A stretch of DNA of 43,421 nt from Arenicellales bacterium (GTDB lineage Bacteria > Pseudomonadota > Gammaproteobacteria > Arenicellales > Poriferihabitantaceae), in NCBI GenBank assembly GCA_028285825.1, contig JAPYNK010000209.1, positions 1-43,421 on the forward strand, given 5' to 3'. Under the pieces are notes generated by a model. That model saw only the letters and a program-made list of their open reading frames with translations, made no database searches and had not been told where the DNA came from. Of the stretch, positions 1 through 43,421 are shown in pieces. The first letter of the stretch is position 1; every line of letters starts with the position of its first letter. The position numbers and the translations under genes are program-made.

Positions 1-916
1 CTTTCGACCATAACTCCTTATTTCAGGCCTTTATAAAACATCTTTTGCGGGAATCTTATGAAGCGGAAAGCGAACCGCTTCTTGCTTTGGAAGAACCAGA
101 AGCACACTTGCATCCCCAGGCCGTCCGGACACTATGGCACCATATTAATGCATTGACGGGCAAAAAATTTTATCCACGCACTCACCATGTTTCATTCAGC
201 AAGCTTCACTGCGCAGCTTGCGGATGGTTCGTCTAGAGAGTGGACAATCTGTGGTTCATTCGCTACCCAGGAAATTCTCGGTTGAAATTCCAGTATCTGA
301 TGGCCTTGAAGATGTAGTGCAAAAATCAATAGGGATATTAAGTTTCCAACCATTAAGCGGCGTGCTTTCAGCAACTGAATCAATTGATGAAGGAAAATAC
401 CGCGATTTGCTTCAATGCTTCGCTTCACATCAGGATAAGGCACAAATTCATTTAAAACTCAAAAATCTCAAGGAGCAAACCACATTATTTATCAATGATT
501 CGGAATTGCAGAAACTGGAAACTTCAGCAAAACGAATGCGCGGTGAGATATTCTTTGCAAAACAGTGGTTGCTTGTTGAAGGACCGACCGACTACCTGCT
601 GGTGCGATCCATGGCGCAAGCATTGGATTGTGACCTTGACAGAAACGGATTTTCAATAATTGATGTCCAAAACAACGGTAATCCAGCTACTTTCGCTGTC
701 TTGGCGAAAGCTTTTACTATTCCTTGGCTTGCAGTTTTTGATGGTGATGAGGCCGGATTGAGATATGTAGAAAAAATCACCAAGCGTCTTGATCTACAGG
801 AACCTTGCGCATATTGCAAGACACATCCGGATGGCGATCTTGAGCAACAACTTGTGACTGATGGATTAGGACCGGAAATTCTAGATATGCCCCCCTGTCT
901 GCCCATGAAGGCGTAG
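1..916 (+). pseudogene. OLD-family ATP-dependent nuclease, frameshifted and truncated, 5' end outside window
   Basis: OLD (overcoming lysogenization defect) proteins join an ABC-type ATPase to a TOPRIM nuclease and act on DNA, often in phage defence. Reading is open from base 3 in one frame and shows a Walker B region (LALEEPEAHLHPQ, about 81-119). The conserved STHSP motif that should follow is found only in another frame (from 173), so one base is missing around 162-172, in a run of six A and four T. The second frame gives the TOPRIM signatures VEGPTDY (E at about 578), DGDEAG (about 740) and DLEQQ. The last residues before the stop at 914-916 come from a palindrome and not from the family, so the C terminus is also lost. 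The P-loop lies upstream of the window. It is probably a decaying gene; a sequencing error could explain the frameshift but not the truncation. Confidence 0.8.
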
Positions 917-935
917 CCTCATGGGCAGACAGGGG
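892..935. repeat. Large near-perfect palindrome (16+4 bp stem, 3-nt loop)
   Basis: The left arm 892-907 is the exact reverse complement of 920-935. Inside them 909-912 (AGGC) pairs with 916-919 (GCCT) around a GTA loop, with one bulged A at 908. It sits exactly where homology to the OLD nuclease stops and supplies that gene's accidental stop codon. There is no T-run, so a simple intrinsic terminator is unlikely. It resembles a mobile-element end or a palindromic interspersed repeat; the family is not recognised. Confidence 0.8.
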
Positions 936-1081
936 AAACCGGGATTCCGGAGCGTCATGGCTGTCTGCGGAGACGCTTCGCAGGCGGTCGAACGGACAGG
1001 ACCGTCGAATGGAAACCGCCGGCCGATCATCCCTGGCAGCGCTTCCTAGCCCAGTCCCCCGCGTCACGGGTAGCCGAGTGA
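936..1081 (+). mobile_element. Possible insertion-element remnant, GC-rich
   Basis: This stretch is visibly richer in G and C than the genes on both sides and begins directly after the palindrome. One plus-strand frame stays open to a stop at 1079-1081 and encodes an Arg-rich tail with the phrase EWKPPADHPWQRF. Tails of the type KPxxDHPWR are familiar to me from transposase C termini, but I cannot assign a family from so little. A host gene tail or non-coding sequence is also possible. Confidence 0.35.
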
Positions 1082-1204
1082 ATGCCGAACCGTTTCCCCA
1101 ACCAGGCTCAGGAGGAAGAATTTCTGAAATGGATCGACTACATCATTTTCAGGTGTCGCAGTACTGGTGATACAATCATGCAACTTAATGGAACCGGCCA
1201 GCCT

Positions 1205-2846
1205 ATGCGCACCTCACGAATACTCCTTGCAACCCTGAAGGAAAATCCCACCGATGCAGAAATTGTCTCGCATCGGTTAATGGTGCGAGCAGGCCTGATT
1301 GAATCGATCCGGAGCCCAAGAGGTTCTCCTGCCCGGCGTTCAGCCTGCAGAACTTTGGCAGGAGTCTGGCCGATGGAATGATTATGGCCCGGAACTGCTC
1401 AGACTCAAGGATCGCCATCAACGTGATTTCTGTCTGGGACCAACCCATGAAGAAGTGATCACTGCACTCCTCAAAAACGAAGTCCGGAGTTATCGGCAAC
1501 TACCCGGAAACTTCTATCAGATCCAGACCAAGTTCCGCGATGAAATCCGCCCCCGTTTTGGAATCATGCGCGGTCGTGAATTCATCATGAAGGATGCCTA
1601 TTCTTTTCATGAAAGTCAGGAGTCTCTCAGGGAAACCTATGACCTGATGCACGACACCTACTGTGCAATCTTTAACCGTCTTGGACTCCGTTACCGACCG
1701 GTCACCGCTGATTCCGGCAGCATCGGAGGGGAAATCTCCCATGAATTTCACGTTCTTGCCGATTCCGGTGAAGATGCGATCGCTTTCTCAACTTCAGGTG
1801 ACTATGCCGCCAATCTGGATCTGGCGGTCGCCATGCCACCTTCCAAGCCAGCAACCGATCCCGGTATGGACTTGGAACTTGTCGACACGCCTGGACTCAG
1901 AACCATCAATGACCTGGTAAAACAATTCAACCAGCCAATTGAAAAAACCATTAAGACACTGATTGTCGAGGCATCGAGAGAGTCCGGCCATAAACTCGTT
2001 GCCATGCTGGTCCGTGGTGATCATGAGCTCAATCCGGTCAAGGCGGAAAAACTTGACATCGTTGCCACCCCGCTTCGCATGGCCGATGCGGATGTCATTC
2101 GGGCAGAGATTGGAGCAGGCCCCGGATCACTCGGGCCGGTCAACCTGCCGATTCCCTGCATCGTCGATCATTGTGTTGCAGTCATGTCTGATTTCTCCGC
2201 TGGTGCCAACCAGGATGACAAGCACTACTTTGGAATCAACTGGGGCCGCGACGCCGAACCCACGAAAACTGCCGATATTCGAAATGTGGTAGATGGCGAT
2301 CCCTCCCCTGACGGACGGGGAGAGCTCAGGATTGCGCGCGGCGTAGAGGTCGGCCACATCTTTCAGCTTGGCTTGAAATACAGCGCCGCATTGAATGCAT
2401 CAGTGCTTGATGCCAAAGGCAAGATGATTCCGATGCATATGGGTTGTTACGGTATTGGAGTCACCCGGATCGTTGCCGCAGCAATCGAGCAGAATCATGA
2501 TGACAAAGGCATTATCTGGCCCGATTCAATCGCCCCTTGGCCACTGGTGATAGTGCCTATCGGTTTAGACCGATCAGGAGGCGTAAAAAAACTGACCGAA
2601 GAATTGTATGAATCGCTCCTGAGAGCCAATGTTGAAGTATTGATGGATGATCGAGACGAGCGACCGGGTGTCCGATTTGCGGATATGGAATTAATTGGCA
2701 TTCCCCATCGAATCGTAATCGGTGAGCGGGGGATCGAAAGAAACTCTGTCGAATACTATCATCGACCTACCGGTCAGACCAGAGATCTATCCATCAAGAA
2801 TCTGACCGGACAGTTAATTGACATCTTCCGTAATAAGGATTCCTGA
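1205..2846 (+). pseudogene. proS: Prolyl-tRNA synthetase with an apparent 86-bp out-of-frame deletion
   Basis: ProRS charges tRNA-Pro and is essential. The true N terminus starts at 1205 ([15 protein letters not shown]) and matches bacterial ProRS up to AGLI at 1300. The next family segment, about 29 residues holding GLYTWLP and the rest of class II motif 1, is missing, and homology resumes one base out of frame at 1302 (NRSGAQEV) and runs to the stop. Motif 2 ([12 protein letters not shown]...KDAYSFH), the inserted editing domain, motif 3 (GCYGIGVTR) and the anticodon-binding domain all look intact. An internal TTG at 1299 could start a 515-residue product, against about 570 in the family, but that product would lack motif 1. 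A very recent mutation, a second proS copy, or an assembly error would fit. Confidence 0.8.
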
Positions 2847-2945
2847 ACCAGACTCATATTTTGGATCACAAGACGTAGACTGCTCCCCGATTGGAATAAC
2901 GGCTACGCAAAACCAGCTACAACGTTAATCCAGTTTTTTCAACGT

Positions 2946-4286
2946 ATGAGCCCGATTCTCACCATTCTGGCAATTGGCGATATCCATCTGGGTACAGTGC
3001 CCTCTCAACTGCCTGAAGACCTGTCAAACAGCGGTGTTGGAAAAGATGACCTAACGCCAGCAGCGGCATGGAAGAGCACTGTAGATTATGCAGTCAACAA
3101 TCAGGTTGATGCCGTATTGCTTGCAGGGGACGTAGTGGAAAGCACCAACGCACGTTTCGAGGCTATGGTTCCACTAGAGCAGGGGGTTCGGCAATTAATC
3201 CAAAACAATATCCGAGTCATTGCAGTAGCCGGAAATCATGATACCGATGCCCTGCCCCGACTGGCAAAACTGATCGACGGATTTTGTCTTCTTGGAGAAC
3301 GCGGTGAATGGGAAAAAGCCATCTTGTCAAAAGATGGCAAGCCGGTAGCGGCTATCGTTGGCTGGTCCTTTCCTGAACGACATGTGCGAGATAACCCGAT
3401 TGCCATGCTCGATCAGCAAGCACTTGGCCTTGCATCTCAAGCTTTCTGCAAAATCGGCTTGCTGCATGGAGACCTCGATGCATCAGGTGGGCCCTATGCA
3501 CCCATCAAAACTGCCGATCTGCGTTCCAGTGGTTTTGATGCCTGGCTTCTGGGACATATTCACAAGCCATCCCTGACAAAAACGACGGACAAGTCAGCCA
3601 GAGACGCTATCGGATATCTGGGTTCCCTGGTCGGACTTGATCCGACAGAAACGGGGCCCCATGGACCATGGATTCTGAAAATGTCTGCAACCGGCTTGCA
3701 TGAAATCAGGCATATCCCGATTGCGCCTCTTCGCTGGGAAATGGCATGCATTGCAACCGATCAAGTGGAAAACACAGAAGAACTCTCAGATTTACTGCTC
3801 GAACATGCCACTCAAACTGTACAAAGAATCAAAGATGATGAGGCTGTTCCGAATGTACTGGGTATACGGGCAACACTTACTGGCCGTTGCAGTTGTCATC
3901 AGGAAATTCAAGCATGGATTGATAAGCGCGAGTTCGAAAAAATACAAAGATTAGTTGGCAATACATTAATCTTCTACAATAAAGTTGTCAATTTATCGGA
4001 TCCCCAAATCAATATTGAAGAGATTGCTTCGGGCGATGATCCGGCCGCTTTACTGGCTCAGCGAATTCTTGCACTGGAAAATAACCAGCCTGAAGCAGTT
4101 GAGCTCGTCAGGCAAGGGCGCATTCACATGGAAGAAGTGGTCAGTGAAAGATGCTGGCAACCCGTATATGAGCATCGAAATGCCCTTGACGTTCTCTCAG
4201 ACGAACACTTGAGATATCTACTAATCCGCGCTGGGAAGAATGCTCTACATAACATGTTGGGCCAAAAGCCGGAAATCAGTACATGA
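2946..4286 (+). CDS. Metallophosphoesterase, SbcD/YhaO-like DNA exonuclease subunit
   Basis: This 446-residue calcineurin-like phosphoesterase has the full metal-binding set in order: GDIHLG (11-16), GDVVES (61-66), AGNHD (95-99), LLHGD (182-186) and GHIHK (203-207). That pattern is the Mre11/SbcD nuclease fold, which in complex with a Rad50/SbcC ATPase trims DNA ends and hairpins. The C-terminal 200 residues are the less conserved capping and partner-binding part. Its stop overlaps the start of the ATPase gene (ATGA at 4283-4286), indicating coupled translation and a two-subunit complex. The layout is closest to B. subtilis YhaO, as judged from the partner gene. Its start follows about 100 bp with no recognisable gene after proS. 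Confidence 0.88.
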   Translation: MSPILTILAIGDIHLGTVPSQLPEDLSNSGVGKDDLTPAAAWKSTVDYAVNNQVDAVLLAGDVVESTNARFEAMVPLEQGVRQLIQNNIRVIAVAGNHDTDALPRLAKLIDGFCLLGERGEWEKAILSKDGKPVAAIVGWSFPERHVRDNPIAMLDQQALGLASQAFCKIGLLHGDLDASGGPYAPIKTADLRSSGFDAWLLGHIHKPSLTKTTDKSARDAIGYLGSLVGLDPTETGPHGPWILKMSATGLHEIRHIPIAPLRWEMACIATDQVENTEELSDLLLEHATQTVQRIKDDEAVPNVLGIRATLTGRCSCHQEIQAWIDKREFEKIQRLVGNTLIFYNKVVNLSDPQINIEEIASGDDPAALLAQRILALENNQPEAVELVRQGRIHMEEVVSERCWQPVYEHRNALDVLSDEHLRYLLIRAGKNALHNMLGQKPEIST

Positions 4287-7200
4287 TTCTGAAGCACCTG
4301 AATATCAATCGATTGCCCGGCATCGATGCGCCTTTTCAGGTCGAGTTCAAGGGATCTGGATTTCACATTGTTCATGGCCCGAATGGGATCGGAAAATCCA
4401 GCCTTTGCATGGCAGTTGAACAGTTGTACTGGAGCAACCAAAAAGCCGGTACAACGGTATTCGTAACCGGTCAACTTGAAATTGATGGCGTGCTCTGGTC
4501 TATCGAACGTGAAGGAAAAAGCCACAATTGGTTACGAATTGACGGACAGGAATCGGACCCCCCCGAACTACCGCCACCCCATCAAGCCAAGTGTTTCTTC
4601 CTGCAGCTGCGAGACTTGATCGCCCCATCACAAGACAGCTTGTCCGACATCGCAACTCAGATTAACCGGCAAATGGCCGGTGGCTTCGACCTTGATGCAG
4701 TCGTTGAATCATATCCGATGCTGACCAAGCATCGAACAAGGAATCTTGGCAAAGCCTTTTCCAATGCCGACCTTGACATAGAAAAAGAACAGAGAACACA
4801 GTCCAGTCTTCAATCCCGACAAGACCATCTTGAAACACTTGAAAAAGAGCTGGTGTCTGCCAGGGAAGAAACAAACCGTGAAGCCAGCATAGACCGAGCA
4901 TTGGGGTTGCTCGAAAAACGAAATAAAGTTAATCGACTGCGCATTGACTTGAACAGTTTTTCCCCTGAAATCGGCAAGCTGCGGGGGGATGAAATTGAGA
5001 GGCTGGATAAAGCTGAAAAAAGGATTCAAGGTTATTCTGAAGACATGAAACGCTTGAATCTGGATGTCACATCAGCCCGAGATGAACAGCGGGAAACCCG
5101 GTTGTCCGACCCATTGGATTCGGACAGTCTCACCACTCAAAAAGCAAGGGCCGACAATCTGATTCGACTCGAAGACCTCATCGCAACCATCAAAAGAGAT
5201 ATTGCCAGCCACAAGGGGGAACTTTCAAAAGCAGTGGAGGCAATCGGGGGTACCGTCAATATGGAGCGTCAATTCCAACTGAGAGAACACGGGCAATTGT
5301 ATGAGTTGCTGGGAAGATGTGTGACCACACATAATAGGAAAGCGATCATCACGACAAAGATTGAACTTCTCGGGAAATCTACCACGAATAATTTGGGTGA
5401 ATCGAATACCGGCCAGCTTGAAAGTGCAATTTCCGCCCTGAGGATGTGGCTTCGAGCATCAACCTGCCAAAAGCCACCTTCTGCAACAACCAATCTAAAG
5501 TGGTGGATGACAGGTGGGATTGTTCTGGGCGTTTTGGGGGGAGTTCTGGCTTATGCTGTATCTTCGTCATTCCTTTTACTGGCTGGTACGGGATTGGGAC
5601 TTCTGGCTCTTGCCCTACTCCTGTTCCAGCCTAATGATCGCTCTCCGGCGACTTCAGAATCCAGGGAAGAAGCCGAAACAAGTTATCGACTAACCAAACA
5701 TGCTGAACCCGATCAATGGGATGTTCCGTCTGTCAAGAATTTGCTGATGCAACTCGAAAACGAACTTTCCAAACTATCCGCCACAGTTCAGTTTGCACAG
5801 AAAAAACAGGACGAACTTGAAACGCTGAAACATGAACTGGAAGTGGTTCAAGCCGATGAAGGGGAACTTGATCTTGAATGTCGGACACTCGCTAAAGAAC
5901 TTGACCTTCAGCATATACCGGATATGGAACTTGTCGATTATGCACGTGCCCTTGGTCACGTTAGTGAAGTTCGGATTACTCTAGCTGGACTTGAAGCAAA
6001 ATGTCTTGAGTCACAGAATAGTCATGCCGAAGGGCTTGGGCAACTGACAGACTGTATCACTCAGCATCTCGTGAACAAACCACGTAATGGACTTGAAGCA
6101 AAAGCAGTAATCGATTCATTGAGCGATAGAAGCAATCGCCTGAAGCAGGCCCTATCCGAGGAAAAGTCGGCCTTGCGACAAATCGAAAGAATCAACTCCG
6201 AGAAAGAACAGGCCGAACAGAACATTCGAGATATCTATGAGCATTTGTCACTTGATCAGGGTGATACCCTTAAACTCAGGGAAATGCTGGATCAACAGGA
6301 AGAATATGCCGGGTTGCGCGATCAAGTCTCAAAACTCGAAAGTCAGATTGAACTGGTTGTACAGGAATTAAAGTCTGCAAATGAAACTCGTCTGGAAAAT
6401 CTGTCTTTCGAGGAGTTGCAACAACTCAAGCAACAGTCTGAAGAAGCCAGGCAGAGAGTTGAAGATATCTCGGGAGAAATCAGCGAAATCCAGACTTTGA
6501 CTAATCAGGTCAGGCAGGGAAGTTCAATGCAGGACCTGATTGCAAAGCGTGAGAATGCCAGAAGCGGCCTGCAGGATGGGCTTGATGCCCAATTGCAATC
6601 ACAGGCCGTGAAATTCCTAATCAACCAAGTAAAAGATCAGTATGAGCAAAAACACATGCCACCCATGTTTGAGCGGGCAAAGCTTCATTTTGCCCGCTTT
6701 ACCCACAATTCCTATGAGCTGCAGATTGGACGTCATGAAGGCAAACCGACCTTGCGGGCGATGGAACTGAAAACGGGCAAGATGCGCGAGATTGACCATT
6801 TGTCAGATGGAACCCGGGTCCAGTTGCTGATTGCCGCCCGCATCGCATTTGCCGAAGAAATTGAAAAAGGCCTGACCCTTCCGTTTTTTCTTGATGAAGC
6901 TCTGGATCAAAGCGATCCACAACGCTTTGAAGCCATCATAGGCTGCCTTGGTCAGGTCTCAACTGACCAGAAACGGCAAATTGTATATCTTACGAGTGAT
7001 CCGGTTGACCGGATTCGAATTGAAAATGCCCTGGAGCTTGCAGGTTGCAAGCTCGCTTCTGCCATTGATCTCGGAGCAATCCGGAAAATGTCGGTGGGCG
7101 TGGATGATGCAGGCAAACTCGAAATCAAATCGGAAAACGACATTCCAATGCCATCAGGCCAGCCGTACTCACAATATGCCGTCGATCTGGCTATACCAGC

Positions 7201-7783
7201 ATTCATACCAACTCAAGGGTGGTTTGGCCAATCAATCAGCTATGTGTTACCCGAAAACAATGAACTTTTGTACAGGTTTCATAAAAATGGCATCCAATCA
7301 GCCGGACAGTGGGACATCGTCGAGGGCCAGCCACTCGCTGATGAATTATGCGAGGGGTTCCTGGATCCAGAGGAAATGAAAACCCGTATCGAGTTATTGA
7401 GGATATTCTGCGAGCTGTGGTCATTGGGCCGAGGCCGCCCTGTCGATCGACATGATCTGCAGAACAGTCATGCAATTAGCGATCGATATATTCAGGGTGT
7501 TTCGGATATTGCCAGGGAAGTCCGGGGAAATGCATCAAAGCTGATCGAGATACTGAGAGAAAGAAGAGACAGCAGAAGCAGTGGACTCCGTCTGAACCTA
7601 ATCGAAAAACTCGAACAGTTTTTTTTGAACAACGGTCAAATTGAAGATTGCAGAGTACTGGATAGGGATGAACTATTGCTCAAGATGCGTGCGACTCCGG
7701 CAGCGGATAAGCTATCGGAAGATACAAGCCTAAAACTGATTCATAAATGGCAGGCCCTGGCAGACCGATTTTCCAGCTCATGA
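4283..7783 (+). CDS. Rad50/SbcC/YhaN-like AAA ATPase with membrane segments and extra C-terminal domain
   Basis: A 1166-residue partner of the upstream phosphoesterase. A Walker A (GPNGIGKSS, 32-40) opens the ATPase head. Long Glu/Lys/Gln-rich coiled coils follow, broken near 405-450 by two hydrophobic stretches (GGIVLGVLGGVLAYAV and LLLAGTGLGLLALALLLF), as in YhaN-type proteins. The second half-head has an ABC signature LSDGTRVQL (about 840) and Walker B FFLDEALDQSD (about 867). The switch region reads VYLTSDP, without the usual His. Most relatives end soon after; here about 230 residues follow (from about 935), mixed then helical and charged, and not recognised by me. It ends 5 bp from the convergent cupin gene. 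A DNA-end processing or anti-phage role is inference. Confidence 0.85.
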   Translation: MILKHLNINRLPGIDAPFQVEFKGSGFHIVHGPNGIGKSSLCMAVEQLYWSNQKAGTTVFVTGQLEIDGVLWSIEREGKSHNWLRIDGQESDPPELPPPHQAKCFFLQLRDLIAPSQDSLSDIATQINRQMAGGFDLDAVVESYPMLTKHRTRNLGKAFSNADLDIEKEQRTQSSLQSRQDHLETLEKELVSAREETNREASIDRALGLLEKRNKVNRLRIDLNSFSPEIGKLRGDEIERLDKAEKRIQGYSEDMKRLNLDVTSARDEQRETRLSDPLDSDSLTTQKARADNLIRLEDLIATIKRDIASHKGELSKAVEAIGGTVNMERQFQLREHGQLYELLGRCVTTHNRKAIITTKIELLGKSTTNNLGESNTGQLESAISALRMWLRASTCQKPPSATTNLKWWMTGGIVLGVLGGVLAYAVSSSFLLLAGTGLGLLALALLLFQPNDRSPATSESREEAETSYRLTKHAEPDQWDVPSVKNLLMQLENELSKLSATVQFAQKKQDELETLKHELEVVQADEGELDLECRTLAKELDLQHIPDMELVDYARALGHVSEVRITLAGLEAKCLESQNSHAEGLGQLTDCITQHLVNKPRNGLEAKAVIDSLSDRSNRLKQALSEEKSALRQIERINSEKEQAEQNIRDIYEHLSLDQGDTLKLREMLDQQEEYAGLRDQVSKLESQIELVVQELKSANETRLENLSFEELQQLKQQSEEARQRVEDISGEISEIQTLTNQVRQGSSMQDLIAKRENARSGLQDGLDAQLQSQAVKFLINQVKDQYEQKHMPPMFERAKLHFARFTHNSYELQIGRHEGKPTLRAMELKTGKMREIDHLSDGTRVQLLIAARIAFAEEIEKGLTLPFFLDEALDQSDPQRFEAIIGCLGQVSTDQKRQIVYLTSDPVDRIRIENALELAGCKLASAIDLGAIRKMSVGVDDAGKLEIKSENDIPMPSGQPYSQYAVDLAIPAFIPTQGWFGQSISYVLPENNELLYRFHKNGIQSAGQWDIVEGQPLADELCEGFLDPEEMKTRIELLRIFCELWSLGRGRPVDRHDLQNSHAISDRYIQGVSDIAREVRGNASKLIEILRERRDSRSSGLRLNLIEKLEQFFLNNGQIEDCRVLDRDELLLKMRATPAADKLSEDTSLKLIHKWQALADRFSSS

Positions 7784-7788
7784 TCTTC

Positions 7789-8457
7789 TCATGAAATTTT
7801 CCTCTCGAATTCAGAAACCTGTCTCAAGTCTCCTCCCTGCCAAAGGTAAAGCATGACAAGAGGTTCATCGCGAGTCTCGAAAAAATGGGGAACAGATGAA
7901 GAAACAAAGACAATCTCTCCTGATTTCTTGAACGACTTCGGCTGATCACGTCCAATCTGAAACCAGGCAGACCCAAACAGAATCCAGTAGATCTCTTCAG
8001 CATCATGCCAATGCATGGGATATTCCACATTTGCCCCCCAAACCCCCACTCCACTCCGTAGTTGGTTGCTGATGAAGGGACCTAGCTGCCCGGTGATTTC
8101 AGAAAAAGCATACCCGGACAGGAGGGCATCGCCTACTACATGGTCTGCCTTGCTGTAGGTCTGTTCCCAGAATAATGACTCACGATACGCAATGAACTGG
8201 GACAAGAGCTTTCCAGCAAGCGATTGGGGGTCCGGACTGATCTCATTGAGTGAATGGACAACCGGCAACATTCTGGCCCCAACATCACGCCAGCACCGTT
8301 CAATGCCCTTGAAGCCACCTTCAAATTTACGAACATGCGGATTTTCGCACTCAGCGACCATATTCTTCATTGTCAGGAGAATTTCAGACTGTATCTCTCG
8401 AGTTTCGGAGGCTCGGGCACTTCCTGAAGTTGTCTGAGTTTGGCAGATCCGGCTCAA
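7789..8457 (-). CDS. DMSP-lyase-like cupin (DddQ-type active site)
   Basis: A 222-residue protein with a C-terminal cupin. DddQ cleaves dimethylsulfoniopropionate to dimethyl sulfide and acrylate with a metal held by two His, a Glu and a Tyr. Here the motif Y146-x2-H149-x-H151-x3-E155-x-Y157 and H191 keep the spacing of Y120, H123, H125, E129, Y131 and H163 of Ruegeria DddQ as I recall them. The segment around YPMHWHDAEEIYWIL and the end DEPLVMLYLWQGGDL are typical of DMSP-lyase-like cupins. The N-terminal 120 residues are helical, as in that family. Its start overlaps the stop of the M24 gene by 4 bp, so the two form one operon. The substrate is not proven; related cupins of unknown substrate exist. 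Confidence 0.75.
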   Translation of the reverse strand: MSRICQTQTTSGSARASETREIQSEILLTMKNMVAECENPHVRKFEGGFKGIERCWRDVGARMLPVVHSLNEISPDPQSLAGKLLSQFIAYRESLFWEQTYSKADHVVGDALLSGYAFSEITGQLGPFISNQLRSGVGVWGANVEYPMHWHDAEEIYWILFGSAWFQIGRDQPKSFKKSGEIVFVSSSVPHFFETRDEPLVMLYLWQGGDLRQVSEFERKIS

Positions 8458-9605
8458 ACTACCACCATATCGGTCGCATGACGACTCAACCTCTCAATAC
8501 CGTCATCAACGACTCGCACTGTCTGACCAAGAGTCATCGAATTGCCTGACTGGCTGTTCATCAGGATAATATGTACAAAAAACACATTATTCGCCTGCAT
8601 GACATAGGGGTTGTCAGCATAAAACATCGGATAGTCCATCCAGATCGGACTGAACATGGCTCCAAGGCTGTATCCGCAAGCATTCATTCTATGCTCTCGA
8701 TAACCATGCTCATCCAGAACCCTTGCATGTTCCGAGAATACCGCACCCATCGTCTGACCGGGCCGTATTGAGTCCAGACATGCTTCCATCGCTTCAGAAC
8801 AGGCCTTGTGCATGTTCTCGTGCTCTGCAGAAACGCCGCCAATCAGAAAAGTTTGCATGAGGCATGCATGATATCGTCGATAGGCCCCGGCATACTCGAG
8901 AGTGAGCTGATCCTGCCGGTCCAGGGTTCTGCGACCCGAAAAATATCGGCATAGCAGACCACTTTTACCGGAGCCAATAATGAATTCATTTCCGGGATAA
9001 TCACCCCCTCCACGAAATACGGCAGATTGCATTGCCGCGAGAATGTCTCCCTCAAAGACCCCGGGACCGGCCGTTTCGATAGCTGCGGTCATGGCATCAT
9101 CGGCAAGTTCTGCCGCCCGCCTCACGAAAACAATTTCCGACTCGCTCTTCACTGCACGAATTGCTCCGACCAGAGCGGATGTATCCCTGAGTTCGCAGAA
9201 TCCGTTTAATGCCTGTTCCAGACCCTTGCCATATGCTGCCGATAACCCATAGGCATTGTATTCACACCCCAGCGTCTTGCCATAAACCCCATAGTCGGAT
9301 AATGCGTTGCGTAAATCCATGGATGGATTTGCATATTCTCCATCCACCCAGATCCGGATGTCCTGAATATCCGAAGTATGTTGGGCCTGACGGAGATCCG
9401 GTGCCCGGGTCAGGAGAAAAAACCGACCGTCAACCCCCAGATACAGGCACTGGAAAAAGCAGAAGCCGAATGTGTCATACCCGGTCAGGTAGTACATGCT
9501 CTCCTGCTTGAAGATGAGCAGTCCATCCAGATTCTGATTTTCGAGCTCCTGAATGACTCTAGCCCTACGCTGTTCCAGCTCTGATGATTCGAAGTGTAAT
9601 GACAT
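8454..9605 (-). CDS. M24-fold (creatinase/prolidase-like) protein lacking metal ligands
   Basis: A 383-residue protein with an N-terminal creatinase domain (about 1-145, including ESMYYLTGYDTFGF) and a C-terminal pita-bread domain. In metal-dependent M24 peptidases two Asp, one His and two Glu bind the metals. The equivalent places here hold E237, A247/C248, Y322, H355 and G370, so classical metallopeptidase activity is unlikely. Creatinase shares this metal-free condition, and the DMSP lyase DddP belongs to the same fold but has its own metal set, which I do not see. This subgroup is commonly annotated as Xaa-Pro peptidase. It leads the operon with the DMSP-lyase-like cupin. A C-N or C-S bond hydrolase of a small compound is inference. 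Confidence 0.75.
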   Translation of the reverse strand: MSLHFESSELEQRRARVIQELENQNLDGLLIFKQESMYYLTGYDTFGFCFFQCLYLGVDGRFFLLTRAPDLRQAQHTSDIQDIRIWVDGEYANPSMDLRNALSDYGVYGKTLGCEYNAYGLSAAYGKGLEQALNGFCELRDTSALVGAIRAVKSESEIVFVRRAAELADDAMTAAIETAGPGVFEGDILAAMQSAVFRGGGDYPGNEFIIGSGKSGLLCRYFSGRRTLDRQDQLTLEYAGAYRRYHACLMQTFLIGGVSAEHENMHKACSEAMEACLDSIRPGQTMGAVFSEHARVLDEHGYREHRMNACGYSLGAMFSPIWMDYPMFYADNPYVMQANNVFFVHIILMNSQSGNSMTLGQTVRVVDDGIERLSRHATDMVVV

Positions 9606-10049
9606 GCTGCAAATTCAACCTGTTTTGAATAAATCGTCCCTATCCGTCGAGAGAAGCTGCCAATGATTGATGAGAGAAAGCGGCTTTCCCGCCATAGTGA
9701 TCCTGTATAACGGGCAATTACCCTGATACCGGAAACAGGGAAGTCAGCGGGCACTAACCGAGCCCGCCCCTAGTCCCCCAGCGTATTTCGCGGCACACTG
9801 AAGCGGTCGGCAGATTTCCCTTCACATAGCCCGTGCCATGGACACTTGATGGCATTCCCCGCTGAACAAAAGATTCGCGTCAGTGGAGAAATTATACTGA
9901 ATTCCCAAATTCTCGCAAACTGTCTCTGCCAGACTCGGCTCACTTTCCACAACCGGAAAAGCCAAGTACCCGCAATACCGAATTATTGCATCAATCCCTT
10001 TTTTGCCTTGCAGTATAATTCCGCCAAGCCAATCATTCATCTCTTTTTC
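9606..10049. other. Divergent intergenic region with two stem-loops
   Basis: This 444-bp gap separates the minus-strand M24-cupin operon from metY. It contains CCCTG/CAGGG (9721-9725 with 9736-9740) and GCGGGC/GCCCGC (9747-9752 with 9762-9767, 9-nt loop) as adjacent stem-loops. Neither has a T-run. I saw no known SAM- or SAH-riboswitch consensus, and no convincing gene. The region must hold the promoter of the minus-strand operon. Confidence 0.5.
10014..10019 (+). promoter_or_regulatory. Probable -10 element of the metY promoter
   Basis: A perfect TATAAT lies 30 bp before the metY start codon, after a T-rich stretch. No convincing -35 hexamer stands 16-18 bp upstream. If used, the leader would be only about 25 nt, leaving no room for a riboswitch. 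Confidence 0.45.
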
Positions 10050-11354
10050 ATGCCTCGGCCTATCCGTACCCGATTTGACACTCTCTCCCTGCACGCCGGT
10101 CAACGGCCTGACCCTGTCCACGGTGCGCGAGCAGTTCCCATCTATCAAACCACTAGCTATGTATTCAGGGACAGCGACCATGCTGCATCCCTGTTCAACA
10201 TGGAAAGACCCGGACATGCCTATTCCCGTCTTTCAAATCCAACGACAGCAGTACTTGAAGAGCGAATTGCAGCACTTGAAGATGGAGTTGGAGGCATTGC
10301 AACTTCAAGCGGCCAGGCTGCACTGCACCTGGCGATTGCCACCATCATGGACTCCGGTTCGCATATTGTTTCCTCAAACGCCATCTATGGCGGATCCCAT
10401 AACCTGTTCCAGTACACTCTGCCCCGATTCGGAATCGAAACGACGTTCATCTCCCCTCGCGACATAAGCGGAATCCGCAAGGCCATCCGTCCCAATACCC
10501 GACTGATTTTTGGGGAGACCATTGGCAACCCCGGTAACGATGTCATGAACATTCCGGCAATTGCCGAAATTTCTCATGAGTATAAAATCCCCCTGATGAT
10601 AGACTCCACGTTTACCACGCCATATCTCATGAAACCGTTTGATCATGGGGCAAGCCTGATCATGCACTCAGCCACCAAATTCCTGTGTGGTCATGGTACG
10701 GTCATTGGCGGCATGCTCGTCGATCATGGCCGATTTGACTGGGATGGCAGCGGCAAATTCGAAACTCTTTCAGAACCCTATTCAGGTTTCCATGACATGA
10801 CTTTCGATGAAGAGATGAGCCAGGGTGCGTTTTTACTGAGGGCACGTCGTGAAGGCATGCGCGACTTCGGAGCCTGCATGGCACCAACAGTGGCTTTCTA
10901 CATCCTGCAAGGCATCGAAACGCTCTCGCTCAGAATGCAGCGGCATATTGAAAATACCCGCAAGATAATCGAATTTCTCCAGTCGTCCGACCAGATCGAA
11001 CATGTCAGCTATCCCGAACTACCCGAACACCCCGACTATGAATTGGCCAAGACCCTGCTTCCACATGGGGCAGGTTCGATCTTCAGTTTTTCCCTCAAGG
11101 GAGGACGCAAAGCCGGGCAGACGTTTACCGAAGGGCTCGATGTTTTCTCGCATTTGGCAAATGTTGGAGATGCAAAATCCCTGGTCATTCACCCAGCCAG
11201 CACGACTCATCACCGCATGAGTAAAGAGGATCTGGAAAAAGCCGGAATTACCGAGGGTACGATCCGGCTATCGGTTGGTCTTGAAGACATTAATGACCTG
11301 ACTGAAGATCTGTCAAAAGGGTTGCATCTCGCGAAAAAATCAACCGGAAAATAA
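10050..11354 (+). CDS. metY: O-acetylhomoserine sulfhydrylase (PLP-dependent)
   Basis: The enzyme makes L-homocysteine from O-acetylhomoserine and sulfide in direct-sulfhydrylation methionine synthesis. The start at 10050 (MPRPIRTRFDTLSLHAGQ) matches the family's beginning and gives 434 residues, the usual size; a longer open frame back to 9846 has no family support. Visible residues of the Cys/Met-metabolism PLP fold are YSR (58-60), which reaches the cofactor phosphate of the neighbouring subunit, D185 facing the pyridine nitrogen, and K210 in HSATKF, the Schiff-base lysine. The spacing after it (CGHGTVIGG) favours MetY over MetB/MetC. The succinyl-specific MetZ remains possible. The alpha/beta hydrolase gene follows 15 bp later. 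Confidence 0.88.
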   Translation: MPRPIRTRFDTLSLHAGQRPDPVHGARAVPIYQTTSYVFRDSDHAASLFNMERPGHAYSRLSNPTTAVLEERIAALEDGVGGIATSSGQAALHLAIATIMDSGSHIVSSNAIYGGSHNLFQYTLPRFGIETTFISPRDISGIRKAIRPNTRLIFGETIGNPGNDVMNIPAIAEISHEYKIPLMIDSTFTTPYLMKPFDHGASLIMHSATKFLCGHGTVIGGMLVDHGRFDWDGSGKFETLSEPYSGFHDMTFDEEMSQGAFLLRARREGMRDFGACMAPTVAFYILQGIETLSLRMQRHIENTRKIIEFLQSSDQIEHVSYPELPEHPDYELAKTLLPHGAGSIFSFSLKGGRKAGQTFTEGLDVFSHLANVGDAKSLVIHPASTTHHRMSKEDLEKAGITEGTIRLSVGLEDINDLTEDLSKGLHLAKKSTGK

Positions 11355-11369
11355 ACGATACTCGAAAAC

Positions 11370-12167
11370 ATGTATATCACTCTGGATAAGACTCAGTACT
11401 ACGCATATACCGGCACATACGAGTTGAATCCCATTCTGGAAACGGTTGTGTTTGTACACGGTGCCTCCATGGATCATACAGTCTGGTCTCACCAAAGCCG
11501 ATATTTTGCCTATCACGGATACAATGCACTGGCAGTGGATCTTCCCGGACACAGACTTAGCCGGGGCAGGCTCCTGTCCTGCATTGAGGACATGGCTGAA
11601 TGGCTGATCAATATTTTGGCAGGCACTGACTGTCGAACCATCCATCTGGTTGGCCACAGCATGGGGGCATTGACCGTGCTCGAGACGGCGTCACAACTCA
11701 ATTCTGATGTGCATAATCTCAAATCCCTGTCATTAGTCGGATTCTGCTACCCAATGCACGTTGCCCCTGCTCTCATGAACGAAGCCAGGGAGAATCCAAG
11801 CAAGGCATACTCCATGATGACGGAGTGGAGTCATGCATCTAGAACGGGGGGCGAGCCAGTGCCCGGATTCTGGTCTCCCGGCATGCAGATGAGCATGATG
11901 GAAAACAACGATAAACAAGCCATCTACTGTAATCTGCAAGCCTGCCATAATTACTCGGGTGGAGAAAAGGCTTTCGACCGAATACAGTGTCCCATTTTGT
12001 TCGTTAGCGGAAAACTCGACAAGATGGCGCCGGCAAGACTGGCCAAGCAGGAGGCTGAAAAAAACAGGAACGCGAAAATTGAACTCATTGATGGATGTGG
12101 TCACAACATCATGTTCGAATCACCCGATGGCGTGCTTGATAGCCTGAAGGGATTCATTTCCTGCTAA
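11370..12167 (+). CDS. Alpha/beta hydrolase
   Basis: A 265-residue single-domain alpha/beta hydrolase. The nucleophile elbow is GHSMG (S97), the acid is probably D217 in SGKLDKMAP, and the base H245 in GCGHNIMFE, so the catalytic triad is complete. HGASMDHTVW (30-39) forms the oxyanion-hole strand. A cap region around 130-200 contains many Met and aromatic residues. It lies 15 bp after metY and in the same direction. Homoserine acetyltransferase (MetX) also has this fold but is about 100 residues longer, so this is not MetX. The substrate is unknown; an esterase or C-C hydrolase is likely. Confidence 0.85.
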   Translation: MYITLDKTQYYAYTGTYELNPILETVVFVHGASMDHTVWSHQSRYFAYHGYNALAVDLPGHRLSRGRLLSCIEDMAEWLINILAGTDCRTIHLVGHSMGALTVLETASQLNSDVHNLKSLSLVGFCYPMHVAPALMNEARENPSKAYSMMTEWSHASRTGGEPVPGFWSPGMQMSMMENNDKQAIYCNLQACHNYSGGEKAFDRIQCPILFVSGKLDKMAPARLAKQEAEKNRNAKIELIDGCGHNIMFESPDGVLDSLKGFISC

Positions 12168-12224
12168 TCGAGACATCCAGCATTTCCCCGAACGGAAAAT
12201 TCCCCAGCCACGACAACCGGCCCG

Positions 12225-13541
12225 ATGGAAAACGTTGAACAGATTCTTCTTCCCAGGTGGATTATTCCAGTCGATGACGAGAATTCAATCCATGAGGATT
12301 TCGGCATAGCCATTAATGCCGGACGAATTGTTGCAGTGGCCAGTAAATCCGAGCTCAAGGCCCGGTACTGCTCCGACAGCGTGGTTGAACTGGCCGAACA
12401 CGCCATAATTCCGGGACTGGTCAATGCCCATACGCACGCTTCCATGACACTGTTTCGCGGTCTTGCCGACGATTTACCCATGCCGGTGTGGCTAAATGAG
12501 CACATCTGGCCTGCTGAAGCCAAATGGGTCAGTCGGGAATTCGTCCAGGCGGGAACAAGTCTGGCATGCGCAGAAATGCTTCGAGGCGGTACAACCTGCT
12601 TCAATGACATGTATTTCTTTCCGGATACAGTGGCAGAGCAATCCGAAGCCTGCGGAATCAGGGCCTGTGTCGGCATGATCGTGATTGAGTTTCCGACAAT
12701 TTGGGCAAAAGATCCCAATGAATATATTCAAAAGGGTCTTGATCTGAGATCTTCGCTCGAGAAATCGACACTCGTTACCACCTGTTTTGCCCCCCATGCT
12801 CCCTATACCGTTTCAGACCCCACACTCACGCAAATCGCCGAACTCTCGTCCGAGCTCAACTGTCAAGTCCACATCCACCTGCATGAAACGGCTGAAGAGG
12901 TAGAACGAGCCGTTTGCGAATCAGGGATCCGCCCATTCGAACGATTGAATCATCTGGGCCTTGTCAATCAACGCCTGATGGCCGTGCACATGACCCAACT
13001 CAAGACGCATGAAATTCAAAATCTGGCTGAACATGCGTCTCATGTTATCCATTGCCCTGAGTCAAACCTCAAATTATCTTCCGGGAGTTGTCCTGCTGGA
13101 GAGTTGGTCAGCCATGGAGTGAATATTGCCCTTGGCACCGATGGCGCTTCCAGCAACAATGACCTGGATATGCTTGGGGAAATGCGCACTGCATCCCTGT
13201 TTGCAAAAATTGTCAGTGAGTCAGCAGAATCACTCGATGCCTATACGGCACTTCGCATGGCAACACTGAACGGAGCCAAGGCCCTGAATCTCGATCATGA
13301 AATCGGCTCCATAGAAACCGGAAAATCAGCAGATGTGGTGGCACTTGATCTATCCCATCCGGCAACCCAGCCCTGTTACAGTCCGGTTAGCCAAATCGTA
13401 TACAGCATGTCCCGAGATCAAGTCTCCGATGTCTGGGTTGCAGGCAAGCGGCTGGTGAATGAAGGAGCACTCACTACGATTGATGAGCAACAGTCCATCA
13501 CTGTTGCTCAAAACTGGTGTAACCGAATCTCCCAGTCGTAA
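12225..13541 (+). CDS. mtaD: 5-methylthioadenosine/S-adenosylhomocysteine deaminase (TRZ/ATZ amidohydrolase)
   Basis: A 438-residue amidohydrolase that deaminates MTA or SAH to the inosyl compounds. NAHTHASM supplies metal ligands H69 and H71, VHIHLHETAEE gives a third His and the catalytic Glu, and LGTDGASSNNDLDM carries the metal-binding Asp. Flanking N- and C-terminal beta strands form the usual composite sandwich (IIPGLVNAHTH at the front, SADVVALDL at the back). The stop is 2 bp before ubiG, as in other Gammaproteobacteria where a TRZ/ATZ hydrolase precedes ubiG. This makes sense because UbiG uses SAM and produces SAH. An 8-oxoguanine-type or other TRZ/ATZ substrate cannot be excluded. 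Confidence 0.85.
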   Translation: MENVEQILLPRWIIPVDDENSIHEDFGIAINAGRIVAVASKSELKARYCSDSVVELAEHAIIPGLVNAHTHASMTLFRGLADDLPMPVWLNEHIWPAEAKWVSREFVQAGTSLACAEMLRGGTTCFNDMYFFPDTVAEQSEACGIRACVGMIVIEFPTIWAKDPNEYIQKGLDLRSSLEKSTLVTTCFAPHAPYTVSDPTLTQIAELSSELNCQVHIHLHETAEEVERAVCESGIRPFERLNHLGLVNQRLMAVHMTQLKTHEIQNLAEHASHVIHCPESNLKLSSGSCPAGELVSHGVNIALGTDGASSNNDLDMLGEMRTASLFAKIVSESAESLDAYTALRMATLNGAKALNLDHEIGSIETGKSADVVALDLSHPATQPCYSPVSQIVYSMSRDQVSDVWVAGKRLVNEGALTTIDEQQSITVAQNWCNRISQS

Positions 13542-13543
13542 CG

Positions 13544-14275
13544 ATGAATCAAGACCAACCTGCTCAAATTGACAATGTGGACAGCACCGAACGTGCAAAG
13601 TTCGAAGTCCCAATGGATCAATGGTGGAATCCCGAAGGTGATTTCGGACCACTCCATCGCATCAATCCGCTTCGACTGGAGTTTATCCATGAACGTACTC
13701 CACTATCCGGAAAACAGGTCTGCGATGTCGGTTGTGGCGGTGGCATACTGAGCGAGGGCATGGCTAGTCTGGGTGCCAGAGTCACCGGAATTGACATCTC
13801 GGAAGAAATACTGAATGCTGCAAGAAAACATGCCTGGCAAAACAATTCGAATATCGACTATCAATGCATGACTGCCGAGGAACTCGCAGAAACCACTCGG
13901 GGAGAATGGGACATTGTCACCTGCATGGAAGCACTCGAACATGTTCCCGATCCCTCCAGCCTGGTCGAAAGTTGTGCAAAGCTTATAAAACCCGGGGGAT
14001 CCATATACTTCTCGACCATTAACCGTAATCTCAAGTCCTTTGTTCAAGCGATTGTCGGAGCCGAATACGTTCTTGGCCTGTTGCCCAAGGGCACCCATGA
14101 CTACAGTAAATTTATTCGTCCCTACGAGCTTCTAAAATGGTGTGAGCATGTCGGCACACAGCTGGTCGACATGAGAGGAATATCCTATAACCCGCTAACC
14201 GATCAATATTCCATCGTGAAATCAACCGATGTAAATTACATCGCTCAAGCCGCTCATTCAGAAGCAACGCCATGA
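13544..14275 (+). CDS. ubiG: Ubiquinone biosynthesis O-methyltransferase
   Basis: UbiG carries out both O-methylations of ubiquinone synthesis using SAM. This 243-residue class I methyltransferase has motif I VCDVGCGGGILSE and the acidic residue at GIDIS for the SAM ribose. Family signatures are the WWNPEGDFGPLHRINPLRLEFI stretch near the N terminus (short form WW.P.G.F..LH.INP) and YNPLTDQYSI...DVNYIA near the C terminus. It overlaps the next gene by 4 bp (ATGA at 14272-14275). Confidence 0.93.
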   Translation: MNQDQPAQIDNVDSTERAKFEVPMDQWWNPEGDFGPLHRINPLRLEFIHERTPLSGKQVCDVGCGGGILSEGMASLGARVTGIDISEEILNAARKHAWQNNSNIDYQCMTAEELAETTRGEWDIVTCMEALEHVPDPSSLVESCAKLIKPGGSIYFSTINRNLKSFVQAIVGAEYVLGLLPKGTHDYSKFIRPYELLKWCEHVGTQLVDMRGISYNPLTDQYSIVKSTDVNYIAQAAHSEATP

Positions 14276-14952
14276 GCCATTCATTGCCGCATCCGGCACA
14301 GGCCGTATTGTTTGACCTGGATGGCACTCTGGTTGATTCATACGGCGATCTCTGCAATGCACTCAACCGACTCGAAGCGGAATGCGGCAATGACCCTACC
14401 CCTCATGATGTGATGCGACCTTACGTCTCGCTAGGAGCCATGAAAATGATCTGTATTGCATTTGATGTTGAATTCAACAAGGATAACCCTCGACTGCAAT
14501 CTCTCTGGAAACAGCTGCTTCGCTTTTACAAAGAGGATATCGCCTCGCTATCAACGCTCTTTCCCGGAATGTCCGAGGTTCTCGATTACTTGCGGTCAAG
14601 TGGAATCAGGTGGGGAATTGTGACCAACAAGTCAGAAGGACTATCCCGTCAACTTCTCGATGCACTTGAAGTATATCCGCCGGAAGGGTGCGTTGTAGGT
14701 GGAGACACGCTTCCAGCCAAGAAACCGGAACCTGAACCCCTGCTTCACGCTTGCCGAATACTCGGTGCCGACCCCGAAAAAACGATATATGTCGGAGATG
14801 ATCCACGCGATATCATGGCTGGGAAGAGTGCGGGCATGGCAACGGTCGCAGCAGGATACGGATATTACATGCCGGATAATCCTCCGGATTTCTGGGAAGC
14901 AGACCGCATTATCGACAACCCAGTCGAACTAATCGAAATTTTGTTGGGCTAG
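14272..14952 (+). CDS. gph: HAD phosphatase, phosphoglycolate or MurNAc-6-phosphate phosphatase
   Basis: A 226-residue HAD subfamily IA phosphatase: nucleophile motif DLDGTLVDS (15-23), motif II VTNK, motif III lysine in KKPEPEPLL and motif IV YVGDDPRDIMAG. A helical cap domain lies between motifs I and II. Genes directly after ubiG with this architecture are called gph, and in Pseudomonas the ortholog in this place is MupP, which dephosphorylates N-acetylmuramate 6-phosphate in cell-wall recycling. Sequence alone does not decide between the two. It overlaps ubiG and ends 7 bp before panC. Confidence 0.85.
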   Translation: MSHSLPHPAQAVLFDLDGTLVDSYGDLCNALNRLEAECGNDPTPHDVMRPYVSLGAMKMICIAFDVEFNKDNPRLQSLWKQLLRFYKEDIASLSTLFPGMSEVLDYLRSSGIRWGIVTNKSEGLSRQLLDALEVYPPEGCVVGGDTLPAKKPEPEPLLHACRILGADPEKTIYVGDDPRDIMAGKSAGMATVAAGYGYYMPDNPPDFWEADRIIDNPVELIEILLG

Positions 14953-14959
14953 GTGTTCC

Positions 14960-15850
14960 ATGAAGGTCCTGGAGAATCCTCAAGATGTCGGGAAGCTTTG
15001 CCAGTCATGGCGTAATGATGGCTTGCAAATTGGCTTCATCGCAACCATGGGGGCTCTGCATGAAGGACATCTGTCCCTGCTAAGGAGAGCCGTTGCCGAA
15101 AACGATCGGACCTGTGCCAGTATTTTTGTGAATCCACTGCAATTCGATGACCCGGATGACCTGAGATCCTACCCTGTCAATATGGAAGGCGACCTGGAGT
15201 TGTGCAAAAAACATGGATGTGACATGGCATTCTCGGGAACCATGGAGAGTTTTTTTCCTGAGGCAGACAATCCGCATATGGTCAAGCGAATCGATCCGGG
15301 AGGCTGTGCATCAGATCTGGAGGGGGTCTATCGCCCGGGATTTTTTGATGGCGTTGTCACAATTGTTGATCGTCTATTTCGAATAGTAGGAAATTGCAAG
15401 GCATATTTTGGCGAGAAGGACTTTCAGCAAACGCTGGTAGTCAGACATCTGTCGCATCAACTAAAGGATTCGAATATTGAGATTGAGATTGTCGTTTGTC
15501 CCACCGTGCGTGCCAAAAGCGGACTTGCCCTATCCTCCCGCAATCAAAGGCTGGAAACCTGCGACATTATTGCCGCAAATCAGATCTACCGCGCATTGAA
15601 AAAGACACAACGTGCATGGCAATGCTCGGTTCGTGACCGAAAATCACTAAGCCGGACATTGCGGATCACGCTTGAGCATCCGCTGATTAGCGTTGATTAC
15701 GCCGAAGTACGCAATCCTGACGACTGGAGCTCAATGGCAAATCAGATGGATGCAGCCATTGGACTTGTAGCTGCCCGAGTAGGTGGGGTTCGACTCATTG
15801 ACAGTCTCCGTCTGGACCAACCGGCATGTAAAACCCTGCATCTGACATGA
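14960..15850 (+). CDS. panC: Pantoate--beta-alanine ligase
   Basis: PanC condenses pantoate and beta-alanine with ATP, the last step to pantothenate and so to coenzyme A. The 296-residue protein has TMGALHEGH (29-37, the ATP-binding HxxGH-like motif), FVNPLQF (56-62), YRPGFFDGVVTIV, GEKDFQQ (151-157) and LSSRN (191-195). The segment usually reading RxxDGLA is RAKSGLA (184-190), a D-to-S change. The protein is slightly longer than the usual 280. No panB or panD is adjacent; its position behind gph suggests co-transcription with the ubiG group. Confidence 0.9.
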   Translation: MKVLENPQDVGKLCQSWRNDGLQIGFIATMGALHEGHLSLLRRAVAENDRTCASIFVNPLQFDDPDDLRSYPVNMEGDLELCKKHGCDMAFSGTMESFFPEADNPHMVKRIDPGGCASDLEGVYRPGFFDGVVTIVDRLFRIVGNCKAYFGEKDFQQTLVVRHLSHQLKDSNIEIEIVVCPTVRAKSGLALSSRNQRLETCDIIAANQIYRALKKTQRAWQCSVRDRKSLSRTLRITLEHPLISVDYAEVRNPDDWSSMANQMDAAIGLVAARVGGVRLIDSLRLDQPACKTLHLT

Positions 15851-15887
15851 CAGGCATCGCCCTATTTTTCACAACAGGATAATTTAC

Positions 15888-16592
15888 ATGGTTCATTCTA
15901 AAGGTAAAAAAGCGATCATACTCGGCGGCAGTTCGGGTATTGGACTTGAAACTTCCCGGCTATTGGCAGAAAACGGAGCCGAGGTTATCGTAGGCAGTCG
16001 GCGTGGAGCGCTTGATGAACCAATGCCGGGAATTCAAGCCGAGAGTGTTGACGTGCTCGATAGGGAGGCATTGAAAGAATTTTTTGCGCGTCATGGACAA
16101 ATTGACTATCTGGTCAATGCTGCAACTGGTGGCCAGAGGGCTGTGGGCCCCTTTCTGGAGATGGATTTTGAAGGATTTCAGGGATCGTTTGCCAAGCTGT
16201 GGGGATATGCAAACTCGATTCATATCGGTGCCAGACATGTAAATTCCAACGGCTCCATTGTTCTGGTCAGTGGCTATCCGGCCAGACGCTTCAAGCCGGG
16301 ATACATTGCGATCTCAACGGTTGGCAATGCTGTAGAGGGCTTTGTTCGCGGCATGGCACATGAATTGAAGCCCGTGCGCATCAATGCGGTTGCACCCGGC
16401 TTGATTGATACACCCATGTTTTTACAGGAAGGACATCATCGGGAAATCTTTCTATCCGAATCCACCAGAAATCATTTAATCCCGCGGGCAGGAAAACCTC
16501 ATGAAGTTGCCAAAGCCATCCTGTTCGCTCTCGAAAATGATTTTGTGACAGGAACCACCATTGATGTTGATGGAGGTGCCTTGATTCATTGA
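15888..16592 (+). CDS. Short-chain dehydrogenase/reductase-fold protein without YxxxK
   Basis: A 234-residue SDR protein. GGSSGIG (13-19) is the NAD(P)-binding glycine motif, VNAATGG replaces the usual NNAG, and INAVAPGLIDTPM and TGTTIDVDGG are typical of classical SDRs. The active-site segment reads GYIAISTVGNAVEGF; aligned on the following helix, the catalytic Tyr is Ile and the catalytic Lys is Gly. A subgroup of SDR proteins lacks the triad in this way. Function is unknown; a binding or non-standard reductase role is possible. In Pseudomonas an SDR (YciK) also follows ubiG-gph, but YciK keeps its YxxxK. The gap from panC is 37 bp. Confidence 0.8.
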   Translation: MVHSKGKKAIILGGSSGIGLETSRLLAENGAEVIVGSRRGALDEPMPGIQAESVDVLDREALKEFFARHGQIDYLVNAATGGQRAVGPFLEMDFEGFQGSFAKLWGYANSIHIGARHVNSNGSIVLVSGYPARRFKPGYIAISTVGNAVEGFVRGMAHELKPVRINAVAPGLIDTPMFLQEGHHREIFLSESTRNHLIPRAGKPHEVAKAILFALENDFVTGTTIDVDGGALIH

Positions 16593-16904
16593 ATCTAACC
16601 GCCTGCTCCGGTTGAGGAGAAGTAGCTGCTGCACAGGAAAATTATTGCGAGGATCTGTCGAAACAGAAAACCACTACTGCAATGTGATTCGCCAACTCGA
16701 GCGTTGTTCCGGGAAATTTCACGGGCTGATAGATTGATGGCAATCGCTGCTACCCACAAAACCGATCTGCAACCGCCAGTTTCCTTTATTGCGATTAATC
16801 ATGTCGATTTTCAGACTGACATCAGCTTGGCTATTTGAATGAAGTTCTGTCATGTCTGCGCCACTACTCGTAGTCCCCGTCATGAGCAAAGACAAAATCA
16901 TTGC
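16593..16904. other. Intergenic region between convergent SDR and dinB genes
   Basis: No gene is visible in these 312 bp. AACCG/CGGTT (16597-16601 with 16609-16613) forms a short hairpin right after the SDR stop, without a T-run. A longer stem, CATGAGCA with TGCTCATG (16881-16908), spans the dinB stop codon and could end transcription from either side, followed on the plus strand by a T-rich stretch. Confidence 0.45.
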
Positions 16905-18089
16905 TCATGAGTCTTTCTTCAAGCCAACCGAACGGCCTAACTGGATCACATCTCGACCGAAACGGTTACGTATTTTGTCAGTCAAGCGATCAACCGAACG
17001 GGATGGCTTGTCACTGTGAATGTCCTGCTTCACTTGATCGAAAATCGAAACCTGCTCATTTTGCTCCGAATCAAATCCGGAAATCCCGACACCGATTAAC
17101 CTGACCTTGAAGGATTTACCCTTCAATTCTTCAGCAATCAAGGTGCGAACATTACCCCAGACGGTTTGTGTACGATGGCTTGGTTTCTCCAGAGTTCGCG
17201 ACCGACTGATCGTATGAAAATCTGCAAAGCGGATTTTGACCTTGATTACACGGCCTTCGAGACCGGCTTTCCGAAGTCGATAGCACACGCTCTCAGTCAG
17301 GTAGATTGCCGTTGATTCTATTGCGCTGTAATTGCTGATATTCCGGGCAAACGTTGTTTCCTGGGAAATTGATTTAACGTCACTGTCCGGAATTACCTTT
17401 CGATCATCAATTCCGCTAGCAAGATTACGAATCCTGACACTATCCTGACCCAACAGATTCTTGATGATACCCGGATCAGCCAGCCTCAGATCCCTGACAG
17501 TTTGAATACCCAAAGACCTGAATCTTGCACTGCCGACCTTGCCGATTCCCCAAAGTCGGTCTACTGGCTGCGGATCCAGAAATTCCTGAACCTGCTCTTC
17601 CAAAATCACGGTAAAACCATCGGGTTTGCCGTAGTCACTCGCCAATTTTGCAAGAAACTTGTTTGGCGCGATACCAACCGAAGCAGTCAGCTCGAGCTCA
17701 TTCGAGATATCGGATTTGATTTGTTTGCCAATTCTGGCAGAGTCACCGTATAGTTTTTCACTTCCGCTACAGTCCAGAAATGCCTCATCAAGAGACAACG
17801 GTTCAATCATCGGGGTGTAGCGCGAGAATATATCGACGATCTGCTGGGACACTTTCCGATACAGGCCATGTCGCGGATGAACAATGAGCAAATGAGGACA
17901 CCTCTTAACCGCTTGTACGGTCGGCATGGCGCTGTGAATGCCGAACTGTCTGGCCGGGTAGTTTGCGGCAGAGACCACTCCTCTTCTTTCAGGATGCCCT
18001 CCCACAATTAATGGCTTGCCTCGGATTTCGGGATTTTCCCGTTCTTCCACAGAAGCATAAAATGCATCCATATCAATGTGTATGATCAT
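16905..18089 (-). CDS. dinB: DNA polymerase IV (Y-family translesion polymerase)
   Basis: Pol IV extends past damaged template bases without proofreading. The 394-residue protein begins at MIIHIDMDAFYASVE (start 18089), matching the family; the frame stays open 12 codons further up without family support. IDMDAF and SLDEAFLD carry the catalytic acidic residues, and KPLIVGG and the following GVVSAANYPARQFG are standard fingers-domain segments. A helix-hairpin-helix region (LWGIGKVG) and a little-finger domain follow. Near the C terminus QVSIF fits the beta-clamp binding motif. No LexA box was recognised upstream. Confidence 0.93.
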   Translation of the reverse strand: MIIHIDMDAFYASVEERENPEIRGKPLIVGGHPERRGVVSAANYPARQFGIHSAMPTVQAVKRCPHLLIVHPRHGLYRKVSQQIVDIFSRYTPMIEPLSLDEAFLDCSGSEKLYGDSARIGKQIKSDISNELELTASVGIAPNKFLAKLASDYGKPDGFTVILEEQVQEFLDPQPVDRLWGIGKVGSARFRSLGIQTVRDLRLADPGIIKNLLGQDSVRIRNLASGIDDRKVIPDSDVKSISQETTFARNISNYSAIESTAIYLTESVCYRLRKAGLEGRVIKVKIRFADFHTISRSRTLEKPSHRTQTVWGNVRTLIAEELKGKSFKVRLIGVGISGFDSEQNEQVSIFDQVKQDIHSDKPSRSVDRLTDKIRNRFGRDVIQLGRSVGLKKDS

Positions 18090-18125
18090 GATTACTTTGA
18101 AGAATGCTGTCAACCCCCATGCCAC

Positions 18126-18500
18126 GCATGTTATAATGCGCTATACGAATGAATGCGTCCCTGGAGCGAAAGTCACCACTATCCCCAGGTACTCCCATTC
18201 CCACACCTTGTTATGGGAATGATACATTCATGCCACTAAACTCTTCGCCTAGACTTCCCCATGTCTCAAAGAGATTTCATGACGTTTACCGTGATTTCCC
18301 GCCCCAATTGTAATCTTTCACGTGAGCTAGATTTGAGGAAAAGTCGAATTTCCATGCTGGAGCCTGAAAAATACGCATGCCGGTTGACTATCCAGACATC
18401 AGCAGGAACCGTCCTGACTTGAAATGTCGGTAACTGCAGTTGCCGAACACAACCCCATGGCTGCTAATTCCGTTCTGATAATCGGTACTGTCCCCTGTGC
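18126..18500. other. Non-coding region upstream of ccm with unassigned stem-loops
   Basis: No gene was recognised in these 375 bp between divergent dinB and ccmA. A TATAAT at 18132-18137 (plus strand, weak -35) precedes a possible three-way junction: outer stem ATGAATG/CATTCAT (18149-18155 with 18225-18231), arm CCTGG/CCAGG (18160-18164 with 18185-18189) and arm CATTCCCA/TGGGAATG (18196-18203 with 18214-18221). It matches no riboswitch or small RNA consensus known to me. CAGGA/TCCTG also forms a small hairpin near 18400. Confidence 0.4.
18427..18446. promoter_or_regulatory. 20-bp near-perfect palindrome upstream of ccmA
   Basis: The sequence TCGGTAACTG followed by CAGTTGCCGA is palindromic over 20 bp with a single mismatched pair (T against C). 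It has no loop, which fits a dimeric repressor operator better than an RNA hairpin. It lies about 100 bp ahead of the ccmA start. The binding protein is unknown. Confidence 0.45.
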
Positions 18501-18529
18501 ATGCAATCGGCAAATGGGAAGGTCAGCTC

Positions 18530-18574
18530 ATGTCCAGCCAAACTAACTATGATGCGAAACGGTCAATTGAATAA
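18530..18574 (+). CDS. Possible 14-codon leader peptide overlapping ccmA start
   Basis: A GGGAAGG Shine-Dalgarno-like sequence stands 7 nt before this ATG, the best such site in the area, yet the frame is not that of ccmA and closes after 14 codons (MSSQTNYDAKRSIE). The ccmA ATG codons at 18549 and 18552 lie inside it and have no site of their own. Translational coupling from the short frame to ccmA is inference; it may also be chance. Confidence 0.25.
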   Translation: MSSQTNYDAKRSIE

Positions 18575-19256
18575 TCAAGTCAAAGACATTCGATCGGTCG
18601 ACTCGCCTGTAAATCTGCCGCTGCTGTCGGTTGAAACCCTGACATGTGAACGATCCGATGTTGCGTTGTTTTCCAACCTGTCCTTCTCACTGCAGAAAAG
18701 CCAATGCTTGCGAATTCTTGGGCCCAATGGCTCTGGAAAAAGCACTTTGATACGAGCTATAGCGGGCATTCACAAGCCCGTCCACGGCTCCATTCACTGG
18801 AATCCTGTCGCGGAAGATAGCCATAGCCAAACCGGCAGGCCAAAGATTGCCTACATCGGTCATGCCACAGGCCTTAACAACGAATTGACCGCACTTGAGA
18901 ATCTGGCCTTCTATGCAAGCATCCATGGCAACTTATCCGGCTTGTCGCCGACTGAATGCCTGGAAAAACTGAACATTGCACATTGCTCTAGCCTGCCGTG
19001 TATGCAGCTTTCAGCCGGACAGAGACAGCGAGTGGCTCTCGCCAGGCTCGTTCTCAATCAATATGATTTATGGCTGCTTGATGAGCCAGCCACATCACTT
19101 GATGACCAGGGTATCGAGCTATTGCTTAATCTTGGGGGAACCTGCCTTAAGGCAGGAGGAGGAGTGGTCTACTGCTCTCACCAACCACTCAACTTCAGGG
19201 GCGAGCACGATAGCATTAATCTTCTCAACTTCAAGGATGAGAACGCCCAATGTTGA
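18549..19256 (+). CDS. ccmA: Cytochrome c maturation heme exporter ATPase CcmA
   Basis: The ABC ATPase of the CcmABCD complex, which uses ATP to release heme-loaded CcmE in the periplasm. Walker A is GPNGSGKST, the Q-loop region YIGHATGLNNELTALENL is typical for CcmA, the signature is LSAGQRQRVALARL and Walker B is LWLLDEPATSLDD. Family members begin near LLSVETLTCE; the nearest ATG codons are 18549 and 18552, giving about 20 extra N-terminal residues, and an upstream ATG at 18501 would give more. The end overlaps ccmB by 7 bp. Confidence 0.92.
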   Translation: MMRNGQLNNQVKDIRSVDSPVNLPLLSVETLTCERSDVALFSNLSFSLQKSQCLRILGPNGSGKSTLIRAIAGIHKPVHGSIHWNPVAEDSHSQTGRPKIAYIGHATGLNNELTALENLAFYASIHGNLSGLSPTECLEKLNIAHCSSLPCMQLSAGQRQRVALARLVLNQYDLWLLDEPATSLDDQGIELLLNLGGTCLKAGGGVVYCSHQPLNFRGEHDSINLLNFKDENAQC

Positions 19257-19909
19257 TCACGGTCATTAAACGAGACCTTAAATGTGTCTCACACAATCTC
19301 TCCAGCTCGGTTCAGCCCATTGGGTTCTTCATCATTATCACATCACTGTTTCCGCTTGCAGTTACCCCAGACCCGAAAGTGCTGCAAGGTATTGCTCCCG
19401 GGATTATCTGGATCTCGGCCCTGTTGGCCACCTTGCTTGCCCTCGATACCCTTTTCAAGGAAGACTTCGTTGACGGAACCATAGACCAGATGTTCATTGT
19501 GGCCAACTCACTATATGTCGTGGCTTTTGCGCGCATCATTTCTCATTGGCTAATTTCTGGATTGCCCCTGATCCTGATGTGTCTCATCATCGCTTTCATG
19601 TTGCAAATTCCGGAACACTCCCTTGATGCGTTGATTGTGAGCCTTCTATTGGGCACGCCAACCCTGAGCCTGGTTGGTTCGATAGGTGCCGCACTCACGG
19701 TTGGGCTTCGCTACAGTGGCGTGCTACTCGCTCTAATAACCCTTCCCCTCTATATACCCGTAATGATCTTTGGGGCCAGTTGTATCAGTGCTGACCTGAT
19801 TGGACTGCAGTGGAGCGGACAGGCCTATCTGCTAGCAGCCATGCTGGTACTCAGCATTACCCTGGCACCATTTGCAACAGCTGCCGCCCTTCGAATCAAC
19901 ATCAATTGA
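19250..19909 (+). CDS. ccmB: Heme exporter permease CcmB
   Basis: The 219-residue membrane subunit of CcmABCD. Six hydrophobic segments are visible (for example FFIIITSLFPLAVTP and IIWISALLATLLALD), with the conserved FKEDFVDGTIDQM between the second and third segments, a CcmB hallmark. Its start lies inside the last codons of ccmA. CcmB anchors the ATPase to CcmC and CcmD; it does not itself carry heme as far as is known. The gap before ccmC is about 100 bp, the largest inside this operon. Confidence 0.93.
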   Translation: MLITVIKRDLKCVSHNLSSSVQPIGFFIIITSLFPLAVTPDPKVLQGIAPGIIWISALLATLLALDTLFKEDFVDGTIDQMFIVANSLYVVAFARIISHWLISGLPLILMCLIIAFMLQIPEHSLDALIVSLLLGTPTLSLVGSIGAALTVGLRYSGVLLALITLPLYIPVMIFGASCISADLIGLQWSGQAYLLAAMLVLSITLAPFATAAALRININ

Positions 19910-20005
19910 ACAAATCCAAATCGGATAAAATTAACTGTTGACTTGCGGTTTCTGCCACACATGACATCTCATTGCACTGAATCAAAAAACCATGCGCGAA
20001 GGCCC

Positions 20006-20755
20006 ATGCAAAAACGCAATTCCCGGGCCTGGTTCCATCGTTTTGGTTCTTCATCCTATTTTTACCGCATTGCTTCACGCTGGGGACCTCGTACAGGATG
20101 GGGGGCTCTGGTTTTAATGGTGACTGGCATCTTCATGGGACTCTTTGTCGCTCCGCCTGATTATCAGATGGGAGACAGCTACCGCATCATATACATCCAC
20201 GTACCCACAGCATGGATGTCCCTTTCAGTCTATGTTCTGATGGCTCTTGCGGCAGCCATTGGACTGATCTGGAAGATGAAGGTGTCGTTCCATGTATCAC
20301 GAGCTTGTGCTCCAATCGGGGCTGCATTCACATTTTGTGCTTTGATTACTGGCTCGTTATGGGGGAAGCCAACCTGGGGCACCTACTGGATATGGGATGC
20401 CCGGTTAACTTCCGAGCTCGTATTGCTGTTCTTGTACATGGGCTACATGGCTCTCGACAAAGCGATACCGGATCGCAACACTGCTTCACAGGCAACTGCA
20501 GTACTTAGCCTTGTGGGACTTGTGAACATTCCCATCATTCATTACTCAGTTGAGTGGTGGAATACCCTTCATCAAGGATCAACAGTCATTCGAATGGACG
20601 GCCCAAGCATCGATGCGCAAATGCTGGTGCCGCTGCTGATAACCACTGTTGCCATGAATCTGTATTTTGTTTCAGTGCTATTTAGCAGGGTTCGATGCGA
20701 ACTGCTGAATCTTGAACGACGGACCCAATGGGTCCGGGAGGTCATTAATGGCTGA
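20006..20755 (+). CDS. ccmC: Heme handling protein CcmC
   Basis: CcmC presents heme to CcmE in the periplasm. From the ATG at 20006, preceded by GAAGG, the protein has 249 residues, close to the 245 of E. coli; the frame is open from a TTG at 19943, but that would add an unusual tail. Six membrane segments, the tryptophan-rich WGKPTWGTYWIWDARLT motif between them and the two conserved heme-ligand His regions (YIHVPTAW and IIHYSVEWWNTLHQG) are present. The stop overlaps the start of ccmD. Confidence 0.94.
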   Translation: MQKRNSRAWFHRFGSSSYFYRIASRWGPRTGWGALVLMVTGIFMGLFVAPPDYQMGDSYRIIYIHVPTAWMSLSVYVLMALAAAIGLIWKMKVSFHVSRACAPIGAAFTFCALITGSLWGKPTWGTYWIWDARLTSELVLLFLYMGYMALDKAIPDRNTASQATAVLSLVGLVNIPIIHYSVEWWNTLHQGSTVIRMDGPSIDAQMLVPLLITTVAMNLYFVSVLFSRVRCELLNLERRTQWVREVING

Positions 20756-20903
20756 ACTCATCAACATGGGGGGGCATGGCTTTTATATCTGGACTAGCTA
20801 TGCCGTAGTTTCCGGAGTACTGGTTTATGGCTTCGTTTCTCCTGTTCGCCGTCACAAGCAGCTAATTGACGAAATCGCAAAACAACAGAAATCGGACAAA
20901 TGA
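20748..20903 (+). CDS. ccmD: Heme exporter small subunit CcmD
   Basis: A 51-residue single-span protein (MAELINMGGHGFYIW..., helix around 13-32, then a basic end). CcmD holds CcmE to the CcmABC complex and helps release it. The start at 20748 overlaps the ccmC stop by 8 bp. The GGHGFYIWTSYAV stretch is typical of the family. Small size makes this gene easy to miss. Confidence 0.9.
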   Translation: MAELINMGGHGFYIWTSYAVVSGVLVYGFVSPVRRHKQLIDEIAKQQKSDK

Positions 20904-20946
20904 CCAAATCCTGTTCACCAAGTAAGTGCCGAGTTGCTCAGAATTG

Positions 20947-21396
20947 ATGCAGGCACAACGAAAAAAACGGCTTTTGATCGTGACCATGATTATGGTGGGG
21001 GTTTCGATATCTGCGGTATTAACCCTGCTCTCGCTAACCGAAAACATCAATTTATTCTATAGCCCCAGTCAGGTACATGCAGGAGAAGTCCCTGCCGATG
21101 CATCCATACGAATCGGGGGCATGGTCGTCAAGGGATCAGTAAACCGAAATCCGGATAGTCTTGAGGTGAATTTTGACCTGACCGATACTGCAAAAATTGT
21201 AACTGTCGTCTATACCGGCATTCTTCCCGACCTGTTTAGAGAAGGTCAGGGTATCGTCGCTGCCGGCAAAATGAAAAATGGCCGATTTCATGCTGATCAG
21301 GTTCTGGCCAAACATGACGAAACCTATATGGCACCAGAAATCAGTGAATCGATAAAAGCCGCTCATGGCCAGCAATCAATGGAATCGGGTTACTGA
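20947..21396 (+). CDS. ccmE: Heme chaperone CcmE
   Basis: A 149-residue periplasmic chaperone with one N-terminal membrane anchor (about 10-30) and an OB-fold domain. H123 in VLAKHDETYMAPE is the residue that binds heme covalently, and Y127 matches the nearby conserved Tyr. The start at 20947 (MQAQRKKRLL) fits the family; a GTG at 20926 would add 7 residues. It accepts heme from CcmC and passes it to CcmF. Confidence 0.93.
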   Translation: MQAQRKKRLLIVTMIMVGVSISAVLTLLSLTENINLFYSPSQVHAGEVPADASIRIGGMVVKGSVNRNPDSLEVNFDLTDTAKIVTVVYTGILPDLFREGQGIVAAGKMKNGRFHADQVLAKHDETYMAPEISESIKAAHGQQSMESGY

Positions 21397-21398
21397 AA

Positions 21399-23363
21399 AT
21401 GATTCCCGAGCTTGGACATTTTTCACTGGTTCTTGCACTGGCGCTGGGTCTTCTAATGGCAACCCTGCCACTGCTCGGCGCTTATCGGGGGGTTGTGACC
21501 TGGATCGCTTTCGCAAAACCGGCCGCATTGGCCCAGTTTGCTCTGATTTCATTTTCGTATTTCTGTTTGACGTGGGCATTTCTTGATAATGATTTTTCAG
21601 TGGCATATGTCGCCAACCATTCCAACACTGAACTTCCATTGATTTACAGGATTTCCGGGGTATGGGGAGGGCATGAGGGATCGCTATTGCTCTGGATGCT
21701 GATTCTCTCAGGCTGGACTGCGGCCGTAGCCCTGTTTTCCAAATCACTGCCCTCATCGCTGTCATGCCGAGTAATTGCCGTCATGGGTCTTGTGGGCATT
21801 GGCTTCTTATTGTTCACCCTGCTCACATCCAATCCATTTACGCGCTTGCTCCCTGCGCCGCAGGAAGGGGGCGACCTCAACCCCCTGCTTCAGGATTTTG
21901 GACTGGCTGTACACCCGCCAATGCTCTATCTCGGTTATGTGGGCTTCTCCGTACCGTTTGCATTTGCCATTGCGGCGCTTCTCGGAGGGAAATTTGATTC
22001 AGCATGGGCACGGTGGACTCGCCCTTGGGCCAACATGTCATGGGTATTTCTGACCATTGGCATTGCCCTTGGTTCCTGGTGGGCCTACTATGAGCTTGGA
22101 TGGGGCGGCTGGTGGTTCTGGGATCCCGTCGAAAACGCCTCCTTCATGCCCTGGCTGGTTGGAACAGCACTCATTCACTCCCTCGCCGCAACTGAAAAGC
22201 GCGGTGTTTTCAAGGCCTGGTCTGTCCTGTTGGCTGTTCTGGCCTTCTCTCTTTCTCTGCTGGGTACATTTTTGGTGCGTTCCGGCGTATTGATTTCCGT
22301 ACATGCATTCGCAACTGATCCTACAAGAGGCTTGTTCATCCTGATCTTCCTCGGTATTGTAACCGGCAGTTCCCTGCTTCTCTATGCTTACAGAACCTCG
22401 ACCATCGTAAGCCGGGTCCGGTTTCATCCTGTTTCAAGAGAGATGATGATTCTCGTAAATAATGTCCTGTTCGGGATTTTGTGTTTTTCGGTCCTGCTTG
22501 GCACATTATATCCCCTGATCTTCGATGCCCTCAATCTTGGAAAAATTTCAGTTGGGCCGCCCTATTTCGATTTCATATTCACCTGGCTTGGCTTTCCGCT
22601 TCTTGTCGCAGTTGGCACTGGCGCTCTACTCAGATGGAAAAAGGATGATTTCTCCAGAATGCGAAAACGGATTTTGCTGACCGGCACTGTATCCGCACTC
22701 ACCGGGTTTCTCATGCCTTTGGTCATGCCGTTCTATTCGTTTGGCGTTGCAGCAGGTATTGCCGGCGGCACCCTGGTTATCCTGCTCAGTCTTTCCATTG
22801 CAGTAGACAGAATGGGCAAGGTCAACCGCATTCGCAACCTGCGATCAACGCCCCGTGCAATCTACGGAATGATCATCGCACATATCGGCCTTGGAATATT
22901 CATCATCGGTGTTGTGATGACCACTGTCTACAGCATTGAAAAGGATGTGCGCATGCAGGCCGGAGACCGGCATGAAATCGAAAACTACACCTTCGTGTTT
23001 GAAGATGTGGTCAGTCGTGAAGGCCCCAACTACAGTTCCGTGACCGGAATTTTCAATGTTTACAAATCAGGGCGTCAAGTCGCCCGGCTCGAACCAGAAA
23101 AACGGGTTTATCGCGTCCAGCAAAACCCGATGACTGAAGCGGCCATTGATCCCGGCTTTACCCGTGACTTGTATGTTGCGCTGGGTGAACCGCTTGAAAA
23201 CCTGCAAACCTGGGCAGTCAGGATTTACTGGAAACCTCTTGTGCGCTGGATCTGGCTGGGTGCCATATTCATGGCTGTAGGCGGGTTGATGGGAGCAACC
23301 GACAAACGCTACCGGAATCAAGCCAGAGCCAGAAAACTTGAACCGGTGCAAAACCCGGCATGA
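21399..23363 (+). CDS. ccmF: Cytochrome c heme lyase subunit CcmF
   Basis: A 654-residue multi-span protein, the usual length. The periplasmic tryptophan-rich WWD domain reads GWGGWWFWDPVENASFMPWL in essence (around 234-253). Further signatures are LLPAPQEGGDLNPLLQD and VHPPMLYLGYVGF with its conserved His. CcmF joins heme to the CXXCH motif of apocytochrome c with CcmH. It starts 2 bp after ccmE and overlaps ccmG by 4 bp. Confidence 0.95.
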   Translation: MIPELGHFSLVLALALGLLMATLPLLGAYRGVVTWIAFAKPAALAQFALISFSYFCLTWAFLDNDFSVAYVANHSNTELPLIYRISGVWGGHEGSLLLWMLILSGWTAAVALFSKSLPSSLSCRVIAVMGLVGIGFLLFTLLTSNPFTRLLPAPQEGGDLNPLLQDFGLAVHPPMLYLGYVGFSVPFAFAIAALLGGKFDSAWARWTRPWANMSWVFLTIGIALGSWWAYYELGWGGWWFWDPVENASFMPWLVGTALIHSLAATEKRGVFKAWSVLLAVLAFSLSLLGTFLVRSGVLISVHAFATDPTRGLFILIFLGIVTGSSLLLYAYRTSTIVSRVRFHPVSREMMILVNNVLFGILCFSVLLGTLYPLIFDALNLGKISVGPPYFDFIFTWLGFPLLVAVGTGALLRWKKDDFSRMRKRILLTGTVSALTGFLMPLVMPFYSFGVAAGIAGGTLVILLSLSIAVDRMGKVNRIRNLRSTPRAIYGMIIAHIGLGIFIIGVVMTTVYSIEKDVRMQAGDRHEIENYTFVFEDVVSREGPNYSSVTGIFNVYKSGRQVARLEPEKRVYRVQQNPMTEAAIDPGFTRDLYVALGEPLENLQTWAVRIYWKPLVRWIWLGAIFMAVGGLMGATDKRYRNQARARKLEPVQNPA

Positions 23364-23908
23364 AACTGTCAAAAAAGCGATACAAGGCAATTTGGCCGTT
23401 CGTTGTTTTTTGTGGGTTGGCCGTGCTTCTGTATATTTCACTGGGGAAAGACCCTCAACACATTCCTTCTCCCCTGATCGGTAAGCCCGCACCTGACTTC
23501 ACATTGCCGGATCTCCAGAATCACAGTCTGCTGTCCAAACAGGACATGCAGGGCAATGTCTGGCTTCTCAATGTTTGGGCTTCATGGTGCGTGGCCTGTG
23601 TTGAAGAGCACCCGCTTCTCAATGACCTGTCGGCTAGCGGCATTGTCCTAATCGTGGGCCTGAATTACAAGGATGTGCAAAACAATGCCGTAGAATGGCT
23701 GGACAAGCATGGCAACCCCTATAGCTTTATCGCCGTAGATGCCTCCGGTGATGTGGGCATTGATTACGGAGTGTATGGAGTCCCTGAGACCTTCCTGGTA
23801 GACCAGAGCGGATATATTCAATACAAGCATGTTGGCCCCCTGAATCCGGAAATCATCAGTCAGCAAATTCTTCCATTAATCCGTCTCTTGCAGGAACAGG
23901 AATCGTGA
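23360..23908 (+). CDS. ccmG: Thiol:disulfide interchange protein CcmG/DsbE
   Basis: A 182-residue membrane-anchored thioredoxin-fold protein that keeps the apocytochrome CXXCH thiols reduced. After one N-terminal membrane span (about 11-28) come GKPAPDFTLPDL and the active site WCVAC (C77, C80). The later GVYGVPETFLVD holds the cis-proline of the fold. It overlaps ccmF and ccmH by 4 bp on each side. Confidence 0.94.
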   Translation: MKLSKKRYKAIWPFVVFCGLAVLLYISLGKDPQHIPSPLIGKPAPDFTLPDLQNHSLLSKQDMQGNVWLLNVWASWCVACVEEHPLLNDLSASGIVLIVGLNYKDVQNNAVEWLDKHGNPYSFIAVDASGDVGIDYGVYGVPETFLVDQSGYIQYKHVGPLNPEIISQQILPLIRLLQEQES

Positions 23909-24402
23909 CTGGGGCAGTTTTATTCAGTCGACTCGTCAACCTGCTCCTATTTTCGGCGCTGGTTGTATCGGTCCAGCCCGCTATCGGGTTTGCGGCAGAA
24001 CCTCTGCCTGACTTGCCCAGTGTCGAGCAGCAAAGAACCTACGACAGGCTAATCCGGGAGCTGCGCTGCCTGGTTTGCAAGAACCAGAATTTGCTGGACT
24101 CCAATGCCGAGCTGGCTGCAGATCTTCGAAGGAAAACCCATGAACTGATAGCAGAAGGCAGAAACTATCAGGAAGTGGTCGACTATATGACTGACCGGTT
24201 CGGAACTTTCGTAATGTACCGCCCTCCACTGAAGACCTCAACATATGCTCTATGGGGATTGCCTTTTCTCGGTTTCATAGTTGTTCTCACCCTGATCATT
24301 CACCGTATCCGCAAACGCTCTCAAATTCAGCTGCTGGAACTCGGGGATGAGGATCGAAAAATCGCTGACGACCTGCTGGACAAAAGGAAAAGAGATTCTT
24401 AA
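23905..24402 (+). CDS. ccmH: Cytochrome c maturation protein CcmH
   Basis: A 165-residue thiol reductase subunit of the heme lyase. It has a signal peptide, the LRCLVCKNQNLLDSNA motif with C55 and C58, a three-helix domain and a C-terminal membrane span (about 112-132). It corresponds to the N-terminal half of E. coli CcmH; the TPR half is the separate following gene. It overlaps ccmG by 4 bp. Confidence 0.93.
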   Translation: MTGAVLFSRLVNLLLFSALVVSVQPAIGFAAEPLPDLPSVEQQRTYDRLIRELRCLVCKNQNLLDSNAELAADLRRKTHELIAEGRNYQEVVDYMTDRFGTFVMYRPPLKTSTYALWGLPFLGFIVVLTLIIHRIRKRSQIQLLELGDEDRKIADDLLDKRKRDS

Positions 24403-24404
24403 TC

Positions 24405-25589
24405 GTGATTTCGATACTGATCATCCTGCTACTGTTTGCGGTCGCAATCACTGCTGTTTTGCCCACCTTACTGAATCGTTCCCGCATCGCTCAAGACGAA
24501 CGCGATCAATCCAACACGGATATTGCTCTTGATCGAATCCACGAAGTCAAAGACATGGATACTGAGAATCGCATCGAGGCTGAAGACGAAATCAGGAACA
24601 GCCTGCTGGAAGATACGGAATCCATGGAGGCTGTCGCCAGCAAATTCATTCCGTTTCGGCATTCACTGTGGATTCCGGTTTTCCTGGTCGGGGTCTCGGT
24701 CGGAATCTATTCCCAGATTGGCAACCCCGTCTTGATGTTTGACGGCGTGCAGCCTTCACCAGCAGAATCTGCTCATAGGCCGGAAAACCTTGAAGCGATG
24801 ATTCAGCAGCTCGAAGACAGGATTGAGAAAGACCCTGACAACATTGAAGCCCTGCAAATTGCCGCCCGGGTCTATTCAACCATTGGCAACTCGACCAAGG
24901 CTGAGGAGGCATACCGCAGACTTAATGACTTGTCGCCAGGCAATCCTGACTACCTTACGGGTATTGCAAACGCAGTTATCCTGAATAGCAATGATACCTA
25001 TACCCCAGAAGCAGAATCATTTGTCAAACAGGCTCTGACCATCGATCCACTGCATGAAAGCGCATTATGGATATCCGCCCTCGGCGCAAGCAGCCAAGGC
25101 GAAATTGAACAATCCATAAGACAACTCGAAATCCTGCTGACGCTGGTTCAGGATGAAGCTGAGGTACGCCAATCATTGCTCGCAATGATTGATCAGCAGC
25201 GTGCATTGCCAGGCAATGAATCCGGCATTGATCAGGCTGAAGGGAAAACCCTGATCGTGGAAGTGGTGCTGGATGACAACCTTTCTGCATTGGTTTCTTC
25301 TGCCGACACGGTATTTGTTACCGCCAAAGCGGCCAGCGGACCCCCAGCCCCGCTGGCCGTTCGCAAGTTGACTGTCGATGATTTGCCGCTAACCGTGATC
25401 CTGTCGAGTGCTCACTCCATGATTGACACCATGACAGTCGATCACTTTGACGATATTCTTATTCAGGCCAGAATTTCAAAAGGCGGAACAGCTGAAATGA
25501 ATTCGGGGGACATTGCGAGTGAAGAAATACTGATCTCAGGACAACCCGAGAACCGGCTTTCGCTGACGATCAGCGAGGTCATTGAATAG
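24405..25589 (+). CDS. ccmI: Cytochrome c biogenesis TPR protein CcmI/CycH
   Basis: CcmI chaperones apocytochrome c to the CcmFH heme lyase. The 394-residue protein starts with GTG 2 bp after ccmH. Two membrane spans (near 1-18 and about 88-106) frame a charged cytoplasmic loop, then TPR repeats follow (for example DPDNIEALQIAARVYSTIG) and a periplasmic C-terminal domain of about 120 residues with beta strands. It closes the ccm operon; bactofilin comes in from the other strand. Confidence 0.88.
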   Translation: MISILIILLLFAVAITAVLPTLLNRSRIAQDERDQSNTDIALDRIHEVKDMDTENRIEAEDEIRNSLLEDTESMEAVASKFIPFRHSLWIPVFLVGVSVGIYSQIGNPVLMFDGVQPSPAESAHRPENLEAMIQQLEDRIEKDPDNIEALQIAARVYSTIGNSTKAEEAYRRLNDLSPGNPDYLTGIANAVILNSNDTYTPEAESFVKQALTIDPLHESALWISALGASSQGEIEQSIRQLEILLTLVQDEAEVRQSLLAMIDQQRALPGNESGIDQAEGKTLIVEVVLDDNLSALVSSADTVFVTAKAASGPPAPLAVRKLTVDDLPLTVILSSAHSMIDTMTVDHFDDILIQARISKGGTAEMNSGDIASEEILISGQPENRLSLTISEVIE

Positions 25590-25698
25590 TCAACTGCATT
25601 GCTGACCGTCCAATCTGCAGCAACCGTGAATTGATGCTCAATGGAAAGGCCCAAGTCAAGTCAGGCTGCGACTGGATCAAGCTCACGCAGCGGAGAGG

Positions 25699-26343
25699 CT
25701 ATTTCGGCTTTTCTGGTGCAGGTGCCGCTCGTGATTGTTTCCGGGTGGTCAGCTTTACGGCATCAGCAGCATCACTATCCTTGAGAATATCCTGTTGAGG
25801 TGGCTTCTGCGGCGTATTCAACTTGACAGGATCAATGGCTCTTGCCTTGGGTGTTTCCGAGGGCGGTTTCTGGGGTTGGCGAGGCTTTCCGGGTTCATCT
25901 CCACTTTTTTTGCGGACATTGCTCTGTCCATGGAATGAGCTGAGAGCATCAATGGTCAGCACGGCTGCAGTCAAGACACCCTCGACATTGCCGCCAGTAA
26001 TCAATTCAATTCTGTCGGAGTCTGAACTTCCAGTCAAACGACCGGAGACAATAAGCTTAGACGCATAAATTTCCCCGTCAACATAACCGCTTTGACCAAT
26101 GATTACGATAGAGTTTGAATGAATCTCACCTTTGAAAGCACCGTCAATATGCAGTTCATGCTTATCGCTTTTAATTTCTATCCGCCCCGTTAATAGGCTT
26201 CCCTGACCAATTGATGTAACCTCTTTTGCGGAGCTGCCCTTGAAGTCGCGATAGAGATTCATTTTGGGGTTTTCTGTCCTGGCAGGTTTTCTCGTCACCG
26301 GGGCGGCACTCTCATCATCTGTTGTTTTTTTGAATAATGACAT
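25699..26343 (-). CDS. Bactofilin (polymer-forming cytoskeletal protein)
   Basis: Bactofilins self-assemble without nucleotides and act in cell shape, stalk growth or positioning of cell-wall enzymes. The core (about 45-135) is a right-handed beta helix with repeating turns such as GRIEIKSDKHELHIDGAFKGEI and GEIYASKLIVSGRLTG (given in part). N-terminal (1-40) and C-terminal tails are disordered, the latter rich in Pro and Lys (KPRQPQKPPSETPK), as is common. I chose MSLFKK at 26343 (214 residues); the frame stays open 20 codons further up. No M23 peptidase is adjacent. A stem GCTGCG/CGCAGC lies between its stop and ccmI. Confidence 0.87.
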   Translation of the reverse strand: MSLFKKTTDDESAAPVTRKPARTENPKMNLYRDFKGSSAKEVTSIGQGSLLTGRIEIKSDKHELHIDGAFKGEIHSNSIVIIGQSGYVDGEIYASKLIVSGRLTGSSDSDRIELITGGNVEGVLTAAVLTIDALSSFHGQSNVRKKSGDEPGKPRQPQKPPSETPKARAIDPVKLNTPQKPPQQDILKDSDAADAVKLTTRKQSRAAPAPEKPK

Positions 26344-26403
26344 TGAAAATTCTCTCTTGTTGTTGGACCCCATGGTGCGAAGCTTGAGTCTGGATCGCGT
26401 CAA

Positions 26404-26824
26404 CGTCTAAATTGTATCACCATATCCAAAAATATTTTCAGGCAAGTATTGGAGAACCTTGCCGCTGGAAACCAGAACCAGACATATCTCTGAATTGCCA
26501 ATTCGGACAATATCATATACGAAACAATCAGTGTATAGGGGATTGATTATTCAATTGCAATGAAATTTCCCATAAAAGAACGACCATGCCCTGCTGATGC
26601 AGCAAGCCTTGCACCAATTCCTGACAGATTGCTCCATGATTAAATCATTTTGCACAAAGCCTACAGGGTTTCATCCCATGCACTCGCACTAAACACAGGA
26701 CACAGGAATTACCGGCCTTGAAGGTCGCGGTTCCGATTATCGTATAATGGGGTGGCCTCTGGAATTAGGCCAGATACTACATTTGCATCCCGGCAATCCA
26801 ACATCTTTTCAATACTTATTCATC
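26404..26824. other. Intergenic region between divergent bactofilin and dapD
   Basis: About 420 bp, AT-rich in its first part, without a recognisable gene. TATAAT at about 26741-26746 with TTGAAG 19 bp further up is a possible dapD promoter, though the spacing is long. I saw no riboswitch consensus; in particular no lysine-riboswitch pattern was noticed. Confidence 0.45.
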
Positions 26825-27658
26825 ATGAACACATCCGATCTGGAAAACATTATCACGAAAGCATGGCAGGAGCGTGAGAACATCACACCGAAATCCGTTT
26901 CATCCGAAACTGAAAATGCGATAAGAACGAGCATTGGCCTTCTCGATACCGGTCAGGCACGTGTCGCAGAACCGGATGGACATACCTGGAAGGTGAACCA
27001 ATGGCTGAAAATGGCTGTCCTGCTTTCCTTTCGCATTGACGATAATCGAGTGATGGGGGCAATCCCCATCCAGTACTATGACAAAGTCGAAACCAAATTC
27101 AACAACTACGATGAGCAAGCCTTTGCCGACAGTGGGTTTCGAGTGGTTCCACCAGCAGTTGTTCGGAAAGGTGCCTATATCGCAAACGATGTTGTATTGA
27201 TGCCGAGCTATGTCAATATTGGTGCTTATGTGGGTGAAAAAACCATGGTCGACACCTGGGCAACCGTCGGCAGCTGTGCTCAGATCGGCGCAAATGTCCA
27301 TCTCTCCGGAGGAGTCGGCATCGGTGGCGTATTGGAGCCCCTGCAAGCATCGCCGACCATCGTTGAAGACGATTGCTTCATTGGCGCCCGAAGCGAAGTC
27401 GTCGAAGGCGTTATTGTTGGCAAGGGCTCGGTGATTTCAATGGGCGTCTATCTGGGTCAAAGCACACGCATATACGATCGTGCAAGTGGCAGGGTAAGCT
27501 ACGGATACATACCACCCGGATCGGTTGTGGTATCCGGCTCGCTGCCTGCCAACGATGGAAGTCACAGCCTGTATTGCGCAGTCATTGTAAAAACGGTCGA
27601 TGAGAAAACCCGCAGGAAAGTCGGCATCAATGACCTGATCCGAACCATTCAGCCCTGA
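26825..27658 (+). CDS. dapD: 2,3,4,5-tetrahydropyridine-2,6-dicarboxylate N-succinyltransferase
   Basis: DapD uses succinyl-CoA in the succinylase branch of lysine and diaminopimelate synthesis. The 277-residue protein from [10 protein letters not shown] has the normal size. The middle is a left-handed beta helix of hexapeptide repeats ([23 protein letters not shown] in essence, then [21 protein letters not shown]), and [12 protein letters not shown] and [15 protein letters not shown] are family signatures. Upstream codons to 26747 have no family support. It converges with the sensor kinase gene 14 bp away. Confidence 0.93.
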
Positions 27659-27672
27659 TCTCGCCGACCCGT

Positions 27673-29142
27673 CTACTGCGGAGGGAATTCAATTTTAAGC
27701 AGCACACCACCCAAAGGGCTTGAAGAAATATCAAGGGTTCCAGAGTAACGCCCCACAATTTCGCTGACCAGGGACAAGCCTATCCCCTGTCCGGGTGCTC
27801 GTTCATCCAGCCTTACCCCCCTCTTGAGAATTTCTTCACGATCTTTCGGGTTGATACCCGGCCCATCGTCATGAATTTCGATGACCAGACCATCATGAAC
27901 AGCATTTGCTTTGCGGATTGATGATGTCCGACACAGAATGCCCCGATTTGCCCACTTGAAGGCGTTATCGAGAACATTGCCCAACAGTTCAAACAAGTCA
28001 CCTTCATCACCATAAAATTCGACGCCTGATTCAAGCTTCCATGTAATGTTCAGTTTTCTGTCTGCATGAATTTTCTGGAGGGATTGATGCAGACGAGACA
28101 GTGTTTTTTCGACTTCGACCGCCTTGTGTATCACCGAGAATTCGGACGAGGATGCACGCTTTAACTGATATTCGACAATACCGTTCATGTCATCAGTCAA
28201 TTCCTCCAGACGTTTGCGATCCGGCGAATCCTTGCTTCCCATCATGATGATGATTTCAGCGAGAGGAGTTTTCAGGCTATGTGCAAGATCAGCCAACGCA
28301 TTGCGGTAGCGAGTCAGGTTTTTTCTCTCGTTTTCAATAAACAGGTTGATTCGAGTGCTCAAGTGGGCAATCTCATCCGGATATTGTCCCATGATCTTCT
28401 CCTGATGGGCATGTTCTATCTGATCGAGCTCGCGAACGACCTCACGCAACGGGCTCAAGCCCCAAAACAGGCTGACCACCTGGACCAACAGCAACACCAA
28501 ACCTGTCAGCCCCAGAGTCTTAAACAGAGTCCATCGAAAATCATAGATTCGCTCGACATGCATGCTTGCATCATCAACGAGCACCAAAGTAATGTCCTGA
28601 CTGATGCCAAACCGGATCCAGCCAACCGTCAGGCTTGCAATAAATGGACTGTCTAGGGAAACCCCGGATCGAAACACCTCCACTTCCATCCCCGGGTTTC
28701 TGGGTAAATATTCCGCAAGGTTGACCGCACCTCCCGACATTGACCGCCATAGTTCACGGTTACGATGATCCAGAATAAAAGCGAATAGGCCGGAGTCCTC
28801 GCGAAACAGGCGCGGCTCTGCAAATCGACTGATATACATGCCGCGACCTCTCGGGTTTTCCAGTGCAAACATCAGGGCATGAAGATTGGCCTGCATCTCA
28901 CTGGCCATGGAAGTAGAAGAGCTTGATATGAAGTTCCGGTCAAGCACCCAGGTCGTCCCCCCTAAAATCAGCAGCAGAATCAACGCAAATGCGCCCAGCA
29001 GCCTGACTCTGAGGGATGTCTGTTTCAAGTTGGAAACAACGTATGTCCTTTTGAACTGTTCTGATTCAAACTGGATTCTGGATGAACTGGTAGCCTCGAC
29101 CACGCAGGGTTCTAATAAATCGCTCGCGGTTTTGGGGATCAA
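27673..29142 (-). CDS. Sensor histidine kinase, PhoQ-like
   Basis: A membrane sensor kinase. Counting from 29142: membrane spans at about 48-66 and 207-227 enclose a 140-residue periplasmic domain; a HAMP-like linker follows; the H-box DLAHSLKTPLAEI holds H288, a form typical of PhoQ; the ATPase domain shows LLGNVLDNAFKW (N box), IHDDGPGI (G1) and GQGIGLSLV (G2). The true start is uncertain: 29142 overlaps the regulator by 77 bp, while a TTG at 29028 would begin right before the first span. The signal sensed (divalent cations or peptides in PhoQ) is inference. Confidence 0.85.
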   Translation of the reverse strand: MIPKTASDLLEPCVVEATSSSRIQFESEQFKRTYVVSNLKQTSLRVRLLGAFALILLLILGGTTWVLDRNFISSSSTSMASEMQANLHALMFALENPRGRGMYISRFAEPRLFREDSGLFAFILDHRNRELWRSMSGGAVNLAEYLPRNPGMEVEVFRSGVSLDSPFIASLTVGWIRFGISQDITLVLVDDASMHVERIYDFRWTLFKTLGLTGLVLLLVQVVSLFWGLSPLREVVRELDQIEHAHQEKIMGQYPDEIAHLSTRINLFIENERKNLTRYRNALADLAHSLKTPLAEIIIMMGSKDSPDRKRLEELTDDMNGIVEYQLKRASSSEFSVIHKAVEVEKTLSRLHQSLQKIHADRKLNITWKLESGVEFYGDEGDLFELLGNVLDNAFKWANRGILCRTSSIRKANAVHDGLVIEIHDDGPGINPKDREEILKRGVRLDERAPGQGIGLSLVSEIVGRYSGTLDISSSPLGGVLLKIEFPPQ

Positions 29143-29743
29143 GCTTTGCTCGAAGGCGGCCTACCAGTACTTCGATGACATTGCTGTCGGGATCGTCATC
29201 GCCCTGATAGAGCTGATCCGCAAACTCCATCTTGGTCATGACCTTGCCAATGTTTAGCATCATATGCTGCAGGAGAATAAACTCATAAGCAGTCAAGTCC
29301 ATTTTTTCATCTCCAACAAATACATCCTGAGTAATGGTATCCAGTGCAACTGTTCCATTCGTAAGAACAGAACTGCTATGCCCGGATGCACGTCTTACGT
29401 GTGCATCAATGCGAGCCTTGAGTTCCTCGAAATAAAACGGCTTGGTAAGATAGTCATCAGCACCCGATTCAAGACCTTCAACTTTCTGTCGCCAGTGAGT
29501 GCGCCCGGTAAGAATCAGAATGGGATAGGTTTTGGAACTGGAGCGCAATTTCTGAATTAACTCGATTCCGTTTATTTTTGGCAGTCCAAGGTCAATGATT
29601 GCAAAATCGATCGGATACTCGAGCCCGAAGAAAAGCCCTTCTTCTCCATCAGCGGCCAGGTCAACCATGTACCCGCATTCTTCAAGTTTTGCAGATAGCT
29701 GCAAACCCAGATCATTTTCATCTTCGACAAGCAGTATTCTCAT
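29066..29743 (-). CDS. OmpR/PhoP-like response regulator
   Basis: A 225-residue regulator. The receiver domain has the acidic pair EDE near residue 8, phosphoacceptor D51 in IIDLGLPK, the Thr of ILTGR and KPF with the conserved Lys. A winged-helix domain with RGRGYQF near the end binds DNA. Together with the PhoQ-like kinase downstream it forms a PhoPQ-type system. It overlaps the PepSY gene by 4 bp upstream and the frame of the kinase downstream, so the three are probably co-transcribed. Confidence 0.9.
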   Translation of the reverse strand: MRILLVEDENDLGLQLSAKLEECGYMVDLAADGEEGLFFGLEYPIDFAIIDLGLPKINGIELIQKLRSSSKTYPILILTGRTHWRQKVEGLESGADDYLTKPFYFEELKARIDAHVRRASGHSSSVLTNGTVALDTITQDVFVGDEKMDLTAYEFILLQHMMLNIGKVMTKMEFADQLYQGDDDPDSNVIEVLVGRLRAKLDPQNRERFIRTLRGRGYQFIQNPV

Positions 29744-30039
29744 CGAGTCAATGCTCTTAAGTCCGGTTCCATGGGGTCAACATCAATAATCACCAGTTTG
29801 CCGTCATATCTTTGCAGCTTGAAACGGTAATAGCGGATTCCAGTATTGTCTTCCTTGTCGAAATACTGAAGTATTGTCCATGCTTCGTATTGCTGGATAT
29901 CACGCACAATATCATGAATAGTGGCATGGGTGATGACCTGAGTCTGGACATTGGGCTGAGGCTGCTGGGCACGGAGGCCGAACGCAGCCCCAAGCATCGC
30001 CGCCAATGTGCAGAACAGAATGATCGACTTTTTCAGCAT
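29740..30039 (-). CDS. Small secreted PepSY-domain protein
   Basis: A 99-residue protein from the ATG at 30039 (MLKKSIILFC), with a signal peptide ending near GLRAQQ. The rest resembles one PepSY unit: a helix (ATIHDIVRDIQQYE), then strands TILQYFDKEDNTGIRYYRFKLQRYDGKLVIIDVDP (shown in part: YYRFKLQRYDGKLVIIDV). PepSY proteins near PhoPQ-like systems are thought to act as periplasmic inhibitors or signal partners. It overlaps the regulator start by 4 bp. The role is inferred from position. Confidence 0.75.
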   Translation of the reverse strand: MLKKSIILFCTLAAMLGAAFGLRAQQPQPNVQTQVITHATIHDIVRDIQQYEAWTILQYFDKEDNTGIRYYRFKLQRYDGKLVIIDVDPMEPDLRALTR

Positions 30040-30089
30040 TGGTACTCCGCACCGGAGTAACAACAGGTACAACTGTCGAACAAATACGC

Positions 30090-30635
30090 CTACTCAACCG
30101 GTATTACGCTGACACTCACCCTGATTGTTTGACCGGGGTGATTGCTGGTTCGAGCGGTAAACAACTGGTCATTGTATTCATAGGTCACATCATAGCCCTG
30201 AAAACGCTGTTCGGTTGATACATTGCTTACAGTTCGACAGCGCTGCTCATACACTGTTCTTGAATTTGACCTCTGATTGCCTTTTTCAATATCATGGCCG
30301 ATTGAACCACCGAGCACTGCACCGGCGACTGTTGCAACGTCTCTGCCGCTATCCCCGGAACCGAACTCATTGCCAATACTGCCGCCAATGATCGCACCGA
30401 GTATGGCCGGGGTGCTGGAATAGTTTTTCGATTCGACCTGAACCGGCTCCTGCCAGCACTCTTGTGACGGAGTATTCACCTGAACAGTCTGATATACAGG
30501 CTGGGAATCAACTACACGTGCTTCAGTAATTATTCCTGAAGATTGTGCCATGGCACCCGCAGACAGGGCTGCCATGAAAACTGATGTGAAAAACCCGCGC
30601 ACGAGTCGCCCGGGATTGAATTGGGAAAATTTCAT
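30090..30635 (-). CDS. Glycine-zipper 2TM (SlyB-like) outer-membrane protein
   Basis: A 181-residue exported protein: signal peptide to about residue 30 (AMAQ), then a central glycine zipper with GAIIGGSIGNEFG and GAVLGGSIGHDIEKG, and a C-terminal beta-rich domain (VTYEYNDQLFTART). Four or so Cys residues suggest disulfides. There is no lipobox Cys, unlike enteric SlyB. SlyB is a PhoP-regulated partner of PhoPQ in enterics, which makes its place 50 bp upstream of PepSY-RR-HK meaningful. It could be the first gene of that operon. Confidence 0.78.
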   Translation of the reverse strand: MKFSQFNPGRLVRGFFTSVFMAALSAGAMAQSSGIITEARVVDSQPVYQTVQVNTPSQECWQEPVQVESKNYSSTPAILGAIIGGSIGNEFGSGDSGRDVATVAGAVLGGSIGHDIEKGNQRSNSRTVYEQRCRTVSNVSTEQRFQGYDVTYEYNDQLFTARTSNHPGQTIRVSVSVIPVE

Positions 30636-30737
30636 GACTAGAACCGATACGCTATTGGATTGCCGTAAATCATAAGAAGGAGAGCATGAATATTGACTGA
30701 ATAAGACGCGATCGAATTGCCAGAATTTAAAGCGACT

Positions 30738-31460
30738 CTATGAGTTTGATGATTTCATCACCTCTATCAGTTCAATTTCGAAAACAAGTACCTGATTGGG
30801 TCCGATCACATTTTCGACACCCGCTTCTCCATATCCCATTTCGGGAGGCAAAACGACATTCCAGACATCGCCGGGGCGCATTAGCCGAAGGACTTCACTC
30901 CATCCCGGAATAATTCCGGTTAGGGAAAAACGTGCTGGCGTTTCTCGAGCGCGACTGCTGTCAAACACGGTTCCATCGATTAACTTGCCTTCGTAATGAA
31001 CAATTACCGTGTCTTCAAGGCCGGGCGACTCCCCTTCAGGATCCCCTGACTCAATAATCTGGTACTGAACACCGGATTCCGTCACGACAACCCCCTCCCT
31101 GGCTCGATTTTCTTCAAGAAAGGCGCGACTGTCTGCGGCATTCTCCTGGGCTTCCCGAGCCATTTCTTCCTGTATTTGCTGCTGCTTGGCAACGATTATT
31201 TCAGCCATTTCCTGCTCGTTCATGGCAGGTTCGGCACCCATCAGTGATTCCGTGACCGCCATGGAAAAAAGGTTCATGTCAAGATCCGGCGCTTCCTGAA
31301 TCTGGGCCAGAATACTCTGTCCTATTTGATATCCAATCGCATAACTGAATTTTTTGCTGTCATTGTCCAGATTGTGTTGTTCCTGAGATTGCACCGTGGT
31401 GCATGCCAAGGCTAACGTGAAAAACACAGTTGTCAGGGTCAAATTTTTCGGGAAAAGCAT
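30738..31460 (-). CDS. FKBP-type peptidyl-prolyl isomerase, Mip/FkpA-like
   Basis: A 240-residue periplasmic isomerase that speeds folding of proline-containing exported proteins. The signal region ends near ALACTT (C20), close to but not a perfect lipobox. An N-terminal helical dimerisation part (YAIGYQIGQSILAQ) and a long Gln/Glu-rich helix precede the FKBP domain (about 125-235): VIVHYEGKLIDGTVFDSS, IPGWSEVLRLMRPGD and PPEMGYGEAGV. An FKBP here next to alr and dnaB is unlikely to be functionally linked to them. Confidence 0.9.
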   Translation of the reverse strand: MLFPKNLTLTTVFFTLALACTTVQSQEQHNLDNDSKKFSYAIGYQIGQSILAQIQEAPDLDMNLFSMAVTESLMGAEPAMNEQEMAEIIVAKQQQIQEEMAREAQENAADSRAFLEENRAREGVVVTESGVQYQIIESGDPEGESPGLEDTVIVHYEGKLIDGTVFDSSRARETPARFSLTGIIPGWSEVLRLMRPGDVWNVVLPPEMGYGEAGVENVIGPNQVLVFEIELIEVMKSSNS

Positions 31461-31491
31461 ACGTGTTGAACCTCAGGTGAAGTACTTGAAC

Positions 31492-31538
31492 AAAAAAAGA
31501 AGTATAACTGGAATAATCATGAGGAATTCCTGTTCCAG
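31492..31538 (-). terminator. Possible terminator downstream of alr
   Basis: Read on the minus strand, CTGGAA (31533-31538) pairs with TTCCAG (31508-31513) and a run of seven T follows at 31492-31498, about 10 nt after the stem. The stem is short and its loop long, so this is a weak candidate for ending alr transcription ahead of the FKBP gene. Confidence 0.3.
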
Positions 31539-31690
31539 CCATGATCCCTGCTAACCGGGTAGTATAAAGGCATAAAGACGAAAATTGATGCATGGACAAG
31601 GCATCGACTTAGAGTGTGCAAACATGAATGGACGGTGGGCGAAAACCTCTCTTCCGAGAGCCTTTTGATCAGGAAACTGCGGAAATCGAG

Positions 31691-32773
31691 CTACTCGCAT
31701 CCGATTTCCCTCTGCACCCGGGCACTCAGCCTGCATAAGACTTCATAGGCGTTTGTACCTGCCCATTTTGCAACCTGATCAACCGATGGAGATTCTCCCC
31801 AGAGTACCGCCATATCGCCCTCCCGTATTTGCCTGATATGACTGACATCAACAGTCATGGAGTCCATCGATATTCTGCCCACAATGGGGGCATTCTGGTT
31901 ATGAATCCTTGCATATGCCGATCCTGACACAACTCTAAAATAACCATCGCCATACCCGATTCCGAGATTTGCAATTCTCATTGACCGGGTTGCGGTATAG
32001 GTTCTCCCATAGCCAATAGTATCACCCTGCTTCAGGTACTGAAGCGAGATTACTTTTGCCTGAAGCTCCATAACGGGTCTTAGTCCATAATCTGTGGCCC
32101 CAGTCCCCAAAGGAGATATTCCGTAGAGCATCAAGCCCGGGCGAACCCAATCAAAATGCGAGTCTGGCCAACACATGATCGCGGCTGAGTTGGCAAGACT
32201 CTTCTCTGCTTCAAGATCCAGGGCAATCCGTTCAAACTCGCTGATCTGGTTTTTGGTGAAATCGTTATCCGGCTCCTCTGCCATTGCAAAGTGAGACATC
32301 AGCCTGACATTTTCAATATGCCTGCTTTTGCCAAGCATGCGGTACGCCTTCATGAATTCTTCAGGGGTCATGCCCAGTCGATTCATTCCGCTATTGAACT
32401 TCAACCATGCATTAATCGGCGGGCCGGTATAGGCATTGATCCAGTCAACCTGGTGGAATGAATGAATGACCGGATCGAGCCGGTTGTCAGCGCATAACGT
32501 GAACTGTGAGGGATTGCACAAGCCAGACAGAATCATCAGTGGCCGTTCGCAATCGATCTCCCGCAAAGAAATTCCCTCTTCAATGCTGGCAACTGCGAAC
32601 CCATCAACCCAAGAACTCAGCTCTCTGACCACGATTTCCATGTCATGTCCGTATGCATTGGCCTTGACCACAGCGACAAGCCTGGATTTGGGTGCCAGAC
32701 GTTGAACAACGTTGACGTTATTCCTGAGCGCAGAGAGATTAATCAGAGCACGGTTTTTCCAGGCGGCATTCAT
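31691..32773 (-). CDS. alr: Alanine racemase
   Basis: Converts L-alanine to D-alanine for peptidoglycan, using PLP. The 360-residue protein has the cofactor lysine K37 in VVKANAYGHD, the barrel segments FAVASIEEG and IWLKFNSGMNRLG-like WLKFNSGMNRLG, and the C-terminal beta domain with GIGYGDGY (catalytic Tyr region of the partner subunit) and GRISMDSMTVDVS. It lies 50 bp after dnaB in the same direction, the order seen in Pseudomonas. Confidence 0.94.
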   Translation of the reverse strand: MNAAWKNRALINLSALRNNVNVVQRLAPKSRLVAVVKANAYGHDMEIVVRELSSWVDGFAVASIEEGISLREIDCERPLMILSGLCNPSQFTLCADNRLDPVIHSFHQVDWINAYTGPPINAWLKFNSGMNRLGMTPEEFMKAYRMLGKSRHIENVRLMSHFAMAEEPDNDFTKNQISEFERIALDLEAEKSLANSAAIMCWPDSHFDWVRPGLMLYGISPLGTGATDYGLRPVMELQAKVISLQYLKQGDTIGYGRTYTATRSMRIANLGIGYGDGYFRVVSGSAYARIHNQNAPIVGRISMDSMTVDVSHIRQIREGDMAVLWGESPSVDQVAKWAGTNAYEVLCRLSARVQREIGCE

Positions 32774-32823
32774 GTCAGTCAGACATGCAATGACTAATTC
32801 GGCCGGGAATCAGTCAAAATGGA

Positions 32824-34236
32824 TCACAGGGCATCTTCTGGAAAATGGCTGTAGAAGCGAGTCAGATTTGCCTGATAGGTCAACCTTACCGAATCGATGG
32901 GTCCATTTCGCTGTTTTCCAATGATAATCTCGGCCGTTCCCTTATCGGCTGAATCCGGATCATTCATCTCATCTCTGTGAATGAACAGGATGACATCGGC
33001 ATCCTGTTCAATCGCTCCTGACTCCCGCAGATCGGAGAGTTTGGGTCGCTTTTCCGTTCTGGTTTCGATTGATCTGTTGAGCTGGGATAAAACCATGATC
33101 GGAACATCGAGCTCCTGAGCCAGTATCTTCATGTTTCGGGTAATTCCGGAGATTTCAGTGGCTCGATTGTCCGTGTTGTCGATGCCATGCATGAGCTGCA
33201 GGTAGTCCACTATGATTAGCCCCATCTTGCCATATGTTGATTGCATCTTTCGGCTTCTCGATCGCAATTCATTCACATTGAGGCCACTCGACTCATCGAC
33301 GACTATCGGCACGTTCTGAAGAATCTCGACTGCCTTGTTGATCCGTGGCCAGTCATTATCAGTCAACCTGCCGGTTCGAATTCTGTTTGAATCAACATTG
33401 CTTAACGAAGACATCATCCGCATTGTCAGCTGCTGTCCTGACATTTCAAGACTAAATATCCCTACGGGCTGCTTCTGGTTCACTCCTACATATTCAGCGA
33501 TGTTCAGGGCCAGTGATGTCTTGCCCATTGACGGGCGGCCGGCGACAATGATCAAGTCACCCCTTTGCAGGCCGCTGGTTAACCGGTCAATTTTCATGAA
33601 ACCAGTGGGTACCCCGGTGATGCCGCTGGAAGATTCCTGCAGTTCATTAATCCGCGTCATGACATCGTGCAGCATATTTTCAACGGTCACGAACTCCTTG
33701 CGTCGACTATCGTGATCCTCTGAAATTTTCAGAATCAGCTTTTCTGCAGTATCAAGAATATCCTCTGTAGTTTGGCCTTCAGGGTGATAGGCATGTTCCA
33801 AAATCAGGTTCGAGCTGCTGATCAGGGAACGAAGAACGGAATTATCGCGAATAATCTCGGCATATGTGAGCAGATTCGCAATTCCCGGAGTATCTTCGAC
33901 CAATCTGGAAAGGTAGGCAATTCCGCCTTCTCTCTGGAAGAATTCCTGATCAGAGAGCTTGTCCGAGACAGTCACAACGTCCACCGGATTGTTTGCATCA
34001 ACCAGCTCGGCCATCGCCTTGAAAATTACTTGATGGTTTTTGTGGTAGAAGTCTTCAGCCTTAACCAGGGAAAGTACATCATCCCATTTCTGATCATCCA
34101 GCATAAGGCTACCCAGCAAGGACTGCTCAGCTTCAATTGAATTCGGGGGAACTTTTGCGGTTCGCTGACTTGCTGACTGAGGTACGAGGTGGACTTGCTT
34201 GTTCACGACTTGATTCGCGATTTTGAGGTTAGGCAA
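32824..34236 (-). CDS. dnaB: Replicative DNA helicase DnaB
   Basis: The hexameric 5'-3' helicase of the replication fork. The 470-residue protein shows the N-terminal domain (PPNSIEAEQSLLGSLMLD), a linker helix, Walker A GRPSMGKT (233-240), Walker B region LIIVDYLQLM, and the family segments LSQLNRSIETR and RESGAIEQDADVI. The first 28 residues (to VPPNS) are extra and poorly conserved, normal for the family. No intein is present. Confidence 0.95.
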   Translation of the reverse strand: MPNLKIANQVVNKQVHLVPQSASQRTAKVPPNSIEAEQSLLGSLMLDDQKWDDVLSLVKAEDFYHKNHQVIFKAMAELVDANNPVDVVTVSDKLSDQEFFQREGGIAYLSRLVEDTPGIANLLTYAEIIRDNSVLRSLISSSNLILEHAYHPEGQTTEDILDTAEKLILKISEDHDSRRKEFVTVENMLHDVMTRINELQESSSGITGVPTGFMKIDRLTSGLQRGDLIIVAGRPSMGKTSLALNIAEYVGVNQKQPVGIFSLEMSGQQLTMRMMSSLSNVDSNRIRTGRLTDNDWPRINKAVEILQNVPIVVDESSGLNVNELRSRSRKMQSTYGKMGLIIVDYLQLMHGIDNTDNRATEISGITRNMKILAQELDVPIMVLSQLNRSIETRTEKRPKLSDLRESGAIEQDADVILFIHRDEMNDPDSADKGTAEIIIGKQRNGPIDSVRLTYQANLTRFYSHFPEDAL

Positions 34237-34637
34237 GCATACCGAAAACTGTCCGGCCTGTCATCTTTCGAGAGGCCTTTTCATCCAAAAACCTTGAACA
34301 TTTTTGGGTCTGTTTCAGAATCAAGCAGATGACGGGTTTTATTATCCCTGGCCATTAATCTCGATTCCGGCAACCTTCTGGTTTTGGATTACTCGCGGTA
34401 CAAAATGGCATGACCAATTTGTCAATTGATTCACATTTAGCTGCTTACGGAACCAAAAACACACTCAAGATGGTCTTGCAAGTCGATTGTGTGATAAGCG
34501 ATAGGCCAATGACGCACGGCCTGAGCTCGACGAATGGGGAAGCCCGAAACCATGCCGGGAGTATTGCAGGCGAGGCCGTTGCCCATCATCTGCCTGACCC
34601 GATGTGTTCAGTGCCGTTCCGTTGACTAGCTCAAGAA
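34237..34637. other. Intergenic region between rplI and dnaB
   Basis: A 401-bp gap that should carry the dnaB promoter and the end of the ribosomal operon. A 71-codon plus-strand reading frame at 34410-34625 has no recognisable features and no ribosome-binding site, so I do not call it. CCCG/CGGG near 34545-34561 makes only a minor hairpin. Nothing else was recognised. Confidence 0.5.
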
Positions 34638-35186
34638 TTACTCGGCTACAGGAATTTCTGCTTTCCCATCTTCCGCTACTGCCTGTCCGGTACCGGCATC
34701 CGTTTCCTGATCGGTCACAACCTTTTCTTCCGTGTCTTCGCTGGCCTCCTCAACAACAATGACACTGACAGAAAACACAACTTCAGGGTGAAAACCGATT
34801 TCAACATCGTATGCCCCAATCTCCTTGATGTGGCCTATGGATTTCTGGACTTCCGATTTATCGACAGCCGCTCCTGCCGCCGACAATGCCTCTGCAATAT
34901 CGGCTGGAGTAACCGACCCATAAAGATGTCCAGTTTCAGTGCACAGGCGGGCGATGGTAATTTCCTTGGCGACCTTTTCTGCTCGAGCCTTGCAATCTTC
35001 AATGATCCGGGTTCGCTGTCTTGCATATTCCATGCGTAACTCTTCAGCCTTTTTCAAGGCCTCTTCGCTTGCGCGAATTGCCTTTTGCCGGGGAATCAGG
35101 TAATTTCTGGCGTAGCCATTTTTGACCTCGACCACATCCCCGATTTCACCGAGTTTCTGGATAGTTTCCAACAACACGAGTTTCAT
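34638..35186 (-). CDS. rplI: 50S ribosomal protein L9 with acidic C-terminal tail
   Basis: L9 binds 23S rRNA and reaches out of the L1 stalk side of the large subunit. The N-terminal domain (MKLVLLETIQKLGEIGDVVEV, in part VLLETIQKLGEIGDVV), the long connecting helix and the C-terminal domain (IKEIGAYDVEIGFHPEV) are normal up to about residue 148. A further 34 residues follow, rich in Glu, Asp and Ala, which E. coli L9 lacks. It is 8 bp after rpsR. Confidence 0.94.
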   Translation of the reverse strand: MKLVLLETIQKLGEIGDVVEVKNGYARNYLIPRQKAIRASEEALKKAEELRMEYARQRTRIIEDCKARAEKVAKEITIARLCTETGHLYGSVTPADIAEALSAAGAAVDKSEVQKSIGHIKEIGAYDVEIGFHPEVVFSVSVIVVEEASEDTEEKVVTDQETDAGTGQAVAEDGKAEIPVAE

Positions 35187-35194
35187 GACACAGC

Positions 35195-35425
35195 CTAGCT
35201 TCTATGCTGATCAGTATAAGGCAGCAAGGCAAGATATCGTGCTCTCTTGACTGCCATGGTCAATTGTCTCTGAAACCTCGTCTTGGTACCCGTACTGCGG
35301 CGAGGCAGTATCTTGCCGGTTTCGCTGATATTCTGCCTGAGCACTTCGAGGTCCTTGTAGTCAATTGACTCGATGCCTGCCGCAGTAAAACGACAGAATT
35401 TTGGACGTTTGTAGTGTCTGTTCAT
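35195..35425 (-). CDS. rpsR: 30S ribosomal protein S18
   Basis: A 76-residue basic protein of the small-subunit platform, binding there with S6. [17 protein letters not shown] and [18 protein letters not shown] are plain S18 signatures. Its start overlaps the rpsF stop by 4 bp, so S6 and S18, which form a dimer, are translated together. No priB lies between rpsF and rpsR, unlike enterics. Confidence 0.96.
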
Positions 35426-36063
35426 TTTGCCTCCTCCTCTTCGTTCCGGCCTGGTGTTTCCGTGTCTTCGGGTTCGGTTGGCGGTTCCCGGGATTCAGCA
35501 CCACCCGATATCATTTCACTTTCTTCAGGCACCTGTTCTGCAGTATCAGCACCGCCCTCGCCCTCTTCGGCCGCCGGCTTATCCGCTTTGGCATTTTCTT
35601 CAGTGGCTGTTTCTCGGGATTCCTGATTGCCGCCTTCCTCTGCAGTACTTTCTTCCGACTCTTCAGAATCGCCATCACCCTGGTTCTCCAGATCTTCACG
35701 CATTTTTCTTTCTCGTGACAGTTTTTCAGCTTCATCTTCCTTGATCTTGGCGGCAAGAATCGGCGACTGCTCGACAATCGCTTCCTTGCGTCGAATGATC
35801 ATATGCCGCAAAATCGAGTCATTGAATCGAAAATGGCCTTCAATTTCCGCGAGTGTCGATGCATCGCATTCGATATTCAAAAGCGCATAGTGCGCTTTAT
35901 GCACATCATCAACCATGTAGGCCAGAATCCTTCGACCCCAATCTTCCACACGATGTACCTGGCCACCATTGGATGTGACCATGTTCCGGTATCGTTCAAT
36001 CATGCCGGATACCTGTTCGCTCTGGTCTGGATGGACCAGAAATACTATTTCATAATGTCTCAT
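35422..36063 (-). CDS. rpsF: 30S ribosomal protein S6 with a long acidic extension
   Basis: The first 100 residues are ordinary S6 ([55 protein letters not shown]). The next roughly 110 are low-complexity, dominated by Glu with Ser, Ala, Thr and Gly, giving 213 residues against about 130 in E. coli. E. coli S6 receives extra Glu residues post-translationally from RimK; here a far longer acidic tail is genome-encoded. A TAATTTCTCCTCTC-complement leader supplies a GAGAGGAG ribosome-binding site before the ATG. Confidence 0.94.
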
Positions 36064-36152
36064 TAATTTCTCCTCTCGGTTTTTGAATTCTCCTGCAGTT
36101 TGCCAGTCAGGGCAAGGCAGTGAGAAAAGGAGTACGGCTTTGAAGAGCGAGA
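36064..36152 (-). promoter_or_regulatory. rpsF leader with possible S6:S18-type hairpin
   Basis: The untranslated leader of the S6 operon can fold, read on the minus strand, with TTGCC/GGCAA closing a 6-nt loop and CTCCT/AGGAG below it, separated by internal loops; a CCG triplet stands at the base. Known S6:S18 leader elements use a CCG next to paired segments to let the protein pair repress its own operon. I matched this by eye only. Confidence 0.35.
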
Positions 36153-36181
36153 ATTATAAGGTCAGTGATGATCCGATTCAA
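36153..36181 (-). promoter_or_regulatory. Sigma-70 promoter of the rpsF-rpsR-rplI operon
   Basis: Minus-strand TTGAAT (36176-36181), a 17-bp spacer and TATAAT (36153-36158) form a good housekeeping promoter about 90 bp upstream of the S6 start. The G/C-rich stretch just after the -10 (CTCGC) is like the discriminator of growth-rate-controlled ribosomal promoters. Confidence 0.65.
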
Positions 36182-36446
36182 TGACTTCACATGTAAAAAA
36201 TTTGAAATGTGACGAATGAGGTCATCGAGTCGTTTTCGATGCATGAAATTACCGTGCAAGCTAAAGCAGGTGAAATAGTCAGGTCATGGGAGCATGCAAT
36301 GCCCGTCCTTAAAATGCCGCATTCAGTTCATGCATTGCTGTTCGACCATCGTGTTTGAACCGGGAAAAGCGTCTTCATTAAATAATGCAATGAGGTTCGC
36401 CTGCTCGGGGATATTCCAAACTCAATCTTGTGCGCATCCTGCCCGG
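36182..36446. other. Intergenic region between hflX and rpsF promoter
   Basis: Together with the leader, the space between the hflX stop and rpsF is about 380 bp. No gene is visible here. In Pseudomonas and enterics hflK, hflC, purA, rnr and rlmB occupy this position. I saw no element boundary or repeat that explains their absence. Confidence 0.5.
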
Positions 36447-37823
36447 TCAGTCCAGTTGCGACCATTTCCCCGAATAACGCTCCCGAGACATCAACCACCC
36501 CATCGTGGCATCGCTCATTCTCAAGTCAAGCACAATGCTGCCATCGCCAAGATAGGTTTCGTCAAGGACTTGACATTTCTGAAACAGTCTGGAACGAAGT
36601 TCACCGGCATCGGGCTTGAGTTCAATTCGATACTGGCCATATTCCCTACTCATCAGTGAAGCGAGAACCTCAATCAACAGGTCCAGACCCTCTCCGGTTT
36701 CAGCCGACAACATCACCGAGTCGGGGTTTCCATTGCTGCTGAAAATTACTTTCGGAACCTGATTGATCAAGTCTATTTTATTGAAGACATTGATCACCGG
36801 AATGTTTTCAGCACCGATTTCCCGCAGCACATCGTGGACATGCATACGAGTTTCCTGACTGTCCGGTGCCGAAATGTCAGTAACCAGCAGCAGAAATGCC
36901 GAATTCAGAACTTCCTCCAGCGTTGACTTGAATGACGCAATCAAACTATGAGGCAGATCCCTGACAAAGCCAACGGTATCCGAAAGCACGACAGTGCCTG
37001 CTTTCGGCAAACTCAGGCGACGCATGGTGGGGTCAAGAGTCGCAAACAAACGATTGTCACTGAGCGTATCGGCACCAGTGAGCGCGTTAAACAATGTGGA
37101 TTTACCCGCATTGGTATATCCAACCAGGGAAATTGTAGAAACCGGAGCTCTCTGCCTTGATCTTCTTCTCAGATTCCTTTGTGATTCAACCCGCTCAAGT
37201 CGCGATGCCAGGGTACGAATACGCTGACCGATCAGTCGACGGTCGGTTTCCAGCTGCGATTCACCCGGTCCACGCAAGCCAATACCGCCCTTCTGACGCT
37301 CAAGATGCGACCAACCTCTCACTAATCTTGTCGAAAGATGCCGCAACTGGGCGAGCTCAACCTGAAGCTTGCCCTCCATTGATGTCGCACGTTGTGCGAA
37401 GATTGAAAGAATCAGGCCTGATCGGTCCAGAACCCGACACTTGATCTGCTTTTCGATGTTGCGTTCCTGAACCGGGCTGATCGGATGGTCAAGAATTACT
37501 AGCGACACACAATAGGCGGCAACCATGGCTGCCAATTCTTCAACCTTGCCCCGGCCCATGAACGTTGCAGCAACAGGCCGTGAACGAACCGACACCAGTC
37601 GGGCGCAAACCTCTGTGCCTGCCGAAACTGCCAGTTCGTCCAACTCATCAAGAATCTGGCTGTCTGCAAGTGCAGAATGCGTAACCTGACAGGCAATGAT
37701 CGCACGTTCCCGACCATCAAAACCTACGCTCGGCTCCGGAGTAGTGCCAGGCCCTACCGGTCCATCAATCTTGCAATTGTCAAAATAGCCAGGGAGTTGG
37801 CCGCCCATCACTCTTTCAAACAA
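36447..37823 (-). CDS. hflX: GTPase HflX
   Basis: A ribosome-binding GTPase that splits stalled 70S ribosomes, for example after heat shock. The 458-residue protein has the HflX-specific N-terminal domain (SRPVAATFMGRGKVEELA), the linker helices (GGIGLRGPGESQLETDRR) and a GTPase domain with G1 GYTNAGKST, G3 DTVGF and G4 NKID. The C-terminal part has the normal short domain. It lies 44 bp after hfq and probably shares its transcript. Confidence 0.94.
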   Translation of the reverse strand: MFERVMGGQLPGYFDNCKIDGPVGPGTTPEPSVGFDGRERAIIACQVTHSALADSQILDELDELAVSAGTEVCARLVSVRSRPVAATFMGRGKVEELAAMVAAYCVSLVILDHPISPVQERNIEKQIKCRVLDRSGLILSIFAQRATSMEGKLQVELAQLRHLSTRLVRGWSHLERQKGGIGLRGPGESQLETDRRLIGQRIRTLASRLERVESQRNLRRRSRQRAPVSTISLVGYTNAGKSTLFNALTGADTLSDNRLFATLDPTMRRLSLPKAGTVVLSDTVGFVRDLPHSLIASFKSTLEEVLNSAFLLLVTDISAPDSQETRMHVHDVLREIGAENIPVINVFNKIDLINQVPKVIFSSNGNPDSVMLSAETGEGLDLLIEVLASLMSREYGQYRIELKPDAGELRSRLFQKCQVLDETYLGDGSIVLDLRMSDATMGWLMSRERYSGKWSQLD

Positions 37824-37867
37824 ATGGGCAGGGGATTTGCCTACAACTCACGAGCCATGACATGGCT

Positions 37868-38110
37868 TTACTTGGAGTCCTCTTCAACAGGCATTATCCT
37901 TACCGGCCGAGTCGGCACTATTGTTGAAATGGCGTGCTTGTAGATGATCTGATTGACCGAATTCTTCAATAGAATCACATACTGATCATAGGAGTCGATT
38001 TGACCCTGCAATTTGATGCCGTTGACCAGGAATATCGAAACCGGTATGTTTTCTTTTCTCAATGTGTTCAAAAATGGATCTTGCAAGGCCGTCCCACTGT
38101 ATTTTTGCAT
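37868..38110 (-). CDS. hfq: RNA chaperone Hfq
   Basis: Hfq hexamers pair small RNAs with mRNAs. The Sm1 part ([28 protein letters not shown] in essence) and Sm2 ([10 protein letters not shown]) are both conserved. The ATG at 38110 has AGGA 7 nt upstream and gives 80 residues; in-frame ATG codons at 38125 and 38140 are less likely. The C-terminal tail is short ([11 protein letters not shown]), shorter than the 30-residue tail of E. coli. miaA, the usual upstream neighbour, is absent. Confidence 0.95.
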
Positions 38111-38140
38111 TATTCTATCCTGCATGTTCTTATATATCAT

Positions 38141-38822
38141 GTGCTTCGAGGTTCGAAAACCACTTGAAACACCTGTTATCTTTTTGAATATAAATAATCT
38201 TCAATCCCTTTCCTGTTGACAAAGGCAAACGATCCTGCAAATCGACAATCGGAAGTCATCGAAATCCAAGCCTGAACCTCTAAAGCCAGCGGAGACCTCC
38301 AAACCAATTTGAAAGGGGCATCCAAATGCATTATAAACCCAAATTTACCGTCTTGACGAAATTAATTGAATGGACCCTGCAAGAGCACCAGTGAAAATAT
38401 TCCAGTTCTCCGGTTAACGCAATCCCTGCTGATCATCGGCGGACTCAAATGACCGCACCATGGTTGACGATTTTCGGCCATTTCCCATTGCTCCCGCCAC
38501 AGTTTCGGGAGTTCCCCGACAAGAACCGATGATTCGACAATGCCTGGATTAAAGCCCTGCATTTCCGTGTTGCGGTTTCGAACAAGGCATTTTGGTGAAA
38601 GCGGATTTTGCAGCCAAGCCCCTCTATCAGGACCCGGCATCTCAGAGATCTGTTCCCGGGAAATAGCTTCAGTACATTCGGCTTCACCGTCTGACTTCCC
38701 ATCATCGCCTGGCAATTCCATGAAGTCAGCATGGGTAGAGCAAGGCATCGGACACTTGTGCCTACAGCCCGAAGCGGGGACCCGTTTGAGTGGTCGTCCA
38801 TGGCAGGGCAATGCCAAGGAAG
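38141..38822. other. Gene-poor stretch between CaiB operon and hfq
   Basis: About 680 bp between the end of the CoA-transferase gene and hfq. The first 250 bp are AT-rich and should include the hfq promoter. From about 38400 the base composition changes and both strands have open frames (minus 38362-38889, plus 38540-38974), none with a recognisable domain, ribosome-binding site or signature. It may be a decayed gene; I could not identify it. Confidence 0.45.
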
Positions 38823-39971
38823 CTATCCTCCACTCCGCTTGCGCCACTCGACAGGGGTGTTCTCGGCGGAGCGAGGTGGAGCCGGACAATCCGATTGTTG
38901 AGCAACTCCATCTACCCAGAACGGAGAACGCACTGACCGCAGTCGACCCTCGGTCGGATGATCGATTTCACTGAAGAAATCCACATCGTTCAGATGTTCA
39001 TCCTCAAGCAGGTCATCCAGAGATTGAACGGGGGTGCAGGGGATATCCAGGTCACGCAGCATTTGCAGCCATTCCGAATTTGAGCGTTCGAGCATCACTT
39101 GAGCGAGGATTTCGTAGAGTTCCCGAATGTGGTCACTGCGTAGCGCAGGATCCCGTACCCAATCTGCTTCAGCCAGATCAATGCGTCCAATAGTCGTGAA
39201 AAACTCTACCCAGTTCCTGGTGCTATAGGGCAGTACAGCCAGATACCCGTCTTTTGTTGCATAAGGTTTTCGATAGGGTGACAGAACCCGCCCGTAGCCG
39301 GTTGTGCCGCTTGCCGGAACGAAAGTCTCTCCATCAAGATGCTCGGACAGCAAAAAAGACGCAATGCCTTCATACATGGGAACCTCGATACAGCATCCCT
39401 GTCCAGACTTTGCCAGATGCAGTAGTCCGGCAAGCACTGCCATGGCCAAATGCAGTCCGCCCACCTTATCGCAAATTATCGTGGGCAGGAATTTGGGTGC
39501 ACCCTTGTCATCGGCATTTAGGTCGGCTGCTCCGCATGCCGCCTGAATAATGTCGTCATATGCAGGCAAATCTGCATTCCGTCCGCCACTTGCATAGCCC
39601 GCCGCACAACAGTAAACGATCTGTGGGAATGCCTTGCGGATACTCTCGGGGTCAATCCCCAGCTGGCCTGCCGTGACAGGACGCATATTGTGAACCATTG
39701 CGTCAGCCCCTTCCAGCAAGGACCGTAATTGCTCTTTGCCTTCCCGGGACTTCAAATCCAGCGTAACGGCCCGCTTGTTGCGGTTGCTGTTGAGATAGCC
39801 CGCACCCATGTCTTCAGAACGTGCAGGACGCACATAACGGAAAAGGTCACCCGACGGAGGCTCTACCTTGATGACATCCGCCCCGAAATCCCCAAGATAG
39901 CGTGTAGCAAAAGGGCCAAGCACAATCGTCGTCAAATCCAGGACCCTTGCGCCCTTGAGCAGATCATACAT
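38823..39971 (-). CDS. CaiB/BaiF family III CoA transferase
   Basis: A 382-residue family III CoA transferase; these move CoA between carboxylic acids through an enzyme-bound anhydride on an Asp. From the start at 39971 the typical sequence runs: GARVLDLTTIVLGPFATRYLGDFGADVIKVE at the front (GPFATRYLGDFGADVIKVE), NRNKRAVTLDLK, MVHNMRPV and ICDKVGG, whose Asp is the likely nucleophile. The last 30 residues (PAPPRSAENTPVEWRKRSGG) are normal for the family. Its start overlaps the cupin stop by 8 bp. The acid is unknown, but the transporter genes upstream suggest an imported carboxylate. DddD, the DMSP CoA transferase, is a double-length relative, so this is not DddD. Confidence 0.88.
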   Translation of the reverse strand: MYDLLKGARVLDLTTIVLGPFATRYLGDFGADVIKVEPPSGDLFRYVRPARSEDMGAGYLNSNRNKRAVTLDLKSREGKEQLRSLLEGADAMVHNMRPVTAGQLGIDPESIRKAFPQIVYCCAAGYASGGRNADLPAYDDIIQAACGAADLNADDKGAPKFLPTIICDKVGGLHLAMAVLAGLLHLAKSGQGCCIEVPMYEGIASFLLSEHLDGETFVPASGTTGYGRVLSPYRKPYATKDGYLAVLPYSTRNWVEFFTTIGRIDLAEADWVRDPALRSDHIRELYEILAQVMLERSNSEWLQMLRDLDIPCTPVQSLDDLLEDEHLNDVDFFSEIDHPTEGRLRSVRSPFWVDGVAQQSDCPAPPRSAENTPVEWRKRSGG

Positions 39972-40353
39972 GTTCAACCTCCACCCGCTGGCCTTCATTG
40001 TAGGGAGGTCCGTAGACAACCAGAACGCGAACCGGTTCATGTCCCGTTGCGGTAAAGACATGCGGCGTATCGGCGGGGAAAAAACACCCCTCGCCAGTAC
40101 CAATCTCGCGGGTTGTGTCTCCGATGGTAACACTGGCTGTGCCATGAAGCATGTAGCAGAACTGATCAATGCCCGGATGAAAGTGAGGGCTCGCGCCCTG
40201 TCCCGGGTCTATCGTTCCCAGTACGACTTCTAAATGCCTGGAGCCCTGTTCAGGCCCGACAAGGCGGCGATTGACCGTGCCGGTGTGACCCGCTGGCCGG
40301 TAGCCTGCAACATCGCCTTCTCGAATGAACAGCTTGTCATTATCAACATTCAT
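39964..40353 (-). CDS. Small single-domain cupin
   Basis: A 129-residue cupin with first motif PHFHPGIDQFCYMLHG (H57, H59; the usual Glu position reads Asp/Gln) and second motif FPADTPHVF (H98). Three His remain as metal ligands. It sits between dctM and the CoA transferase and overlaps the latter, so it belongs to the operon, perhaps as an isomerase, lyase or dioxygenase for the imported compound. It is too short and dissimilar to call DddW or DddK. Confidence 0.78.
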   Translation of the reverse strand: MNVDNDKLFIREGDVAGYRPAGHTGTVNRRLVGPEQGSRHLEVVLGTIDPGQGASPHFHPGIDQFCYMLHGTASVTIGDTTREIGTGEGCFFPADTPHVFTATGHEPVRVLVVYGPPYNEGQRVEVEHV

Positions 40354-40368
40354 CGCAAAATATCAAAA

Positions 40369-41736
40369 TTATCCCATCAGGCCCGGCAGCCATAAAACGA
40401 TCTGCGGAAAAGCCAGCAAGATACCAACGGTAATCACATCCGCTACAAAAAATGGCCCAACTCCCCGAAATACATCCTGCAAGGGGATTTCCAGCGAACG
40501 TCCCTGCTCGTCTCTCAGATCCCGCGAGACGCCTGCCACAACAAAGCAGTTTAGCCCAATCGGAGGGGTGATCAGGCAAATCTCCGCCATTTTCACTACG
40601 ATGATGCCGAACCAGATCGGGTCATATCCCAACGCAACCACAGCTGGATAGACCACCGGCAAGGTCAGGATCAGCATACCGATTGCGTCCATGAACATGC
40701 CCAGAACGGCATAGGCCAGAAGAATGCAAATCATGATGACCATGGGAGGCATATCCAGGCTTACTACCCAATCTGCAAAAACCGAAGGCAATCCTGCGAA
40801 GCCCAGGAATCGAACAAACAGGAATACCCCCCAGATCAGGGTAAAGATCATGACCGTGAGTTTTGCGGTCTCAATCAGCGCTTCGTGCAACCTGCCCCTT
40901 GCCTGAGACATTTGTCCCAGCTTCAATGCTCGATAGACGTAGAGAGCAAAGACCACGCCCGCACCAAGCGCTGCGGCCTCCGTGGGAGTCGCAGTGCCAG
41001 TATAGAGTGAACCGAATATGATCGCCACGACGATGATGATCGGGAAAGTGCCCGGAAGGCTCTCAAAGCGCTGTTTCCAGGTAAAGCCAGTGATTGGACG
41101 TCCCATTTCTGGGCGGACTATGCACATGCCTACGATCAACACAGCGTAAATCAGTGCCGAGGCTATACCGGGCAGGAATCCTGCCAGCAGTAGCTTGCCA
41201 ACCGACTGTTCCACGATAATTGCATAGATTACCAGAATGGCAGAGGGCGGAATCAGCGAAGCCAGTGTACCGCCTGCCGCAATTACTCCCGCCGTCAGGC
41301 GCTTGTTATAGCCGACGCGCGTCATATCCGGGATTGCCACGCGTGAAAACACTGCTGCTGTTGCCGTGGAGGCCCCGGATACCGCCGCAAAGCCAGCCGT
41401 GGCAAAAACGGTAGACACGGCAAGACCACCGGGCATCCATCCTACCCAGCGTCGGGCGGCTTCAAAGAGCCTGGAAGTCAAGCCTGCATAATAGGCCAGG
41501 AAGCCAATCAGAATAAACAGCGGAAGAACCGACAGGGGGTAGGTCACCGACTTTGAATGAGGGATGGTGCCAGCAATGGCAGCGGCTACATTCCAGTCCC
41601 GAAGTACGCAAAGTCCCAGAAATCCGGTCAATGCTGCCGCCACATAGACCCGCACCCCCAGAACCACCATGACTATCAAGCCAGCAACGCCCAGGATACC
41701 AATTTCGCTATTGCTCAATTCTGCCAGCACTTTCAT
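40369..41736 (-). CDS. dctM: TRAP transporter large permease subunit
   Basis: DctM is the sodium-coupled channel-forming subunit of tripartite ATP-independent periplasmic transporters. The 455-residue protein has about 12 membrane segments, with ASTATAAVFSRVAIPDM, GGTLASLIPPSAILVIYAII (in part) and the C-terminal ITPPIGLNCFVVAGV, all DctM hallmarks. It overlaps dctQ by 29 bp. The group makes a full transporter for an organic acid or similar solute. Confidence 0.93.
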   Translation of the reverse strand: MKVLAELSNSEIGILGVAGLIVMVVLGVRVYVAAALTGFLGLCVLRDWNVAAAIAGTIPHSKSVTYPLSVLPLFILIGFLAYYAGLTSRLFEAARRWVGWMPGGLAVSTVFATAGFAAVSGASTATAAVFSRVAIPDMTRVGYNKRLTAGVIAAGGTLASLIPPSAILVIYAIIVEQSVGKLLLAGFLPGIASALIYAVLIVGMCIVRPEMGRPITGFTWKQRFESLPGTFPIIIVVAIIFGSLYTGTATPTEAAALGAGVVFALYVYRALKLGQMSQARGRLHEALIETAKLTVMIFTLIWGVFLFVRFLGFAGLPSVFADWVVSLDMPPMVIMICILLAYAVLGMFMDAIGMLILTLPVVYPAVVALGYDPIWFGIIVVKMAEICLITPPIGLNCFVVAGVSRDLRDEQGRSLEIPLQDVFRGVGPFFVADVITVGILLAFPQIVLWLPGLMG

Positions 41737-42325
41737 TCCCTCCCGCTTGCGAGATTTCCTCTTTGGCCTGCTCTGCCACGTTCCTGGTCAGCGGCACCCC
41801 GACAGGCATCAGGTTCGGATCAACAGTCAGCCTGAGGTAGCCAGCCAGTTGAATGAACAGGCGAATCAGGAGCAGGCTGAGGGCCAGCGGTACAACCAGC
41901 TTGGCTGGCCAGGTCGGAATTTGAATATCGATGGTGCTGTCGCCGAAATTGAAGGCCCGCTGGAAGTGGGAATAGGAATACGGGATCAGCACTGCCACGA
42001 TAAAAATCGCTGCCGAGGTGGCGAGTGCCTCGACCAGCCAGCTCGCACGTCCTTTCAGCCGCGAGATCAGGAGTTCCATTCGAACATGACCGCCCACGCG
42101 CTGCACATAGGCAATTGACAGTACTGCAAATCCCACCATCGAGATTTCCACGATGTCAATGTAGCCGTAAATCGGCGCGTTGAAGATGTTGCGCATAATG
42201 ATCTGAACCATGCCCAGAAACATCATGGCAAAAACCAGTGAACCTGCGAAAAGATTAAACAGGTTCTCAATGGCGCCAAACACTCGGTCAAGCCACCGGA
42301 TGCCCTGCCCCGCGAGATCCGTCAT
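41708..42325 (-). CDS. dctQ: TRAP transporter small permease subunit
   Basis: A 205-residue DctQ protein with four membrane segments (for example LFAGSLVFAMMFLGMVQIIMRN, in part, and LVVPLALSLLLIRLFIQL) and the family's RVGGHVRMELL motif between the second and third segments. DctQ joins DctM in the inner membrane. The N- and C-terminal tails are hydrophilic. Confidence 0.9.
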   Translation of the reverse strand: MTDLAGQGIRWLDRVFGAIENLFNLFAGSLVFAMMFLGMVQIIMRNIFNAPIYGYIDIVEISMVGFAVLSIAYVQRVGGHVRMELLISRLKGRASWLVEALATSAAIFIVAVLIPYSYSHFQRAFNFGDSTIDIQIPTWPAKLVVPLALSLLLIRLFIQLAGYLRLTVDPNLMPVGVPLTRNVAEQAKEEISQAGGNESAGRIEQ

Positions 42326-42363
42326 TCTAAACTCCCCAGCTGCAGCAAATTACGGGATACCGC

Positions 42364-42392
42364 CTGATCGGCATCCAGTCGATGCCGATCAG
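42364..42392 (-). promoter_or_regulatory. 12-bp perfect hairpin between dctP and dctQ
   Basis: CTGATCGGCATC (42364-42375) is the exact reverse complement of 42381-42392, with a 5-nt loop. There is no T-run, so it is more likely an mRNA-stabilising or partial-stop structure that keeps the binding protein more abundant than the permease, as known for intercistronic hairpins of binding-protein operons. A second stem, CTCAACT/AGTTGAG (42444-42462), covers the dctP stop. Confidence 0.6.
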
Positions 42393-42449
42393 CTCATGGT
42401 TTCCAGGACTCATGCAGCACATCGGTACGGCATGGGCCCTGCCCTCAAC

Positions 42450-43421
42450 TCAGTAAGTTGAGCCTACCGATTCAAAAATTGCCTCGATCAGGCCACGCGC
42501 GTCGAATTTATCCTGGTTCTCCTCAATCCATGCGTCGATCACCGGACGGCCGGCCCCCTTGCGGAAAACCGCAAGCTCTTCATCGGAATAGACAACCTCT
42601 GTCAATTTCTCTTTCAACATGGGTATATTGACTTTGTCAATGTCAATGTAGGCCTGAATCTGGGCATCAATCACATCCTCCTTCACATCGTCCAGGAGGG
42701 CCTTGTACTGATCAGGCAAGGCATTATAGGCATTGATCGAGAAGGCCATGGGGCATTCGGAGGTACCCGGCGAGAGGTTCGAGGTATACCACTCTGCCAC
42801 TTCGTGGATGTTGTATGCCACATGACTGTAGGTAAACGGAAAGGAAGCCGCATCCATAGTACCCTGCTGAATACCGGTATAGACTTCTGTTGCGGGTAAG
42901 CTCGTAGGCGTTGCTCCAAACACCTTCATCGCTTGTGCAACACCACCACCAGCCCGTACAGTCTTGCCTTCCCAGTCCTTCAGCGTCCGGGGTGGTTCCC
43001 CGGTACCCATAAATTCATATTGCGGCAGAAACGACGAAGAATAGATCATCGCATTCCATTGTGCCAGCTCCTTCTTGACGGGGTCGCTGTTGAGTACCGT
43101 ATCTCGGATTTTGCGGCTATTTTCCCACTCGCTCATGGGCAGGAAAGGCATAGTCAGAGACATCAGGGCCGGGTTCTTCTGCGGATGATAGAAGTTGCAG
43201 AACATTGCTCCTTCGAACGCGTCAATAGCCAGGCCATCGAGGTTTTCCTTTGCTTTGGAGATGGCTTCGCCATAGTGCAGCTTGATCTCCCAGTTGCCTC
43301 CCGTCTTTTCAGCCACGAGTGAAGAAAGCGCTTCTGCGCCCGCTGTAAACGCGCGCTGCTTGCCCCATAGTGATATGTTCCACTGCAATTCGGGGCCATC
43401 GACCTCCGCTGCATATGCGCC
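42450..43421 (-). CDS. dctP: TRAP transporter periplasmic solute-binding protein, 5' end outside window
   Basis: The DctP family catches the solute in the periplasm and delivers it to DctQM. The visible 323 or so residues begin at the end of a probable signal peptide (AYA followed by AEVDGPELQW) and include LHYGEAISKAKENLDGL, the KTVRAGGG segment with the conserved substrate-salt-bridge Arg, and TEVYTGIQQGTMDAASFP. The frame is open to the window edge, so the start lies beyond it. The ligand cannot be read from sequence; the family binds mostly carboxylates. Confidence 0.9.
   Translation of the reverse strand, partial: GAYAAEVDGPELQWNISLWGKQRAFTAGAEALSSLVAEKTGGNWEIKLHYGEAISKAKENLDGLAIDAFEGAMFCNFYHPQKNPALMSLTMPFLPMSEWENSRKIRDTVLNSDPVKKELAQWNAMIYSSSFLPQYEFMGTGEPPRTLKDWEGKTVRAGGGVAQAMKVFGATPTSLPATEVYTGIQQGTMDAASFPFTYSHVAYNIHEVAEWYTSNLSPGTSECPMAFSINAYNALPDQYKALLDDVKEDVIDAQIQAYIDIDKVNIPMLKEKLTEVVYSDEELAVFRKGAGRPVIDAWIEENQDKFDARGLIEAIFESVGSTY

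What the first reader, a model, noticed from the sequence alone, without database searches (positions are those of the whole stretch)
7789..9605. Two-gene operon: DMSP-lyase-like cupin with a metal-free M24-fold protein
The cupin keeps all six DddQ-type residues in order. Its translationally coupled partner has the fold of DddP and creatinase yet lacks every canonical metal ligand. A pairing of the two suggests a pathway on a DMSP-like or betaine-like compound where the M24 protein prepares or consumes the cupin's substrate.
Basis: partly seen in the sequence, partly recalled or inferred. Interest (0 to 1): 0.65.

Follow-up and report, generated by a model that had tools for sequence, protein, structure and literature searches.

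The report
DddQ-like cupin beside metal-free M24 hydrolase

Summary
Window 7789-8457(-) is a PF16867 (DMSP_lyase) cupin with all six DddQ residues. Window 8454-9605(-) is an M24-fold protein in which all five metal ligands of the family are replaced. Three results weaken the interpretation. (1) The six residues are shared by nearly every distant PF16867 relative examined, a family reported to include enzymes of unknown function, so they do not prove DMSP cleavage; sequence, wider pocket residues and fold search still place the cupin nearest DddQ. (2) The M24 protein is not DddP-like. It belongs to a conserved metal-free subfamily nearest EutD/DoeA ectoine hydrolase. About half of the sampled members sit in an alphaproteobacterial lgt-midA-pgeF-M24-prs neighbourhood, others beside MttB-type methyltransferases. 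(3) The pairing occurs in all 7 genomes of the genus and was found nowhere else. Sister genera keep the M24 gene and its divergent metY but have the cupin elsewhere, so the cupin most likely joined a pre-existing M24 locus. The same genomes carry a separate acuI + dddP-like pair, a better candidate for DMSP cleavage. Best reading: a DddQ-type lyase of unproven substrate behind an older EutD/creatinase-type hydrolase. Both are new members of known kinds.

The parts
7789..8457 (-). Cupin, PF16867 (DMSP_lyase) family, 222 aa from TTG; predicted metal site H149, H151, E155, H191 and tyrosines Y146, Y157
   Evidence: residue roles from DddQ literature
8454..9605 (-). Metal-free M24-fold protein, 383 aa; E237, C248, Y312, H345, L359 at the five ligand positions; invariant or nearly invariant T77, N206, R220, Y245, H246, R306, W322, D324
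8454..8457 (-). 4-nt overlap of the M24 stop (TGA) and the cupin start (TTG); relatives have a gap of about 12-20 nt instead
10050..11354 (+). Divergent metY (O-acetylhomoserine aminocarboxypropyltransferase, NF006004 771 bits); the conserved neighbour of this M24 gene across three genera. ORF opens at 9846; first ATG matching relatives is 10050

Best explanation
The two genes are most likely co-transcribed but do not form a proven pathway. The upstream gene is an old, metal-independent EutD/creatinase-type M24 hydrolase. By analogy with EutD it would open a C-N bond of a small zwitterionic or ring compound using invariant carboxylate, histidine and tyrosine side chains (E237, H246, H345, Y312) instead of two metals. 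The downstream gene is a later arrival: a DddQ-type cupin with one divalent metal on three His and one Glu, in which a tyrosine (Y157, or Y146) would take the alpha proton of a carboxylated onium substrate and expel the leaving group (beta-elimination). DMSP or DMSOP is the leading candidate substrate, unproven. SHOWN by computation: families, residue conservation, fold, genus-wide adjacency, absence of the pair elsewhere in the sample. INFERRED: co-transcription, all chemistry, substrates, and the independence of the two functions.
For: Cupin: PF16867 well above cut-off; best solved relatives are DddQ enzymes by sequence and by fold, the latter with a poor model; the six catalytic residues and the wider pattern W97, Y101, Y116, E120, G126, R134, W140 match DddQ of R. 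lacuscaerulensis, while a large divergent group in the order differs. M24: best NCBIfam model is ectoine hydrolase, best solved relative DoeA/EutD by sequence and by fold, TM 0.92, model pLDDT 90.5; DddP ranks 45th. Age and independence: M24 orthologues at 50-62% identity across Alphaproteobacteria lie in lgt-midA-pgeF-M24-prs; G010 and G015 keep M24 with divergent metY-abh-mtaD but no adjacent cupin. Purifying selection on both: dN/dS about 0.04-0.07 (M24) and 0.13-0.21 (cupin).
Against: The adjacency held in 7 of 7 genomes, including G004, where the cupin's other neighbour (SbcC-like gene) is not found and cupin identity is down to 45%; that is more persistence than an indifferent neighbour needs to show. 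No biochemistry is known to me for either protein's close relatives. EutD's chemistry is taken from a secondary account (PMC8739950) and general knowledge; the structural paper was not held.
Confidence: 0.6

Rival explanations
1. One reading: the M24 protein and the cupin act in sequence on one DMSP-like or betaine-like compound, one making or consuming the other's substrate or product.
For: Same strand, overlap or short gap, adjacency in 7 of 7 genus genomes; M24 orthologues in other families of the order adjoin MttB methyltransferases, with BKACE and a 2Fe-2S reductase in one family; the genus holds 6-16 MttB matches per genome, pointing to heavy use of quaternary amines.
Against: The M24 subfamily is far older and wider than the pair and usually lacks any cupin nearby; closest sister genera have M24 and cupin apart; no transporter or other pathway gene is joined to the pair here.
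Confidence: 0.17
2. The cupin is a lyase-like PF16867 member with a different reaction, not a DMSP/DMSOP lyase. (This concerns the cupin alone and overlaps with the best explanation, which leaves the substrate open.)
For: The family is reported to contain members of unknown function (Lei et al. 2018, cited in PMC8520302); the six-residue set is present in nearly all distant relatives, including a soil alphaproteobacterial one inside an ABC-transporter operon; an acuI + dddP-like pair elsewhere could already cover DMSP.
Against: The closest solved relatives are all DddQ and the wider pocket pattern agrees with DddQ; in two other lineages the related cupin lies beside AMP-dependent acyl-CoA synthetase genes, one also with enoyl-CoA hydratases, as expected for acrylate handling.
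Confidence: 0.4
3. The M24 protein is the organism's ectoine hydrolase (EutD/DoeA).
For: Best NCBIfam and best fold match; shares E237, Y245, H246, Y312 and W322 positions with DoeA.
Against: 170 and 140 bits against curated cut-offs of 575 and 613; 23% identity to DoeA; the His aligned in DoeA is an invariant Arg (R220) here; no gene for a EutE-type deacetylase was recognised among the neighbours inspected.
Confidence: 0.06

Closest known systems
DddQ cupin DMSP lyase (PDB 4LA2, 4B29, 5CU1, 5JSO)
   Same: PF16867, single cupin, six catalytic residues in order, Trp in the last strand (W206 = DddQ W178), similar length, much of the wider pocket pattern
   Different: About 20-30% identity; genus cupins form their own clade beside DddQ; no DMSP gene cluster around it; activity unknown
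EutD/DoeA ectoine hydrolase (PDB 6TWJ, 6TWK, 6YO9)
   Same: M24 fold without the metal ligands, TM 0.92, shared Glu, Tyr-His, Gly-Tyr and Trp positions
   Different: 23% identity, far below the curated equivalog cut-offs, Arg instead of His at position 220, different gene neighbourhood
Creatinase (PDB 1CHM, 1KP0)
   Same: Metal-free hydrolase on the same fold (TM about 0.83)
   Different: Lower similarity than EutD; no creatine genes seen here
DddP (M24 DMSP lyase; PDB 4RZY, 4S01)
   Same: Same superfamily fold (TM 0.80)
   Different: DddP is a metalloenzyme; the window protein lacks the ligands and scores 28.8 bits against a cut-off of 600; the genome's DddP-like protein lies on contig C43
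Uncharacterised 'Xaa-Pro peptidase family protein' of alphaproteobacterial lgt-midA-pgeF-M24-prs neighbourhoods
   Same: Same subfamily, 50-62% identity, same active-site set
   Different: Different gene context; no cupin

Membership tests
PF16867 DMSP_lyase cupin family | Profile score above the curated cut-off | tested here: met
   57 bits against 27
DddQ DMSP lyase | Y120, H123, H125, E129, Y131, H163 | tested here: met
   Aligned to Y146, H149, H151, E155, Y157, H191, invariant in 7 genus members; not exclusive to DMSP lyases
DddQ DMSP lyase | Grouping with DddQ to the exclusion of other PF16867 members | tested here: inconclusive
   FastTree puts the genus clade near DddQ with weak deep support (0.59-0.88)
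DddQ DMSP lyase | DMS and acrylate from DMSP | not testable with these tools
   Needs an assay
M24 metallopeptidase (PF00557) | Profile score above cut-off | tested here: met
   105.9 bits against 23
M24 metallopeptidase (PF00557) | Five metal ligands D, D, H, E, E | tested here: not met
   E237, C248, Y312, H345, L359; the same loss across the subfamily
DddP | NCBIfam NF043017 cut-off and DddP metal ligands | tested here: not met
   28.8 bits against 600; ligands absent
EutD/DoeA ectoine hydrolase | Curated equivalog cut-offs TIGR02993 and NF038259 | tested here: not met
   139.9 against 613 and 169.9 against 575
EutD/DoeA ectoine hydrolase | Adjacent eutE deacetylase | tested here: inconclusive
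   None recognised among genes around the pair in the window or relatives, judged from ORFs and selected family scans, not a full EutE profile search
Conserved M24 + cupin operon | Adjacency across genera | tested here: not met
   7/7 in the genus, 0 elsewhere among 80 named loci (the 2 positives are genus members) and the order loci inspected; related cupins in other genera are not next to it

The most novel reading that the evidence does not exclude
The metal-free M24 subfamily is an uncharacterised hydrolase of a methylated onium or related osmolyte, and in this MttB-rich genus it has been joined to a DddQ-type lyase to form a two-step route for a quaternary compound not yet known to be degraded this way.
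Probability: 0.12. Interest if true: 0.6.

Novelty: new member of a known kind. Interest (0 to 1): 0.3.

Why it matters
It shows that the six DddQ residues, a tempting marker for DMSP lyases, occur throughout a wider cupin family and should not be used alone to call DMS production in genomes. It also draws attention to a strongly conserved, metal-free M24 subfamily found beside pgeF in many Alphaproteobacteria, including cultured Phyllobacterium, Rhizobium and Ancylobacter, whose function I could not find assigned and which could be tested in laboratory strains.

Tried and rejected
Rfam search of the window and of the M24-metY gap: nothing. AlphaFold of the cupin was poor (pLDDT 61, 3 sequences), so its fold match is weak support. 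Literature searches for the M24 subfamily beside MttB or pgeF gave nothing relevant. The EutD structure paper was not held. M24 as DddP or as true EutD rejected by scores and residues. Considered and dropped: the cupin as an AraC-type regulator domain or oxalate decarboxylase (below cut-offs or weaker than DddQ). BCCT transporter search: present in the more complete genus members but not found in G000 and not linked to the pair, so uninformative.

Full report
WHAT IS THERE. Window 7789-8457 and 8454-9605, both on the minus strand, are real ORFs. The window is contig C123 of a 2.28-Mb, 81% complete MAG; named close relatives are unclassified Gammaproteobacteria MAGs. The cupin hits PF16867 at 57 bits and its nearest solved relatives are DddQ enzymes. 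The upstream gene is an M24-fold protein with a Creatinase_N domain.

CUPIN ACTIVE SITE. The six DddQ residues listed in PMC4437653 are all present as Y146, H149, H151, E155, Y157, H191, and are invariant in the seven genus members. A wider alignment shows Y146, H149, H151, E155 and Y157 in every PF16867 row examined and H191 in all but one. The set is therefore a family signature. Residues outside it (W97, Y101, Y116, E120, G126, R134, W140) agree with DddQ of R. lacuscaerulensis and differ in a large divergent group of the order, which favours a DddQ-like pocket, but the DddQ of 5CU1 also differs at several of these. Lei et al. 2018, cited in PMC8520302, report by title that the family mixes true DMSP lyases with enzymes of unknown function. 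Known cupin lyases also act on DMSOP, some better than on DMSP (PMC10686828).

M24 ACTIVE SITE. Against P. furiosus prolidase and the genome's own DddP-like protein, the ligands D, D, H, E, E read E237, C248, Y312, H345, L359. In 112 subfamily members at 48% identity or more (some near-duplicates), E237 and Y312 are invariant, H246 and H345 conserved in 111, and R220 invariant where DoeA and prolidase have His. Model pLDDT is 90.5. Foldseek ranks EutD/DoeA first (TM 0.92), with creatinase (0.83) and DddP (0.80) behind. NCBIfam scores for ectoine hydrolase are far below cut-off, so it may work like that group, by inference, but is not filed as a member.

GENE NEIGHBOURHOOD. The pair occurs in all seven genus genomes. 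Outside, the M24 subfamily is widespread without the cupin. Of 119 tree rows, 59 have pgeF or prs nearby, typically in the order lgt-midA-pgeF-M24-prs, annotated so in Rhizobium leguminosarum. Eleven rows from several gammaproteobacterial families adjoin an MttB-type methyltransferase (PF06253), some with a BKACE enzyme, a 2Fe-2S reductase or an OCD/mu-crystallin protein. In the window's family, G010 and G015 keep M24 divergent from metY-abh-mtaD but have no cupin next to it; G015 has a VOC-family gene there instead. In G010 the contig ends 443 bases after M24, but its only close cupin lies on another contig with a different neighbour upstream. Their PF16867 cupins lie on other contigs. So the metY link is older than the cupin link, and the simplest history is that the cupin was gained behind M24 in this genus. 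Loss in the sister genera is not excluded, because the placement of G010 relative to G004 is not resolved in the M24 tree.

RATES AND COUPLING. Pairwise dN/dS is 0.04-0.07 for M24 and 0.13-0.21 for the cupin over the comparisons not saturated at synonymous sites. The 4-nt overlap in the window comes with a TTG start; relatives use a start about 12-20 nt downstream of the M24 stop. Co-transcription is likely; strict coupling is not conserved.

DMSP CONTEXT ELSEWHERE. Contig C43 carries an acuI-type gene (TIGR02823, 413 bits, above cut-off) overlapping a 438-aa M24 gene that keeps metal ligands and scores 542 bits on the DddP model, cut-off 600. G001-G005 have DddP-like hits beside the acuI-type gene, by coordinates. 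This is a better-supported DMSP cleavage candidate than the window pair, though below the curated cut-off.

WHAT THIS MEANS. A joint pathway is not excluded (0.17), since the adjacency has persisted and the genus is rich in MttB genes. My own reading that the functions are independent is likewise inference from neighbourhoods. Sampling limits: MAGs with contig breaks, one named-genome scan, and an order of 109 held genomes. The class sample of 369 genomes found only four further cupins at the threshold used, none next to this M24 in the ORFs inspected.

Noticed in passing
G000:C43:4373-6675 (L035, L224): acuI-type gene overlapping a 438-aa DddP-like M24 gene (542 bits against a cut-off of 600) with metal ligands present; similar neighbours in G001-G005.
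   Followed up: partly
G000-G006, G010, G015: 6-16 MttB-family (PF06253) matches per genome of about 2.3-4.2 Mb, suggesting specialisation on quaternary amines.
   Followed up: partly
L039-L115 and others: The metal-free M24 subfamily sits in a conserved lgt-midA-pgeF-M24-prs neighbourhood in many Alphaproteobacteria; no assigned function found.
   Followed up: partly
window 9605-10050: M24 and metY are divergently transcribed with a shared upstream region, an arrangement conserved in three genera; no Rfam match in it.
   Followed up: partly
L204:2399-5474; L251:1453-4208: Related PF16867 cupins lie beside AMP-dependent acyl-CoA synthetase genes (with enoyl-CoA hydratases in Gemmobacter fulvus; with a RidA-like gene in G321).
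   Followed up: no
window 2946-7783: A calcineurin-type phosphoesterase gene followed by a long AAA-type ATPase gene, SbcCD-like, convergent with the cupin.
   Followed up: no
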